Positions 1 to 64,000 of a stretch of 64,000 nucleotides of DNA are shown one piece after another. Source of the DNA: Arcobacter nitrofigilis DSM 7299 (GTDB lineage: Bacteria > Campylobacterota > Campylobacteria > Campylobacterales > Arcobacteraceae); NCBI RefSeq assembly GCF_000092245.1, contig NC_014166.1, forward strand, positions 806,001 to 870,000, written 5' to 3'. The notes below the pieces were generated by a model. That model was given only the letters and a program-made list of their open reading frames with translations, was not told the origin of the DNA and made no database searches. A program made the position numbers and the translations under genes. Positions within the stretch are counted from its first letter, which is position 1. Every line of letters starts with the position of its first letter.

Positions 1-2171
1 TTTCATATCCATATGATACAACTATTTTTATTGAAGAATCTATAAAAGAAGTTGTAAAAACACTATTTGAAGCTGTGTTTTTGGTAGTTGTTGTAATGTT
101 TGTTTTTCTTAATAGTTGGCGAGCAACTATAATCCCTGCTATTGCAGTACCTGTGGTACTGCTTGGTACCTTTGCTATTTTGAATTTTTTAGGATTTACA
201 ATAAACTCTTTAACTATGTTTGCAATGGTATTATCCATAGGTTTATTAGTTGATGATGCTATTGTTGTTGTTGAAAATGTAGAAAGGAATATGAGAGAAA
301 AAAAGCTTTGTGCAAAAGAAGCAACTATTATAGCAATGGATGAAATCACGAGTGCTTTAATTGGAGTTGCAACTGTACTTTCTGTAGTATTTTTACCAAT
401 GATATTTTTTACAGGTTCTACTGGAATTATATATAAACAATTTGCAGTTACAATTATATCTTCAATGGTTTTATCAGTTGTTGTAGCATTGACACTATCT
501 CCTGCCATTTGTGCTACCTTTTTAAAACCTCATAATCCAAATAAAAAGAGTAATGATGTACTTGATTGGTTTAATAGAAAATTCACTAATTTAACAAAAA
601 AATATAAATCAGGAATTTTTAAATTTATTAATGCTCCTATGAGATCACTTGTTGCTTATATTGCAATAATAGCTGTAAGTATTTTATTTTTTATAAAATT
701 GCCTACGGGATTTATATCACCTGAAGATCAAGGTGATTTGATGATTCAATTTACCCTTCCAGCTGGTGCAAGTACAACACGTTCTGAAAATACTGAAAAA
801 ATAATAAGAGATTATTTTTTAACAGAAGAAAAAAGTAATATAAATTCTATTTTTTCAATTGTTGGTTTTACCTTTTCAGGAAATGGACAAAATGGGGGAT
901 TAGGATTTGTTGAGTTAAAAAATTGGGATCAAAGAGCTGGTATAGAAAATAGTGCAGATTCCATTGCTAATAGAGCAATGATGAAGTTTACAGATAATAA
1001 GTCAAAATATTTTATAAGAGATGCACAAGTATTTGTAATGAATCCATCTTCTGTTCCTGGTTTAGGTAATACAGATGGCTTTGAATTTCAATTGCAAGCT
1101 GGTGCTAAAATGACAAGAGATGATTTATCAGTAGCAAAAGATTCTTTATTAAAAAAAATAAATTCAAATAAATTGATAGTAAATGCAAGAGTTGAAGGAA
1201 CTGAAGAGACACCAAAATTAAAACTTGATTATGATAAGAAAAAAATCTTTTCATTGGGATTATCTTATGATGATATTGATAATACCCTAAATACAGCTTG
1301 GGCAGGTTCTTATGTTAATGATTTTATTGATAAATCAAGAATAAAAAGAGTCTATGTACAAGCTGATGCAAAATATCGATCTAAACCTGAAGATTTATAT
1401 CAATGGAATGTTAGAAATAATGAAAATAAAATGGTCTCTTTTGAAGAGTTTACTAATATCTCTTGGAAAAAATCTGAGAAATCATTGACAAGATATAATG
1501 GCTTAGCTTCTTATTTAATTCAAGGTGAAGCTGCTTCTGGCATAAGTTCTGGAGTTGCAATGGATGAGATGGAAAGATTAGTAAAACTTAATAATAAAGA
1601 TACTAAATATGCATGGAGTGGCTTATCTTATCAAGAAAGATTGTCAAGCGGTCAAGCTATATATTTATACGCATTATCTTTAGTTGTTATATTTTTATGT
1701 TTAGCTGCTTTATATGAGAGTTGGAGTATTCCTTTTTCTGTTTTATTAGCTGTACCCTTAGGAGTTGTTGGAGCCGTTATTGCAGTATATTTTAGAGGAT
1801 TAAACAATGATATATATTTTCAAGTGGCACTTTTAACAACAATTGGATTGGTCTCTAAAAATGCAATATTGATAGTTGAGTTTGTTGAAAATGCTTATAA
1901 AAAAGGTGAATCATTAACAGTTGCAGCAGTTGAAGGAGCAACTTTGAGATTTAGACCAATAATTATGACTTCATTAGCTTTTATTGCTGGTATTATTCCT
2001 TTAGCAATTTCAACAGGGGCAGGAGCAAATAGTAGGATTTCAATAGGTACAGGAATTATTGGTGGTACATTAACAGCCACACTCTTAGTAATATTTTATG
2101 TTCCTCTTTTATTCATTTTAATAAAAAAAGTATTTGAAAAAAAAGAGAAAAAAGGGACAAAAGATGTTTAA
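1..2171 (+). CDS. RND multidrug efflux permease, AcrB-type (5'-truncated by window edge)
   Basis: Inner-membrane proton-driven pump subunit of a tripartite drug efflux complex. The reading frame is open from base 3, so about 722 C-terminal residues are present and roughly the first 325 residues of an AcrB-length protein lie outside the window. The visible part begins at the YPYDTT segment that precedes TM2 of AcrB. It contains the TM4 proton-relay Asp pair (LLVDDAIVVVENV) and the TM10 Lys (GLVSKNAILIVEF), so the proton path looks intact. The stop codon overlaps the start of the outer-membrane factor gene by 8 nt, so the two are co-translated; the adaptor gene is presumably upstream of the window. 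Family assignment is firm; substrate cannot be read from the sequence. Confidence 0.95.
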   Translation, partial: SYPYDTTIFIEESIKEVVKTLFEAVFLVVVVMFVFLNSWRATIIPAIAVPVVLLGTFAILNFLGFTINSLTMFAMVLSIGLLVDDAIVVVENVERNMREKKLCAKEATIIAMDEITSALIGVATVLSVVFLPMIFFTGSTGIIYKQFAVTIISSMVLSVVVALTLSPAICATFLKPHNPNKKSNDVLDWFNRKFTNLTKKYKSGIFKFINAPMRSLVAYIAIIAVSILFFIKLPTGFISPEDQGDLMIQFTLPAGASTTRSENTEKIIRDYFLTEEKSNINSIFSIVGFTFSGNGQNGGLGFVELKNWDQRAGIENSADSIANRAMMKFTDNKSKYFIRDAQVFVMNPSSVPGLGNTDGFEFQLQAGAKMTRDDLSVAKDSLLKKINSNKLIVNARVEGTEETPKLKLDYDKKKIFSLGLSYDDIDNTLNTAWAGSYVNDFIDKSRIKRVYVQADAKYRSKPEDLYQWNVRNNENKMVSFEEFTNISWKKSEKSLTRYNGLASYLIQGEAASGISSGVAMDEMERLVKLNNKDTKYAWSGLSYQERLSSGQAIYLYALSLVVIFLCLAALYESWSIPFSVLLAVPLGVVGAVIAVYFRGLNNDIYFQVALLTTIGLVSKNAILIVEFVENAYKKGESLTVAAVEGATLRFRPIIMTSLAFIAGIIPLAISTGAGANSRISIGTGIIGGTLTATLLVIFYVPLLFILIKKVFEKKEKKGTKDV

Positions 2172-3552
2172 ATTTTTATTTATTATAATAAATATTCTTA
2201 TATTTACAGGATGTAGCTTAAAGCCAGAAATTGCATATAATAACTCCATAATACCACCTAAATTTAAGAATGCAGTAGATAAAAATACTAAGGTAGAATA
2301 TATACAACCAAAGTGGGAAGATTTTGTAAAAAATGATAAATTAAAAAAATTGATTAAATTGGCTCTTGAAAATAATAGAGATTTAAAAATATCAATTTTA
2401 AATATAGAATCAGCAAGAGCTACATATAGAATAGAAAAATCAAAATATTTTCCTTCTATTGAAGCAAAAGCCAATAATACAAACTCAAGAAACATTACAT
2501 CAAATAATAATACAGAAATCTCTCGTACATATTCTTCAAAATTTGGAGCTTCTTATGAGCTTGATTTATTTGGGAAAATTAGAAATTCAAATGATTTTGC
2601 ATTACAAAGTTATTTAGCTACAAAATATGCAACAACAGCAACAAAAATTAGTTTAATCTCTGAAGTTATTAATAGTTGGAATACTCTTTGTGCAAATATT
2701 GAACAGTTGAAAATATTAGAAAAAAGTATTGAAAATTTAACTTTATCATATGAATTAACACAAAAAAAATTTGATATGGGTATTGCCTTAATTGATGATG
2801 CTCTTAGTGCAAAAACGAGTTTAAAAGAAGCAGAAGTAACTCTTTTAAATCAAAAAACAATTATAGAAAAAAATAAGAATACTTTAGAACTCTTGGTATC
2901 AACAACAATTCCTAAAAATTTAATACCAAGTGGTTTTGAAGAAAATGAAAAAAGTCTTATGCTAATACAACCTGGAATTTCATCAAAAGTTTTATTTTCA
3001 CGCCCTGATATTATTCAAGCTGAATACAATTTAAAAGCAAAAAATGCAAATATAGGTGTTGCAAGAGCTGCATTTTTCCCTTCTATTAGTTTAACAGCAG
3101 ATTATGGTCTTGCAAGTAATTCTTTGAGTTCATTATTTAATGGAAATTCAAAAACTGTATGGTCTTTTATACCAAGTATCAATTTACCTATTTTTAAAGG
3201 AGGTGAAAATATGGCAAATTTGGATTATGCAAAAGCTCAACAAAAAATAGCTCTTGCGCAATATGAAAAAACTATACAGTCTGCATTTAAAGATGTATCT
3301 GATGCATTGAGTGAAAGGTCGAATATAACTAAACAGCTCAAGGCACAAAAAGATTTAGTAAATACAGCAAAAAAAAGTTATGACATATCTTTAAATTCTT
3401 ATAAGTATGGATTAGGAAATTATTTAAATGTTTTAATTTCACAAAAAAAGTTTTTTGATTCAAAAAGAGCTTTAATCGATACGAAATTAAGTGAGTTAAT
3501 AAATAGAGTAAATTTATATACTTCTTTAGGAGGTAATGAGAAAATAGATTAA
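2164..3552 (+). CDS. Outer-membrane efflux lipoprotein (NodT/OprM-type, TolC family)
   Basis: Outer-membrane channel of the tripartite pump encoded just upstream. About 462 residues, normal for the family. I place the start at the ATG at 2164, not at an in-frame ATG 30 nt earlier, because it directly opens a signal peptide with lipobox FTGC, and a GGGACA ribosome site lies just before it inside the end of the permease gene. Two outer-membrane-efflux repeats are visible: the first around residues 55-250 (ending near LLVSTTIP), the second around 280-455 with the typical RPDIIQAEYNL and ARAAFFPSISL segments. A hairpin terminator spans its stop codon, so this is the last gene of the operon. Confidence 0.93.
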   Translation: MFKFLFIIINILIFTGCSLKPEIAYNNSIIPPKFKNAVDKNTKVEYIQPKWEDFVKNDKLKKLIKLALENNRDLKISILNIESARATYRIEKSKYFPSIEAKANNTNSRNITSNNNTEISRTYSSKFGASYELDLFGKIRNSNDFALQSYLATKYATTATKISLISEVINSWNTLCANIEQLKILEKSIENLTLSYELTQKKFDMGIALIDDALSAKTSLKEAEVTLLNQKTIIEKNKNTLELLVSTTIPKNLIPSGFEENEKSLMLIQPGISSKVLFSRPDIIQAEYNLKAKNANIGVARAAFFPSISLTADYGLASNSLSSLFNGNSKTVWSFIPSINLPIFKGGENMANLDYAKAQQKIALAQYEKTIQSAFKDVSDALSERSNITKQLKAQKDLVNTAKKSYDISLNSYKYGLGNYLNVLISQKKFFDSKRALIDTKLSELINRVNLYTSLGGNEKID

Positions 3553-3568
3553 ATCTATTTTCTTTTTA
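3540..3568 (+). terminator. Rho-independent terminator of the efflux operon
   Basis: A 10-bp perfect stem (GAAAATAGAT / ATCTATTTTC) with a 3-nt loop, followed by a T-rich run on the plus strand. The stop codon of the outer-membrane factor forms the loop. metA ends a few bases further on from the other strand. Confidence 0.75.
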
Positions 3569-3574
3569 TATTTT

Positions 3575-4483
3575 TTATTTTAACTCAAAAGGGGTTTCTT
3601 GATAAACGAAATAATTTAACCAATTAGCAAATAATAAATGTGCAGCTGAACGCCATTTTACTTTTGGGTCTTTTGTTGGGTCATTATTTTTAAAATAGTT
3701 TTTAGGCACATCTATCTCAAGACCTTTTTCTACATCTCTTAAATACTCTTTTTGTAAAGAATCAAAATCATACTCAACATGTCCACTCATAAATACATGT
3801 TTTCTATCCTTTGAAGCTACTAGACAAACACCTGAATCTTCTGAATATAGTAATAGTTCTAAATCATCAACTTTATCAATATCTTCTTTTAAAACAGTAG
3901 TATATCTTGAGTGAGGAATATAAGCTTCATCATCAAAACCTCTTAAAAGAGGGTTTGTTTTATTAAATAAATCATGTTCAAAAACACCAAATGTTTTTTT
4001 GTTTTGTTCATACTTTTGAATACCATGGTGATAATAAAGCCCTGCTTGTGAACCCCAACAAATATGCAATGTAGAAGTAATATTTGTCTTTGAGTATTCC
4101 ATGATTTCTTTTAATTCTTCCCAATAAGAAACCTCTTCAAAAGGCATAGTCTCTATTGGAGCTCCTGTTATTATTAGTCCATCAAAATTGTGCTCTTTTA
4201 CCTCTTCAAAGGTTTTATAAAAACTTTCTAAATGATCTTCTGAAGTATTCTTTGATTGATATGTTGCAGTTTTTAAAAGGGTAATCTCTGTTTGTAGGGG
4301 AGTATTACCTAAAAGTCTCAATAATTGAGTCTCTGTTTCAACTTTATTTGGCATTAAATTTAATATTAGAATTTTTAGAGGTCGAATATCTTGTTTCATA
4401 GCTTTTTTATCATTCATAATGAAAATATTCTCATTTTGTAAAATTTTAACAGCTGGGAGTTTTTTTGGAATAACAATAGGCAT
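3575..4483 (-). CDS. metA: Homoserine O-acyltransferase, MetA family (predicted acetyl-CoA specific)
   Basis: Acylates homoserine in the first committed step of methionine synthesis. The 302-residue length is typical. The catalytic triad is visible: Cys142 in [12 protein letters not shown], His235 and Glu237 in SGHVEYD. Residue 111 is Glu ([10 protein letters not shown]). In this family Glu111 is associated with acetyl-CoA use and Gly111, as in E. coli MetA, with succinyl-CoA, so I predict a homoserine O-acetyltransferase despite the usual succinyltransferase label. A strong AAGGAGG ribosome site lies about 6 nt before the ATG. The gene is monocistronic, between convergent and divergent neighbours. 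Family assignment is very secure; acyl donor is inferred from one residue. Confidence 0.95.
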
Positions 4484-4628
4484 ATTAACCTCCTTAATAA
4501 TTTTTGGAAATTATAACATTAAAGTAATAAAAAGAGCAGCTTGTATTATTTTTTCAAAAGGAATAAAATAGTTTTTATGTATCAATATGCTAGAATAGAA
4601 ACCAATTTATTAATAAAAAGGACAAAGC

Positions 4629-5402
4629 TTGCCATATTTGAAAAACATAGTATTATTTATAATAACAATATTCTTTTTTACTGGATGTGTTTCCCTAAAA
4701 AAAGAGAGTGTTCAAGAGATGTTTCAATCAAACAATGCAGTTGAAATAAAAAATGATTATAAAAAAATTACTAGATTAGTAATTCGTTTAAAAGAGAAAC
4801 TTGATAAACGAAATCCAAAAGCATATGATGAAAATTTAGCAAGTAGTATTTATACAGAAATTGATAATTTACAAGATACTATAAATTTAAAATTTAAAAA
4901 TAACACTTTAGGTTCTTACAAAAGTTATTTACAAATTGCTTTTAGTAAAGATGATATAAAAAACAGAAATGATTACTTAATACTTGGTTTGTATAAAAAT
5001 ATTTATGATGCTTATGATATATCAAGTAGTTATAAAATAACTGCTTTTTCATATGATAAAGAAAAACTTTTAAAACTTTATAAAAATCTACAAATATTAG
5101 CGTGGAAAATTAAAGTTGAAAAAGACTTAAATGACAATTATCTATTTTTAACTTGGCAAAATAATTGGCAAATAGAGTTAGAAAAAAAGGTAAAAGCTGG
5201 ATTAAAACCAACTTGGAAAGATTTTGAAAATCTAGCTTACATTAAAAATGGAGAAGAGAGTATTTTTGGATATTCAAATTTATCATTTGAACATATTATT
5301 TTACAAATGAAAGCTAGAGTAGGTACTACTTTAGAAAGACTTGGAACTGAACCTACACAAATGAGTTTAAATACTATAAAATCTCTTTTTATCTTTTTAT
5401 AG
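4629..5402 (+). CDS. Predicted lipoprotein of unknown function
   Basis: I do not recognise a family. The 257-residue product starts with a signal peptide ending in a lipobox (FFFTGC), so it is probably an outer- or inner-membrane lipoprotein. The rest is Lys-rich and mainly helical, without Cys or catalytic motifs that I can name. The start is TTG at 4629, preceded by AAGGACA at good spacing; no ATG is available in frame near the signal peptide. A -10-like TAGAAT lies near 4591. It converges on the second RND permease with only 2 nt between the stop codons. Confidence 0.75.
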   Translation: MPYLKNIVLFIITIFFFTGCVSLKKESVQEMFQSNNAVEIKNDYKKITRLVIRLKEKLDKRNPKAYDENLASSIYTEIDNLQDTINLKFKNNTLGSYKSYLQIAFSKDDIKNRNDYLILGLYKNIYDAYDISSSYKITAFSYDKEKLLKLYKNLQILAWKIKVEKDLNDNYLFLTWQNNWQIELEKKVKAGLKPTWKDFENLAYIKNGEESIFGYSNLSFEHIILQMKARVGTTLERLGTEPTQMSLNTIKSLFIFL

Positions 5403-5404
5403 GA

Positions 5405-8400
5405 TTAAAAACTTTTTCTTAGTTTGTGTGTAATTGTAAATAAAACTGGTAGATAAATAAGATTTAAAATAGTTCCCCATAAAAGCCCAAAGCCAAGTCC
5501 TATGGCTATGGGTTGAAATATAACTGCTTGTCCTGCCGGAAAAAAAATCAAAGAACTCATACCTATTAGGGTTGTAATTGTTGTGATAAAAATTGGTCTA
5601 AATCTTTTTGTTGCTCTAGAAAAAATCTCATCTATATCTTTTGCCTTTTTTAAATATGTCATCATAATAATCCCATCATTTATAACAACTCCAGCTAATC
5701 CAAGAGCTCCAATTAAGGATGGCATAGAAAGATTTAGCCCCATAATTTGATGTCCAATTAAGACACCTAATAAAGAGAACGGTATAACACTCATCAAAAT
5801 GAAAGTTTCCCTAAATGAGTTAAATAAATACAACATTGATAACATAATTAAAACAAAAGTTAATGCAGAAGCAAATAACATATCGCTTCTTAAACTTGCT
5901 TGTTTTTCTGCTTCACCTTTTAAGACTATTTTAATATCCTCTTTTTTAAATTCATCCAAAAGAGGTTTTATTTTTTCTAAGGCTTCACTTGCAGTAAGAA
6001 CTTCTGGGTCAACATTTGCAAAAACGTAAAAATTCTTTTCTCCATTTTCTTTCATAAGTTGCTCAAAACCTTTTTTTATATTAAAATCTGCAATTTGATA
6101 TAAACTAACATAAGTACCATCACTTAGTGGAATTTGTGTATTTCTAAATGCTTCAAAGTCATCTTTATTTAGGCTTTGTATTTTGATATCAAGCATATCG
6201 GTTGCATCAAAACTTACAGCTTTTTTCTTTAAAAGATATAGATTAGATAAATACGAACCAAGAGTTGATTCATCTAAACCAAGATATTCACCATAAGTAT
6301 TTACTTTTAGTTTTATTTCATCAATTCCAAATTTAAGAGTATTTGATACATTTTTTATACCTTTTAAGTGTTCTAATGTATTTTGTAGTTTATGAACTGC
6401 TTTTATTATCTTTTTATTATCATTTGATATAAGCCCAATTTTAATATCAGATTTTACAGGACCTACTCTTCTTTCAAGAACTGATATCTCTGAGAGTTTA
6501 TATTTAGATTTATAATCTTGTTTTATTAGATATTGTTTTAATAATTTTGCTATCTCTTTTGATTTTAATTCTCTTGTTCTATTTTTATCATCATAATAAA
6601 AACTTAAATAAGGGGTTACATATTTATCTAAAAAGTTTGCTTCTTTTGGTTTTTGAAGTTCCAGTGTCATATACATAACATAAGGGAATCTTTCCGTATT
6701 ACTTGCGGTATCTCTTCTATATCCGGCAACTGAATCAATACTTTTAATATAAAAATCATCTTTTTTAGCTATTAAGTCCTTTTCAATATCTTGTACTATT
6801 TTAAAGGCATCTTCAAGTTTTGTATTTTGATTAGCTTTGATTGTTATTTTCACATCGGTAGCATCAAATTTTGGAAACATTTGAAACTTTGAATTTTTTG
6901 CAAGAAGATAAGTAGAAAGAGGTACAAGAATAATAAAAATAGTTAAAAATGTTTTTTTCCAATCCATAAAAAAATGAAGAGTCTTATTATAAAGTACATT
7001 TACCTTTTCCCAAGAAGTAACCTTTGAATCACTTTTAAGAGTATGTGCTGCGTGTATTGGTAAGAATATAAATGATTCTATTAAAGAGGCAACAACTAAA
7101 GCTGAAAGAGCTATGGGAATTAGTTTCATAACTTCACCCAAGGTTCCACTTATCATTAAAATTGGTAGAAATGAAAACAAAGTTGTAATTGAAGCTATGG
7201 TTACAGGCTCTACCATCTCTTTTGCACCTAATACTGCTGCTTCTTTTGGGGCATATCCTTCTTCGATATATTGTTGAATATTTTCACTTACAACAATAGC
7301 ATCATCAACAACTATCCCAATGGCTATCAAAACTCCAACAAGAGAAATCATATTTATAGAATAACCAGATAAATAGATATATAAGGCCGCCATTACAAAT
7401 GAAGTTGGGATACCAAGGGCAATAATAAATGACATTCTAGCATTTATTAAAAGCATAACAATTAGTGTAATTAAGATAATGCCAAGCATGATATTTGAAA
7501 CAACAATATTTAGTCTATCTCTTATTCTTTCACTATTGTCATCGGCTATTACAATATTTACATCTTTATTTTGTTTATTTAGTTTTGGTAAAAGTTTTTC
7601 AATATCTTGTGTTATAACTAAAGCATCTGCTGTATCATTTTGTTCTACTTTTAAAGATAAGGCATTTTTGCCATTAAAAGAGTAAAGAGTTGAAGAATCT
7701 TCATACTTCTTTTTTACAGTTGCAATATCACTTAAATAAATTGTTTGATTACCTATTTTTATAACACTTTTTGCAAATTCTTGAGCATTTTTTGCTCCAT
7801 TATAAGTTGAGATATAATAGTGCTTTTTCCCTTCTATTTTACCTATTGGAAAAATATATGAAAGTGTTGATATGGCATTGAAAATTTCTGTTTTGTTTAG
7901 TCCAAGGGCTTCTATTTTATTGTCATCTAGTGATATTTCATAAAATTTATCAGAATCACCAAATATGGTTATTTCATTTATGCCACTTATTGTCATTAAT
8001 TGGCTTTTAATATCATCAGCTAAAGGTTTTAATTCATCAAGAGTGTATTTTGAAGAGGTTAACGAGATGTCCATTAAAGTTCTAGTTCTATCTACTACTT
8101 TAACAGTTGGTTCGTCCATATCAGAGGGAAGATCTTTTTTTACAGAAGTAATTATATCTTTTACTTTATCTGATTCGTTGTACCTATCTTTTCCTTTCTT
8201 TAACTCTAAGATAATAGAAAATTTACCTGGACTAATAACAGTAGTTATTGTATCCACGCTATCAAGATTTTTCAGGTCATCTTCTATTTCATTTACAACC
8301 ATTTTATCAAGAATATCAACTGATGCCCCAGTATAAGAGCCACTGATTGAAATCATTTCAAGTTCAAAGGTAGGGAAAATTTCTTTTGGAGTTTTATTAT

Positions 8401-8491
8401 ATGCCCATATTCCAATTGCAAAAATCATGAAAAAAAGAGTGTAGTTTATTCTTGAATTTTCTACAAAAAACTTTAAAATTTTTTCAAACAT
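5405..8491 (-). CDS. RND efflux permease, AcrB superfamily, stand-alone
   Basis: A full-length (1028-residue) inner-membrane RND transporter with the two-fold repeated layout: TM1, large periplasmic loop, TM2-7, second loop, TM8-12. TM4 carries the Asp pair (GIVVDDAIVVSENI). The TM10 Lys of AcrB is absent: the segment reads GVVINDGIIMM, as in a distinct clade of RND pumps with a VND-type TM10. No adaptor or outer-membrane factor gene is adjacent, so it must borrow partners from elsewhere or work alone. It lies 81 nt downstream of lapD on the same strand, but a long inverted repeat fills that gap and suggests its own regulation. Substrate unknown. Confidence 0.93.
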   Translation of the reverse strand: MFEKILKFFVENSRINYTLFFMIFAIGIWAYNKTPKEIFPTFELEMISISGSYTGASVDILDKMVVNEIEDDLKNLDSVDTITTVISPGKFSIILELKKGKDRYNESDKVKDIITSVKKDLPSDMDEPTVKVVDRTRTLMDISLTSSKYTLDELKPLADDIKSQLMTISGINEITIFGDSDKFYEISLDDNKIEALGLNKTEIFNAISTLSYIFPIGKIEGKKHYYISTYNGAKNAQEFAKSVIKIGNQTIYLSDIATVKKKYEDSSTLYSFNGKNALSLKVEQNDTADALVITQDIEKLLPKLNKQNKDVNIVIADDNSERIRDRLNIVVSNIMLGIILITLIVMLLINARMSFIIALGIPTSFVMAALYIYLSGYSINMISLVGVLIAIGIVVDDAIVVSENIQQYIEEGYAPKEAAVLGAKEMVEPVTIASITTLFSFLPILMISGTLGEVMKLIPIALSALVVASLIESFIFLPIHAAHTLKSDSKVTSWEKVNVLYNKTLHFFMDWKKTFLTIFIILVPLSTYLLAKNSKFQMFPKFDATDVKITIKANQNTKLEDAFKIVQDIEKDLIAKKDDFYIKSIDSVAGYRRDTASNTERFPYVMYMTLELQKPKEANFLDKYVTPYLSFYYDDKNRTRELKSKEIAKLLKQYLIKQDYKSKYKLSEISVLERRVGPVKSDIKIGLISNDNKKIIKAVHKLQNTLEHLKGIKNVSNTLKFGIDEIKLKVNTYGEYLGLDESTLGSYLSNLYLLKKKAVSFDATDMLDIKIQSLNKDDFEAFRNTQIPLSDGTYVSLYQIADFNIKKGFEQLMKENGEKNFYVFANVDPEVLTASEALEKIKPLLDEFKKEDIKIVLKGEAEKQASLRSDMLFASALTFVLIMLSMLYLFNSFRETFILMSVIPFSLLGVLIGHQIMGLNLSMPSLIGALGLAGVVINDGIIMMTYLKKAKDIDEIFSRATKRFRPIFITTITTLIGMSSLIFFPAGQAVIFQPIAIGLGFGLLWGTILNLIYLPVLFTITHKLRKSF

Positions 8492-8528
8492 ATTTTGCCT
8501 AAGTTTAGTATTTATATGAAATTATAGA

Positions 8529-8561
8529 TAGTAATTATTAATTTTTGATTAATAATTACTA
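8529..8561. promoter_or_regulatory. 14-bp perfect inverted repeat upstream of the RND permease
   Basis: Arms TAGTAATTATTAAT and ATTAATAATTACTA are perfectly complementary with a 5-base spacer. The repeat sits 38-70 nt before the ATG of the RND gene and just after the lapD stop codon. There is no T-run on the minus strand, so it looks more like an operator (TetR/MarR type) than a classical terminator, although a weak lapD terminator cannot be excluded. Confidence 0.5.
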
Positions 8562-8572
8562 ATATGAGTTTT

Positions 8573-10798
8573 TTATCTACTTGCTGCGTGTAATCCTATC
8601 TCTTTTACTTTTTCTAAGTCTTCATCTGATTTAACATTTTCAGCCATTACTTTTATATTAACAAGATTACATAAATCTTGCATAGATTCTACAAAGGCAT
8701 GTTTACCTGAATCAGAAGATATTCCATTTGTATAATCCCTTGCAAGTCTTATAAAGTCAAGATTTAAATCTTTTATACTTCCTAGTGGTATAAATTTAGA
8801 CTCAAATCTTTTTACAATAATTCTAGCATGATATTGATTTACAACTTTTGCGAAAACTTTAAAGTGTTCTATATCTTTAGCAACTCCATATGCTGTAATT
8901 GAGAAGACTAATTTACTAGCAATTGAATTGTTATTTTGAAGGGTCATTGTCAACCAATCAATAAAGTTTGAATCAACAATAGAATCAAGAGATAGATTTA
9001 TAGAAATATTATGTTCTAATGTATTTTCTTTAATATGTTTGATTACATTACTTACAACAGCTTTATCAAAATCCACAACTTTTTCATATTTTTCAGCAAT
9101 AGAAATAAATGTACCAATTGGTATTTGTTCACCATCTTTATCATAGGCAGAAGTGAAAGCTTCTTGCATGATAAGTTTACCTTCATTTTCTCCTGTTAAA
9201 ATATATTCATTATTAATATACTTAACATCAAATTTTGAGTTATCAATAATGTCAAATATCAACTCTCTCCATGACTCCATATCTCTTGCTAAATCATTTG
9301 CATCTCTGATAACTGCTTCATTTGGACCAATTTGTTTTGCACTTTCTCTTGCTTCTATTGCAGCACTCAACATTTCAGGAATTGTTCCTATTTGGTTAAA
9401 CATTGTTACCCCAATATTAGAAATATTTGTTAAATTTACTTCTTTTGAAAAATCATCAAATTTTACTTTTAAATATTGGCTTAAATTTTTAATTTCTTCT
9501 TCAGAACAGTTTTTAGCAATTAGGGCAAACTCTGAACCAAAAAATCTAAAGGCTTTTATTTCAAACTCAAATGATTCATTTGAGTTTTGTAAAATATTTG
9601 CAAAATCTTTAATAAATTTATCAACTGCACTATTTGAATTGTTTTTAGCAAATTCAGCTAAAGATTCAATTTTTAAACTCATTACATAACCATCAGTTTT
9701 AGTAATAAACATATTTTTCATATCTGTTTCAAATGTTTGTCTCAGTTCTAATTTAGTAAGTCCATCTTGGGAGATTTTTTTAGTAACATTTTCAATATTT
9801 GCATTAAGTTTTTTTATAATTCCTTCAATTTTACTTGACATATCATTCATAGCAATTGCTACATTTTTTATCTCAGTTGTTACAGGTAACTTATTTATTT
9901 TCCCAAATTTACCATGGGCAATATTTACTGCTAATTTTTCTATATTTTTCAAAGGTTTCAATATAAGTTGTAAAAATAGAACTAAAATAATAAAAGAGAT
10001 AAAAAAGGCAATAAGAGAATATATAATAGCTCCTCTTGCTTGATCATACAGTTTTGCATAAGCATCACCTGCATTTGAACTAACATAAATAGTTGCTACA
10101 TTTTTCCACCCGTCACTAATTTCACTAGATTTTTCTTGCATGTCTAATTGGATTAGATTTATAAACCATTGTGGTACATAATCAAATTTTTCTTCTCTAT
10201 CCTCTTTTACTAAAATTTTATTTAGATCTATTTGGGATATAGCATTTACTATTTTATTATTAATCTTAATTTTAAATGAAACTTCAAAATTACCACCATC
10301 TTTATATTCATTTGTTGGTGTAAAAATATATTTTGTATTTGTTTTGGCAGTATTATTTTCTACTTCATTATTCGAAGTAGAATCAAGTGAATCTAAGGCA
10401 TTTTCAAAAGCAGAGTCGTTGGTACTTTTTTCTATTTTTCCATATTTAGAGTCTATTCTTACATCACTAATAGAACTATATTTATTTACATTTATATTTT
10501 CAATATTTTTGATTAAATCATCATTTGTAAATGAAATTTCAACATCTTCAAGTCTTATTTCTTTATAAAACCCTCTATTTGCGATTGCTTTTATAGTACT
10601 TTCTATCTCAGGATCGTGTTTATCGCCAATAAGTGATTTAAGACTTAGTCCAAGTGAAGTTGCTGTATCTTGGGCCTTATTTGCTGATTCAATTTCTAAA
10701 TACTCTTTTGTATTCTTGACACTAATAATAAAATTACCTACAAATATTGCAAAAAAGATTGCAGATATTATTAAATAAAGTTGTTTAGATAAAGACAT
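8573..10798 (-). CDS. lapD: LapD-like c-di-GMP receptor (degenerate GGDEF-EAL)
   Basis: Inner-membrane receptor that, in the known Lap system, binds cytosolic c-di-GMP and holds the LapG protease in the periplasm. The 741-residue protein has TM1 (about 5-27), a LapD/MoxY-type periplasmic domain (28-255), TM2 (about 257-280), a HAMP domain, then degenerate GGDEF and EAL domains. The GGDEF signature reads FFGSEF and the EAL position reads QEAF, so neither cyclase nor phosphodiesterase activity is expected. The C-terminus stops at GLHAASR without the QGY segment of active EAL enzymes. It follows lapG by 12 nt. Relative to known LapD, the periplasmic domain carries an Asn/Ser-rich insertion near residues 125-160. 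Confidence 0.9.
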   Translation of the reverse strand: MSLSKQLYLIISAIFFAIFVGNFIISVKNTKEYLEIESANKAQDTATSLGLSLKSLIGDKHDPEIESTIKAIANRGFYKEIRLEDVEISFTNDDLIKNIENINVNKYSSISDVRIDSKYGKIEKSTNDSAFENALDSLDSTSNNEVENNTAKTNTKYIFTPTNEYKDGGNFEVSFKIKINNKIVNAISQIDLNKILVKEDREEKFDYVPQWFINLIQLDMQEKSSEISDGWKNVATIYVSSNAGDAYAKLYDQARGAIIYSLIAFFISFIILVLFLQLILKPLKNIEKLAVNIAHGKFGKINKLPVTTEIKNVAIAMNDMSSKIEGIIKKLNANIENVTKKISQDGLTKLELRQTFETDMKNMFITKTDGYVMSLKIESLAEFAKNNSNSAVDKFIKDFANILQNSNESFEFEIKAFRFFGSEFALIAKNCSEEEIKNLSQYLKVKFDDFSKEVNLTNISNIGVTMFNQIGTIPEMLSAAIEARESAKQIGPNEAVIRDANDLARDMESWRELIFDIIDNSKFDVKYINNEYILTGENEGKLIMQEAFTSAYDKDGEQIPIGTFISIAEKYEKVVDFDKAVVSNVIKHIKENTLEHNISINLSLDSIVDSNFIDWLTMTLQNNNSIASKLVFSITAYGVAKDIEHFKVFAKVVNQYHARIIVKRFESKFIPLGSIKDLNLDFIRLARDYTNGISSDSGKHAFVESMQDLCNLVNIKVMAENVKSDEDLEKVKEIGLHAASR

Positions 10799-10810
10799 AT
10801 TTTTCCTTTG

Positions 10811-11458
10811 TTAAATTCTACTCATTAAATCTTTCCAAGATTTTAGATTATTTTTCCCCACAAGTTGTGAAGTTTTACCTTTATTTTTAGCTTCCCATAA
10901 TCCTTGGGCATTGAAACTGTAAACTGGTTTTAAATCGGGTCTTTTGCTAGCTAATTTTAATATTTTATTTACATTGTCTAAAACAACAGGCGTTGCTGTT
11001 GGTGTATGATAATATGTTAAAACCATGTGAGCTAGTTCATATTTTGTTCCCTGTCTAAGTAGTTTAACATAAGTTATTCTTAGTTTTTTATCGGGAACTC
11101 CTAACTTTCTGAGAGTAAAATATTTTGCAATTGCGTAATCTTCACAATCTCCAGCACCTGTACCCATAAATTCAAAAGGAGCAGCCCAATAATCTTTTTT
11201 GTGCCAGTTCTGTTCATCTGTTTCATATTTTATTTTATTAAAAAAGTCATTTACATCTTTTAATTTGTGCAGTATATCTTTTGATTTAGCATTTTCAACC
11301 ATCTTATCCCAAACTAATACTCTTGTTCTAGCAACTTCACCATATTTTTTTGTAAATTCATTTAATTTTTCCTGTGAAATATTAAATGTCTTTACACTAA
11401 AGGCAAAGCTTATAAAAGTAATAATAAGAAGAAAAGAGATGGTTAATTTTTTTCTCAT
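10811..11458 (-). CDS. lapG: LapG-like periplasmic cysteine protease
   Basis: Bacterial transglutaminase-like cysteine protease (BTLCP) that in the Lap system cleaves the N-terminus of a giant surface adhesin and so releases the biofilm. The 215-residue protein has an N-terminal signal segment (about 1-22). The catalytic residues are visible in order: Cys in GAGDCEDYA, His in ELAHMVL and Asp in VVLDNVN. The acidic residues around the Cys match the calcium site known for LapG. It starts 1 nt after the yajR-like stop codon and sits 12 nt before lapD. No LapA-like adhesin or its type I secretion genes are in the window, so the substrate must be encoded elsewhere. Confidence 0.92.
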   Translation of the reverse strand: MRKKLTISFLLIITFISFAFSVKTFNISQEKLNEFTKKYGEVARTRVLVWDKMVENAKSKDILHKLKDVNDFFNKIKYETDEQNWHKKDYWAAPFEFMGTGAGDCEDYAIAKYFTLRKLGVPDKKLRITYVKLLRQGTKYELAHMVLTYYHTPTATPVVLDNVNKILKLASKRPDLKPVYSFNAQGLWEAKNKGKTSQLVGKNNLKSWKDLMSRI

Positions 11459-11459
11459 A

Positions 11460-12773
11460 TCATTTTAAAGTGCTTTTTAGCTCATCCTCACTTATTTTAT
11501 CTTTATCGTATTTTACTATTAAAAGATTTTCCGTATCATTTATATACCATTCATCAATTATATCACTATTTTCAAAATTTGAAAACTTTGATTTATCATA
11601 ATCATCTAAATTTAAATAAGCAGTTTGTTTTTTCAGTGGATTTGGAAGTGTAAAAATCATAATTGCCCAAGCAACACAAATAGCTGCAATTGCGATTACT
11701 ATATCAAAAAGATTTACTTTTTCAAAAAATACTCCACCTAATAAACCACCAATAAAAGTTCCAAAATATCCATAAGAATTAAATACACCTAATACAAAAC
11801 CTCTTTGGTGTACTTTTGCATATTTTGAAGCAAGTGATTGCATGATTGGTTCATGTATATTAAATCCAATAAAAAATAGAACTACACCAATTGCAAAAAC
11901 AGTAGCACTAGATGATGTTCCAATTACTAAATATGAAATGGCAAAGAAAAAGATTCCAGCAATAAGTACTTCTTTAAATTTTCCTTTTTTTTCAGCTAGT
12001 ATTGCAGCAGGTGCCATGGCAAGTACTCCAAATATTGTAGCTGGCATGTATACTTTCCATAAGTCTGACATAGACCATTCAAAGTGTTTTAGTAAAATCA
12101 TTGGAATAATCATAAAAGCAAAAGTCATAAAACCTTTTTGTAAAAAGTTTGTAAGGTTCATTTTTAATAAGTTTTTATTAAATAAAACAGATGTTACAGC
12201 ACCTTTTTTATTATAGGTGTGAATTATTTTTGGAGGATTAGGAACAGCTTTTATTAAAACAAAAATTGAAGCAAAAGCAATAACAGCTGTAATAATAAAT
12301 AAAGACTGAACTCCTAACCATGAACCAAGTGTTGGCCCTAAAATCATTGCCGCTGCAAATGCCATAGCAATACTTCCACCCATCAAAGCCATGGCTTTAG
12401 GTCGTTGTTCTTCTTTTACTAAGTCACTAATCGTAGCAGTTACAACTGCTCCAATAGCTCCTGCACCTTGCATCAATCTTCCAAGTAATAAAGTTAACAC
12501 ATCATTTGAAACAGAACAAATTATTGATCCTAAACCAAATAAAATAAGTCCTAAAATAATGGTACCTTTTCTACCAAGTTTATCACTCATAATTCCAAAA
12601 GGAACTTGAAAAATCATTTGAGTTAGAGCATATCCTCCAACTATAATTCCAACAATAGTAGTTGTTGCACCTTGTAAGTTCATTGCATAAACAGAAATAA
12701 CTGGTAATACAATAAATAGTCCGAAAAATCTTAGTGCAATAATAACACTTAATGGCATAATAGATTTAATCAT
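11460..12773 (-). CDS. MFS transporter, YajR-like with C-terminal ferredoxin-like domain
   Basis: A 12-TM major facilitator protein (about residues 1-385) with an intact motif A (GIMSDKLGRKG) between TM2 and TM3. It is followed by a soluble tail of about 50 residues, predicted as a small alpha/beta domain (YINDTENLLIVKYD...), resembling the C-terminal YAM domain of E. coli YajR. N-terminal resemblance to YajR (ALRFFGLFIVLPVISVYAM) supports the assignment. Substrate is unknown. It is first in the run yajR-lapG-lapD and divergent from rdgB across 76 bp. Confidence 0.88.
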   Translation of the reverse strand: MIKSIMPLSVIIALRFFGLFIVLPVISVYAMNLQGATTTIVGIIVGGYALTQMIFQVPFGIMSDKLGRKGTIILGLILFGLGSIICSVSNDVLTLLLGRLMQGAGAIGAVVTATISDLVKEEQRPKAMALMGGSIAMAFAAAMILGPTLGSWLGVQSLFIITAVIAFASIFVLIKAVPNPPKIIHTYNKKGAVTSVLFNKNLLKMNLTNFLQKGFMTFAFMIIPMILLKHFEWSMSDLWKVYMPATIFGVLAMAPAAILAEKKGKFKEVLIAGIFFFAISYLVIGTSSSATVFAIGVVLFFIGFNIHEPIMQSLASKYAKVHQRGFVLGVFNSYGYFGTFIGGLLGGVFFEKVNLFDIVIAIAAICVAWAIMIFTLPNPLKKQTAYLNLDDYDKSKFSNFENSDIIDEWYINDTENLLIVKYDKDKISEDELKSTLK

Positions 12774-12849
12774 TTATAATCCTGAAGTTTGATAAAATAA
12801 GAAAAAATTATATACTAAATATATTAATATAACATAAATAAGGAAAGTA

Positions 12850-13440
12850 ATGAAAATAGTTTTAGCTACATCAAACAAAGGAAAAATAGGGGAGTTTAAA
12901 AAACTTCTTCCAAATGAAGAGGTATATACTTTCAAAGAGTTAATTGGTGATATGCAAATAGTTGAAGATGCTAATAGTTTTAAAGGTAATGCCATAATAA
13001 AAGCAAAAGCTATATATGACAAATTAAATAGCCAAGAGTATATTGTAATTTCTGATGATAGTGGAATCACAGTTCCCGCAATCAATAATGAGCCAGGGAT
13101 TTATTCAGCACGTTATGCAGGTGAGGGTGCAAGTGATAAAGAAAATAATGCAAAATTAATCTCAAAATTATTAGAAAAGAACTTACAAATAACACCAGCT
13201 TATTATACAGCTTGTATATGTATTATTTATAAAGGTGAAGTGTCAACTGTACATGGTTGGATGTATGGTAATGTGATTGCAAAAGAGGTAGGGGATGAAG
13301 GTTTTGGTTATGACCCTATGTTTATTCCAAAAGGTTATGAAAAAACTTTAGGTGAACTAAGTCATGAAGAAAAAAATGAGTTTTCACATAGAAGTAAGGC
13401 TTTAAAACTAGCAAAAAAAGTTTTAGAGGTGATTTTATAA
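12850..13440 (+). CDS. rdgB: Non-canonical purine NTP pyrophosphatase (RdgB/HAM1)
   Basis: Hydrolyses dITP, ITP and XTP to monophosphates and keeps deaminated purines out of nucleic acids. The 196-residue length is typical. Signature segments are all present: [11 protein letters not shown] at the N-terminus, ISDDSGITV with the metal-binding Asp pair, [19 protein letters not shown] and SHRSKAL near the C-terminus. The ribosome site AAGGAAAG precedes the ATG. Its stop codon overlaps the convergent pseudopilin-like gene by 6 nt. Confidence 0.97.
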
Positions 13441-13797
13441 CTCTTTGATTAATTGTTCATGTAGAGTTATTTCATTATTTAAAGTTTTTGCATTTACAAA
13501 AATATCTATAGTGGCATTTTGATGAAGAGTACTTAAACATCCTTTTTCAAATGTTACCTTAGCTTTTAATTTATAAATATCGTTATTAAAATATAAGTTT
13601 TCTATACAGTTATCTTTTAAATTTATAGAATTTATGTAATTTTTGAAAAAATCCATATGTAGTTTTGCTTGAGTTTGTAAATATGAATTTGTAAGATTTG
13701 AAATAGATAATGACTTTGTTTGAAGAATAAGTATAGTAAAAAATGAAAATATTGATATCAAGATTAATGTAATAAGTAAAGAAAAAGAGTTCTTCAT
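13435..13797 (-). CDS. Pseudopilin-like protein (third of trio)
   Basis: A 120-residue protein with an N-terminal hydrophobic helix after a short basic leader ([15 protein letters not shown]). This resembles type IV prepilin/type II pseudopilin N-termini but lacks the Glu at position +5 of the mature form, which is typical of the GspK-like minor subunit. I place the start at the ATG at 13797, not 24 nt upstream, because this creates an ATGA overlap with the preceding gene's stop codon and puts the hydrophobic segment at the right distance. Two Cys (CIEN, KGCL) could form a disulfide. Function as a minor pseudopilin is inferred. Confidence 0.65.
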
Positions 13798-14144
13798 TTT
13801 ACAATAACCACTTCTTGACAAACTCTATTTTCTAAGCAGATATTTATTGAAGCATATTTACTATTTGTAGTTAATGTATATTTATTCACATCTTTTAATA
13901 GTAAAGAATTATCATAATAGAGATTTCTATTTTTGTATGATAGTTTATCAAAGCCTAAGTTTTTTTCTAAAAAGAGTTTAAAATTGAGAAGTTCAAGTTT
14001 TGTTTTTTCATCTTGAAAAGTTTGTTCATTTTTTACAAAAATCTCTTTATAAAAATATATTGAATAAATACAAATAAGTGAAACAATAAAAATACAAACA
14101 ATAAGTTCTATAAGTGAAAATGCTTTTTTATTTGATAAGTTCAT
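13794..14144 (-). CDS. Type IV prepilin-like / minor pseudopilin (second of trio)
   Basis: A 116-residue protein with a clear class III signal: basic leader MNLSNKKA then FSLIELIVCIFIVSLI, with Phe+1 and Glu+5. The residue before the predicted cleavage point is Ala instead of the usual Gly. Two C-terminal Cys (INICLENRVCQ) may pair. It overlaps the gene before it by 17 nt and the gene after it by 4 nt, so the trio is translationally coupled. The partner secretion or competence machinery is not in the window. Confidence 0.75.
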   Translation of the reverse strand: MNLSNKKAFSLIELIVCIFIVSLICIYSIYFYKEIFVKNEQTFQDEKTKLELLNFKLFLEKNLGFDKLSYKNRNLYYDNSLLLKDVNKYTLTTNSKYASINICLENRVCQEVVIVK

Positions 14145-14421
14145 ATTTTGTTAACTTTATTTTATGTGTATTTGATGTAATTTTATTTACTAATAATTTT
14201 TTTTCTATGCCATTTTCTAAAATAACAATCTCTTCTTGAAAAGTTTGCATATTGGAATAGTCTGATTTTTTTAGTTTATTTGAGATTGTATTTAAGTTTT
14301 GAAATTTTTTATTTGTATTATTATCGTAACTTAATTTAAAAAATATAGCTACGATAATGGAAACAACTATCAAAGAAACAATTGTTTCTAAAAAAATGAA
14401 ACTATTTTTTAGAGATTTCAA
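14128..14421 (-). CDS. Pseudopilin-like protein (first of trio)
   Basis: A 97-residue protein beginning with a short basic leader and a hydrophobic helix with Glu at +5 (SFIFLETIVSLIVVSII), the prepilin pattern with Ser before the predicted cleavage site. The only usable start is TTG at 14421, which lies inside the end of proC and overlaps it by 20 nt. No clear ribosome site is visible, so translation probably depends on coupling to proC. The C-terminal part is short and lysine-rich. GspI/GspJ-like role is inferred only from the N-terminus and from the neighbouring pseudopilins. Confidence 0.65.
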   Translation of the reverse strand: MKSLKNSFIFLETIVSLIVVSIIVAIFFKLSYDNNTNKKFQNLNTISNKLKKSDYSNMQTFQEEIVILENGIEKKLLVNKITSNTHKIKLTKYELIK

Positions 14422-15166
14422 CGGCTTTATCGTGAGCTGCTTCGATTGCCTTAATCATGGCATCTCTTACCCCTTTTTCTTCTAAGGCTGCAACTCCTGC
14501 GATTGTTGTTCCTCCAGGACTTGTAACTGAGTCTTTCAAAACAGCAGGATGATTTTTTTCTAATAAACCAGCAACTCCTTCAAAAAGACCTTGTACTAAA
14601 TATGTACTAAATTCTCGCTCCAAACCTGCTTTTACAGCACCATCAGCAATACCTTCTGCAACTAAAGCTAAAAATGCCGGACCACTTCCTGCAACTGCTG
14701 TTGCAATGTCCAATTGTGCTTCTGTATTTACCCATAAAGTCTTACCAATAGAATTAAATAATTCAAGGGCTACATTTTTTGCTTCTCTATCACCTGTGAT
14801 TGTAGTCATAGATTTTTTGATTGAGGCTGCAACATTTGGCATAACTCTAATATATGTTTTTGCTGAGATATGTTTTTTTAGACTCTCTATTTTTGTACCA
14901 GCTAAAATTGAGATAAATAGGTTTGCTTTTCCTTCAAGTCTTACTGCCACACTTTGTAAGGCATAAGGTTTAACACAAAAAATTATATTTTTATTTGTAA
15001 TATCTTCAATATCATCTAAAACTTTTACTTCAACTTCGGGGATGACTTCTTTTAATTTTTCTAATTTTGCTTCGTCTCTTCCTAAGATTTCGACTTCATG
15101 ACTTTCGATTAAACCTTTTGCTAAGGCTCTTGCCATCATTCCATTACCTATTAATGTGATTTTCAT
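14402..15166 (-). CDS. proC: Pyrroline-5-carboxylate reductase
   Basis: Last step of proline synthesis: NADPH-dependent reduction of pyrroline-5-carboxylate. The 254-residue protein starts with the dinucleotide-binding GNGMMARALA segment. It carries the catalytic-domain signature around residues 155-245, including VAGSGPAFLALVAEGIADG and SPGGTTIAGVAALE. Length is slightly under the usual 260-280 but no motif is missing. It heads a minus-strand unit that runs directly into three pseudopilin-like genes. Confidence 0.96.
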   Translation of the reverse strand: MKITLIGNGMMARALAKGLIESHEVEILGRDEAKLEKLKEVIPEVEVKVLDDIEDITNKNIIFCVKPYALQSVAVRLEGKANLFISILAGTKIESLKKHISAKTYIRVMPNVAASIKKSMTTITGDREAKNVALELFNSIGKTLWVNTEAQLDIATAVAGSGPAFLALVAEGIADGAVKAGLEREFSTYLVQGLFEGVAGLLEKNHPAVLKDSVTSPGGTTIAGVAALEEKGVRDAMIKAIEAAHDKAVEISKK

Positions 15167-15257
15167 ATTTTACCTTAATATTGTTTTTTAGATTATATCA
15201 AATATTTCCTAAGCTTGGATTAGTTAAAATACTTCTTTTTACAAAAGGATATTAATA

Positions 15258-15926
15258 ATGATTGGTTTAAACACAATAGTAAAGAAGAGTTTGAGCTTAG
15301 TATTTATTGCAGGATTTGCAATGACTCTTACATCTTGTTCATCAAAAAAAGGACCTAAAGAGTATGGTCAGCCTGCTATTTACTGGTATAATAAAATTGC
15401 TAATGATATAGCAACTAGTGATTTAGAAGGAGCTGATGATGCTTATATCTCTTTGGAAAGTGAACATAAAAATTCACCTTTACTAGCAACTGCATTACAA
15501 ATACTTGTAAATGCACATATAGATGCTGAAGAGTATGAGTTAGCAAACTTTTATATTGATGAATACACTAAAAGATTTGGTGTAAGTAAAAGTATTGATT
15601 ATTTTAGATATTTAAAAATAAAAGCAAACTTTTTATCTTTTTCTTCTGAGTTTAGAGAACAAAACTTAATTACGCAAACGCAAAAAGAGATAAATGAATT
15701 TATGGTTAAGTTTCCAAATTCACCTTATATGCCCCTTGTAGGAACAATAAATGCAAGATTAGCCATGGCTAAAGCTTCTTTTGATAAAGAAATTGCAGAT
15801 TTATACAAAAGAGTAGATAAACCAAAAGCTGCAAAATTTTATGAAGAAAAAGTAAGTAAAAATTGGGTTGACCCAAAAGAAATAAAAGAAGTAAATGTAC
15901 CATGGTATAGAGCAATATTCGAATAG
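15258..15926 (+). CDS. bamD: Outer-membrane assembly lipoprotein BamD
   Basis: TPR-containing lipoprotein of the BAM complex that inserts beta-barrel proteins into the outer membrane. The 222-residue product has a signal peptide with lipobox (LTSC at about 24-27). TPR-like helices follow, with the family signature near the start (YWYNKIANDI) and segments such as FPNSPYMPLVG. The spacing to lon is 28 nt, so the two are probably co-transcribed. Confidence 0.88.
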   Translation: MIGLNTIVKKSLSLVFIAGFAMTLTSCSSKKGPKEYGQPAIYWYNKIANDIATSDLEGADDAYISLESEHKNSPLLATALQILVNAHIDAEEYELANFYIDEYTKRFGVSKSIDYFRYLKIKANFLSFSSEFREQNLITQTQKEINEFMVKFPNSPYMPLVGTINARLAMAKASFDKEIADLYKRVDKPKAAKFYEEKVSKNWVDPKEIKEVNVPWYRAIFE

Positions 15927-15954
15927 TACAAAAATATTTTAGGAGTTAATTTTA

Positions 15955-18372
15955 ATGGATTTAACAAATTATGATGAGTTTCCACAGGAATTACCATTAA
16001 TTATAGAAGATGAGGTATTTTTATACCCATTTATGATTGCACCACTTTTTTTAAATAACAAAACAAATATTAGTGCAGTTGAAAAAGCAATAAATGAAAA
16101 TAAGTTAGTAATAGTTGCTGTCAGTAAAGATGGGCAAGAGAGTCAAGAAAGAGCTGATGGTCAATTTTATGATGTTGGAGTAATTGGTAACATTATGCGA
16201 AAAGTATCTTTACCAGATGGTAAAATAAAAGTACTTTTTCAAGGTTTAGCAAAGGGGCGAATTAGTCAATTTAAACTTGATAATCCTGAAGTTTGTCAAG
16301 TAGAATTAATGGAGACAAAACCTTATTCATTAGAAAGTGTTACTTCTATATTAAATATTCTTAGAGAAAATGTAGGAAAATTATCAAAAATAAATACAAA
16401 ATTTCCTGTTGACTTGATAAAAACAATAGATGAAAACAATGATGCAGTAAGAATTGCAGATTTAATATCATCTGTTTTAAAAGTGACTAAATCACAAGCT
16501 TATAAGCTTTTTTCTCAAACAGATATTGAAGCTAGATTAGTAGCTATCATAGAAATAATACAAAAAGAAATAGAAAATTTTAAAATACAAAAAGATATTA
16601 CTCAAAAAGTAAATTCAAAAATTGAAAAGACACACAAAGATTATTTCCTAAAAGAGCAAATAAAAGCAATACAACAAGAACTTGGAACTGGAAATAAAAA
16701 AGATGAAGAGGTGAAATCTTATTCAAAAAGATTAAAAAAACTTAAACCTTTTATGGGGAAAGATGCTTTTAAAGAGACAAAAAAACAAATTGAAAAGCTT
16801 TCTCGTATGCATCAAGATTCACCAGATGCTTCACTACTTCAAACATATGTAGAGCAAGTTTTAGATATACCATTTGGACAATATTCTGATGAAAAAATAT
16901 CTGTAGATGCAGTTGAAAAACAGTTAAATAAAGATCATTATTCACTAGAAAAAGCAAAAGAGAGAATCTCTGAGTATTTTGCTGTAAAACAACTTTTAGA
17001 GCAAAGAGGAGTAGAAAATGCAAAATCAAGAGGAACTGTACTTTGTTTTGTGGGACCTCCAGGTGTTGGTAAAACTTCTTTAGCAAACTCTATTTCAAAA
17101 GCACTTAAAAGACCACTAGTAAGAGTTGCTTTAGGTGGTATGGAAGATGTTAATGAACTAAGAGGTCATAGAAGAACTTATGTTGGAGCTATGCCAGGGA
17201 GACTTGTAAAAGGTTTGGTTGATGCTAAAAAAATGAATCCTGTAATGGTTCTTGATGAAATAGATAAATTAGGAGCAAATAACAGAGGTGATCCAACAGC
17301 TGTTATGCTTGAAGTTTTAGATCCTGAACAAAATCATGAGTTTAGAGATTTATATCTAAACTTTGCAATAGATTTATCACAAGTAATATTTGTATCTACT
17401 GCAAATGATGCTAGAAGAATACCAGCAGCACTTAGAGATAGAATGGAGTTTATTGAAATATCTTCATATACTCCAAATGAAAAATATCATATCGCAAAAG
17501 ATTATTTGATACCTCAAGAGTTAGAAAAACATGGTCTTAAAAAGACTGAAATAAGTATGAGCCAAACAACTGTTGAGATGATTATTTCAAAATATACAAG
17601 AGAAGCTGGGGTTAGAAATCTTAGACGAGTATTTTCTAAATTATTTAGAAAATCTGCTAAAAAGATATTATCAGAAGGTGAATCAAAAGTTTTAATTAAT
17701 ACTAAAAATTTAAAAGAGTTCTTAGATAATCCTATTTTTGAAATAGACCCAGCAGATAAGAAGAATATGATTGGTGTTGCTAATGGTTTAGCTTGGACAG
17801 CTGTTGGTGGAGATGTTTTAAAAATCGAAGCTATAAAACTAAAAGGTAAAGGTAGCTTAGTTGTTACTGGAAATTTAGGTGATGTAATGAAAGAGTCATC
17901 AAGAATTTCATACTCAGTTGTAAAAGTTTTAATTGATGAAAGTAAACTAAAAATTGATTTAAGTACTATCCCTACCTCTTTAAAAGAAAAAGATGAAAAG
18001 GTAGTTTTAGAACCAAGTGAAGTTTATAAAAGATATGATATTCACTTGCACATTCCAGAAGGTGCAACTCCTAAAGATGGACCAAGTGCTGGTATTACAA
18101 TGGCTTTAACTATTGCTTCAATATTAAGTAATAAAGAGATTAAATCTGACCTTTGTATGACAGGTGAATTAACACTTACTGGAAAAGTTTTACCAATAGG
18201 TGGATTAAAAGAAAAACTAATTGCAGCTTTTAAAGCAAAAATGAAAAAAGCTTTAATTCCTAGAAAGAATTATGAAAGGGATTTAGAGGATATTCCTGAC
18301 GAAGTTAAAAAAGCTCTGGAAATAAAACCAGTAGACAAAATAGAAGATGTCTTAAAAGAGGGTTTGATTTAG
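15955..18372 (+). CDS. lon: ATP-dependent protease Lon
   Basis: Cytosolic AAA+ serine protease that degrades damaged and regulatory proteins. The 805-residue protein has the N-terminal substrate domain (about 10-200), coiled middle part (205-290), Walker A (GPPGVGKTS), Walker B (VMVLDEIDK), and the C-terminal protease domain with the catalytic Ser in KDGPSAGITMA and the Lys about 43 residues later. AGGAGTTA provides the ribosome site. The next gene begins 4 nt after the stop. Confidence 0.98.
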   Translation: MDLTNYDEFPQELPLIIEDEVFLYPFMIAPLFLNNKTNISAVEKAINENKLVIVAVSKDGQESQERADGQFYDVGVIGNIMRKVSLPDGKIKVLFQGLAKGRISQFKLDNPEVCQVELMETKPYSLESVTSILNILRENVGKLSKINTKFPVDLIKTIDENNDAVRIADLISSVLKVTKSQAYKLFSQTDIEARLVAIIEIIQKEIENFKIQKDITQKVNSKIEKTHKDYFLKEQIKAIQQELGTGNKKDEEVKSYSKRLKKLKPFMGKDAFKETKKQIEKLSRMHQDSPDASLLQTYVEQVLDIPFGQYSDEKISVDAVEKQLNKDHYSLEKAKERISEYFAVKQLLEQRGVENAKSRGTVLCFVGPPGVGKTSLANSISKALKRPLVRVALGGMEDVNELRGHRRTYVGAMPGRLVKGLVDAKKMNPVMVLDEIDKLGANNRGDPTAVMLEVLDPEQNHEFRDLYLNFAIDLSQVIFVSTANDARRIPAALRDRMEFIEISSYTPNEKYHIAKDYLIPQELEKHGLKKTEISMSQTTVEMIISKYTREAGVRNLRRVFSKLFRKSAKKILSEGESKVLINTKNLKEFLDNPIFEIDPADKKNMIGVANGLAWTAVGGDVLKIEAIKLKGKGSLVVTGNLGDVMKESSRISYSVVKVLIDESKLKIDLSTIPTSLKEKDEKVVLEPSEVYKRYDIHLHIPEGATPKDGPSAGITMALTIASILSNKEIKSDLCMTGELTLTGKVLPIGGLKEKLIAAFKAKMKKALIPRKNYERDLEDIPDEVKKALEIKPVDKIEDVLKEGLI

Positions 18373-18376
18373 TTTT

Positions 18377-18958
18377 ATGAGCTTAAGTCAAAGAAGAGTA
18401 AGCCAAACAGTAAATAACTTTTTTACTTTGGTTTCTATTATAATACTTGCTGTTGTAATTACTCTTTATTCAAAATTTGGACCAAAAGTGAAAAAAGAAG
18501 CTAGAACAAACTCTAACTTACAATGTCAAAAAGAGACTTTCACTTTTGATTCTATTACTAGACCTGAACTCTTAAAAGATGCAAGTTATTATATGAAAAA
18601 TGGTTTGTATGTTTTAAGTGGTGGTTTTACAAAACCTCGATTTGGTAAGTTTTATTTAAAAGATAAAATCTCTATAGATGAAGCAGATGATTTCTTTAAA
18701 ACTTCAATTTCTTTTCCTCAAAGAGAAAATCCAGTAAAATACTTAAAAATAAAATATGAAATCATAGAAAATGATAAAAATGATCCTAGAAAAAAAGATG
18801 AAAAGAGTAAATCTTTTGCTGGAACTATCTTAAGCTCTTTTAGAATAAATGGGAAAGAAGTTTTTATGATGGAAACAAACTTTTTACACTATGATAAAAA
18901 TGAGATTAAAAATAGAATAGAATGTACAATAAAGGCTTTTAAATACAATGCAAAATGA
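18377..18958 (+). CDS. Conserved membrane-anchored hypothetical protein
   Basis: Not recognised. The 193-residue product has one N-terminal membrane segment (about residues 15-33) and a mixed alpha/beta soluble part on the far side. The soluble part holds two Cys (LQCQK and RIECT) that could form a disulfide if periplasmic. It lies 4 nt after lon and overlaps the rhomboid gene by 11 nt, so it belongs to the bamD-lon-rhomboid transcript. A link with envelope protein quality control is suggested only by that position. Confidence 0.75.
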   Translation: MSLSQRRVSQTVNNFFTLVSIIILAVVITLYSKFGPKVKKEARTNSNLQCQKETFTFDSITRPELLKDASYYMKNGLYVLSGGFTKPRFGKFYLKDKISIDEADDFFKTSISFPQRENPVKYLKIKYEIIENDKNDPRKKDEKSKSFAGTILSSFRINGKEVFMMETNFLHYDKNEIKNRIECTIKAFKYNAK

Positions 18959-19475
18959 AAAACTAATAACTGTCACAAATATAATTATTCTTATTACCGT
19001 TATAATGTATATAATTCAAATAAATATGCCTAATGGTTCTTTATATTTAGGACTAAATATGTTCTTTCTTGAAGGACTTTGGTATCAACCTTTATCTACA
19101 ATGTTTGCCCATGGTGGAGTAGGGCATATATTGATGAATATGTTTGTGCTTTTTCAATTTGGAAATATGATAGAAAAATATAGAGGGGTAAAAGCTTTAT
19201 TGGTTCTTTATTTTATAGGTGGAATTATAACTTCATTATTGAGTTTTTATTTTATGCAAGCAATAGGAATGAATAACAACTTAGTAGGTGCATCAGGTGC
19301 AATTTGTGTGCTTTTAGGATATGTTGCACTAATTGATACTTATCAAAGAAAAGGTATCATTACTTGGATTTTAATTATCTCTGTAGCACCTGTTTTAATA
19401 GGTCTTCCAGTAGCTTGGTATGCTCATCTTATTGGTTTAGCTGTTGGTTTTGTTATGGGTAAATTTTTCAAATAA
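18948..19475 (+). CDS. Rhomboid-family intramembrane serine protease
   Basis: Six-TM membrane protease that cleaves other membrane proteins. The compact 175-residue protein consists only of the rhomboid core. It has the conserved HGGVGHILMN segment in TM2, the catalytic Ser in GASGA (TM4) and the catalytic His in WYAHLIG (TM6) followed by a glycine-rich helix. Start overlaps the preceding gene by 11 nt. Substrates unknown. Confidence 0.92.
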   Translation: MQNEKLITVTNIIILITVIMYIIQINMPNGSLYLGLNMFFLEGLWYQPLSTMFAHGGVGHILMNMFVLFQFGNMIEKYRGVKALLVLYFIGGIITSLLSFYFMQAIGMNNNLVGASGAICVLLGYVALIDTYQRKGIITWILIISVAPVLIGLPVAWYAHLIGLAVGFVMGKFFK

Positions 19476-19476
19476 A

Positions 19477-19635
19477 TTAATTCACAAAATAAGTAACTAT
19501 ACTCATAACAGCTATTACGAAAAAAATACTAATAAAAATCTCTTTTAATTTAATAGTAGGATTTAAAATCCCACAATAGGGACATTGTCTTAATTTAGGT
19601 TCTATTTCAGTTTTACAGTTTCTACAAGGTTCTAT
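19477..19635 (-). CDS. Small zinc-ribbon membrane protein with apparent AUA start
   Basis: A 52-codon gene without a standard start codon. The translation shows a zinc ribbon (CRNC then CPYCG, two CXXC pairs 11 residues apart) followed by one membrane helix (about residues 32-50). There is no ATG, GTG or TTG before the first CXXC: a stop codon lies two codons upstream of ATA at 19635-19633. AAAGGA lies exactly 6 nt before that ATA, and a TTGACT-N17-TATATT promoter lies just before it. I infer initiation at AUA. An ATG-to-ATA change or a base-call error would explain it equally well. Function unknown; DUF-type zinc-ribbon/TM proteins of this size are common. Confidence 0.65.
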   Translation of the reverse strand: MEPCRNCKTEIEPKLRQCPYCGILNPTIKLKEIFISIFFVIAVMSIVTYFVN

Positions 19636-19656
19636 TTTTTATCCTTTAAAATTGAA

Positions 19657-19685
19657 AATATACAGCAATATTTTTTTAAAGTCAA
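19657..19685 (-). promoter_or_regulatory. Sigma-70-type promoter for the zinc-ribbon gene
   Basis: On the minus strand TTGACT (19685-19680) and TATATT (19662-19657) are separated by exactly 17 nt. The predicted start of transcription lies about 15 nt before the ATA start codon, just upstream of the AAAGGA ribosome site. Confidence 0.55.
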
Positions 19686-19729
19686 ATATTACATTATGAC
19701 ATTTTATATCAAATTGTAATAAATTATTG

Positions 19730-19735
19730 TATAAT
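19730..19735 (+). promoter_or_regulatory. -10 box placing transcription start at the polymerase ATG
   Basis: A perfect TATAAT ends 6 nt before the ATG at 19742, so transcription would begin at or next to the A of the start codon. No ribosome-binding site is present in the interval. A leaderless mRNA is the simplest reading. The -35 region is AT-rich without a good match. Confidence 0.5.
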
Positions 19736-19741
19736 ACTTTT

Positions 19742-21007
19742 ATGATTATACACCTAGATATCGATTCTTTTTTTGTATCTGCCCATAGAACGCTAGATAG
19801 TACACTATTAGGCAAAGCAGTTGCTGTGGGAGGAAGAAGTAATACCTCAATCTTTGATAATAAATCAAATGAGAAAAAAGTACTAAGTGAAAGTAATGGT
19901 GCTTTTGTTAGTTCTATTTTAATAAAAAATAGTAAAACTTCTAAAGAGTACTATAAAGATGAAAATGGTCGAATAAGAGGAATAATCACAACATCTTCTT
20001 ATGAAGCTAGAAAACATGGTGTAAAAACTGCTATGAGTGTAAATGAAGCTTTGATGCTTTGTCCTCACTTGATAATGATTCCACCTGATTACTCTTTATA
20101 TCATGATTTATCCCAAAAACTTAATAAGTATTTATACACAAAAACACCCCATGTGGAACAATCTAGTATTGATGAATTTTATATAGACTTAAGTGGATAT
20201 ATTGAAGATAGTGATATAGAAAATTTTGCAAAAGATTTAAAAAATGAAGTATTTGAAAAGTTTAAGTTACCCATATCTATAGGTATTGCAAATACAAAAT
20301 ACATAGCAAAACTTGCAACGAATGGTGCAAAACCAGATGGTATAAAAATAATACAACAAGATGAAGTATATGATTTTATAAAAGATAAAGCAATCTCAGA
20401 ATTTCCAGGTATTGGAAAAGGTACTGAAAAGAAATTGTTAGCACATGGAATTAGAAGATTAGGTCAAATAAGAGATAAAAAAGCTCTTTTTTATTCGTGG
20501 AAAAAATCAGGAATACAACTTTATAATAGAGTATTAGGATTAGACAGAGAAAAAACCCAAACAAGAACTTCTAAAAAATCAATAGGAATAGGGCGAACAT
20601 TTGATCCCATACTAGATAGAGTTGAGATAAATAGAAGACTTGTAATTTTGTGTAGGTATCTTAGTTTTTTAGTCTTTAAAGAAAAAGTTACTCCTCAAAC
20701 ATTTTTTTTACAAATAAGTTATGACTATAAAAATAAATCAAAAGATTATATAAATACAAATAGACTTTTTAATGAAACATATTTTAAAAACTCAATTTTG
20801 CAACTATTTAAAGATATAGATATTCATCCAACCCATCATATTGTCCAATTAAACTTGTCAGTATCAAATTTCACAGAAAATAAAAATCACAGTTTTGATC
20901 TCTTTGAATATGAAAATGATAAAAAAAATTTGGAGTTAGCAAATAAAATAAATAAATTAAGAGATAAATATGGTATAGATATTATAAAAAATGCCACGGA
21001 ACTTTAA
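19742..21007 (+). CDS. Y-family DNA polymerase (DinB/UmuC-like) with N-terminal insertion
   Basis: Translesion DNA polymerase. The catalytic sites are visible: DIDSFF with the steric-gate aromatic residue, SSYEARKHGVKTAMS, and SSIDEFYIDLSG carrying the acidic pair; a helix-hairpin-helix-like stretch (EFPGIGKGTEKKL) follows near residue 220. Between the GG of strand 2 and GIITTSSYEAR there are about 45 extra residues compared with E. coli DinB. I choose the ATG at 19742, which starts directly at IIHLDIDSFF, over one 15 nt upstream. The length is about 421 residues. No LexA-like site was recognised. Confidence 0.88.
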   Translation: MIIHLDIDSFFVSAHRTLDSTLLGKAVAVGGRSNTSIFDNKSNEKKVLSESNGAFVSSILIKNSKTSKEYYKDENGRIRGIITTSSYEARKHGVKTAMSVNEALMLCPHLIMIPPDYSLYHDLSQKLNKYLYTKTPHVEQSSIDEFYIDLSGYIEDSDIENFAKDLKNEVFEKFKLPISIGIANTKYIAKLATNGAKPDGIKIIQQDEVYDFIKDKAISEFPGIGKGTEKKLLAHGIRRLGQIRDKKALFYSWKKSGIQLYNRVLGLDREKTQTRTSKKSIGIGRTFDPILDRVEINRRLVILCRYLSFLVFKEKVTPQTFFLQISYDYKNKSKDYINTNRLFNETYFKNSILQLFKDIDIHPTHHIVQLNLSVSNFTENKNHSFDLFEYENDKKNLELANKINKLRDKYGIDIIKNATEL

Positions 21008-21072
21008 GAAAACTAATCGAAAAAAAAAGAATAAAAGTAGTATAATTTTTAAAATTTCAATAAAGAGAGAAA

Positions 21073-21474
21073 ATGAACAAAAATAAAGAAATCGTAAAAT
21101 CTTATTATGAGAACCTTTGGAATAAAAAAGATAAATCATATATTGATAAACTATTTCATGATGATATACTTTTTAGAGGTACATTAGACGTGGAAACACA
21201 TGGTAAAAAAGAGTTCGAAGAGTACTTTGATATGATTTTACATGCTCTTCCAAATTTATATCATGGGGTTGAACTTATGATTGCTGAAAATAATTTAGTA
21301 AGTGCAAGAGCTATCTATAATGGAACTCATTTGGGAAAACTTTTTGATATAGAAGCAACTAACAAAAGAATTAGATATAACGGGGCTTCATTTTTTAGAA
21401 TAGAAAATGACAAAATAAAAGAGATTTGGGTTTTAGGGGACTTAAATTCTTTATATAAACAGTTAAGCAAATAA
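21073..21474 (+). CDS. SnoaL/NTF2-like protein
   Basis: A 133-residue alpha/beta protein of the NTF2-like superfamily (SnoaL polyketide-cyclase-like branch). It starts with VKSYYENLWNKKD helices and ends with a sheet (YNGASFFRIENDKIKEIWVLGD). Such proteins bind or isomerise small hydrophobic molecules; the substrate cannot be inferred. AGAGAGAA precedes the ATG. Its stop codon shares one base with the start of the CorA-like gene (TAATG), so the two are coupled. Confidence 0.8.
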   Translation: MNKNKEIVKSYYENLWNKKDKSYIDKLFHDDILFRGTLDVETHGKKEFEEYFDMILHALPNLYHGVELMIAENNLVSARAIYNGTHLGKLFDIEATNKRIRYNGASFFRIENDKIKEIWVLGDLNSLYKQLSK

Positions 21475-22250
21475 TGAAACATAACGAAATCAATAATTTT
21501 CATATTTCAGATATAGAAAATGAAGTTCATCCTTCTATATTTATTAAAGATGAAGATTATGATTTATTTATTTTACGAATTCCTCAAATAATAAATGATA
21601 AATTAATTCCAGTTAGTAAAGCTTTTATAATTACAGATAAATCGTACTTTTATTTTGATAAGGAAAATAAAGATTTTGTTGATTTAAAAAATATCGATGG
21701 ATTTTATAAATATTTGAATAATGATATTGACTCAATTTTAAATATAGTAACCAGTTATATGAGTGAAATAGAACAAATTGAAGATGATTTTTATGATAAC
21801 AAAATTGATAAAAACTTTAATAAACAATGGTTCTCATATAAAAATGATTTTATAAAAATGAATAGGGTTTTATTTAAGTGTGCTGAAGTTATGAATATCT
21901 TAATAAGTAATTACAATAAAGATGATGATTATTTAAAAAGAAACTTTGAAGATCTGCAAGAGCACTTACATAGAGCACATAGAAATTCTGGTATGTTATT
22001 AGAAAAAATTGATGCTTTACATAATTCATATATCATTGAAAATAATGAGCAAATGAATAGAACAGTTTATATTCTTACTTTATTATCTGGAATATTTTTA
22101 CCACTAAATTTAATTGTTGGTTTTTTTGGGATGAATACAACTTCTTTGCCTTTTAGTAAAACAGATGATGGAACGTTTTTAGTTATAAACGTTTTATTTA
22201 TTTCTGTAATTATTTCTACAATTTTAATTTACTTTATCAAAAAAAGATAA
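21474..22250 (+). CDS. CorA-like divalent-cation channel
   Basis: Magnesium/cobalt-type channel of the CorA superfamily. The 258-residue protein has a cytosolic alpha/beta head (1-110), a long stalk helix (110-195), and two C-terminal membrane helices joined by the ion-selectivity loop GFFGMNTTSLPF. The GMN signature is intact. It is shorter than classical CorA (about 315-350), mainly in the N-terminal domain. It ends inside a perfect bidirectional terminator. Confidence 0.88.
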   Translation: MKHNEINNFHISDIENEVHPSIFIKDEDYDLFILRIPQIINDKLIPVSKAFIITDKSYFYFDKENKDFVDLKNIDGFYKYLNNDIDSILNIVTSYMSEIEQIEDDFYDNKIDKNFNKQWFSYKNDFIKMNRVLFKCAEVMNILISNYNKDDDYLKRNFEDLQEHLHRAHRNSGMLLEKIDALHNSYIIENNEQMNRTVYILTLLSGIFLPLNLIVGFFGMNTTSLPFSKTDDGTFLVINVLFISVIISTILIYFIKKR

Positions 22251-22273
22251 CTATTTTTTAGTTATCTTTTTTT
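22239..22273. terminator. Bidirectional terminator between corA-like and M42-like genes
   Basis: A 15-bp perfect stem (seven A, then GATAACTA / TAGTTATC, then seven T) with a 5-T loop. It carries the stop codons of both convergent genes and has A and T runs on both sides, as expected of a two-way rho-independent terminator. Confidence 0.85.
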
Positions 22274-23304
22274 TCAATATAAAGTTTTGATAAGATCAAA
22301 ACCATAGCATCTATAGATTTTTTAGTAGTAGTTTCTCTTACTGTATGATATCCAATAGTTGGAATTTGAAGAGTTGTCCCTTGAATTTCTCCATCTGTTG
22401 CATCAATTATTCTTCCTAGTTCTGTAACTCCCACTGAACCTTTTGTTCCTGCACTTAACATTTGATTTTCTAAATATGCATCTTTATAGTGGTAACTTAT
22501 ATTGTTTTCAATAACTATTTTTTTTAGTTTTTCTTCTAGTGGTGATTTGAAAACAGCATTTTCATCTCTATTTCTCAATACAATATCTAAATTTGTAATA
22601 TGATCTACACTACTGTATGGACTTGTATCTAAAACAAGAAGCTCATCTGTTGTAGTATTCAATCTTCTAAAATATTCAAGTAGAAATCTCCAACTTTTTC
22701 CAGCTTCTTCACTTGCTGTAAAAAATGCAGTTCCTTGGTAGCCAAGATGGTATAAATAAATAATCATAGCAATAGAGATTACATTATCAAGTTGAGCAGA
22801 AACTAAGCCATTCTCATCTATATTTAAAGTATCCATAAAAGCTATTGCAGTTCCTGGTAAAAGATGTTTAAGTCCATCGATTTTGAAAATGATATTCTTT
22901 CTTCTATCACAAAGAAAAGCATCTTTTATAACTCCCATCCCTAAATAACTTCCAGACCAAGGCTCATATGATTGAACTTTGTGATCCATAAATCTCATTT
23001 CAAAGTTTTTTAAAAGTTTTTCAGAGTTTGAATTCCCCCTTAAATCAGCTTGGTTTTTTGCAATAAAGGCAGCATATTGGAATTCGTTTTGTCCTGTACA
23101 AATTAGACCATGTCTGTCTGCATGGGCAGAAATATAGCCACTTTCTGGTTCCTTACCCTTTGCAACTAAAACTCCATCATAATATTCAACTGTTAAATCT
23201 AACTCTTCAAGCTCTCTTTTTACCCGCATAAAAAATGGATGTTCTGCTCCAACAACACTTGGTGTTCTGATTAGCTGTTTTAAAATATCGTAAAATTTTT
23301 CCAT
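22258..23304 (-). CDS. M42-like metallopeptidase
   Basis: Dinuclear-metal aminopeptidase/glutamidase fold. The 348-residue protein keeps the expected metal and catalytic residues: His and Asp in SAHADRHGL, Asp in AQLDNVIS, the Glu pair in TASEEAGKS, Asp in VLDTSPY and His in IGYHTVRE. This suggests an active enzyme. It is last in a four-gene operon, starting 1 nt after the AstE-like stop. In that context it may trim amino acids or peptides added by the RimK ligase. That role is inferred from neighbourhood only. Confidence 0.82.
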   Translation of the reverse strand: MEKFYDILKQLIRTPSVVGAEHPFFMRVKRELEELDLTVEYYDGVLVAKGKEPESGYISAHADRHGLICTGQNEFQYAAFIAKNQADLRGNSNSEKLLKNFEMRFMDHKVQSYEPWSGSYLGMGVIKDAFLCDRRKNIIFKIDGLKHLLPGTAIAFMDTLNIDENGLVSAQLDNVISIAMIIYLYHLGYQGTAFFTASEEAGKSWRFLLEYFRRLNTTTDELLVLDTSPYSSVDHITNLDIVLRNRDENAVFKSPLEEKLKKIVIENNISYHYKDAYLENQMLSAGTKGSVGVTELGRIIDATDGEIQGTTLQIPTIGYHTVRETTTKKSIDAMVLILSKLYIEKKDN

Positions 23305-23305
23305 G

Positions 23306-24352
23306 TTATTCTATTATCTCTTCATTATTTAATTCGTAAAATTCACTTTGTTTTATGGCATCTTCATTGAAGTATTCCATTTTATTTTCTGCAATATTTA
23401 AATTACCAAATTTTGCTATGTGAAAAACCGCATCGCCTTCTTGTACTAGTGGAATTTGAGATTTTCCTATGATAATTCCATCAAAGGGAGCTAAGATTTC
23501 AAAGCTATTGTCATCTAAAGGTTCATCAATATAAGCAATAACTTCATTCTCTTTTACAATATCACCTAAGGCTTTTATTGTTCTTATCATTCCACTTTCA
23601 CTTGCTCTTATCCATTTACTTACCCTTGAAGTTATTGGTGTCTTACTACCTTTTCGTATAACTTTTGGGAGCATAGAATTTTCTCTTAAAATATTGATAA
23701 TGCCTTTTACCCCAATTCTTATACAGGTCTCATCAAAACGTAGAGCTTCACCTGCTTCATAAAGAAGTATTGGTATACCACTTTCTTCTCCTTCTGCTCT
23801 TAGTGAGCCATCTCTTAATTCAGAGTGCAAAATAACAGGTGCTCCAAAAGCACGTGCTAATTTTAGAGTATATTCATTATCCATATTTGTTCTGATTTGT
23901 GGTAAATTCGATTTGTGAATAGAAGCTGTATGTAAGTCAATTCCTAAATCACATTTTGAAACTATTTCATCAAAAAAGATTTTTGCAATTCTACTTGCAA
24001 TAGAACCTTTACCACTTCCTGGAAAACTTCTATTTAAATCTCTTCTATCTGGTAAGTATCTAGATAGTGTCATAACTCCATATACATTTACAATAGGAGC
24101 AAAGATTATAGTTCCATGAAGTTTTTTTAAAATATTTAGTTTTCTAATTCTTCTAATAATCTCTATACCATTTAATTCATCTCCATGAATTGCAGCACTA
24201 ATAAAAACTATTGGCCTTGTTTTTTTCCCTCGTATTACTCTTATTGGCAAGTTTGTAGGTGTATTATAAAGTTTTGGCAATTCCAAATTTATCTTTATTT
24301 CTTTTCCTTTTGGTACAACAATACCACCAATTACCAAATCACTGCTTTGCAT
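23306..24352 (-). CDS. Succinylglutamate desuccinylase/aspartoacylase-family hydrolase
   Basis: Zinc-dependent carboxypeptidase-like amidohydrolase (M14 AstE/AspA branch). Zinc ligands are visible in AAIHGDELNGIE and DLHTAS, the substrate-binding RDLNRSFPG is intact and the catalytic Glu lies in LYEAGEALRF. The C-terminal 90 residues look like a lipoyl/hammerhead barrel (SGMIRTIKALGDIVKENEV). The 348-residue length is normal for this group. Starting 5 nt after rimK, it probably removes an acyl- or amino-acid-amide group; reversal of RimK-type ligation is the attractive possibility. Confidence 0.85.
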   Translation of the reverse strand: MQSSDLVIGGIVVPKGKEIKINLELPKLYNTPTNLPIRVIRGKKTRPIVFISAAIHGDELNGIEIIRRIRKLNILKKLHGTIIFAPIVNVYGVMTLSRYLPDRRDLNRSFPGSGKGSIASRIAKIFFDEIVSKCDLGIDLHTASIHKSNLPQIRTNMDNEYTLKLARAFGAPVILHSELRDGSLRAEGEESGIPILLYEAGEALRFDETCIRIGVKGIINILRENSMLPKVIRKGSKTPITSRVSKWIRASESGMIRTIKALGDIVKENEVIAYIDEPLDDNSFEILAPFDGIIIGKSQIPLVQEGDAVFHIAKFGNLNIAENKMEYFNEDAIKQSEFYELNNEEIIE

Positions 24353-24357
24353 TTAGT

Positions 24358-25290
24358 TTAAGCTCCAATATTGTCTTTTTTTATTTTTCTTTTTTTAGTG
24401 CTTGCTTCTGAAGCAGGAACTACACTTTTTTCAATATAGTCCATAATTTTTCCTGCAATATCTAAGTTTGTAGATTTTTCAATTCCTTCTAGTCCTGGAC
24501 TTGAGTTCACTTCCATTACAAGAGGTCCTCTAGCTGATGGAATCATATCCACTCCACAAACTCCAAGTCCCATAGCTTTTGCTGCTGCTATTGCTGTAGA
24601 TTTTTCTTTTCTTGTTAGTTTATGAGCTATAGCACTTCCACCTTGGTGAAGATTTGACCTAAAATCACCTTCTGCACCTTGTCTTTTCATAGCTCCAACA
24701 ACTTCTCCATTTACAACAAATGCTCTAATATCAGCTCCACCTGCTTCTTCAATATACTCTTGAACAAGTAAGTTTACATCCATCCCATAAAAGGCATCAA
24801 GAACTGATTTTGCAGCTTTCTCACTATCAAGTAAAACAACACCAACACCTTGAGTTCCTTCAAGTATTTTAAGAACTAAAGGTGCTCCACCAGATAGGGC
24901 AATGACATCTTTTGCACTTGATTTATTTGAAGCAAATACTGTTTTTGGCATATCAACATCATTTTTTGAAAGAACTTGTAAACTTCTTAGTTTGTCTCTA
25001 CTTCTTGTGATTGCTAAATTTCCAGAAGTACTAAATACATCCATCATCTCAAAGTGTCTTACCATTGCTGCCCCATAAAAAGTTCTACTTGCTCCAATTC
25101 TTGGAATTATTGCATCAGGGGTTGGAAGTACTTTTCCTAAATAATTTATGATAAGTTCACCTTTCATTATCTCAATGGTACATTTTAAATAATCAATTAC
25201 TTTTACTTCCCACTTTTTTGCTTCCGCTGCTTCTACTAATCTTCTTGTTGAATACAACTCTTTATTTCTTGATAATATATAAACTCTCAT
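24358..25290 (-). CDS. rimK: RimK-family ATP-grasp alpha-L-glutamate ligase
   Basis: ATP-grasp ligase that, in E. coli RimK, adds glutamates to the C-terminus of ribosomal protein S6. About 310 residues when started at the ATG at 25290, which has GAGGA at proper spacing and begins MRVYILSRN; an ATG 48 nt upstream lies inside the preceding gene and is rejected. Visible signatures: RSRDKL at the start of the ATP-grasp module, [19 protein letters not shown] and the metal-binding [14 protein letters not shown] Lys-rich tail of about 20 residues follows. The protein target here is unknown. Confidence 0.93.
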
Positions 25291-25291
25291 T

Positions 25292-25717
25292 TTATTTTTC
25301 CTCTTTTCTATTACATAAATACTCTTGCGAAACATCAACTAAAAACTTATCTTTTAAAAATCTTCTTCCAATTAACATAGGAAATTTCATATCGGCTCTA
25401 TTTGTTAAAGATATGATACTTTTATATTTTTTACCAAAAAATTCTACACTTACTTTAATAGATGGTCTTATTTGAACTGTTCCATTTGAACTTTTTACTC
25501 GTTTAATTTTATATATGGGCAAAGTCATTCTTTTGCCATGATATGAGGTGTGTATTTCATCAAGTAAAGTAAAACTTACTTTATCTTCTTCTATTTCAAT
25601 ATCATCACAATGTAAAGCGTTTGAATCAGCACCCGTATCTACTTTTGCATCTAAGTCAAACAATTCCAAGTCAAGTATTGAAATACTTTCTTTTCTCCCA
25701 ACTATCTTCTTTTCGAT
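25292..25717 (-). CDS. Retropepsin-like 'ATP-dependent zinc protease' (RimB-type), apparent AUC start
   Basis: Small aspartic-protease-like protein usually encoded next to rimK. The core motif [11 protein letters not shown] and the C-terminal [15 protein letters not shown] are intact. Homologues begin with a strand resembling [11 protein letters not shown], and that strand is present in frame upstream of the first TTG (25669), so the TTG start would cut the domain. The only codon with a ribosome site is ATC at 25717, preceded by AAAGGA and 6 nt. A TATAAT box lies about 25 nt further upstream. I therefore infer AUC initiation and a 141-residue product. It ends 1 nt before rimK and heads the operon. 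Confidence 0.8.
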
Positions 25718-25741
25718 GAAATATCCTTTATAGTTTTAAAA

Positions 25742-25747
25742 ATTATA
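25742..25747 (-). promoter_or_regulatory. -10 box of the rimK operon
   Basis: TATAAT on the minus strand within TATGATATAAT, about 25 nt before the inferred ATC start codon at 25717, giving a 5' leader of roughly 18-20 nt that includes the AAAGGA ribosome site. No clear -35. Confidence 0.5.
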
Positions 25748-25824
25748 TCATACTTTGGCATTAAATTATTAGGTGAATTTATTTGAAGAATTTTTGATTT
25801 AGAATTTTATTGTGAAATATTGAA

Positions 25825-25870
25825 AATGAAGTAATAGAAACTTTTAAATTTAAAGTTCTACTACTTCATT
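25825..25870 (-). terminator. Hairpin around the stop codon of the second TPM gene
   Basis: Arms AATGAAGTA / TACTTCATT, then TAGAA / TTCTA and CTTT / AAAG, form an 18-bp interrupted stem. The stop codon of the TPM gene lies in the loop. The T-run on the minus strand is weak, so termination is likely but not certain. Confidence 0.5.
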
Positions 25871-26461
25871 ACTAAGTTCATTGATATCATTTTCTTTTAT
25901 TGGAAAGTTTTCTATTAAGATTTCACTACAATTTTTTATCGCAGTTTCATATCCTTTGGCAAATTCTTTGTTTTTGACATCTTTTATAAATTGGTTTATT
26001 ATCTCTTGCCAATAACTATCAGCTATTTTTTCTTTTACATTTTTATCTGTAATTATTTCTACGTATTTTTCTTCAATAGATACAAAAAACATAATTGCTA
26101 GTTTAGTTTGTGTGTCATAAAGACCTTGATTGATAAACTCTTCTTTAGCTTTTTTTGATGCTTTTTTATATTTGTACTTTTTTGGTAGAAGAAACAAAAA
26201 TTGCTGTTTAAAATTATGAAATAGAAGTACAAAGAATGCAAAAGTTGATAATTGTATCTCAAAAAATATTATCGTACTTGCATTAAAATATAAACTAATA
26301 AGTGAAAGCAAAAATGTAAAAACTAAAGAATATACTAAAATCAATAGATTATAAGAAGATGAAAAGTCTGTAATAACAGCAACAAGTTCTGCTGAGCTTT
26401 TCTCTTCAAGTTTTTTTATTTGTTTTTCTATAGATTCTTTTTCATCGTTATTTAAATACAT
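25850..26461 (-). CDS. TPM-domain membrane protein (second of pair)
   Basis: Protein of the TPM (TLP18.3/Psb32/MOLO-1) family. It has a cytosolic or periplasmic start (KQIKKLEEKSSAELVAVITD), two membrane helices near residues 35-85, and a TPM core (QTKLAIMFFVSIEEKYVEIITDKNV). I place the start at the ATG at 26461, because the GGAGG ribosome site lies 7 nt upstream of it and directly abuts the ATG at 26467. This gives 203 residues and a one-base TAATG overlap with the previous gene. Function unknown; the lemA-TPM-TPM arrangement is conserved in many bacteria. Confidence 0.83.
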   Translation of the reverse strand: MYLNNDEKESIEKQIKKLEEKSSAELVAVITDFSSSYNLLILVYSLVFTFLLSLISLYFNASTIIFFEIQLSTFAFFVLLFHNFKQQFLFLLPKKYKYKKASKKAKEEFINQGLYDTQTKLAIMFFVSIEEKYVEIITDKNVKEKIADSYWQEIINQFIKDVKNKEFAKGYETAIKNCSEILIENFPIKENDINELSNEVVEL

Positions 26462-27387
26462 TACCATCCTCCACTAGCGCCACCGCCACCAAAACTTCCA
26501 CCGCCTCCACCGAAGCTGCCACCAAAACTACTAGAACCTGAACTAAAGCCACCACCAAAGCCAGTTCCAAAGCCAGTTCCAAAACCAGTACCATAACCAA
26601 TACTATTATATCTAGAACTACGGTTCGAATTACTTGTTGAATTGACTATTTTACTATTTGCTCTAAAGATTGTTAAGGTAAAAAAGATAAAAGCAATAAG
26701 TGAGATGATAAAGCTTCCTGTACCAATTGTCATAAAAAGTCCAGCAAAACCACCAAATATCATTGATTGAAAAACTCTTGATGTCTTTTTTAACTTCATC
26801 TTTCCAAAAAAAGATGCAATAAATGGAGCTATAAATATTATCATAAAGTATAAAATAAATAGTGGGAATACATTTCCACTACTAGTACTAGTATGTTCTT
26901 CTTGCTTGTATTCACCTTTTATTGAGCTAATAATTGCATTAGTTCCTTCTAAAATTCCTTTGTAATAATCACCTTTTTTAAAATATGGTTTGATTTTATA
27001 TTCGATTATTTCGTGGGATCTGGCATCTGTTAAACTTCCCTCTAATCCATATCCAACTTCGATTCTGATTTTTTTTTCTTTCATTGAAACAATCAATAAA
27101 ACACCATTATCTTTATCTTTTTGTCCGATTTTCCAATATCTTCCTATTTGATAACCATAATCTTCTATTTCATTACCATCAAGAGATTTTAATGTCAAAA
27201 TAACTATTTGATTTGAAGTCTCTTTTTCTTGGGCATTTAATATATTTGTCAAAGTCTCTTTTTGATTTGAAGTTAAGATTCCTGCATTGTCAATTACTCT
27301 TCCTGTTAGTTTAGGAAAAGTAATATCAGCTACAAGAAGGTTTTGTAAAATCAAGATATTAAAAAGTATAAAAACTATTTTTTTCAT
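26461..27387 (-). CDS. YgcG-like TPM-domain protein with glycine-rich tail
   Basis: A 308-residue protein with a signal peptide (1-20), a periplasmic TPM domain (about 25-165, starting FPKLTGRVIDNAGIL with IGQKDKDNGVLLIVS), two or three membrane helices (175-240) and a glycine/serine-rich C-terminus. The tail contains GTGF repeated three times, and the last residues are Gly-Gly-Trp. It begins immediately after lemA. The family is linked to membrane stress in other bacteria, but the mechanism is not known. Confidence 0.87.
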   Translation of the reverse strand: MKKIVFILFNILILQNLLVADITFPKLTGRVIDNAGILTSNQKETLTNILNAQEKETSNQIVILTLKSLDGNEIEDYGYQIGRYWKIGQKDKDNGVLLIVSMKEKKIRIEVGYGLEGSLTDARSHEIIEYKIKPYFKKGDYYKGILEGTNAIISSIKGEYKQEEHTSTSSGNVFPLFILYFMIIFIAPFIASFFGKMKLKKTSRVFQSMIFGGFAGLFMTIGTGSFIISLIAFIFFTLTIFRANSKIVNSTSNSNRSSRYNSIGYGTGFGTGFGTGFGGGFSSGSSSFGGSFGGGGGSFGGGGASGGW

Positions 27388-27978
27388 TTAGAACTGTACT
27401 TTAGGTGTTTCTTGCTCTTTTGGAGTTGCTGTAAAATTCTCTTTTACTTTAGCTTCAGGATAAAGAATTGCAGCAATAATCTTTCCAGGGAATGTTCTTA
27501 ATTCCATGTTATATTTTTGTACACTTAATATATAGTCTCTTCTTGCAACTGATATTTTATTTTCAGTTCCTTCAAGTTGAGATTGTAGTGCCAAAAAGTT
27601 TTTGTCAGCTTTTAAATTTGGATATTTTTCAACAACAACCATAAGTCTAGAAAGTGCAGAACTTAAAGCCCCTTGTGCTTGTTGGAATTGTTGAACTAAT
27701 TTAGGATTTGATAACATCTCTGGCGTCAAAGATATTTTTCCTACATTTGCTCTTGCTTGAGTAACTGCAGTTAGTGTAGATTTTTCATGATCTGCATAAC
27801 CTTTTACTGTTGATACTAAGTTAGGAATTAAATCTGCTCTTCTTTTATATTGATTTTGAAGTTGAGAAAAAGATGCTTTTACATTTTCATCTAAGGTTGG
27901 TACATTATTAATATTTGCAAATAAAATTCCAACAAATGCCAAAATAATAACACCTATAACTATTAAAAACGCTTTCAT
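27388..27978 (-). CDS. lemA: LemA family protein
   Basis: Single-pass inner-membrane protein with a helical periplasmic or cytosolic bundle. The 196-residue protein has an N-terminal membrane helix (about 3-23) followed by the signature VKASFSQLQNQYKRRADLIPNLV, here cited only as beginning VKASFSQL, and YNMELRTFPGKIIA near the end. It heads the lemA-TPM-TPM operon with no gap to the next gene. Function in bacteria is unresolved. Confidence 0.93.
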   Translation of the reverse strand: MKAFLIVIGVIILAFVGILFANINNVPTLDENVKASFSQLQNQYKRRADLIPNLVSTVKGYADHEKSTLTAVTQARANVGKISLTPEMLSNPKLVQQFQQAQGALSSALSRLMVVVEKYPNLKADKNFLALQSQLEGTENKISVARRDYILSVQKYNMELRTFPGKIIAAILYPEAKVKENFTATPKEQETPKVQF

Positions 27979-28120
27979 ATTAAACCTTTATTTTAAAGTA
28001 TTAGTATGGTATTGAAATTTTAATTAACAAGCAATGAAAAGAGTTTTATTTTTAATGAAAAAGTTGTAAGAAGAAGCTGTTTCATAAGGATAATTACAAA
28101 TTATTGTATATAAAGTTTTT

Positions 28121-28204
28121 TGGTGCAGATGATGAGATTTGAACTCACACGACTCTCGCCACGAGCCCCTCAAGCCCGCGTGTCTACCATTCCACCACAT
28201 CTGC
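28121..28204 (-). tRNA. tRNA-Leu (anticodon GAG)
   Basis: An 84-nt cloverleaf with encoded CCA. The acceptor stem GCAGATG/CATCTGC is perfect, the D-arm region holds TGGTAGACACG, the anticodon stem CGGGC/GCTCG has one G-U pair and the loop TTGAGGG gives GAG. A long class II variable arm follows, and the T-arm GTGAG-TTCAAAT-CTCAT closes with one wobble pair. The long variable arm and anticodon agree on leucine. Confidence 0.96.
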
Positions 28205-28260
28205 ATAAAAAAGAGGTAGAATTATATCTAGTTTTTCTAAAAAATAAGTTATAAAAACAA

Positions 28261-28287
28261 AAAGCTCAAAGGAGAAATTTGAGCTTT
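28261..28287 (-). terminator. Terminator of the dCache chemoreceptor gene
   Basis: A 10-bp perfect stem (AAAGCTCAAA / TTTGAGCTTT) around a 7-nt loop, 10 nt after the chemoreceptor stop codon, followed by a T-rich run on the minus strand. Confidence 0.8.
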
Positions 28288-28297
28288 TTATAGGAAT

Positions 28298-30409
28298 TTA
28301 TTTGTTTCTAAATTCTTTTTGATTTACTGCTTCTAAAATCTTACTTGCTATTTCAGATGCTTTTAAAGCGATATCATGTGTTTGTGTTGCCACAGAGGCA
28401 TTTTTTTGAGTTTGAACATCAAGTTTATTTACTACATCGTTTATTTGTTCAATACCAGTTCTTTGCTCTTTTGAAGAGTCAGCGATATGTGATATAAGAC
28501 TTGTAGTTTGAGAAAGATTTTCTTTTAGTTTGATATAACCATGAATCATATCATCAGCTATTTTTTTACCATTATTTGTTTTGTCTGTTGCATTTTCAAC
28601 TAATGTTTTTATCTCTTTTGCAGCTTCTGCACTTCTTGAAGCTAAATTTCGCACTTCTGCAGCAACGACAGCAAAACCTTTTCCAGCTTCACCAGCAGTA
28701 GCAGCTTCAACAGCTGCATTTAGACTTAGAATATTTGTTTGGAATGCGATTTGGTCAATAACAATAATTGCATCTGCAATAGCTTGTGTTTGTTCATTGA
28801 TAGAGTTCATTGAATCAACTGTAGTGTTAGCTAAACTTTGTCCCTCTTCAATTGAAGAGGATAACTCTCTTGAATGATTAGCCATTGTTGCGATTCTTTC
28901 TGTATTTGCTATTACAGTACTTGTTATCTCTTCAAGTGCAGCAGCAGTTTCTTCTAATGAGGCAGCAGTTTGATTTGATGAAGTATTTAATATATCAACA
29001 TTATTTAATAAGATTTTTGAACTATCATCTAAAGTTAAACCATTTGATTTATTTTCTTGAAGCATTTCATTAATTATATCTGACAAGTTATTTAACCCCT
29101 TTGCAATATTACCATTAGCATTTGGGATATTATTTACAAAGTTTAATTTTGCATATTCTTCAAGTTGAGCTAAGATTGGATTTATGTCATTATTAACATT
29201 TTGTTTAATAGTTTCAATCATGTGATTTAAGATATCTTTTAATTCATTAAGAGATTTTGTAGAAGTTCTCTTTTCTACTTTTACATCTAGTCTCCCTTCA
29301 TTTACATGAGAAACGACATACTTAACATTGTCAATTAAATCTCTATCTTCTTCAATGTTTTTTGCAATTGATTCCATTTCTTGATTTATTACTTTTGCCA
29401 TATTTCCAAATTCATCATTTGTTTTTATATCAAGTTTATTTATATGTTTTTCTTCACCTTTTAGATATTGGAAGAAAAAGTCTAAACCTTTTTCTACAGT
29501 TTTAAGTGGTGATAAAATTTTTACTAGTGCAAAATAAAGAAGAAATAAGATTACAACAAGTAATATTATATATAATATTATTTCAGGTACAAGATGTTTT
29601 TGAATTTCTTTTACAATTGCATTTTTGTCAAGTTGAATTAATAGTTTCCAATTTGTTAATGGAATAGTATTATAAACAACCATTTGAGTATTTCCATTAT
29701 CATTTGCTTCTGCAAAATGTAAGCTTTTGTCTGATTTTATTTGTTCATATACTTTACTTTGTTTATCTATTTGTTTTTTATCTTTGTGAACAATAATTTT
29801 CCCACTATTATCAAGTAAATATGCAAATCCAATATTATTTAAATTGATATTTAAAATTGTATCAACTATTGTGTCAATAAAAATATCAGAACCAATTACT
29901 CCTATGATTTTTCCATCTCTTTTAATAGGTGCAGATACTGAAATTACGAGTTTTTTTGTAGTATAGTCAACATATGGTTCACTAACTGTTGCACCTTCTA
30001 CTTTATACCAAGGTCTTGCTCTTGAATCATAATCATGGGTTTGTGGAGTTCTAAATGTACCATCATATTTAAGAAAATTACCATTTTCACCTATACCTAA
30101 ATATAGATTTTCAAAATTACCAGCAATCTTTCCAAGTTTTAGCCTTTTTATTATTTCCTCATTTTTTATATCTAATGTAAGTGGAGTTATTTCTTTAGCA
30201 ACCGCTTCTACAATATCAATTTTTGATTGAAGATAATCATTAATAGATGTTGTTGCATATTTTGCAATAGTTAATTCTTTATTTTTAGTAAGATTATATT
30301 CAGAAGTATAATTGTTATATGAATTATAAAAGCCTAAAATAGCAAATGAAAGTAAAACATTTAAAAATATAAGTACAAGTACTTTTTTCTTAATAGTTGT
30401 GTTTTTCAT
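28298..30409 (-). CDS. Methyl-accepting chemotaxis protein with dCache_1 amino-acid-type sensor
   Basis: Membrane chemoreceptor of 703 residues. It has TM1 (about 9-28), a double-Cache periplasmic domain (30-270), TM2 (275-298), a HAMP-like linker and a signalling domain with the conserved tip ([20 protein letters not shown]). In the distal Cache pocket the sequence YDSRARPWY is followed by EPYVDY and GSDIF. This matches the Tyr-x4-Arg-x-Trp-Tyr ... Asp pattern described for universal amino-acid-binding dCache domains. I therefore predict an amino acid ligand. No CheR-binding tail: it ends KEFRNK. Confidence 0.93.
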
Positions 30410-30488
30410 ATTTATTCCTTAATGTGATTAATGGTTCGAAGTGTAACTTAATAAAGTTTCTTTAAGGTAACAAAAAAAGAAATTTTAA

Positions 30489-30545
30489 AAAATTACTTGT
30501 TAGAACAATATTTGTCTTGACAAGTAATTTTAAAAAATGTATAGT
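30489..30545 (+). promoter_or_regulatory. Promoter with two operator-like palindromes for the MarR-SDR operon
   Basis: TTGACA (30517-30522), a 17-nt spacer and TATAGT (30540-30545) make a near-consensus promoter. Two 12-bp palindromes lie 15 bp apart centre to centre: TTGTTagAACAA (30497-30508) and TTGTCttGACAA (30512-30523), the second overlapping the -35 box. Both sit within a larger 12-bp-arm inverted repeat (AAAATTACTTGT / ACAAGTAATTTT, 30489-30531). The arrangement suits autorepression by the MarR protein encoded just downstream. Confidence 0.7.
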
Positions 30546-30563
30546 AATACATAAGGAGTATAT

Positions 30564-31001
30564 ATGAATTTTGATATGAATAATTCCTTGGGTTTTATTT
30601 TAAATAGAACTGCTTTAGCTATGAAAACAGGTTTTAATAAACAAATAAAAGAGTTTGATATCTCTCCTGAACAATGGTCCTTGATTTTTAGGATTGTTGA
30701 AAATAATGGATTGACCCAAAAAGAGTTGGCAAGTAGTACATATAAAGATCAAGCTAATATTACAAGAAGTCTTGACCGGCTTGAAAAAAAAGGTTTTCTA
30801 ACTCGATTATCAAATAGTAAAGATAGAAGGATTATAAATATTTTTTCAACACAAAAAGCAAAGGAGTTGGTTGAAATAATAGTTCCCATATCTAAACAAT
30901 ATAATCAACTACTTTCAACAGGTTTGAGCCAAGAAGAGTATGAAAGTTTAATTGGTTTATTAAACAAAGTTTATACAAATATTGAAGAAGAAGGAGACTA
31001 G
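30564..31001 (+). CDS. MarR-family transcriptional regulator
   Basis: A 145-residue winged-helix repressor. The DNA-binding region is clear: GLTQKELASSTYKDQANITR as recognition helices and a wing with LSNSKDRRIINIF. A ribosome site AAGGAG lies 8 nt before the ATG. The SDR gene starts on the base after its stop codon. The paired palindromes in its promoter suggest autoregulation together with the SDR gene. Ligand unknown; no reactive Cys is present, so it is not an OhrR-type peroxide sensor. Confidence 0.92.
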   Translation: MNFDMNNSLGFILNRTALAMKTGFNKQIKEFDISPEQWSLIFRIVENNGLTQKELASSTYKDQANITRSLDRLEKKGFLTRLSNSKDRRIINIFSTQKAKELVEIIVPISKQYNQLLSTGLSQEEYESLIGLLNKVYTNIEEEGD

Positions 31002-31715
31002 ATGAATTTAGAGAATAAAACTGTATTTATTACAGGTGCAAATGGTGGTTTAGGTAGTGCATTTGTAAAAGAATTTTTAAATCAGAATGTAAAAAAAATA
31101 TATTGTAGTGCAAGAGATATAAATAAATTGGATTCTTTACAAAAATTATCTAACAAAATAGAGTTAGTTGAATTAGATATTACTAATAAAGAACAATTTA
31201 AAAGTTTAGTATCAACTATTGGAAAAATAGATATTTTAGTAAACAATGCAGGTGTAAATAGTGACAAAAGATTATTTGATGATGAAACTATAGATTTTGA
31301 TGTAAATCTATTTGGTACTTTAAATAGTTGTAGAATTTTATCAGAAAATATAAATAAAGGTGGGATTATTATTAATATAACATCTATTTTAGCATTAATA
31401 AATCTTCCTATTATGGCTTTATATTGTGCCTCAAAAAGTGCTTTGCATTCTATGACACAAGCTTTAAGAACAGAGCTAAAAACAAAAGATATATCAGTAT
31501 ATGAAGTATTACCAGGTCCTATTGATACAGACATGTCAAAAGATTTACAAATGCCAAAAACTTCACCTAGTGATATTGTAAAGGCGACTATAAATGGTCT
31601 AAATAGTGACGAATATGAAATATATCCTGATTCGTTTGCTAAAGTTATAAAACAAAGATTAGAAGAAGATAAAACAAATTTAGAAAATGAATTTGCTCAA
31701 TCTATAAATTATTAG
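31002..31715 (+). CDS. Short-chain dehydrogenase/reductase
   Basis: NAD(P)-dependent oxidoreductase of the classical SDR type, 237 residues. It has the cofactor loop TGANGGLG, the LVNNAGVN motif and the catalytic YCASK. GPIDTDM follows, as usual for the family. It is coupled to the MarR gene with zero spacing, so the MarR ligand may be its substrate or product. Specificity cannot be predicted. Confidence 0.9.
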   Translation: MNLENKTVFITGANGGLGSAFVKEFLNQNVKKIYCSARDINKLDSLQKLSNKIELVELDITNKEQFKSLVSTIGKIDILVNNAGVNSDKRLFDDETIDFDVNLFGTLNSCRILSENINKGGIIINITSILALINLPIMALYCASKSALHSMTQALRTELKTKDISVYEVLPGPIDTDMSKDLQMPKTSPSDIVKATINGLNSDEYEIYPDSFAKVIKQRLEEDKTNLENEFAQSINY

Positions 31716-31725
31716 TATAAATAAA

Positions 31726-31759
31726 AAAAGGGGCCAAGAAAAAACTCTTGACCCCTTTT
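31726..31759. terminator. Bidirectional terminator between the SDR gene and atpE
   Basis: Stem AAAAGGGG-CAAGA / TCTTG-CCCCTTTT with one internal mismatch and a 6-nt loop, flanked by A-rich and T-rich runs, midway between the two convergent genes. Confidence 0.85.
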
Positions 31760-31788
31760 AGATTTTATTAAATCTGTAGATTTAAATA

Positions 31789-32103
31789 TTAACCTAGGAA
31801 TGGATTTGCATATAATGCAATCATTGCAATAACAAGTGCATAAATAACTTGTGCTTCGATCATCGCTAAAGCAATGAACATAGTTGTCATTAATTTTCCA
31901 CCTAAACCTGGGTTTCTAGCAGTACCAGCGATAGTTGCAGCAGCAGTGTTACCCATACCAATAGCACCACCAAGTGCAGCAAGACCTAAACCAATACCAG
32001 CAGCTACTACAGAGTAAGCTTTTAAAGTTTCATTTGCAACTTCACCGTCAGCAGCGAAAGCTACACCAGCGATAGCTAGCATTAAAAGAACGATTTTTTT
32101 CAT
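31789..32103 (-). CDS. atpE: F-type ATP synthase subunit c
   Basis: Membrane rotor subunit of the ATP synthase. The 104-residue protein has two long hairpin helices with the polar loop TARNPGLGGK and the ion-binding Glu in AMIEAQVIYALV. The residue after the Glu is Ala, not the Ser of sodium-type rings, so proton coupling is expected. The first 20 residues look like a cleavable signal sequence (AGVAFAADG). It stands apart from the other atp genes. The roughly 200 bases upstream hold its promoter region and nothing else that I can recognise. Confidence 0.96.
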   Translation of the reverse strand: MKKIVLLMLAIAGVAFAADGEVANETLKAYSVVAAGIGLGLAALGGAIGMGNTAAATIAGTARNPGLGGKLMTTMFIALAMIEAQVIYALVIAMIALYANPFLG

Positions 32104-32303
32104 TCTATATCCTTATAATATATTTTGTTTACAAAGTCTGTTCGGATAGCGTAACCAATCTATAAATAGACTAGCAATACTTACATAAATGCAAATATTT
32201 CCCTACTTATCACTTTGTTGGGGTGTATTATACAATCTATTAGGTTAAATTTTCTTTATAGCGAGTCTTAAAATAATTAAGCCATTACATTATGTAACAA
32301 AGT

Positions 32304-34361
32304 CTAAATTAAATGCTCTGGTTCATGTAAAAAATAGCCTTGTGCACAATCAATATTTAGTGATTTTATTGTTTCTAATACTTCTTGTGAATCAACAAAT
32401 TCTGCAACAATTTCTAATCCTAATTGTTTAGCAAAATTTACAATAGTAGAAACAGCAATAAAAATATTTTTATCTTTATGAATATTTCTAATCAAAGAGC
32501 CATCTATTTTTAAAATATCTACATTAAGTTTAATAATATATTCAAAGTTTGAATAACCAGTTCCAAAATCATCAATTGCAATTCTGGCACCTAGATGCTT
32601 CATTTTTTTAATAAATGATGTAACTTTTTCAAATTGATTTATTTGTTCCGATTCAACTATTTCCAATATAATTCTTTTATTTGTTTTTGTTTCAAGTAAT
32701 ACATTAGTGAGGTACTCTACTGTCTCTTCATTTGTAATATCTTGTATTGTTAAATTAATAGAAAAAGAATTTTCTTTATCTTTGAAATACTCACAAGCTA
32801 GTTTTATCATTTTTCTTGTCATTTCATGATATAGTCTTGCTTTTTTTGCATGTTCTAAGAAAAAATAAGGAGATAATATTTTATCGTCTACTTTAAGTCG
32901 CATAAGCACTTCATACTTTGTTTCACCCGTAATATTATTTATAATTTTTTGTCCATAAATTAAAAGATTATCATTTTTTAGGGCATATTTTATTTTATTA
33001 GTTAATTCTACTTTCTTTTTTAAAGCATCATTATTTTTATTTTCTAAATTCATAACAAGCACTTTATTTTCTGCTTTTGCTTGTTGTAACGCCATTTCTG
33101 CTTCAACTAATAGCCACTCTCTACCACTTGAAATTCCAATTGAAAAAGACAAATTTAGGGCATGACCATCATATTTGATAGGATTAATTTTCACTTCATC
33201 TAAAAAGTCTAAGCATAATATTTTTAAAGACTCTGTTGTATAGTTTCCAAAGGCCAATATCCCAAAGAGATCTCCACTAATTCTGTAAATATTAATATTC
33301 AAATCACTCAAAGTTGATAACTTATTTGAAAACTCTTTTAATACAAAGTCTCCTACATCTATCCCATATGTATCGTTAATATCTCTAAAATAGTTAATAT
33401 TTATCATAGCTAATTTGGGAAATAATAAGTTTTTTGAATCTTCAACAAGTTTTTGTCTATTTGGCAAACCAGTTACATTATCAGTGAATTGTTTCGTGAT
33501 TATTTCATCTTTTTCAAATAAAGAAGTAACATCATTTCTAATTCCAATGTACTCTTTTATTTCATTATTTGAATCCAAGACAGGAATAATAGTCGAGTTG
33601 ACATAATAAATACTTCCATCTTTTTTCTTATTTGAGATAACTCCTCTAAATATATTTTTGTTTTCTAATGTTCCCCACATTTTTTTAAAAAATTCTTTTG
33701 AATTTGCAGGATTTCTAATTATGTTATGGTTTTTTCCTAATAATTCTTTTTCTTCATAACCTGAAATTTCGCAAAATTTATTATTTACATAGGTAATTAT
33801 TCCTTTTGTATTTGTTTTTGAGACAATTGAACTTTCATCCAAAGCCTTTTTATATCCTTCTAAATGTAAAAGTGCTTCAGTTAAGTCAGAATCTATAATA
33901 TCTTTTAGTACATTGTTATATTTATCGATTTGAGTATATCTTTTTTTTAGTTCTTCATTTTTTTTTAATATATTTTTTTCTTTTTCTTTAATTTGAGAAA
34001 TATCTCTCCAACTTCCAATAAAAATTTCTTCATTTTTTAAAGTGGATTTTCTTAATGTTACTTCAACCCAAAACTCTTTTTTATTTAAATCAATATGTAA
34101 CCATTCAAATCTTATGAATCCATTTTTAGAACATTTTTGGATTATTTCTTTTTCTTTTTCTTTTGATAATCTTCCATCTGGTTGATAAAGTGGAGAAAGT
34201 TGTGAGGGAGATATATTAGAAAGTTCTTTTTTACTTTTTATTTTAAGTATATCAAGTGTAGCTTTGTTGCAATCAATAAATTTACCATCTTTTAAAAATA
34301 AAATTGGGTCTATAGTATTTTTAAATATAATGTCATAATAGTCTATATCTTTTAAATCCAA
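32304..34361 (-). CDS. PAS-PAS-GGDEF-EAL protein, probable c-di-GMP phosphodiesterase
   Basis: Cytosolic signalling protein of about 685 residues. Two PAS domains (about 1-135 and 180-295, the second with GKNHNIIRNP), a GGDEF domain whose signature is degenerate (SGDLF) and a C-terminal EAL domain follow. The EAL domain keeps EVLMRL, the metal-binding DDFGTGYSNF and QGYFL, so it should hydrolyse c-di-GMP while the GGDEF part is regulatory. I choose TTG at 34361, with AGAGGA 7 nt upstream, over an ATG 105 nt earlier whose extra residues look like translated intergenic AT-rich DNA. Confidence 0.88.
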   Translation of the reverse strand: MDLKDIDYYDIIFKNTIDPILFLKDGKFIDCNKATLDILKIKSKKELSNISPSQLSPLYQPDGRLSKEKEKEIIQKCSKNGFIRFEWLHIDLNKKEFWVEVTLRKSTLKNEEIFIGSWRDISQIKEKEKNILKKNEELKKRYTQIDKYNNVLKDIIDSDLTEALLHLEGYKKALDESSIVSKTNTKGIITYVNNKFCEISGYEEKELLGKNHNIIRNPANSKEFFKKMWGTLENKNIFRGVISNKKKDGSIYYVNSTIIPVLDSNNEIKEYIGIRNDVTSLFEKDEIITKQFTDNVTGLPNRQKLVEDSKNLLFPKLAMININYFRDINDTYGIDVGDFVLKEFSNKLSTLSDLNINIYRISGDLFGILAFGNYTTESLKILCLDFLDEVKINPIKYDGHALNLSFSIGISSGREWLLVEAEMALQQAKAENKVLVMNLENKNNDALKKKVELTNKIKYALKNDNLLIYGQKIINNITGETKYEVLMRLKVDDKILSPYFFLEHAKKARLYHEMTRKMIKLACEYFKDKENSFSINLTIQDITNEETVEYLTNVLLETKTNKRIILEIVESEQINQFEKVTSFIKKMKHLGARIAIDDFGTGYSNFEYIIKLNVDILKIDGSLIRNIHKDKNIFIAVSTIVNFAKQLGLEIVAEFVDSQEVLETIKSLNIDCAQGYFLHEPEHLI

Positions 34362-34473
34362 TTTAAATTCCTCTATTAATATTAAACAAATATAACAAAA
34401 TAAATATAATAATATATTAAAGTCATAATTATTTGAAAATTTTATTTTTGATTCTACTTTAAACATACTAGTG

Positions 34474-34479
34474 TATAAT
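34474..34479 (+). promoter_or_regulatory. -10 box for the AsmA-like gene
   Basis: A TATAAT in the 146-bp gap between the two divergent genes, 29 nt before the ATG at 34508, with an AAGG ribosome site between them. No good -35 match at 16-18 nt. Confidence 0.45.
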
Positions 34480-34507
34480 TTAATAAATAAAATATTAAGG
34501 CTTCATA

Positions 34508-36019
34508 ATGAAAAAACTTTTTTTTGGATTAACATTTTTAATTATTATTGTTCTTGCAGGAACTTATGCTTTACTATTTACAACAACTGGTAATGGCATA
34601 GTCTCTTCAGTAGTAGAAAGTAAAGTAAACGAACAAAAAGGTTTAAATTTTAAAATAAATAAGTTTGTATTAACTACAAAAAATATTGAGTTCGATGCCT
34701 CATTAGATAAAAATTCAAATATAAAAATTAATGGTGATTTATCACTATTCTCAAAAACTGCTGATATAAAATATGATATAAATATTTTGGATTTATCAAA
34801 GTTAGAAAAATTTACAAAACAAAAATTAAATGGAAGTTTCAAGACAAGTGGTACACTTAAAGGAAATAGTGCTCTAGCTACACTTGAAGGTGTTAGTGAT
34901 GTATTTAAAAGTAGTACAGATTATAAAGTACAATTGGTGAACTTTGAACCTTCTAATATCATATTCAATGTAAAAAATGCAAAAATTGATGAAATATTGC
35001 ATTTAATAAATAAGCCTAGATATGCAATGGGAAATATATCAATTAATGGTGATATAAAAAATGCAAAACTAGATAAATTAGATGGAAATATAAATACAAA
35101 AATTACAAATGGTCTTGTAACAAATAGTTTAGTTAATAAAGATTTTAATACAAAATTAGTAAATAAACTAACTTTTAGAGGGGATATAAAAACAGACTTA
35201 CAACCAAATAAAGCTTTATCAAAAGTAGATTTTTATTCAACTATGGCAAATCTTTTTGTAAAAAAAGCAGATGTTGATTTGAAAAATATGATTATAAAAA
35301 GTGATTACTATTTAAATGTTGATGACCTTTCAAAACTTTTTGATGTTACACAGACTAAGTTAAGAGGGAAAATTGATGTTGCAGGAGATATCAAAAAAGA
35401 TAAAGATTTACTTGTAAATGGTTATTCTGAACTATTAGATGGTAAATTAAGATTTAAACTTCTAAATGATGATTTTTCTGCAAATATTGATGATGTTGAA
35501 ATTTTAAAAGTATTACATATGCTTTATTATCCAGAAATTTTTACCTCAAAATCAAAAATGAAATTAGATTATAACCTTGCAAAACAAGTTGGTGAGTTAA
35601 AAGGTGATTTAAAAAATGGACAGTTTAAGAGAAATGAGTATTCAACTATAATAAATAGTTTTGCAAAATTTGACCTTACTAAAGAAATTTATGAAGATGT
35701 TTCCTTAGATAGCAATATAAACAAAAATATAATTAAGTCTACAATAAATATGAAAAGTAAATTAACTACAATTGAGGTTAATCCTTCAACTATTGATACA
35801 AAAGCAAAAGTAATTGATGCTTTAGTAAAAACAGATATTAAAGGTATAAAATTTGATACAAAAATATCTGGTGATATAGCAAATCCAAAAGTCAAAGTTG
35901 ATACTAAAAAACTTTTAGAAAGTGGAGTTAAAGAAAAAGTAAAAGAGAAAATTCAAGATACAGTTGAAAAAAAGTTAGGTGATAAAGCAGGAAATTTATT
36001 AAAAAGCTTTTTTAAATAG
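34508..36019 (+). CDS. AsmA/TamB-like periplasmic repeat protein
   Basis: A 503-residue protein with one N-terminal membrane anchor (about 4-25) and a long periplasmic part made of short repeating beta units. Examples are LNGSFKTSGTLKGN, RFKLLNDDFSANIDDV and KFDTKISGDIANPKV. It ends with a Lys-rich amphipathic helix (VKEKIQDTVEKKLGDKAGN). The end segment GDIANPKVKVD followed by a helix is the usual close of AsmA-type proteins, which bridge the membranes and move phospholipids. Family assignment is by pattern, so moderate. Confidence 0.7.
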   Translation: MKKLFFGLTFLIIIVLAGTYALLFTTTGNGIVSSVVESKVNEQKGLNFKINKFVLTTKNIEFDASLDKNSNIKINGDLSLFSKTADIKYDINILDLSKLEKFTKQKLNGSFKTSGTLKGNSALATLEGVSDVFKSSTDYKVQLVNFEPSNIIFNVKNAKIDEILHLINKPRYAMGNISINGDIKNAKLDKLDGNINTKITNGLVTNSLVNKDFNTKLVNKLTFRGDIKTDLQPNKALSKVDFYSTMANLFVKKADVDLKNMIIKSDYYLNVDDLSKLFDVTQTKLRGKIDVAGDIKKDKDLLVNGYSELLDGKLRFKLLNDDFSANIDDVEILKVLHMLYYPEIFTSKSKMKLDYNLAKQVGELKGDLKNGQFKRNEYSTIINSFAKFDLTKEIYEDVSLDSNINKNIIKSTINMKSKLTTIEVNPSTIDTKAKVIDALVKTDIKGIKFDTKISGDIANPKVKVDTKKLLESGVKEKVKEKIQDTVEKKLGDKAGNLLKSFFK

Positions 36020-36030
36020 TTTAAAAAAGC
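36006..36030. terminator. Terminator between AsmA-like and response-regulator genes
   Basis: An 11-bp perfect stem (GCTTTTTTAAA / TTTAAAAAAGC) with a 3-nt loop formed by the AsmA-like stop codon. The minus strand continues with a T-run, so it best serves the response-regulator gene. Confidence 0.75.
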
Positions 36031-36686
36031 AATTTATACCCAACTCCATATTCAGTAATAAGATATTTTGAGTTCGAGCCACTGTCGCCTATTTTTATTC
36101 GTATATTTTTTATATGATAATCAAGACTTCTATGGCTTTGAATCTGAGATGACAAAAATTTTATTAAGTCATCTCTTTTTATAATTATATTTTTGTTGAT
36201 AATTAAATATTTTAAAATATCAAATTCTATTTTAGTTAGTTTTAAAACCTTATAATTGAAAAGAATAGTGTCATTTTGTATTTGAAATATTTTTTTATTT
36301 TTTATTTCTACAATATTTGATATTTGTCTTAATTGAACCCAAATTCTAGCTTCTAATTCATCTGGGTCAATGGGTTTTACCATATAATCTCTAGCACCTA
36401 ATTTAAATGCCATAAGTTTTATTTTTTTGTCAGAATAAGCACTCAAAACAATTATTGGTATATTTTTATGGGTATTAAGATATTTTAAAACTTCAAAGCC
36501 ATTATAATCTGGTAAATTAATATCTAAAAGTATTAAGGAATAATCAAAAAACTTAGTATTAGAAATAGCGCTAGTGACTGTATTTACAACATCAACATCA
36601 AAAGAGCACTCTTCTAAAAAAACCTTTATTAAAAAGGAACAATTCTCATCATCTTCTATTAACATAATTTTATTATTTAATAACAT
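36021..36686 (-). CDS. OmpR/PhoB-family response regulator
   Basis: Two-component transcription factor: receiver domain (about 7-120) with the acidic pair IEDDE, phospho-acceptor Asp in LILLDINLPD and Lys in MVKPIDPDE, then a winged-helix domain (135-221) ending ITEYGVGYKL. About 221 residues from the ATG at 36686; an ATG 27 nt upstream is also possible and I cannot decide firmly. The gene is not next to a kinase on its own strand; the histidine kinase at 38716 is the nearest candidate partner. Confidence 0.93.
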   Translation of the reverse strand: MLLNNKIMLIEDDENCSFLIKVFLEECSFDVDVVNTVTSAISNTKFFDYSLILLDINLPDYNGFEVLKYLNTHKNIPIIVLSAYSDKKIKLMAFKLGARDYMVKPIDPDELEARIWVQLRQISNIVEIKNKKIFQIQNDTILFNYKVLKLTKIEFDILKYLIINKNIIIKRDDLIKFLSSQIQSHRSLDYHIKNIRIKIGDSGSNSKYLITEYGVGYKLLF

Positions 36687-36777
36687 TTTTAACTTATTCC
36701 TCACATTCCTCATATTGTTACATTTATTACCTTAGAATTGTATTCTATAATTTCAGAAATTATTTTAAAGGAAAATG

Positions 36778-38625
36778 ATGTTAAGTAAAATCAATACTAA
36801 GAAAAAACTATTATTATTTCCTGGAATATTTATAATTATAGTTATATTTGCTGGAATGGCTTATTTATATTATAATAATATTTCAAATGAAAGAAACGAG
36901 TCTGCTATAAAAACAGAACATTTTGTTCAAGAAGTACTTAAAGGAAGAATTTCTGTTTATCAATTTTTAAACTCTCCAAGTGAAGAAAAAGCTAAGAAAG
37001 TAAGAGATGATTTTTCTTTTTTAAATAAAGAAGTTTTAAACTTAAAAGAAAAACTAAGTTTAAAAGAAAATATAATTTTATCAAATGAGATTATAGAATA
37101 TTCAAAAAAATATATTGAGTTATTTGACAAATTTGCAATCAAAAAGATAAAAGATACTAACAATGGCATAAAAGAGAATTCATTAGAAATAAAAAATGAC
37201 ATTTCTGAAATGGTTAAAATTGGTCTGATTTTAGAGCAGAAAATAAGTAAGATAAATAAAAGTGCTGTGATTTTGAAAAAAGAATCAATCAAGCTTTTGA
37301 ATGAAGTATTGATTCTCTTAGCGATTGCATCAATTATTATATTTGTAATAAGTTCAATTTTAATTTCAAATATTATAGTAAAATCTTTGCATAATTTTAA
37401 AGAAGGATTATTGTCTTTTTTTACATACTTGAATAGAGAATCATCTAGTGTTTCAAGATTAAAAGATGAATCAAATGATGAATTTGGTGAAATGGCAAAA
37501 GTTGTTAATGAAAATATAAGTAAGACAAAAAAAGGTATAGAAGAAGATAGAAAATTAATTGATGAAGCAATTGTAGTTTTAAATGAATTTGAAAAAGGTG
37601 ATTTAAGTCAGAGATTAAATATTAATGTTGATAATCCTATTCTTATGCAGTTAAAAAATGTACTAAATCAAATGGCATCTAATTTAGAAACAAATATAAA
37701 TAATATTTTAAGAGTTTTAGAAAAATATTCAAGTTATAATTACTTAGAAAAAGTATCAATAACAAACTTGAAAGAAGATTTGTTAAAACTTGCAAATGGT
37801 GTTAATGGATTAGCTAGTTCTATTACAGAAATGCTAGTTGAAAATAAGTCAAATGGATTAACACTTGATAATAGTTCAGATATTTTATTGATAAACGTTG
37901 ATAAATTAAATTTAAGTTCAAATGAAGCAGCTGCAAGTTTAGAAGAGACAGCAGCTGCATTAGAAGAAATTACAAGCAATTTAAGAAATAATACAGAAAA
38001 TATTGCAAAAATGGCATCGTATTCAAATAATTTAACACAGTCTGCAAATAGTGGAGAAAAATTAGCTAATCAAACAACAGTTGCAATGGATGAGATAAAC
38101 GAACAAGTTAAAGCAATAAATGAATCTATTAGTGTAATAGATCAAATTGCATTTCAAACAAATATTCTAAGTCTAAATGCAGCAGTAGAAGCAGCAACTG
38201 CAGGAGAAGCTGGAAAAGGCTTTGCCGTAGTTGCTCAAGAGGTGAGAAACCTAGCTTCAAGAAGTGCAGAAGCAGCTAAAGAAATTAAAACTATTGTTGA
38301 AAATGCAACTTTAAAAGCAAATGAAGGTAAAAATATTGCAGGAAATATGATATTAGGATATAAAGAGTTAAATGAAAATATTGTACAAACAATAAATCTA
38401 ATTGAAGATATAGAGATGTCTAGTAAAGAACAATTAATGGGTATTGAACAAATAAATACAGCAGTTACACAATTAGACCAACAAACTCAACAGAATGCTG
38501 CTATAGCATCTGAAACCCATGATATAGCAATAGTAACTGATAGAATTGCAAAATTAATTGTAGAAGAAGCAAATAAAAAAGAATTTGATGGAAAAAATGA
38601 TGTAAAAGCAAAAAAATCAAATTAA
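36778..38625 (+). CDS. Methyl-accepting chemotaxis protein, helical-bundle sensor
   Basis: Chemoreceptor of about 615 residues. It has TM1 (about 11-31), a helical periplasmic domain of about 145 residues, TM2 (about 178-199), linker and the signalling hairpin with the same tip as the other receptors here. N-terminal sequence [15 protein letters not shown] and layout match the receptor at 48547, so the two are paralogues. Two ATG codons are adjacent; the second gives better spacing to AAAGGA. It ends AKKSN and has no CheR-binding tail. Ligand unknown. Confidence 0.9.
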
Positions 38626-38715
38626 AAAAGTAACAACTTATAGTAAAAAGTTTAGAAGAAAGAAAAAAAAGATATGAATGATTATAAGAGTTTTTAAGAA
38701 GAGATATATTATTTA

Positions 38716-39939
38716 ATGAATTTTATATTTGAAGAGATACTATTAATACTTGGGTTAATAGTTATTTCTCTATTAGTGTTTATTTTAATTCTTGTTTATA
38801 TAATAAATTTAAACAAACGTAATAAGGAACTAAACTATTGGGCTAATTCTACTATTGAAGGCATAGCATTATTTGAAGATGGAAAATTAATAAAAGCAAA
38901 TAATCAGGTCTTGAAAATTTTAGGATATAAAACTTTTCAAGAAATTTACTTAAAAAGTTATTATGATTTAACTGCTCCACAAGAACATTATTTAATTGAT
39001 AAAAGAATTAAGGGAAATTATCAAGATAAATATGAAATAAAACTTATGAGAAAAGATGGCTCTTTTACTGATGCTTTAGTAAAAGGAAATACAATAAAAA
39101 ATACAAATAGAAGAATTAGCATATTTGTGGACATAAGTGAACTTAAAAATACTCAAAGAAAATTAAAAGAATTAAATTTGAGTTTAGAAGAGAAGATAAA
39201 TAAAGAAATAAGAAATAATGAAGAACAAGAATCAATAATGTTTCAACAATCAAAATTTGCTGAAATGGGATTAATGTTACATATGATAGCTCATCAATGG
39301 AGACAACCTTTAAATAATATTTCTTTGGTTGTAAACCTTTTAATTAAAAAACAAAAAAATGGTAATTTAAGTATCGATACCTTAGATAGGTTTAAAAATG
39401 ACTTTCAAAAACAAATAAATTATCTATCAAATACCATAGATGATTTTAGAGAATTTTTTAAACCCGAGAAATTTAAAGAAAAATTTTCATTGCTTGAAAT
39501 GATTCAGAGTACGTATAGTTTGCTAAAACCAATATTCCAACGTAATAATATAACTTTTAATTTAAATATACAAGTAAATGTAGAGTATTTTGGTTATGAA
39601 AATGAATTATCACAAGTTATTTTAAATATTTTGAATAATTCTAAAGATGCATTAATTGAAAATAATGTATTAAATAAAATAGTAAAAATAGATGCAAAAG
39701 AGAGTCAAAACTATTTGATAATTAATATTCAAGATAATGGCAAGGGTGTAAAAGAAAAAAACTTAAAGAAGCTTTTTGAACCGTATTTTTCAACAAAAAG
39801 CCAAAAAACTGGTACAGGACTTGGCTTATATATGAGTAAGATAATTATAGAAAAACATTTTAATGGTAATATCTTTTGTAAAAATATACTTGATGGCTTT
39901 GAAGTAACTATTAAATTACCAAAAATAGATAATAATTAA
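38716..39939 (+). CDS. PAS-containing sensor histidine kinase
   Basis: Membrane kinase of 407 residues. One N-terminal membrane helix (about 9-31), a PAS domain (about 42-150), coiled coil (150-180), a phospho-acceptor helix with HQWRQPLNNISL, and an ATPase domain with N-box (QVILNILNNSKDAL), G1 (IQDNGKGVKE) and G2 (TGTGLGLYMSKIIIE). The AHQWRQPL type of H-box is common in Campylobacterota. No regulator gene directly follows; the response regulator at 36021 is a possible partner. Confidence 0.92.
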   Translation: MNFIFEEILLILGLIVISLLVFILILVYIINLNKRNKELNYWANSTIEGIALFEDGKLIKANNQVLKILGYKTFQEIYLKSYYDLTAPQEHYLIDKRIKGNYQDKYEIKLMRKDGSFTDALVKGNTIKNTNRRISIFVDISELKNTQRKLKELNLSLEEKINKEIRNNEEQESIMFQQSKFAEMGLMLHMIAHQWRQPLNNISLVVNLLIKKQKNGNLSIDTLDRFKNDFQKQINYLSNTIDDFREFFKPEKFKEKFSLLEMIQSTYSLLKPIFQRNNITFNLNIQVNVEYFGYENELSQVILNILNNSKDALIENNVLNKIVKIDAKESQNYLIINIQDNGKGVKEKNLKKLFEPYFSTKSQKTGTGLGLYMSKIIIEKHFNGNIFCKNILDGFEVTIKLPKIDNN

Positions 39940-40220
39940 TTTGATAAAATTAAATCTATTATCTCATTGCTATCTTTTGAATTAGAAAGTGCAATCTGTA
40001 TTATAGTTTGTTCTTTGTTTATTATTTTAATATTATTATCAGTTAGTTTCTTTATAATATTTTTCGTATCAATTTTAAATACTCCTGATAGATTTTCAAG
40101 GGGAGTATTGATGATTTTTGAATATAATTTTTCATCTATTTTTGTATCTTTATTTAAATAAGATGAAGAAGCAAGAGTAATAATTGTAAAAATTGTTAAT
40201 AGTAAAAATTTTATTTTCAT
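39936..40220 (-). CDS. Small exported protein of unknown function
   Basis: A 94-residue product with a signal peptide (about 1-19, TLASSS region) and a Lys/Ile-rich mature part containing NTPLENLSGV and DTKNIIKKLTDNNIKI. I recognise no domain. It converges on the histidine kinase gene and the two stop codons overlap by 4 nt. No Cys is present. Coding status is supported by the signal peptide and by a plausible start, not by homology. Confidence 0.65.
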   Translation of the reverse strand: MKIKFLLLTIFTIITLASSSYLNKDTKIDEKLYSKIINTPLENLSGVFKIDTKNIIKKLTDNNIKIINKEQTIIQIALSNSKDSNEIIDLILSN

Positions 40221-40310
40221 GTAATATCCTATGTATAATTGAATTATATAGGCTAATATTTAATGAATAGTGTTGAAAAGTTAATAAATAGTTAATTGAA
40301 AAGGAAAAAG

Positions 40311-41021
40311 ATGGAACAATTAAAAAAAGTATTAATAACAGGTGGAAACAAAGGCATAGGATTAGCAGTTGTAAAAAGATTTATTGAACTTGATTATGAT
40401 GTAGTTGTAGTTGCAAGAGATTTTTCAAATTTTGAATTTAAAGATAATAAAAAAGTTAGATGTATAGAGTATGATTTATCAAATATGACTGGACTGAAAG
40501 ATTTAGCAAAAGAAGTAGGAGAAATAGATACCTTAATCAACAATGCTGGATATATGCAACCAAAATACTCTTATGATAATTATCCTCTTGAAGCAAAAGA
40601 GCATATAATGAATGTGGATTTGTATGCTCCTGTTGAACTTATGACACTATTTTGCGAAGATATGAAAAAAAGAAATTATGGAAGAATAGTAAACACAGCA
40701 TCAATTGCTGGACAAATCGGTCATCCTGATATTTGGTATGGGATTGCAAAAGCAGGGCTTATGAATGCAACTAAGATTTTTGCAAAACTTTTAGGTGGAC
40801 ATAATATTGTTGTAAATTGTATAGCTCCAAGTCCTGTTGAAACTGATATGCAAAAAGATAACTCTGAAGAGAGAAAAGCAGAGTTTAAAAAAGCAGTTCC
40901 TTGTGGAAGATTTGCAGAACCCCAAGAAGCAGCTGAAGTTATAGTTTGGTTAGCTACAGCTTGTCCTGAGTATGTAAATGGAACTACAGTTGATTTTAAC
41001 AATGGTTCATACGTAAGATAA
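40311..41021 (+). CDS. Short-chain dehydrogenase/reductase (3-oxoacyl-ACP reductase-like)
   Basis: Classical SDR of about 236 residues with cofactor loop TGGNKGIG, INNAGYM, catalytic YGIAK and the FabG-like ending VNGTTVDFNNGSYVR. I start at the ATG at 40311, which has AAGGAA at good spacing; the TTG 15 nt earlier covers the ribosome site itself. It is monocistronic with a terminator behind it. Substrate unknown; a role in fatty acid or polyketide reduction is only a family default. Confidence 0.9.
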   Translation: MEQLKKVLITGGNKGIGLAVVKRFIELDYDVVVVARDFSNFEFKDNKKVRCIEYDLSNMTGLKDLAKEVGEIDTLINNAGYMQPKYSYDNYPLEAKEHIMNVDLYAPVELMTLFCEDMKKRNYGRIVNTASIAGQIGHPDIWYGIAKAGLMNATKIFAKLLGGHNIVVNCIAPSPVETDMQKDNSEERKAEFKKAVPCGRFAEPQEAAEVIVWLATACPEYVNGTTVDFNNGSYVR

Positions 41022-41040
41022 TAAATTAACAAATATAAAC

Positions 41041-41077
41041 TCTAAAGAGCTGACTGAAAAGATATCAGCCCTTTAGA
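41041..41077. terminator. Terminator between SDR and DMT-transporter genes
   Basis: Stem TCTAAAG-GCTGA / TCAGC-CTTTAGA with one internal mismatch and an 11-nt loop between two convergent genes. T-runs on both sides are weak. Confidence 0.55.
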
Positions 41078-41974
41078 TTATTTGTTTGCTTTTCTAAAGA
41101 TTCTTATATTATTTAGAATTTTTACTGCAATGAGTGTTAATATTGTACCTATTATTATAGTTAAACTTATATGCTCTTTTAAGAAAATAACACTTAAAAT
41201 AATAGCAAATAAAGGAACTAAAAAGATAAAAGAACTTACTTCATTTGTTCCAAGTTTCTCTATTCCTACAAAATATATTGTTGTGGCAAAAGTTGTAGAG
41301 ATAACTGATATCGAAAGAATATTCAACCAAAAAATCCAATCAAAAGCTTTATAATCAATACTTGGCACATCAACAAAAAATACCATAACCATAATAGTGG
41401 TAATTACGTACATATAAAAAGTAAATACCATAGGTGAGATTTTTGTAGCTTTTGAACTTACAATTGTAAGAATTGGCCAAAGAATTGATGCTAATACAAA
41501 ATAAACATTTTTTTGTGAAAATATTTGTTCGTGTGAAAAAGACCAAATATTAAGCATCGTTAGAACTCCAATACCTCCAAGAACTAAAGCAAAAATATCT
41601 TTTCTACCTATTTTTCTTCCAAAAAACATAGCCATGATTAAAAAAGTATTTATGGGAATCATTGTTGTAACTAAGGCTCCACCAAGACTTGCTGTTCCAA
41701 ATTTAGTTCCTAGAAAATAACATTTCATATAAGCTATCATCACAATTGAAGCTATAATAACTAAAATAAAACTTTTTAGGTTTATATGAAAACTTTTTTT
41801 TGAATATAATAATACTGGAAGAAGTGTAATAATCGTAAAGATATTTCTAAAAAATATCAGTTCATATTCATTAATATAAGCACTTAAAACTTTTGCACTA
41901 ACCCAAGAAGCTCCCCATCCAGCCATCGCTAGGAACATAAGAGCATAAAAAATATTTTTACTTTTGTCTGTCAT
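41078..41974 (-). CDS. EamA/DMT-superfamily permease
   Basis: Ten-TM drug/metabolite transporter of 298 residues made of two EamA repeats. The first has AMAGWGASWVSAKVLS at the N-terminus and the second begins near residue 155 (ASILWPILTIVSS). Such proteins export amino acids or other metabolites. It lies 52 nt downstream of an AraC-family regulator on the same strand, which may control it. Confidence 0.9.
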   Translation of the reverse strand: MTDKSKNIFYALMFLAMAGWGASWVSAKVLSAYINEYELIFFRNIFTIITLLPVLLYSKKSFHINLKSFILVIIASIVMIAYMKCYFLGTKFGTASLGGALVTTMIPINTFLIMAMFFGRKIGRKDIFALVLGGIGVLTMLNIWSFSHEQIFSQKNVYFVLASILWPILTIVSSKATKISPMVFTFYMYVITTIMVMVFFVDVPSIDYKAFDWIFWLNILSISVISTTFATTIYFVGIEKLGTNEVSSFIFLVPLFAIILSVIFLKEHISLTIIIGTILTLIAVKILNNIRIFRKANK

Positions 41975-42026
41975 ATATAATCTTTCTAAAATTTTGTAAG
42001 GAAGTGTAGTCTAAATAATAAATTAT

Positions 42027-42821
42027 TTATAGAACAAAATTGCTGTTTTGTTTAAAATCATTGGGAGTATACCCATATACTTTTTTAAAACTTCTAATTA
42101 AATGTGATTGGTCAGAAAAACCTGTAGAATATGCAGCACTTGAAATATTCATACCCTTTAAAATCAAATCTTTGCTCTTTTCAATTCTTTGAATCAAAAT
42201 ATATTTATGTGGTGTAATACCTGTATTATTTCTAAAAACTCTTAAAAAATGGTATTTACTAAGATTTGAGTTTGCAGCCAAATCATCTAAAGAAATGTTT
42301 GTTTCTAAACTATCTTTGATATAAGATATTGAGTTTTTAATAATTTCTTTATTATTAAAAGAATAGTCATAATCTTTTGTCATATCTGCATAATTTTTAA
42401 TTAAATAAGATAATGCATTAATCATATTTGTTTCAACAATCATTTTATCAACATTGCTATATATACTAATAAAAAAGTTTAAAAGTAAATTATAAAGGTT
42501 TATGTCATTTATTATATGTTCAGTAAAAATAGGAATCTTTTTTTCTAAAAAGATTTGCTCATAAACTTCACTTACTAGTTCTATGCTTGGATAAAAATTT
42601 GTATATTTCCACGAATTTGAATCTCCACCATGCACTTCACCAGGATTTATAATTTTTGAAGATTGTTTGTATGAATAAATTATTTTTTTTTCATATCTTG
42701 ATTTAAATATACCATCATGTGTTAATCCAATAGTATAAGTATTATGAAAATGTTTTGAAAACTCTCCATTAGAATGATGAATATTCTCAAAAATTGTTTT
42801 ATTTAAAGTTTCTAATTTCAT
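42027..42821 (-). CDS. AraC-family transcriptional regulator
   Basis: A 264-residue regulator with an N-terminal cupin-like ligand domain (HFHNTYTIGLTHDG, GEVHGGDS) and two C-terminal helix-turn-helix motifs (SLDDLAANSNLSKYHFLRVF and ISSAAYSTGFSDQSHLIRSF). This layout is typical of AraC regulators of amino acid exporters, which agrees with the EamA permease just downstream. Ligand not predictable. Confidence 0.93.
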   Translation of the reverse strand: MKLETLNKTIFENIHHSNGEFSKHFHNTYTIGLTHDGIFKSRYEKKIIYSYKQSSKIINPGEVHGGDSNSWKYTNFYPSIELVSEVYEQIFLEKKIPIFTEHIINDINLYNLLLNFFISIYSNVDKMIVETNMINALSYLIKNYADMTKDYDYSFNNKEIIKNSISYIKDSLETNISLDDLAANSNLSKYHFLRVFRNNTGITPHKYILIQRIEKSKDLILKGMNISSAAYSTGFSDQSHLIRSFKKVYGYTPNDFKQNSNFVL

Positions 42822-42867
42822 ACAAAATTATATCAAAAAAGAGAAAAGAAAGAATAGAAGAAAATTG

Positions 42868-43440
42868 CTATTTGAATAATTCTTCTAATGTTTCTTTTAT
42901 TTTAGCTGGATCTGAAAAGTGGTCAACTTTTGCTCTAAATTTTCCAGTTTTATCGAAAATATAGATAAATGAAGTATGTGAAACTGAATAACCCATTGCT
43001 GAGTCCTTTAAATATACTTTTTTATAATATGTTTTATATCTAGACGTAATATCATCAATATTTTCTTTTGTAGAAGTTGCCCCTATAAAGTTTGGATGGA
43101 AGTATTGGGCATACTCTTTTAGGTTTTTAAGTGTATCTCTATCTGGATCTACACTTATAAATAAGCCTACAAAGTCTTTTGTTTTTTCTTTTGGAAAGCT
43201 ATTTAATGCTTGTGCTAATGAACTTAATGAAGTAGGGCAAACATCAGGACAAAAAGTATAACCAAAATAGACAGCTAAATACTTCCCTTTAAAACTATCT
43301 TTTGTAACTACTCCATCAATCGTATTTACTTTGAAATCATATTGTTTATGTTCTTTATAATCTTGCACATAAGGTTTAACTATAATAATTATTGCGATGG
43401 CGATTGCTATTGCAATCAATATTTTGAAAATCTTATTCAT
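42868..43440 (-). CDS. SCO1/SenC/PrrC-family copper chaperone
   Basis: Membrane-anchored thioredoxin-fold protein that delivers copper to the CuA site of cytochrome oxidase or related proteins. The 190-residue protein has an N-terminal anchor (about 5-22) and the copper site CPDVCPTSL with the distal His in SHTSFIY. It overlaps the FixH-like gene by one base and ends a copper-related minus-strand cassette. Confidence 0.93.
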   Translation of the reverse strand: MNKIFKILIAIAIAIAIIIIVKPYVQDYKEHKQYDFKVNTIDGVVTKDSFKGKYLAVYFGYTFCPDVCPTSLSSLAQALNSFPKEKTKDFVGLFISVDPDRDTLKNLKEYAQYFHPNFIGATSTKENIDDITSRYKTYYKKVYLKDSAMGYSVSHTSFIYIFDKTGKFRAKVDHFSDPAKIKETLEELFK

Positions 43441-43931
43441 TATCTACCTGTCTTAAATTGGAATCGAGCTCCAATAGTTTTGTTTATTTTTTCAATTCTT
43501 ATATCTGCATTCCATTGCATGTTTCCAACTGGACATGTGGGAAGAGTACCTTCTGCCTCATAGTTTCCATTTCCCAAATTTTTAATTGGCAAGTTAAAAT
43601 CACCCATGAACATATTTGTTGCATATATATTTAAATGCAAATTTTTTAATTCTTTGTTACTACTTTTGATTTCAAATTTAATTGATTGCATTAGTGGAAT
43701 TGATTTTGGGTTTATGCTTAATTCAAAAGTTGTACCATCTTGAATTTTTACACTACAAGAACTTTGGTGTAAATCACAGCTTGAATCTTGTGTTACAAAC
43801 TTTGCTTCACCTTTAAGAGATTGATAAAGTGAAGAAAAGTCTATTAAAAAATATCCTGCAACAATAAAAAGTACAATTGCTACTTGTAGTATTGCACTTT
43901 TTAAATTATTAGGTTTTTTCTCTTGTGGCAT
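43440..43931 (-). CDS. FixH/YtkA-like periplasmic membrane-anchored protein
   Basis: A 163-residue protein with one N-terminal membrane helix (about 12-30) and a beta-rich periplasmic domain. It has three possible metal or disulfide Cys (SSCDLHQSSC and TCPVG), Met-rich segments (TNMFMGD) and the ending WNADIRIEK. The fold looks like FixH/YtkA proteins associated with copper and oxidase assembly, and it is packed between Sco and PCuAC genes. I do not recognise a specific name; the copper link is from context and residues. Confidence 0.75.
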   Translation of the reverse strand: MPQEKKPNNLKSAILQVAIVLFIVAGYFLIDFSSLYQSLKGEAKFVTQDSSCDLHQSSCSVKIQDGTTFELSINPKSIPLMQSIKFEIKSSNKELKNLHLNIYATNMFMGDFNLPIKNLGNGNYEAEGTLPTCPVGNMQWNADIRIEKINKTIGARFQFKTGR

Positions 43932-43934
43932 TAT

Positions 43935-44429
43935 TTAATTACTTCCACATTTTCCTGTACCACAGCTCATACCTTTTTTCATACTCTTTTTCATATCTTT
44001 TTTCATCATTCCATCCATTACAGTTTTTACAGGAATAGTTATAGTTTTATTTTCTCCATTTGAAAAATCAAGAGTAATAGTTACATTTTCTTTTTCTTTT
44101 AATGGCTTATGAAGTCCTATTAACATAACATGAAATCCACCTGGTTTAAGTGCTGTTTCTCCATTTGCAGGAATATCAATTTTAGGAACTTGGTACATCT
44201 TCATTACACCATCTGTCATACTATGTGTATGAAGTTCAACAACCTTTGAAACATCAGATGTAGCTTTTACAAGAGCTATATTTTTATCTGTTTTATTTTC
44301 AATAGTCATAAACGCAGCCGAATTTGGAAGTCCAGGAGGTGTTGCTCTAACATATGCATCTTTAACTTCAATATTTGAAGCAAATAGTGTTGATGCACTA
44401 AGTAGTGCTAAAAGAAGAAATTTTTTCAT
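43935..44429 (-). CDS. PCuAC-type periplasmic copper chaperone
   Basis: Periplasmic copper(I) carrier working with Sco. Started at the ATG at 44429, which opens a clean signal peptide (MKKFLLLALLSASTLFAS), it has 164 residues; an ATG 39 nt upstream is rejected because it would bury the signal. The conserved ligands His and Met in HTHSMTDGVMKM and in GGFHVMLIGL are present. A Lys/Met-rich tail ending SCGTGKCGSN adds two Cys, an unusual extension that could hold metal. Confidence 0.92.
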   Translation of the reverse strand: MKKFLLLALLSASTLFASNIEVKDAYVRATPPGLPNSAAFMTIENKTDKNIALVKATSDVSKVVELHTHSMTDGVMKMYQVPKIDIPANGETALKPGGFHVMLIGLHKPLKEKENVTITLDFSNGENKTITIPVKTVMDGMMKKDMKKSMKKGMSCGTGKCGSN

Positions 44430-44471
44430 TTTATACCTTTTTTTGATTTCTAAAATTTTATAATTCAAATG

Positions 44472-45761
44472 TTAATTTTGTGTTAAATCTTTTTTCAAAG
44501 TAATTAATAATACACCAATTACAGCTGCAATAAACGAAGCTACAAATATTCCTAATTTAACAGCAGAAATTATACTTTCATCAACAAAGGCAAGGTGAGT
44601 TATGAAAATAGACATTGTAAATCCGATTCCTCCTAAAAATCCAACTGCAACGATTTCATACCATGAGATAGTATCTGGTTTTTTTACTAGTTTTAGTTTA
44701 GTTGCTAGATATGTAAATCCAAATATTCCTATTGGTTTTCCAATAATTAAACCAAATACAACACCTAATACAATCATTAAGTTTGCATTTATTCCAGAAA
44801 AATCTATTAGTACTCCTGCATTTGAAAATGCAAATAAAGGCATAATAAAGTATGCAGAAAGACCATGTAAACTATGTTCTAATCTCATAAGAGGATTTTG
44901 TACTTTATCATAGCTATCCGCAATATTTTCCAAAGCATCAATTTGATGATGGTTTAAAATAGGTACAGGGTCAATATGATTTTCAAATTCGACTATATCT
45001 TTTTTTGTATCTTCAATAAATGCATTTTCACCAATCTTTGATCTTATAGGAATAGCAAAGGCTAATAAAACACCTGCAACAGTTGCATGAATTCCAATTG
45101 CATGAATATAAATCCATAAAGCAATACCAAGAATTAAATAAGGTAATAATTTAGTTACACCTTTTATATTTAAAGCCCAAATTAAAGCATAAATTACACC
45201 CGCATGTAAAAAATACTCAGTATGTATTTCACTTGTATACACAGTAGCAACTACTAAAACAGCACCTAAGTCATCAACAACTGCAAGTGCTACTAAAAAT
45301 AGTTTTAATGCTGGATTTACTCGTTTTCCTAAAAGCATCAAAATACCCAAAGCAAATGCAATATCTGTAGCCATTGGAATACCAAATCCTAATGGATTAT
45401 TAGTGTTTAATGCCACATAAATAAGTGCAGGAATAATCATTCCTCCAAGTGCTGCAATAATTGGAAACAAAGCTTTACTTACAGATGAAAGTTCCCCTAC
45501 TAACATCTCTCTTTTTATCTCTAATCCAACCATTAAAAAGAATAGTGCCATAAGTGCATCATCAATCCAATAAGTTAAAGTCATAGAAATACTATGTTCA
45601 CCTAAGTTTATTCCTAATGGCATATGCCATAAGTCATAATATGCTTGTCCTAAACTAGAATTAGCAACTATTACCGCTGCTACTGTTGCTAAAAAAAGAA
45701 GTATTCCACTAAGGGCTTCTTTATTTATAAATTTGTCTAAAGTGACAAGTTTTTTAATCAT
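44472..45761 (-). CDS. nhaA: Na+/H+ antiporter NhaA
   Basis: Electrogenic sodium/proton antiporter for pH and sodium balance. The 429-residue protein has the family N-terminal segment (GILLFLATVAAVIVANS) and the ion-binding Asp pair in TM5 (VVDDLGAVLVVA). It also has the broken-helix region (VAGVLLAFAIPIRSK) and a large loop followed by GFLGGIGFTMSIFI. It lies between a Fur-family regulator (12 nt upstream) and the copper chaperone genes. Confidence 0.96.
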   Translation of the reverse strand: MIKKLVTLDKFINKEALSGILLFLATVAAVIVANSSLGQAYYDLWHMPLGINLGEHSISMTLTYWIDDALMALFFLMVGLEIKREMLVGELSSVSKALFPIIAALGGMIIPALIYVALNTNNPLGFGIPMATDIAFALGILMLLGKRVNPALKLFLVALAVVDDLGAVLVVATVYTSEIHTEYFLHAGVIYALIWALNIKGVTKLLPYLILGIALWIYIHAIGIHATVAGVLLAFAIPIRSKIGENAFIEDTKKDIVEFENHIDPVPILNHHQIDALENIADSYDKVQNPLMRLEHSLHGLSAYFIMPLFAFSNAGVLIDFSGINANLMIVLGVVFGLIIGKPIGIFGFTYLATKLKLVKKPDTISWYEIVAVGFLGGIGFTMSIFITHLAFVDESIISAVKLGIFVASFIAAVIGVLLITLKKDLTQN

Positions 45762-45773
45762 TAATATTCCTTT

Positions 45774-46139
45774 TTATAAACAATTTGGACATATTCCTTT
45801 TATAATTATATTCTCGATTTTGTGATTTATTAATTTAAAGTTAAAGTCCTCATGAAGGCATTCTATTTTAGAACAATTAGTACATATAAAGTGTGCATGC
45901 TTACTTTTTTTCATTTCAAAATATCTTTTTTTATCATTTGATTCAAAAGAATCAATAATATTTTCTTCTTCAAATTTAGTGATATTTCTGTAAAAAGTAG
46001 CTTTATCCATATTGATTGAAAATTTTATTTCTTCATAACACAAAGGTTTAGAAGAGTTAGATAGTACTTCTAATATCGCTTTTCTCGAGGTTGTAAGTTT
46101 AATATTTCTATCTTGAAATAATTCGTTTATATTGTCCAT
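45774..46139 (-). CDS. Fur-family metalloregulator, probably Zur-like
   Basis: A compact 121-residue Fur-family repressor. It has a winged-helix domain (about 1-75, TTSRKAILEVLSNSSKPLCYEEI region) and a short dimerisation part with HAHFICTNC and a C-terminal CPNC, the two CXXC pairs of a structural zinc site. Closeness to a ZnuA-like gene, and palindromes before both genes, suggest zinc as the sensed metal. Iron, manganese and peroxide alternatives are not excluded. Start is the only ATG before the helix-turn-helix. Confidence 0.88.
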   Translation of the reverse strand: MDNINELFQDRNIKLTTSRKAILEVLSNSSKPLCYEEIKFSINMDKATFYRNITKFEEENIIDSFESNDKKRYFEMKKSKHAHFICTNCSKIECLHEDFNFKLINHKIENIIIKGICPNCL

Positions 46140-46163
46140 ATATAATTATAACATATGAAACTT

Positions 46164-46176
46164 GCAACTAAGTTGC
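46164..46176. promoter_or_regulatory. Operator-like palindrome, site 1 (GCAAC-N3-GTTGC)
   Basis: GCAAC-TAA-GTTGC is a perfect 5-bp-arm palindrome 24 nt upstream of the Fur-family start codon, in the divergent gap. It shares the same half-sites and spacing as site 2, so it is a candidate autoregulatory operator. Confidence 0.6.
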
Positions 46177-46208
46177 GTCAAAGTAAAATATAACTAAAAT
46201 TCTGAAAA

Positions 46209-46223
46209 TGCAACTTTGTTGCA
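46209..46223. promoter_or_regulatory. Operator-like palindrome, site 2 (TGCAAC-N3-GTTGCA)
   Basis: TGCAAC-TTT-GTTGCA, a perfect 6-bp-arm palindrome, ends 19 nt before the ATG of the ZnuA-like gene and 7 nt before its AAGG ribosome site, where a bound repressor would block transcription. Centres of the two sites are 46 bp apart. Confidence 0.65.
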
Positions 46224-46242
46224 GTAAAATAAGGATTATTAA

Positions 46243-47106
46243 ATGAAAAAAATCTTTTATATATTTTTAATAATATGCTCATCGCTTTACGCACAAAAAA
46301 CTGTTACTGTAAGTATCTTACCTCAAAAGTATTTTGTAGAAAAAATAGCAAAAGATAAAGTAAAAATAAATGTTATGGTTCAACCTGGTTTTTCACCTGC
46401 TACATATGAACCAAAAACTTCTCAAATGAAAGCGCTAATGAATTCTGATATATATTTTTCTATTGGTGTTCCTTTTGAAGAGTCTTGGTTAAGTAAATTT
46501 AGAAGTATAAATAAAAACATGTTACTTGTAGATACTTCAAAAGGTATTAAAAAAAATAAAATGCTTGGACATCATCACCATGATGAAGCTGGACATGAAG
46601 AGCATCATCATGAAGAAGAATCTTTAGACCCACATATTTGGTTAGATCCAATATTAGTAAAAACACAAGCAAAGAATATTTTAGATGCCCTAATAAAAGT
46701 TGATGGGGCTAATAGAAAATTTTATTATGATAATTATAAAAGCTTTTTAGTAGAGCTTGATAGTTTAAATACTAAATTGGCTAATATCTTAAAAGGGATA
46801 AAAGGTAAAAAGTTTATGGTTTTTCATCCTTCTTGGGGGTATTTTGCTAAAAGATATGGTTTAGAGCAAGAGGCAGTTGAAAAAGAGGGCAAAGATCCTA
46901 AACCAAAAGAGATGATAGCTTTAATTGATGAGGCAAAAGATGAGGGGATAAAAGTACTATTTGTAGCTCCTCAATTTTCAAAGACTGCAGCAACTACAAT
47001 TGCTGAAAATATTGGTGGAAGTGTTATTGAAATAGATCCTTTATCATATAAATGGGAAGATAGTTTAATTGATATTTCAAAAAAATTGGTTAATACGTAT
47101 AAATGA
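46243..47106 (+). CDS. ZnuA-like metal-binding protein (cluster A-I substrate-binding protein)
   Basis: Periplasmic binding protein for zinc (or manganese). The 287-residue protein has a signal peptide (about 1-17), the family segment GFSPATYEPKTSQM and a His/Glu-rich loop (about residues 107-126, GHHHHDEAGHEEHHH) typical of ZnuA. Metal-site residues appear in DPHIWLDP and in FHPSWGYFA. No ABC permease or ATPase genes follow; instead the DUF1007-NicO gene overlaps its stop codon. It is probably Zur-controlled through site 2. Confidence 0.92.
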   Translation: MKKIFYIFLIICSSLYAQKTVTVSILPQKYFVEKIAKDKVKINVMVQPGFSPATYEPKTSQMKALMNSDIYFSIGVPFEESWLSKFRSINKNMLLVDTSKGIKKNKMLGHHHHDEAGHEEHHHEEESLDPHIWLDPILVKTQAKNILDALIKVDGANRKFYYDNYKSFLVELDSLNTKLANILKGIKGKKFMVFHPSWGYFAKRYGLEQEAVEKEGKDPKPKEMIALIDEAKDEGIKVLFVAPQFSKTAATTIAENIGGSVIEIDPLSYKWEDSLIDISKKLVNTYK

Positions 47107-48527
47107 TGAAGCTAATACTTACTCTTCTTTTTTTAACTCAAGCAGTTTTTGGATGTGCCTTATGTGCAGTATATTCACCAAAAACTAGAGTTGTTCTTGA
47201 TGTAAAGGCAAGTGATACTTTAATAAAAGAAATTGATGTAAAGTGGATTGTTACAAAAGCTTTTACAAAGACTTTAAATAATGTTTATGATACTAATTTA
47301 AATAATAAATTAGATAAAGATGAATTAGAAAATGTAAAAATAGCTTTTCGTAACTATGTTGAACCAAGAGATTTTTTAGTAAATATTTCTTATGGAAAAA
47401 AGATAAATAAACTAAGATCAAACAGAATAAAAGTAAATGATTTAAGAGTTGATGTTGAAAATGGGCTTTTACATATAAGATATAAAATATTGTTAGATTA
47501 CAAATTAGTAAAAGATGATATTTTATATTTCAATACAAACGATAAAGAGGGTTATTTTATAGTTACAATTGCAGAAAATGCTGTAAAATATGACCCTACT
47601 GTATTTAAAAAAGAGACAATTGATACAAATAGTGTAAGTTTTAAAATTATCAAAGATATAAAAGTTCAAAAGAAAGAAGAAATTACTCCCACAAAAAAAG
47701 TTGAAGTAAAAGAGAAGATAAAAGAAACACCTAAAAATGTAGATGAGAACTATTTAACAATATTTTCAAAAAAAATAAAACAAAATCTCTTACAAATAGA
47801 TAAAGGTAATACTTTTGCATTAATAACACTTCTATTTATATCTTTTATTTATGGAATTATTCATGCTATGGGACCAGGTCATGGAAAATCATTGGCATTC
47901 TCATATTTTATGAGTAATAAAAGCTCTTATACAAGGGCTTTCATTATCTCACAATTAGCAGCATTTATTCATATAATAGGAGCCTTAATTCTTGTATTAA
48001 TATCAGTATTTTTAATATCTACTTTTTTAAATAGTTTTGTTGATGATTCAATAAAAATGATTACTAAATTAACTGCTGTGTTTATTATGTTATTAGCTGT
48101 ATTTATTTTGTATAAAAAAATAAAAAATAAAAACTCTTCTTGTCCTACTTGTTGTGCACATCATGGGCATGAGCACACTCATGAACATAATCACGACCAC
48201 GACCATGAACATGCTCATGAAGATGAGAAAAAGATGAAAAAACAAGATTTATTTTTTGTTTTAACAGCAGGAATTATTCCTTGTCCTGGTACTGTTGTAT
48301 TATTTTTATATGCCTTTGTATTAAAAACTTATTTTGCAGTTATATTAGCTTCTTTTGCCATTAGTTTAGGTATGGGATTAGTTATCTTTGCTTCTTCATT
48401 TTTAAGTTTAAATTTGAACAAAGTATCAAGTAAAGTTGAAAAGGTAAAAAATATAATAGAAATAGCTTCTCCTATATTTATTTTTGTTTTAGGTTTATTA
48501 CTATTTTTTAATGTAAATGTAATATAA
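47103..48527 (+). CDS. DUF1007-NicO fusion: metal transporter with His-rich loop
   Basis: A 474-residue membrane protein. N-terminus: signal segment, two Cys (GCALCAVY) and a DUF1007 domain (about 20-180) with an EF-hand-like loop (DTNLNNKLDKDEL). Then a Lys-rich linker, followed by a six-TM NicO/RcnA-type nickel-cobalt (or zinc) transporter core (about 235-474) with HAMGPGHGKSLAF and a cytosolic loop dense in His/Asp/Glu (about 355-377). It starts within the end of the ZnuA-like gene (ATGATGA), and its terminator is shared with the next gene. Direction and metal are not certain; co-control with ZnuA suggests zinc. Confidence 0.85.
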   Translation: MMKLILTLLFLTQAVFGCALCAVYSPKTRVVLDVKASDTLIKEIDVKWIVTKAFTKTLNNVYDTNLNNKLDKDELENVKIAFRNYVEPRDFLVNISYGKKINKLRSNRIKVNDLRVDVENGLLHIRYKILLDYKLVKDDILYFNTNDKEGYFIVTIAENAVKYDPTVFKKETIDTNSVSFKIIKDIKVQKKEEITPTKKVEVKEKIKETPKNVDENYLTIFSKKIKQNLLQIDKGNTFALITLLFISFIYGIIHAMGPGHGKSLAFSYFMSNKSSYTRAFIISQLAAFIHIIGALILVLISVFLISTFLNSFVDDSIKMITKLTAVFIMLLAVFILYKKIKNKNSSCPTCCAHHGHEHTHEHNHDHDHEHAHEDEKKMKKQDLFFVLTAGIIPCPGTVVLFLYAFVLKTYFAVILASFAISLGMGLVIFASSFLSLNLNKVSSKVEKVKNIIEIASPIFIFVLGLLLFFNVNVI

Positions 48528-48538
48528 ATTTTAAGTAA

Positions 48539-48560
48539 GGGAGAGTTTAAATACTCTCCC
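48539..48560. terminator. Hairpin between NicO and chemoreceptor genes, nested in the receptor tail
   Basis: Stem GGGAGAGT / ACTCTCCC, 6-nt loop. The arm on the chemoreceptor side encodes part of its last residues (Trp-Glu-Ser), and the stop codon lies in the loop. T-runs are modest. Confidence 0.6.
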
Positions 48561-50472
48561 ATGTATCATCTATTTCATTTGTTTTACTACTACTTTCTGA
48601 ATGTTCTTTTATCTTTTTCATTTTCTTTCTTTTTCTACCTTTTACATCATCTTTTCCAATAAATTCTTTTTCATTGGCATTACTTACAACTAATTTAGAT
48701 ATCTCATCTGTAATCATTGCTATTTCATTTGTTTCAGAAGCGATAGAAGCATTTTCTTGGGTTTGACTATCTAACATTGTAACAGCATCATTAATTTGTT
48801 CAATACCACTTAATTGTTCTTTACTTGCAAACTCAATATCAGATATTAGACTTATTGTTTGAGTGATATCTTCATTTAGATTTTTATAACCATTTATCAT
48901 ATTATCTGCTATTTCTTTACCTTCATTTGCTTTAGATGTAGCTATTTGAACTATGTTTTTTATCTCTTTTGCTGCTTCTGCACTTCTTGTTGCAAGATTT
49001 CGCACTTCTTGTGCAACTACGGCAAAACCTTTCCCTGCCTCTCCAGCAGTTGCAGCTTCTACTGCTGCATTAAGTGAAAGAATATTTGTTTGAAATGCAA
49101 TTTGGTCAATAACACTAATTGCTTCATTTATTGAGGATACTTGTTTATTTATGTCATCCATTGCTATTGTTGTTTTATTTGCTAAATGTTCTCCTTCATT
49201 AGCAGAATTTGTTACATTGATAGATAGCTGTGACATCTTTGCAATATTGTCCGTGTTATTTCTTATATTTCCTGTAATTTGTACAATTGCCGCTGCTGTT
49301 TCTTCTAATGATGCTGCTGCTTCATTGGAACTAAGATTTAGTTTATTTACATTTATAAGCAACATATCTGAACTCTCATCTAATGTTAATCCATTTCTTT
49401 TATTCTCAATTAACATTTCAGTTATAGATGTACCTAGATTATTTACACCCATTGCTAACTTTAATAGATGTTCTTGTAAATTGTTTGTATTAACTTGTTC
49501 TAAATAATTGTGTTGAGTATACTTTTCTAATACACTTAAAATATTATCAATATTTTTTTCAAGATTATCTCCCATTTTATTTAATACGTTTTTTAGTACA
49601 TCAAGTGAAGGATTATTTGAACTTTTATAAATTCTTTGTGATAAATCTCCTTGTTCAAACTTATCTAAAATATTTATTACTTCATTAATTAATAAATTAT
49701 CCTCTTCAATACCTTTTTTTGTATTAATAATACTAGCATTGACTACTTTTGCCATTTCTCCAAACTCATCTTTGTTTTTATCATCAAGAAGTTCTATTTC
49801 CTCAGTTTCTTTATTTAGGTATGAAAAAAATGATATTAGTCCAGTTCTAAAGTTTTTTAATGACCTAACAATTGTTCTTGAGATTATAAAAGATATCAAA
49901 CTAAATACAAGTATAGAAACACTAGCTAATACAATTAGTACAATATCTTGAAGGTATAAAGATCTTTCTTTAAATGACATAGCTTGATTATGTATTTCAT
50001 TTAGCCCGCCTTCTATAGATTGAACAGTACTTATCATTACTCCTGACATGGATTGGAGTTCATTTGAATCAGTAGTGATACCATTATCAAGGTTATCCAT
50101 TTTTGTTGTTGAATATTTTTCAAATATAGTTTGGTATTTTTTGATATCCTTAAGTAATTCATCAATTTGTTTAGAGTCTTTATGCAAAAAGTTTATATTA
50201 ATATTTTTTAATCCACTTACATCTTTATATAAATTCTTAAAAGATCCTATTACCATATCAGCAGTATCTTCATCAAGGTCACTTGAAAATTGTTTAGAGG
50301 TAATTCTTGCATGTAAAACTCGAATTATAATTTTATCGATTTCCATTGCAGTATTTATGCTTAATTTAGCTTTAGCAGAAAAATAACTATTGGTTAATCC
50401 AGAAATTATAATAATAATTAGAAAGAGTAAAGGGAAAAAAAGAAGCTTTCTATTTGTAGAAATTGTTGGCAT
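48547..50472 (-). CDS. Methyl-accepting chemotaxis protein with CheR-tether-like tail (TWESI)
   Basis: About 641 residues: TM1 (about 8-28), helical periplasmic sensor of about 145 residues, TM2 near 182-204, HAMP-like linker and signalling hairpin with the shared tip. It is paralogous to the receptor at 36778 over its whole length. A Lys-rich linker leads to the end DDTWESI, one residue off the xWxxF pentapeptide that binds CheR. I start at the ATG at 50472, which has GAGG at good spacing; the ATG 15 nt earlier has none. Ligand unknown. Confidence 0.9.
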
Positions 50473-50570
50473 TATATGTATCCTCATATATAAAATAATT
50501 TATAAGGTAACATATAATATTTACAGAATGGTTACACTCTTCAAAAAAGTCATAAAAATAATATTGATGA

Positions 50571-50588
50571 GAGAGTTTAAAAACTCTC
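50571..50588 (-). terminator. Hairpin at the 3' end of the EWESF chemoreceptor gene
   Basis: Stem GAGAGTTT / AAACTCTC around the stop codon at 50577-50579. As in the neighbouring receptor gene, one arm encodes Glu-Ser of the C-terminal tail. Confidence 0.5.
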
Positions 50589-52724
50589 CCATTCGTCATC
50601 ATTTTTACTATTTGAAGTTATTACTTGAGCTTTGTTATGAGATTGAACTTTTGGTGTTATAGGCTCTTTTTCTTTAACTTTTTCCTTTTGTTTTTCTTCT
50701 TTTGGTTTCTCAATTTTTGGTTTCTCAACTTTTGGATTTGAAGATGTTGATAATGTTTTAGAGTTTATATCAACATTTTTACTTTTTACACTCTCTTTAC
50801 CTTCAAACTCTTTTTCATCTGCATCTCTTACAATCTCATTTGCGATATATTGTGTTTCATCAGCTATATCTTTAGTTTGATTTGCAATTGATGCATTTTG
50901 TTGAGTTTGTCTATCTAGTAAGCCAACAGCACTATTGATTTGTTCAATACCCATTTGTTGTTCTTTACTTGCTGATTCAACTCCACCAATTAACTCTAAT
51001 GTTTTGGAAATATTTTCATTTAATCCTAAATATCCTTTAATCATTTTATCAGAGATAGCTTTACCATCATTTGCTTTTGTTGTGGCATTTTCAACTAAAG
51101 ACTTGATTTCTTTAGCAGCTTCTGCACTTCTTGATGCTAGGTTTCTCACTTCTTGAGCAACAACTGCAAATCCTTTACCAGCTTCTCCTGCAGTTGCTGC
51201 TTCAACAGCTGCATTAAGAGAAAGAATATTTGTCTGAAATGCTATTTGGTCAATGATAGAAATTGCATCATTTATTGCTGTAACTTGTTCATTTATACTA
51301 TCCATTGCTACAGTAGTTTGAGAAGCAAGTTCTTCCCCTTCATTTGCAGATTTTTTAAGATCATTTGCATTATTTGACATTGCAATTACATTTTGTGTAT
51401 TTGATGAAATATTTGAAGTGATTTCTTCTAATGCAGCAGCCGTCTCTTCTATACTAGCAGCAGCTTCATTTGATGAACGACTTATCAAATCAACTTTTGA
51501 TAATAATTCACTTGAACTTTTTTGAAGGGTCAAACCATTTGCTTTATTTTCAACTAACATTTCATTAATTATTTTTGCTAAGGTATTTAAGCCATCAACA
51601 GTTTTACCAGTTGCTGTTGTAATTCTATGTCTAAAGTTTAATTTTTGATACTCTTGTAATGCTTTTTCTATAGCATTTGTATCATTAGAAATATTTTCAG
51701 AAATAATTTGTATCATTTCATTAAAAATAGTTTTTAATTCTTCTAAACCTTTATTATGAGTACTTTTTTCTATTTTTTTACTAATATCACCAGTTTTTAC
51801 AAGTTCAACTACCCTTTTAACATCATTGATTAATAAATCATCTTTTTCTAAAAGAGATTTAGTATTTGTAATGTTTTCATTTACAATTTGAGCAATTGCA
51901 GCTATTTCATCCTTTGCACTTGTGTCTAATAATTCTACACTTGATTCTTCTTTATTTAAGTATTTAAAGAAATCTAATAAACCATCTTTAAAATTGTTGA
52001 TAGATTTATTGATATTTCTACTAAGTAAAAATGTAAAAATAATTGCTAGTATTATACTTAAAATAGTAATAATTACAAAAGTAGCTAAGGAACTTTCAAT
52101 TAGAGTTATTGTTGATTTTTCTTCTTGTGCAATTACTTTATAAGATTCTTCTGTAAAAAAGTCAATCAAGTCTCTCATTTTTTCATAATCATTCAAATAA
52201 GTATTGAAATAGAAAACTTGTGCACTTTTATAATCATTGTCTTTTATCATTTGAACTAATTTTTTAGTATTATCATCTGTTTTTGTATACAAATTCTCAA
52301 ATTCTACAAACTTTGCACTATTTTGGGGCATTAATTTAGATAAAAGTTCTTTAAACTTTTCATATCTTTGTTTTACCTGTTTTATATTATTATTTACACC
52401 ATTATCTATTAATTCTTTTGTTTTTGAATGATCAGGTGCACCAATTATTTGTGCTAAAGCTGCATTTGATTGATAAGAATCTCTATCTGCTTCTAATAAA
52501 TTAGTTATTCCAAGTAAATTAACTGTTTGAGAAAGAGCAACATTTGATTGATAAGAATCTCTATCTGCCTCTAAAAGTACTGTAACCCCCGTAAAGTCTC
52601 TTTGACTAAGATTTTTTACACTCTTTTCTAAGTGAAATATATTATTTGAAACATATACACTTGATATTATTGTCAAAACAATTAAGACAAGAAAAGATCC
52701 TATTATTTTGTATTTAATTTTCAT
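50577..52724 (-). CDS. Methyl-accepting chemotaxis protein with duplicated EADRDSYQ unit and EWESF tail
   Basis: A 715-residue receptor: TM1 (about 8-26), helical periplasmic domain (about 27-205), TM2 (about 210-232), linker and the standard signalling tip. The periplasmic part starts with two copies of [12 protein letters not shown] exactly 26 residues apart. The copies differ in only one base over 34 nt, so the duplication is recent or under gene conversion. The C-terminus has a Lys/Pro/Glu-rich flexible linker and ends EWESF, a good match to the xWxxF CheR-binding pentapeptide. Ligand unknown. Confidence 0.9.
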
Positions 52725-52882
52725 GCTTTTATCTCCTTATTAGTATATGTTAATATTCTATTAATTTATTCTATTCTTTTTAGAATAAATTGAATCTTAA
52801 TTAATTTATTAATAAATAATTATTACAGCACTTTAAAGCAGATGGAATAATATTTGTATAATGTAATTATAAAGAGAAATAT

Positions 52883-54340
52883 ATGAAATTAAATAACATA
52901 AAATTAAATAATGACTACTTTGAATTTGATGAAAAATTTTATCAAAAAATTAATCCAACTCCACTAAATAATCCCCACTTAATCTCTTATAATAAACTTA
53001 TGTTTGATGAAATAGCTTTAGATTATGATGAGGCTAATAGTAAAGATTTTCTAAAGTTTATAAATGGTGAAAAACTACTTATTGGTTCAGAACCTTATGC
53101 AAGTGCATATGCTGGACACCAATTTGGTTATTTTGTACCCCAATTAGGTGATGGTAGAGCAATAAATCTGGGGAAAGTAGGTACTTGGCATCTTCAAACA
53201 AAGGGTTCTGGCTTAACTCGTTATTCAAGACAAGGTGATGGTAGAGCAGTTTTAAGGTCTTCAATTCGTGAATATATTATCTCAGAAGCTATGCATGCTT
53301 TAAATATTCCAACCACTAGGGTACTTGCTCTTATTGGTTCTACTCATCCAGTTCATCGGTATTATGGAGTAGTTGAAACAGGATCAATTGTACTAAGAAT
53401 GTCCCCATCTTGGATTAGAATAGGGACATTTGAATATTTTGCAAGAAGTAAAGGGGCAAAAGAAAATGTTAAACAACTTGCAGATTATGTTATAAAAAAC
53501 TCTTATGCTCACTTAATTAATGATGAAAATAAATATGAAAAGATGTATTATGAGATGGTTGATAAAACTGCTATTTTAATGGCTAAGTGGCAAGCTTATG
53601 GTTTTATGCATGGTGTAATGAATACAGATAATTTTTCAATGGCAGGACTAAGTATAGATTATGGGCCTTTTGCTTTTATGGATTACTTTAATATTAATCA
53701 GATTTGTAACCACACTGATAGTGAAGGAAGATACTCTTATCTCAATCAACCATACGTTGCAAAATGGAATTTAGAAGTTTTGGCTAATAGTTTAAAAATA
53801 ATTTGTGAGCTGGATAAATTAAATGAGTATTTAAAAACGTATTTCCATATTCAAGAAAAAGAGTATTTAACTCTTATGACACAACGACTTGGACTAGATA
53901 TACATAAAAGTAGTGATTCTTATGCTACTTTGGTTATATCACTTTTGAAAGTTTTACAAACATCTAAAACAGATTATAATCAGTTTTTTTATGAATTAAG
54001 TAAGTGTAAAAACAGTGAGGAGATTAGGAAAGTAATTGATATATCTATTTATAGACAAGCTTTAGATAAATGGCTTGAAGATTATATAGAGTTAAGAGAG
54101 TTTGAGAATGAAGATTTTGAAAAAGTTCAAGAGAGAATGAAAAAAGTAAATCCAAAATATGTGATTAAAAACTATATGCTTCAAGAAGCTATTGATAAAG
54201 CAGAAGAGGGTGATTTTACTTTAGTAAATGAATTATTAAATATTGCACAAAATCCATATGATGAGCATAAAGAGTATGAAAGATACTCAAAAGCTACACC
54301 ATTAGAATTTTCAAATATAAAACTTAGCTGTTCTTCATAA
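52883..54340 (+). CDS. selO: Protein adenylyltransferase SelO (YdiU family)
   Basis: Pseudokinase-fold enzyme that transfers AMP to Ser/Thr/Tyr of target proteins. The 485-residue length is typical. Signatures are visible in order: AYAGHQFGYFVPQLGDGRA, KGSGLTRYSRQGDGRAVLRS, and the metal-binding HGVMNTDNFSMAGLSIDYG. An AGAGA site precedes the ATG and a TATAAT box lies about 20 nt upstream of that. Monocistronic, with a hairpin terminator behind. Confidence 0.96.
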   Translation: MKLNNIKLNNDYFEFDEKFYQKINPTPLNNPHLISYNKLMFDEIALDYDEANSKDFLKFINGEKLLIGSEPYASAYAGHQFGYFVPQLGDGRAINLGKVGTWHLQTKGSGLTRYSRQGDGRAVLRSSIREYIISEAMHALNIPTTRVLALIGSTHPVHRYYGVVETGSIVLRMSPSWIRIGTFEYFARSKGAKENVKQLADYVIKNSYAHLINDENKYEKMYYEMVDKTAILMAKWQAYGFMHGVMNTDNFSMAGLSIDYGPFAFMDYFNINQICNHTDSEGRYSYLNQPYVAKWNLEVLANSLKIICELDKLNEYLKTYFHIQEKEYLTLMTQRLGLDIHKSSDSYATLVISLLKVLQTSKTDYNQFFYELSKCKNSEEIRKVIDISIYRQALDKWLEDYIELREFENEDFEKVQERMKKVNPKYVIKNYMLQEAIDKAEEGDFTLVNELLNIAQNPYDEHKEYERYSKATPLEFSNIKLSCSS

Positions 54341-54359
54341 GATAAGCTAAGTGCTTATC
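54341..54359. terminator. Hairpin between selO and the YceI-like gene
   Basis: A 7-bp perfect stem GATAAGC / GCTTATC with a 5-nt loop filling the gap between the two convergent stop codons. T-runs are weak on both sides. Confidence 0.55.
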
Positions 54360-54908
54360 CTATTTATACGGAATAGTAAATTCAATATCAACAGTAGAGA
54401 ATGATTTGTTTTGGTGAAAAGCAGCACATTTTTTGCTAAAAGCCATAAATGAATTTTTCATTCCAAAATCCAAAATATCAATACTTCCTTTTGCAACTAT
54501 ATTTCCATTTGACATTTCATATTCCATAGGGATAGATTTAGACACTTCATTCATTGTAAGCTTTAGTGTCAATTCTTTTGTAGATTCGTTAACTTTTGTA
54601 ATTGTTCCTTTTATTTCTTTTGCACTTACAAGTGAAAATAATGTAGAAGTTATATTTTTATTTCTTACTGGATTCTTAGACTCTAAAGAACTAGTTTGAA
54701 TTGTAACCATAGCACTTTTTAGAAAAGTAGATAAATTATCAGATGATTTTATATCTGCTTTTATTTCATTAAAAGTACCAGAAACAGGAACCTTTTTTTC
54801 TGTTTTAAATCCTGTCCATTTTACAGCTAATTTTCCATTTAATTCATAAGCATTTAATGAACAAACTAATCCAAGCGATAACAGTAAAGCTAAAAAAATC
54901 TTTTTCAT
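54360..54908 (-). CDS. YceI-like periplasmic lipocalin-fold protein
   Basis: A secreted beta-barrel protein of the YceI family, which binds isoprenoid-type lipids. Started at the ATG at 54908 (AAAGGA upstream) it has 182 residues with a signal peptide; the ATG 27 nt earlier is rejected. Family traits: ELNGKLAVKWTGFK, DIKSSDNLSTFLKSA and the long central strand set. Two Cys remain in the mature part, one in KKCAAFHQ. Ligand unknown. Confidence 0.85.
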   Translation of the reverse strand: MKKIFLALLLSLGLVCSLNAYELNGKLAVKWTGFKTEKKVPVSGTFNEIKADIKSSDNLSTFLKSAMVTIQTSSLESKNPVRNKNITSTLFSLVSAKEIKGTITKVNESTKELTLKLTMNEVSKSIPMEYEMSNGNIVAKGSIDILDFGMKNSFMAFSKKCAAFHQNKSFSTVDIEFTIPYK

Positions 54909-55025
54909 AGGCAATCCTTTATTAATGTATAGCATAAAAGTACATCAATAAAAGTGAAGCCTAAGTTATGAGTTATAATTAATTTAATTCATTAAAAAAT
55001 TATCAAGTTTTAAATGAATTATATA

Positions 55026-55586
55026 TTACACAGCTCCCATTAGAGCCTTTTTAGTATTTCCCATAAGAGCTAACATTTCATCATATGTTTTGTCTATCTC
55101 ATCTGCTGGAGTTGAAAGAATTTCATCATAAACTTTTTCTATTTTTTCTTCACTTGATAATTTTTTAAGATCACCTTTTTCTAAAGAAGCAAAATCTAAA
55201 ACTTCATTCCATACTGAACTTTCATCTAGCATAAATGCACAAAATTTTACACCTTCATATTCAAAAGTACCATTTGCATCTAAGTCAATAACATAAAGTA
55301 AATTTATTGAGTCTTTGTCAAAATAATCTCCATATTTTGCAAAAAAGTCTTTGAAGTATGCAAATGTTTCAAGTTCACAAGCAAAAAATTTAATTTTTTC
55401 ATTTTCACTTACCATTATTACTTGTTTCGCTTGATATTTTGGAGGCATAACTCTTGTTTCAGATAATCTTTTACCTTCTTCAATTATAAGAGCACCTCTA
55501 TAACCATATAATGATGAGGTGATTTCTCCACTAAAAGATGGCTGCCATTCTAGATTATTTTCTTTGATGTATTCAATTGGTGTCAT
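55026..55586 (-). CDS. Conserved hypothetical cytosolic protein
   Basis: I do not recognise a domain. The 186-residue acidic protein has no signal or membrane segment. It starts PIEYIKENNLEWQPSF, has an aromatic middle part (KFFACELETFAYFKDFFAKYG) and ends with two near-repeats of YDEML/YDEIL separated by about 17 residues. Two Cys (FFACE and KFCAF). A ribosome site AAGGAAA precedes the ATG. Monocistronic between the YceI-like gene and the diguanylate cyclase. Confidence 0.75.
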   Translation of the reverse strand: MTPIEYIKENNLEWQPSFSGEITSSLYGYRGALIIEEGKRLSETRVMPPKYQAKQVIMVSENEKIKFFACELETFAYFKDFFAKYGDYFDKDSINLLYVIDLDANGTFEYEGVKFCAFMLDESSVWNEVLDFASLEKGDLKKLSSEEKIEKVYDEILSTPADEIDKTYDEMLALMGNTKKALMGAV

Positions 55587-55638
55587 GTAGTTTCCTTTTT
55601 AATTATGGAGTTTTACATGCAAGTTTTGTTCCTTGAAA

Positions 55639-57882
55639 TTAAAGTTCTTCTTCAACAAAAACTTTATTTCTTCCCTCATCTTTTACTTTATAGAGTATTT
55701 TATCCGCAAGTTTATAAATCTTTTTACTATTTATATTTTTATTATTTATAACTACTCCCCCAATTGAAACTGTAATTTTACTTGAAATTTTACTATTTGT
55801 ATGTTCAATATTTAAATCTTCAACATTAATTCTAATTTTTTCCAAAAGATTGTGAAAGTTAGTTTGGTTTATATCTGTAGTCAATATCCCAAATTCTTCA
55901 CCTCCTAGTCTAAAAGTATAGTCACTAGCTCTATGAATAGTCTCTTTTAAACATAAGGCAACATCTTGAAGTGCTTTGTCCCCTTTATTATGTCCATAAG
56001 TATCATTATATTGTTTAAAAAAGTCAATATCTAAAATGGCAAAAGCTACTGTTTTATTATCTCTTTTAGCTCTTGCAATCTCTTTTTCAATAGTTATATT
56101 AAAATACCTTCTATTATATGTTTGTGTTAATTCATCAGTAATTGACATCTCTTCTATTCGTTTTTTATCTGTGATATCTACTGCTACTAGGGCATATCCT
56201 GTAATAGTGTTATTATTATACATGGGAGAGATATTGGTGTGAACATAATAACTTTCACCATTCTTTTTAATATTTTTTATCTCTCCTTCCCAGTTTTTTC
56301 CTGAATAGATATTCTCCCACATTGAAAGATAAAATTCTCTTGGTGTTTCGGGGTGTCTTAATATATCATGATTGTGTCCAATTAACTCTTCTTTTGAATA
56401 ACCACAGATTAAACAAAAAGCATCAGAAACATCTAATATTTTACCATTTATATCAACTTTTATTGTGATTAAATAATCATTTATAATTTCTAGGTAGGTT
56501 TTATTTTCTTCTAGTTTGTCTTCAATCATTTTTTTATTTTTTTTACTTTCTGTAATATCAACAAATGATGCAATATAAAAAAAATCATTTTCATCTGTAT
56601 ATATTTTAGAAATACTAAGTTCTTCTGTATAAGGTACACCATTTTTTCTAATATTGGTTATTTCACCTTCCCAATGAAGATGTTCATTAAGATTATCCCA
56701 GATGTTTTTATAAAATAATTTAGTATGAAAACCAGTTGATTTTAAGATTTTTGGAGATTTATTTAATATCTCTTTTTCAGTGTAACCAGTAATTTTTGTG
56801 AAAGATTTATTAACTCTTTGAACTTTATTATTTCTATCAGTGATTAAAATACCATCATGTGAGTTTTCAAATACATTATCTGAAATTTTAAGTCTAAGTC
56901 TTGTTTCTTTTTCTCTAATATTGTAGTTTGCAAAAATTATTGAGATAATCATTGCAATTAAGAAGTACAAAAATGCTAACCACATTATTGATTTTAAATA
57001 TGTATTTACTCTTATGTCAATTAATTTATTATCAATTATTGTTACTAATTTTAATATTAGTGGTTCTATTTGGGAATTATTATTAAGCCATGAGCTAAGA
57101 TTGATTTTATTAATATTTACATGAAAATCATCATTCTTAAATGTTCCAGTTGAGTTTTCACTTAAGTTTTTTGATATTGCAGTTGATAGATTTTTGTAAA
57201 TATTATCAAAAGTGGAGTTTTTATTAAATTCAAATCCAAAATTAAATTTATCATTTTTTGAGTTTAGTATGTAATCGTCTTTATTGATAAGTAAAGTTTC
57301 TAAATTGAAATTTGAACTTGAAAAGATATTAAATAATTCAGTTAGTGGGTAATTAATTACTAAAAAACCATCAGGTTTATCTTTATCAAAAAGAGGTGTT
57401 ATCATACTTACAAATGCTATTTTAGGATTTTCTATTTTTTGGTTTTCTTTTTTTAACTCTATTGGCGAAAGATAAATATCACCTTTTTTTAGCTGTGAAA
57501 TTATAGGTAGATATTTACTATATGTAGGTTCCATATCTGTTTTATTTTTTAGTTTTAAAAGAAATGTTCCATCATTTTTTAAAAAATAGATTTCCATATA
57601 TGATTTTTTCATAGCAAGTAGCGTTGATAACTCTTTTTTTATTGTTGAATAATTTTTGTTGATTTCATATACTTCTGAAATATAAAGTAAGTCTTTTTTT
57701 AGAATTTTAAAATTATTTTTTGCAGTTGTTATTTTCAGGTTTAATTCTGATTCTATGGAATTATTTATCTCTTTTGTATAAATATTCTCTAGGTTTTTTA
57801 TATAAGTGATTGAAACTAATAAAAATATAAAAGTAAAAAAAAGTAAACTTTTTAAAAAAGCATAACTTATGTTTTTTTTCAA
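55639..57882 (-). CDS. Membrane-bound diguanylate cyclase (Cache-like sensor, two PAS, GGDEF)
   Basis: A 747-residue c-di-GMP synthase. TM1 (about 8-26), a periplasmic Cache-like sensor (27-295), TM2 (about 296-318), two PAS domains (about 335-445 with HDGILITDRNN, and 465-570 with GHNHDILRHPETPREF) and a C-terminal GGDEF domain. The active-site signature is GGEEF, and RASD five residues before it is a product-inhibition I-site. It is therefore the one clearly active cyclase in the window. Sensor ligand unknown. Confidence 0.92.
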   Translation of the reverse strand: MKKNISYAFLKSLLFFTFIFLLVSITYIKNLENIYTKEINNSIESELNLKITTAKNNFKILKKDLLYISEVYEINKNYSTIKKELSTLLAMKKSYMEIYFLKNDGTFLLKLKNKTDMEPTYSKYLPIISQLKKGDIYLSPIELKKENQKIENPKIAFVSMITPLFDKDKPDGFLVINYPLTELFNIFSSSNFNLETLLINKDDYILNSKNDKFNFGFEFNKNSTFDNIYKNLSTAISKNLSENSTGTFKNDDFHVNINKINLSSWLNNNSQIEPLILKLVTIIDNKLIDIRVNTYLKSIMWLAFLYFLIAMIISIIFANYNIREKETRLRLKISDNVFENSHDGILITDRNNKVQRVNKSFTKITGYTEKEILNKSPKILKSTGFHTKLFYKNIWDNLNEHLHWEGEITNIRKNGVPYTEELSISKIYTDENDFFYIASFVDITESKKNKKMIEDKLEENKTYLEIINDYLITIKVDINGKILDVSDAFCLICGYSKEELIGHNHDILRHPETPREFYLSMWENIYSGKNWEGEIKNIKKNGESYYVHTNISPMYNNNTITGYALVAVDITDKKRIEEMSITDELTQTYNRRYFNITIEKEIARAKRDNKTVAFAILDIDFFKQYNDTYGHNKGDKALQDVALCLKETIHRASDYTFRLGGEEFGILTTDINQTNFHNLLEKIRINVEDLNIEHTNSKISSKITVSIGGVVINNKNINSKKIYKLADKILYKVKDEGRNKVFVEEEL

Positions 57883-57949
57883 ATTGGCAATTCCTAATTA
57901 AAAGTTATTTATTATATCAGTAAATTAATAATTTTTAATTAAGAAAGAT

Positions 57950-58345
57950 TTATTTCGTATCTATAGAATACTTTCCTGCTCCCATAATAATCAAAATAAA
58001 AGCATTAAAGATGTAAAAGAACTGTAATTCTAAAGCTAATCCACCCGTTTTAGCTAAGGAAAATAGGTCTCCACTATGAACTAAATATATTGCAAATATT
58101 ATATTAACTATAATGATAAATGAAAAAAATCTTGTGTAATATCCAATTATAATAAATATTGGGGCAACTATTTCTCCTATGTATACTCCATAAACAAGAA
58201 ATTGAGGAAGATTGTTTTCTAACAAAGTAGATTCTATAAATGATGTGCCATGAATAAGTTTTGCATAACCATGAAAAATAAATAAAAAGCCTAAAAATAG
58301 TCTTAACAGTAATTTTGCCAAATTTTCATTCAAAGAATTATCCAT
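57950..58345 (-). CDS. DoxX-family membrane protein
   Basis: Four-TM membrane protein of 131 residues with the DoxX signature at the start (LLLRLFLGFLFIFHGYAKL) and GEIVAPIFIIIGYYTRF. Proteins of this family are linked with quinol oxidation or redox stress, but most are uncharacterised. Monocistronic or first of a unit with the small membrane proteins further down. Confidence 0.87.
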   Translation of the reverse strand: MDNSLNENLAKLLLRLFLGFLFIFHGYAKLIHGTSFIESTLLENNLPQFLVYGVYIGEIVAPIFIIIGYYTRFFSFIIIVNIIFAIYLVHSGDLFSLAKTGGLALELQFFYIFNAFILIIMGAGKYSIDTK

Positions 58346-58424
58346 TAGTTGTTCCTTTTTTCTATGATATTTAAAAATAGTTAATGAATGGTTAATTTGT
58401 ATTTAATTTTTGCTATTGAAATTA

Positions 58425-58700
58425 TTATTCTTTCCAAAACATTGGTTTATCTTTTTGTCCTTGTTCTTTTCGTTTTGGTTCAATTCTTTTATCAGGTTTA
58501 TAATTATCATATTTAAAAGGGCTTCTAAATTGTAAAGAAGTAGGAGTTGGACCTTCATCTTTTTCTACAGTTCTAGGTTTATATGTATTTCCTAGGTTTG
58601 CCCAACTTTTAGGTAAAAGAATATAAGCAACGACTAATACAATTATCACTAGTGATATTATTATATATAGCCCTTTATTACTTGATTCTTTTTCTTCCAT
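58425..58700 (-). CDS. Small single-pass membrane protein, copy B of a tandem pair
   Basis: A 91-residue product with one membrane helix (about 11-28) and a basic soluble tail. It shares with the upstream gene the pattern (P/S)xxLQFRSxFxxDxYKPxK, a Lys-rich stretch and KPMFWK at the end, so the two are tandem duplicates. No family recognised. It starts 11 nt after the stop of copy A. Confidence 0.72.
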   Translation of the reverse strand: MEEKESSNKGLYIIISLVIIVLVVAYILLPKSWANLGNTYKPRTVEKDEGPTPTSLQFRSPFKYDNYKPDKRIEPKRKEQGQKDKPMFWKE

Positions 58701-58711
58701 TGATTTCCCTT

Positions 58712-58996
58712 TTAATTATCACTTTTTTTCCAGAAAATTGGTTTTTTGCCTTCTTCATTCTCTTCCATTCTTTTTTGCATAAAGGTAGTTTTTTTAGATG
58801 GTTTATAATGATCATGTTGGAAACCACTTCTAAATTGTAATTTTATTGGGTCTGAACTAACTCCAGAACTTTTTAGTTTATAAGTGTTACTATAGGTATT
58901 TAGACTAGAAGGAATAAAAAAATAACCTAAAAGTACTACTATCAAAACTATGGCTACCATGATATATTTAGACGATTTATTAGATGTTTTTCCCAT
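58712..58996 (-). CDS. Small single-pass membrane protein, copy A of a tandem pair
   Basis: A 94-residue product with one membrane helix (about 12-29) and a tail with IKLQFRSGFQHDHYKPSK and KPIFWK. Same size, layout and spaced motifs as copy B. Conservation of LQFRS, YKP and FWK in both copies suggests a real binding surface. Function unknown; topology suggests a periplasmic tail. Confidence 0.72.
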   Translation of the reverse strand: MGKTSNKSSKYIMVAIVLIVVLLGYFFIPSSLNTYSNTYKLKSSGVSSDPIKLQFRSGFQHDHYKPSKKTTFMQKRMEENEEGKKPIFWKKSDN

Positions 58997-59042
58997 ATGA
59001 ATTTTCCCCTATACCTTCATTATATTGAAAAAATAATAAAAT

Positions 59043-59384
59043 CTAAATAAGAAAGCCATTTGCCAACATTATATCTTTTCCATCATCTGTAACTTTGTTT
59101 TTATCCCAAGGTGGGTCAAAGACAAGGTTTACATATACTTCACCTATCTCTTCTATTACTTTTACTGCATAATTTACATCATTAACCAAACTATCCGCAA
59201 CTGGACAACCAGGACTTGTTAGAGTCATATCAATATTACATATAAGTATTTTATCTTTTTCTTGTAAATCTATTTTATAAATCAATCCCAAATCATAAAT
59301 ATTTACTGGAATCTCTGGATCAAAGATATGTTTTAATTGTCCAACTATTCGCTGTGTTATCTCTTCTTTATTATAATTTTCCAT
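59043..59384 (-). CDS. sufT: SufT/MIP18-like iron-sulfur assembly factor
   Basis: A 113-residue DUF59 protein that assists iron-sulfur cluster maturation. Signatures: IFDPEIPVNIYDLGLIYKI, here cited in part as DPEIPVNIYDLGL, and the Cys-containing TLTSPGCPVADSL, with VFDPPWDKNKV at the end. It follows sufE without a gap, with AAGGAAAA as ribosome site. It is last of the suf operon in the window. Confidence 0.92.
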   Translation of the reverse strand: MENYNKEEITQRIVGQLKHIFDPEIPVNIYDLGLIYKIDLQEKDKILICNIDMTLTSPGCPVADSLVNDVNYAVKVIEEIGEVYVNLVFDPPWDKNKVTDDGKDIMLANGFLI

Positions 59385-59792
59385 TTATTTTTCCTTCGCA
59401 TACTCTTTTATTTTTTTTATCATACCTTGTACACCACTTTGTCTATTTGGTGTTATTATCTCTGTTAAGTTTAATTTATCTAAAATATTTATATCTAGAG
59501 TATTTATATCATCTTTTTTTTCATTTGAAAATATTGTTGTAATGATGTAAACCAAACCTTTAACAATAGCAGCATTTGAATCTGCTCTAAAAATTAATTC
59601 ATCATTTTTTTTATCTTTTACAAGCCATACTTTAGAAGTACAACCTTGCACTAAATTTTCTTCAACCATCTCTTTTTCATCCAAAGGGCTTAGTTTTTTA
59701 CCCAAATCTATAATAAATTGATATTTTTCAAGTTCATCATCAAAAAGTTCCAAATCATCTTTAAACTCTTCAATCTTTTTTTCAATACTCAT
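59385..59792 (-). CDS. sufE: SufE sulfur-transfer protein
   Basis: Accepts persulfide from SufS and stimulates its activity. The 135-residue protein carries the conserved Cys in VQGCTSKVWL and the family segments LGKKLSPLDE and PNRQSGVQGM. One base separates it from sufS. Confidence 0.93.
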   Translation of the reverse strand: MSIEKKIEEFKDDLELFDDELEKYQFIIDLGKKLSPLDEKEMVEENLVQGCTSKVWLVKDKKNDELIFRADSNAAIVKGLVYIITTIFSNEKKDDINTLDINILDKLNLTEIITPNRQSGVQGMIKKIKEYAKEK

Positions 59793-59793
59793 C

Positions 59794-60972
59794 TTAATCC
59801 TTTAACATAGTTATGGCTTTTTTTAAAGCAATAATTAGTTTATCAATATCCTCTTTTTCATTATAAAAAGCAATACTAACTCGAATAGTTCCTTCTATGC
59901 CTAAACTTTTCATGATAGGTTGGGCACAATGATGTCCACATCTTAAAGCTATACTCATTTTATCAACTAAAATACCCACATCTTCAGCCATAATATTTTT
60001 GATATTAAAACTAAGTGAGCCAATAGAATTTTTTATGTCACTATAAAAAATAATATCATCTATTTTTGACAGTTCTTCATAAAGATATGTGTAAATCTCT
60101 ATTTCTTTTTTTTCAATATTTTCATATCCAAGCTCTTCTATAAACTCAATTGCTTTTCCAAATCCAATGACACCTGCTATATTTTGAGTACCTGCTTCAA
60201 ATTTAAAAGGAGAGTCAAGTAATATACTTCGCTCATAAGTAACATCATTGATTGTGGCTCCTCCTGTTTGATAAGGTAAAATATCATTTAATAAATTCTC
60301 TTTTATATAAATAGCTCCAACACCTGTTGGTCCAAAAGTTTTATGTGAAGAGATTGCCAAAAAGTCTATATCTAAATCTTGCACATCAGTTTTTTTGTGA
60401 GTTAAACTTTGCGCTCCATCAACTAAAACTTTTGCACCATACTTATGGGCTAGGTTAGTTATTCTTTTTATGCCGTGAATCTTCCCAAAGGCATTTGATA
60501 TATGTGTAATAGATACAAGTGCGTTAGGATTTTCTTTTAATATATTTTCAAAATCTTCGTAATCAAAATCAAGATTTTCATTACATTTTACTACTTCAAA
60601 ATCTATATTAGCTATTTGCCATGGCACAATATTGGAGTGGTGCTCTAAAGAAGAGATTATCACTTTTTTAAATCTATTTTTTGCGTATGAATTTACTATA
60701 AAATTAATACTTTCAGTCACACCTTTTGTAAAGATTATTTCATGTTTTTCTTTTGCATTTATAAACTTTTTTAAAACTTCTCTTGTGTGTTCGTAATTTT
60801 GTGTTGCTTTATTTGCATTTCCATGATTACTTCTATGTGTATTTGAACAATAAGATGAATAATAATTTACAATTTCATCAATAACCACTTGTGGCTTTTG
60901 AGTTGTTGCTGCATTGTCAAGATAGACAATATTACTATTTTTAAAATAAGGAAAATAATCTTTGTACATCAT
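59794..60972 (-). CDS. sufS: SufS cysteine desulfurase
   Basis: PLP enzyme that takes sulfur from cysteine as enzyme-bound persulfide. The 392-residue protein shows YLDNAATTQKP at the start, the PLP-binding Lys in ISSHKTFGPTGVG and the catalytic Cys in ALRCGHHCAQP, the class II (SufS) pattern. It overlaps the end of sufD by 4 nt (ATGA). Confidence 0.96.
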   Translation of the reverse strand: MMYKDYFPYFKNSNIVYLDNAATTQKPQVVIDEIVNYYSSYCSNTHRSNHGNANKATQNYEHTREVLKKFINAKEKHEIIFTKGVTESINFIVNSYAKNRFKKVIISSLEHHSNIVPWQIANIDFEVVKCNENLDFDYEDFENILKENPNALVSITHISNAFGKIHGIKRITNLAHKYGAKVLVDGAQSLTHKKTDVQDLDIDFLAISSHKTFGPTGVGAIYIKENLLNDILPYQTGGATINDVTYERSILLDSPFKFEAGTQNIAGVIGFGKAIEFIEELGYENIEKKEIEIYTYLYEELSKIDDIIFYSDIKNSIGSLSFNIKNIMAEDVGILVDKMSIALRCGHHCAQPIMKSLGIEGTIRVSIAFYNEKEDIDKLIIALKKAITMLKD

Positions 60973-62006
60973 ATCTCTTTTATTATATTTTTAATTTTTT
61001 CATTTGTTATTTTATCTAAAATTCTATGCTCAATGGCTTCAAGCATCATTTTTGAAGCTTGCTTTTTAGATAATCCTCTGGATTGTAAATAATATAAAAT
61101 ATCTTCATCCAAACTTCCTGTTGTAGCCCCATGACTTGCTGTTAATTCATCAATAAATATTTCAAGTCTTGGATTTGCATTTATTATGGCATCATCACCC
61201 AGAAGCGTTGTTTGCGAGTTTTGTATTACAGCTGAATTATTTGCTTCATTATTTACTCTAGCTTTTACTTCAAATATTCCATGGGAATTTTCATCTAAAA
61301 TATGGTTTGCTTTTACACTACTTGAGGTGTTTTTACCATTGTGAATTGTACTTACTATATTTGCTATTTCTTGTTTTTTAGCAATAGTTGTTAAAGCTTC
61401 CATGTCAAAACTTGAATTCAAAAAGTCTAAATTTATATCAAACTGATTGTAAGCATTTAATGCCCCAAAATTAAAATTAAAAAATTTTAACTTCGAATCT
61501 TCACGAATGATTGGATTAAACTTAATATTTAAAAAATCTTCCAAAGAGAGTTTTTGTAAATATACATACTCCATATTTGATGAGTTATCTATATCAAAAT
61601 CTCTTTTTTGATTTATAAAGTTCTTTTTACTGCTTGATATAAATATCTCAAATATTGTAACATCACTATTTTTATCAACTATATATTTTAAATCTTTTTC
61701 AAAAATTGTATTTTCATCATCATAATAGTTTAATACTACTATTGGGTTTTTACACTCTTTATTTATAATTATTGTATTTTCTTTAAGCGTTATATTATCA
61801 ATTAAGTTTTGCTCTTTTATCTTCTCATTTGCAAAAAATATTGTATTAAAGCCTTCAATTTTCAAATAATCAAAATCAAAACTTGACACATCTTTAAAAC
61901 TGTTTTCTTTGAATTCTAGTTCAGTAATGTTTTTAACATTACACTTTCTAAACTCTTCAATTTTTTTATTTGCAATTGGGAAGTTTTTGATATCTAAATT
62001 TCTCAT
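60969..62006 (-). CDS. sufD: SufD scaffold subunit
   Basis: Subunit of the SufBCD scaffold on which clusters are built. The 345-residue protein is shorter than the usual 400 or more, mainly in the N-terminal part. The C-terminal helical region (ASHGATTGSLDEDILYYLQSRG and the helices after it) shows the conserved SufB/SufD pattern. It starts 1 nt after sufC. Confidence 0.9.
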   Translation of the reverse strand: MRNLDIKNFPIANKKIEEFRKCNVKNITELEFKENSFKDVSSFDFDYLKIEGFNTIFFANEKIKEQNLIDNITLKENTIIINKECKNPIVVLNYYDDENTIFEKDLKYIVDKNSDVTIFEIFISSSKKNFINQKRDFDIDNSSNMEYVYLQKLSLEDFLNIKFNPIIREDSKLKFFNFNFGALNAYNQFDINLDFLNSSFDMEALTTIAKKQEIANIVSTIHNGKNTSSSVKANHILDENSHGIFEVKARVNNEANNSAVIQNSQTTLLGDDAIINANPRLEIFIDELTASHGATTGSLDEDILYYLQSRGLSKKQASKMMLEAIEHRILDKITNEKIKNIIKEI

Positions 62007-62007
62007 A

Positions 62008-62748
62008 TTACACTCCTATTGCTTCGTAACCTTTTTCTTGAATAGTCTCTGCTAATGAATAATCACCACTTTGAATGATTTTCCCATCTTTTAAAACATG
62101 TACAAAATCAGGTTTAATTGCCTCTAATAATTTATCATAATGGGTTATCATCAATACTGATCTATTACCATCAAGAAGTGAGTTTATACCATTTGCCACA
62201 AGTTTTATAGCATCCACATCTAATCCTGAGTCAATTTCATCTAGTAAAATTAAATCAGGTTTTAAAACCAATAGTTGCAATAATTCATTTCTTTTTTTCT
62301 CACCACCACTAAAACCAGCATTTAAATCTCTTTTTAAAATCTTATTATCAATACCAAATTCAGCTGTTATTGCTTTTATCTCTTTTAGAAAACTCGCAGC
62401 ATCAAGTTCTTCTAAACCTTGATACTCTCTTTTTGCATTAAGGGCTGATTTTAAAAAGTACATATTATTTACGCCAGGAACTTCAATAGGGTTTTGGAAA
62501 GATAAAAAAAGACCTTCATTTGCTCTTTGGCTGGCATCAAGTTCTAATAAATCTTTATCGTTAAACTCTACACTTCCAGATGTAACTTCACATTCATAAT
62601 GGTCGCATAAAGCTTTTACAAGAGTAGATTTTCCAGCTCCATTTATTCCCATTAAGGCATGTACTTCACCTTTTTTTATATCTAAACTAAAATCTTTTAT
62701 TATTTCATTGTTTTCTATTTTTACATTTAAATTTTTAATACTAAGCAT
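62008..62748 (-). CDS. sufC: SufC ABC-type ATPase
   Basis: Soluble ATPase of the SufBCD scaffold. The 246-residue protein has Walker A (GINGAGKST), the Q-loop (SFQNPIEVPG), the signature FSGGEKKR, Walker B (LILLDEIDSGLD) and the switch His (MITHYDKL). Gap of 38 bp to sufB, containing three tandem TTTTTCA-like units. Confidence 0.97.
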   Translation of the reverse strand: MLSIKNLNVKIENNEIIKDFSLDIKKGEVHALMGINGAGKSTLVKALCDHYECEVTSGSVEFNDKDLLELDASQRANEGLFLSFQNPIEVPGVNNMYFLKSALNAKREYQGLEELDAASFLKEIKAITAEFGIDNKILKRDLNAGFSGGEKKRNELLQLLVLKPDLILLDEIDSGLDVDAIKLVANGINSLLDGNRSVLMITHYDKLLEAIKPDFVHVLKDGKIIQSGDYSLAETIQEKGYEAIGV

Positions 62749-62786
62749 ACTATTTCCTTAAAATTTTTCATTTTTCATTTTTCAAT

Positions 62787-64000
62787 CTATCCAACACTAC
62801 CTTCTAAAGAGATATTTAATAACTCTCTAGCTTCAACTGCAAACTCCATTGGAAGTTCATCAAGTACTTCTTTACAAAATCCATTTACTATTAATGATAC
62901 TGCATTTTCTTCACTTAAACCTCTTTGTCTTATATAAAAGAGTTGCTCATCTGATATTTTTGAAGTTGTTGCTTCATGTTCTATTTTTGAACTTGCATTT
63001 CTTACCTCTTGATATGGATAAGTGTGTGCTGAACAGGTATTTCCTATAAGCAATGAATCACATTGAGAAAAGTTTCTAGAATTTTTAGCATCCTTTGCAA
63101 CTCTTACTAATCCTCTGTAGGCATTTGAACCTTGCATAGCTGAAATACCTTTTGAGATAATAGTTGATTTTGTATTTTTACCTATGTGCATCATTTTAGT
63201 TCCTGTATCTGCTTGTTGGGCAAGGGAAGTCAGTGCTACTGAGTAAAATTCTCCTACACTATTATCTCCTTTTAAAACACATGAAGGATATTTCCAAGTA
63301 ATAGCAGAACCAGTTTCAACTTGAGTCCATGATATTTTTGAATTATCACCTTTACAAATACCTCTTTTGGTTACAAAGTTTAAAATGCCACCTTTTCCAT
63401 CTTTATCCCCTGGATACCAGTTTTGAATTGTTGAATATTTTATTTGTGAATTTTTAAGTGCTACTAGCTCTACAACTGCTGCGTGAAGTTGTTGCTTATC
63501 ACGCATTGGAGCAGAACAACCTTCATTATATGAAACATATGAGTCATCATCACAAATTATTAGTGTTCGCTCAAACTGCCCAGTATTTAAGGCATTTATT
63601 CTAAAATAAGTTGATAATTCCATTGGACATCTAGTTTTTGGTGGAATATACACAAAACTTCCATCTGTAAATACGGCACTGTTTAAACAGGCAAAGTAAT
63701 TATCTGCTATTGGTACAACAGAAGCTAAGTACTTTTGTAATAATTCCGGATGTTTATTTGCAGCATCACTAATTGAACAAAATATTATTCCAAGTTCTTC
63801 TAACTCTTTGTGAAAAGTTGTTTTAACAGAGACTGAATCAAATACAGCATCAACTGCAACTCCCGCTAACATTTTTTGCTCTTCAAGTGGAATTCCAAGT
63901 TTTTCATAGGTTTTTAAAATACTAGGATCTACTTCATCTAAAGAATTTAACTCTTTTTTGGGAGCAGAATAGTATGAAATATTTTGATAATCTATTTTAT
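62787..64000 (-). CDS. sufB: SufB scaffold subunit (5' part outside window)
   Basis: Core scaffold subunit of the SUF system. The frame is open to the window edge, so about 404 C-terminal residues are visible of a usual 470. The visible start includes [17 protein letters not shown] and the end has the SufB/SufD C-terminal repeat ([16 protein letters not shown]). The conserved segments [13 protein letters not shown] and the cluster-ligand region near [10 protein letters not shown] are present. It is first of the visible suf genes; any regulator lies beyond the window. Confidence 0.95.

Follow-up and report, generated by a model that had tools for sequence, protein, structure and literature searches.

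A zinc-ribbon microprotein gene of Arcobacter nitrofigilis with an apparent AUA start, and AUH-type start codons conserved in Arcobacteraceae

The locus described here lies on the minus strand of a 64,000-nucleotide stretch of the genome of Arcobacter nitrofigilis DSM 7299 (contig NC_014166.1, positions 806,001 to 870,000), which was analysed as a whole and which we call the window. Its features are collected in Table 1. The reading frame consists of ATA, 51 sense codons and TAA and translates as (M)EPCRNCKTEIEPKLRQCPYCGILNPTIKLKEIFISIFFVIAVMSIVTYFVN, a microprotein with a putative zinc ribbon followed by a hydrophobic helix. The initial annotation, made from the sequence alone, had described a minus-strand frame encoding CRNC...CPYCG, a helix and a stop, preceded by AAAGGA-N6-ATA with a stop two codons before the ATA, and had noted the lack of any ATG, GTG or TTG ahead of the first CXXC. 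All of these elements were found in place; the only canonical codons in the frame are an ATG at codon 43 and a GTG at codon 50, both past the zinc ribbon.

Table 1. Features of the microprotein locus and of a second candidate gene in the window (window coordinates).
Feature	Position	Strand	Remarks
Microprotein coding sequence including stop	19477..19635	-	52 residues; ATA to TAA
AUA start codon (putative)	19633..19635	-	ATA 39, ATC 12, ATT 5, ATG 0 in 56 non-redundant homologues
Shine-Dalgarno (SD) sequence AAAGGA	19642..19647	-	6 nt 5' of ATA, spacer TAAAAA
In-frame TAA two codons 5' of ATA	19639..19641	-	stop there in 19/56 homologues
Stop codon TAA of the microprotein frame	19477..19479	-	read from the sequence
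Promoter-like TTGACT-N17-TATATT	19657..19685	-	10/12 consensus matches; count not above shuffles
Zinc-ribbon part C4-C21, CRNC-N10-CPYC	19573..19626	-	4 Cys invariant in 41 homologues; sub-threshold Pfam matches
C-terminal hydrophobic helix, putative membrane anchor	19483..19548	-	residues 30-51; AlphaFold and hydrophobic sequence
RimB-like peptidase, AAAGGA-N6-ATC	25292..25717	-	without usable canonical start; second AUH gene in the window

Coding content, promoter and ribosome-binding site had also been said to agree with one another. The coding content and the SD sequence bear this out, but the promoter does not: four promoter-like sites were seen in this AT-rich stretch as compared to 3.0 +/- 1.7 in shuffles, a number within the shuffle range, and the TTGACT-N17-TATATT sequence is weak evidence for the gene. 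When the homologues were aligned on the start codon, no firmly fixed element was found 5' of the SD, and folding of the RNA at the microprotein start was no better than that of shuffled sequences (z = +1.3). The common gene order around the locus is lon, a hypothetical gene, a rhomboid gene, the microprotein gene and dinB. A functional link between rhomboid and microprotein was considered and rejected: 101 of 104 genomes carry the rhomboid gene but 65 the microprotein gene, which in addition occurs away from the rhomboid gene.

The 65 genomes with the microprotein, out of 104, are all from Arcobacteraceae; homologues were also found at 17 public loci. An alignment of 41 of them has 11 invariant columns, among which are the four cysteines, PYC-G, L-N-P and a methionine of the helix. 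The two knuckles (C4 and C7, C18 and C21), with their four putative metal-binding cysteines, are thus unchanged in all 41 sequences, and the conservation of the CXXC frame, on which the initial annotation depended, is established. Compared to its nearest relative the gene has a dN of 0.034 and a dS of 0.25, and pairwise differences are 0.23 at the first, 0.16 at the second and 0.42 at the third codon position. Judged by these comparisons, the coding frame is real and under purifying selection.

AlphaFold predicts a helix over residues 30-51, the middle of which reaches a pLDDT of about 90 or higher, and the protein is probably membrane-anchored; the ribbon part is poorly resolved (pLDDT about 67). 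In a fold search all matches were weak, with E values from about 3 upwards, and many were to small zinc fingers of the NZF/RanBP type. The microprotein has the CXXC-N10-CPXCG knuckles of the Pfam families DZR, Zn_ribbon_3, Zn_Ribbon_1 and Zn_ribbon_15. It differs from them in being a single ribbon with one helix, and it stays below all curated cut-offs: the best Pfam zinc-ribbon match scored 19 bits, where the cut-offs are 25 or more. No NCBIfam family fits it. As a default we would guess that the protein acts at the membrane as a zinc-dependent regulator or adaptor.

To assess the start codon, we read the DNA 5' of the first cysteine in 69 non-redundant microprotein loci. In 56 of these, all from Arcobacteraceae, an SD (AAGGA or AAGGG) is followed by an in-frame ATA (39 loci), ATC (12) or ATT (5), which we refer to jointly as AUH, where H is A, C or U. 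The spacing between SD and start is 6 nt in 54 of the 56, 4 nt in one and 7 nt in one. Each column of AAAGGA is conserved in 54 to 55 of the homologues, the spacer is variable, and in the start codon itself bases 1 and 2 are invariant and base 3 is A, C or T and in no case G. A second genome of the same genus (G032) also has ATA and a third has ATC. The initial annotation had proposed an alignment of homologues as a check, and it places the start at the same position relative to the SD throughout, with ATG in 0 of 56. The scan demanded AT followed by A, C or T, and the remaining 13 loci were inspected individually so that ATG cases were not missed. Relatives that have lost AUH carry a canonical start nearby: one locus (L008) has TTG with an SD, another (L046) has ATG without an SD, and six basal loci (genera g7 and g8) have ATG. 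The other five, which belong to another family, have ATG or TTG. Within the set of 56, no canonical start lies ahead of the first cysteine in readable frame in 51; one locus (L031) is ambiguous, with an extra TTG at a spacing of 10.

The conservation of an SD with ATA, ATC or ATT in 56 homologues lies far beyond chance. Two features of it bear on selection. On the tree of the microprotein gene, the third base has changed no fewer than 12 times within the AUH clade, and in no case to G. As G makes up 6.4% of fourfold sites, the chance of seeing no G in 12 changes is about 0.45, and neutrality is not rejected by the third base on its own. On the other hand, ATG accounts for 82% (404/491) of SD-led canonical starts in A. 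nitrofigilis, and its absence at the microprotein start is the stronger argument.

The microprotein gene is not alone. The window was scanned for SD-spaced ATH codons, and the RimB-like peptidase of Table 1 was found; its ATC is confined to the genus, where 3 of 3 genomes have it, and other genera mostly have ATG. We then took 1.26 Mb of the A. nitrofigilis genome, including the window, and recorded the codon that follows an SD in coding-like reading frames of at least 120 codons with no ATG, GTG or TTG within 15 codons. ATH made up 8 of the 15 SD-led codons in such frames (p ~6e-5), and with looser limits 14 of 32 as against 11% expected (p ~2e-6). By inspection, about eight plausible further AUH genes lie in the 1.26 Mb: uvrB (ATA), proV (ATT), a gene for an HI0933-like flavoprotein (ATA), rimB (ATC), an amidase-like secreted protein (ATT), a transferase-like protein (ATT) and two sensor-like proteins (ATA and ATC). 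Family matches back the names of uvrB, proV and rimB; the other names come from our reading of the sequence. When all SD sites of the genome are taken together, AUH shows no enrichment at that spacing, and the class is therefore small. No AUH enrichment was seen in a small sample (400 kb) of another genus, and no ATH was found in similarly small samples (200 kb each) of two other families.

Several candidates were discarded. Positions 24298 and 15254 of the window have an ATG nearby, position 426737 of the genome has one 12 codons further on, and position 113840 of the genome looks antisense. A site near position 96041 of G000:C1 (minus strand) is fragmentary; a piece of a ShlB/HecB-like barrel follows an SD-spaced ATT, no start lies ahead of it, and the gene is apparently broken.

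Three of the further genes were followed through the family. For uvrB, 30 Arcobacteraceae loci gave ATA or ATC in 21, ATG in six and TTG in three. When the A. nitrofigilis protein is read from AUA, the UvrB models match it from residue 3 onwards; its first canonical codon comes 47 codons in. In another family of the order, AUH was found in 0 of 29 readable uvrB loci, which have ATG, TTG, GTG and one apparent CTG; in this last locus (L355) AAAGG precedes the CTG, a possible start. Two uvrB loci of one genus (L255 and L256) have the same flanks but differ by a single base in the start codon, ATC in one and ATG in the other, and so form a natural test pair. At G083:C1:693320-693421 the 5' end of uvrB is matched in part just ahead of the full gene, as if duplicated. 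For proV, ATT, ATC or ATA stands at SD spacing in all 26 readable family loci and a canonical codon at that spacing in none of them, and 13 lack any upstream in-frame canonical codon. Outside Arcobacteraceae, proV gave one match in 100 genomes, in a fragmentary genome, and this has AAGGAG-N6-ATC. The HI0933-like flavoprotein gene has AUH in 23 of 26 family loci and ATG in three.

Start codon and SD vary together in these genes. An SD precedes 21 of 21 AUH starts of uvrB as compared to one of six ATG starts (p 7e-5), and 23 of 23 AUH starts of the flavoprotein gene as compared to none of three ATG starts (p 4e-4), both p values being inflated by shared ancestry. The three TTG starts of uvrB keep the SD. 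Every uvrB and flavoprotein locus was assigned to a class, so the AUH class is not SD-positive by omission. These data suggest a trade-off in which a strong SD accompanies a weak codon or the converse, and its direction fits selection on the total rate of initiation.

The third base of an AUH codon pairs imperfectly with the initiator tRNA, and codons of this type are rejected by IF3; the initiator tRNA inserts fMet at whichever start codon is used. As the first residue would be the same in every case, it is the rate of initiation and not a residue of the protein that the family would be preserving when AUA, AUC and AUU interchange and AUG is absent. At the microprotein gene, reading of AUA by the initiator tRNA would presumably involve a mismatch at the third base, with help from the strong SD at optimal spacing. 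Two possible causes peculiar to the lineage were considered. An altered initiator tRNA was rejected because the two identical tRNA-Met(CAT) genes that were found have ordinary initiator features (C1-A72, and an anticodon stem with three G-C pairs). As for IF3, what sets its C-terminal part apart from that of E. coli is largely shared with another IF3 (PDB 2m71) and so does not mark out this family. The gene for IF3, infC, is the classical AUH-start gene of other bacteria, and in all 25 readable Arcobacteraceae loci (L102, L104-L133) it has TTG at its start (TTG-AGT or TTG-AAC). The classical IF3 feedback loop is therefore absent from the family, although IF3 discrimination of other genes would not require it.

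We consider it probable that AUH initiation at the microprotein gene is real and attenuates its translation, probably through discrimination by IF3. The sequences themselves show the gene, its frame, its SD and the conservation of AUH starts in this and other genes; initiation at AUA, attenuation, IF3 as the discriminator and the membrane location of the protein are what we infer. The likely role of the codon would be to hold translation of the microprotein low and sensitive to IF3, in the manner of infC, sigR, cvfC1 and ccpN. The initial annotation had proposed true AUA initiation and called it rare in bacteria; the homologues speak for the initiation, and "rare" needs qualifying in a family where AUH appears at the start of at least four genes.

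The main alternative is that AUH initiation is real and merely tolerated: a strong SD suffices, and start codons drift among AUG, AUH and UUG without regulatory purpose. The occurrence of AUH in several unrelated genes would fit such drift, as would uvrB, where of two closely related loci one has ATC and the other ATG, and the third-base changes in the microprotein gene, which by themselves are compatible with neutrality. However, with ATG at 82% of SD-led starts, its absence at SD spacing from all 56 microprotein and all 26 proV loci is not what drift would lead one to expect, and the trade-off between SD strength and start codon suggests that the rate itself is selected. We regard tolerance as rather unlikely, though it deserves more weight than the two readings that follow.

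In one of these, the ATA would be internal or a chance occurrence, and the protein would arise by readthrough or frameshifting from an upstream reading frame or from a canonical start that was missed upstream. Three loci (L015, L065 and L072) do have an in-frame ATG 12-18 codons 5' of the first cysteine, and short leader frames can be drawn in some Aliarcobacter-like loci. These leaders are not conserved in frame, however, and 19 sequences have a stop two codons 5' of the AUH codon; 51 of 56 have no usable canonical start, and in all 56 the SD stands at its fixed distance from AUH. An upstream origin is accordingly very improbable. The other reading, that an ATG gene has suffered a sequencing error or a recent loss of its start and is a pseudogene, has in its favour that ATA and ATG differ by a single base. 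It is refuted by the homologues, whether as an error, a single mutation or a pseudogene, since AUH recurs in dozens of genomes that were sequenced independently of one another, and purifying selection acts on the protein; we give this reading next to no weight. Attenuated AUH initiation thus remains the reading that we prefer.

To our knowledge, only a handful of bacterial AUH-start genes have been characterised. In E. coli, infC and pcnB have AUU starts that limit translation, and infC is autoregulated by IF3; E. coli thus has two AUH genes per genome, whereas A. nitrofigilis has a larger set without infC. In S. aureus, ribosome profiling and reporters identified AUU at the start of cvfC1 and AUA at the starts of ccpN and infC (PMC13009471). 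Expression from such AUA and AUU starts is about 10% of that from AUG, with values up to 30%, and the starts are conserved among staphylococci, that of ccpN also in B. subtilis (PMC13009471). The three genes resemble the microprotein gene in their conserved AUA or AUU with a strong, well-spaced SD. They differ in that the staphylococcal starts are experimental, whereas ours is read from conservation, and in that infC has TTG in Arcobacteraceae. The nearest known case is cvfC1, which encodes a 61-residue putative zinc-finger protein and whose AUU start is conserved (PMC13009471); the likeness lies in the type of start and the putative zinc finger. Streptomyces sigR has a GTC start, repressed by IF3, with a strong ribosome-binding site (PMC5472188). 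In contrast to the microprotein gene, its codon is not AUH and the effect of IF3 was demonstrated. Listeria monocytogenes has six core genes with fixed non-canonical starts, namely infC (ATT), rnhC (ATC) and four others (PMC13068326). As in Arcobacteraceae, a single lineage has conserved a small number of AUH-type starts, but the Listeria set consists of different genes and lies within one species, whereas the Arcobacteraceae set extends across genera. The main text of a Campylobacter jejuni Ribo-seq paper does not mention AUH starts (PMC11955535), and we found none reported in the open-licence literature on start codons of Arcobacter and Campylobacter. The microprotein itself appears to belong to the AUH-start class; it is the family-wide set of AUH genes that may be new in kind.

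These observations bear on annotation. A gene caller restricted to ATG, GTG and TTG omits AUH genes or truncates them, and in A. nitrofigilis it would start uvrB 47 codons late. Allowing AUH starts can also reveal unannotated microproteins.

For the family, a start type that is normally rare looks stable and inherited: the microprotein gene keeps a non-AUG start across most Arcobacteraceae genera, and core genes such as uvrB do likewise. Arcobacteraceae thereby offer a naturally replicated system in which to ask why inefficient start codons persist beside strong SD sequences and whether IF3 controls the gene set. Our tentative suggestion, which we hold to be possible and well short of probable, is that the microprotein gene, proV, uvrB, the HI0933-like flavoprotein gene and others share control by start-codon discrimination in a family where infC is not itself autoregulated through an AUH start. 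If this is true, shifts in the activity of IF3 or in initiator tRNA would adjust DNA repair, the uptake of osmolytes and functions of the membrane in concert.
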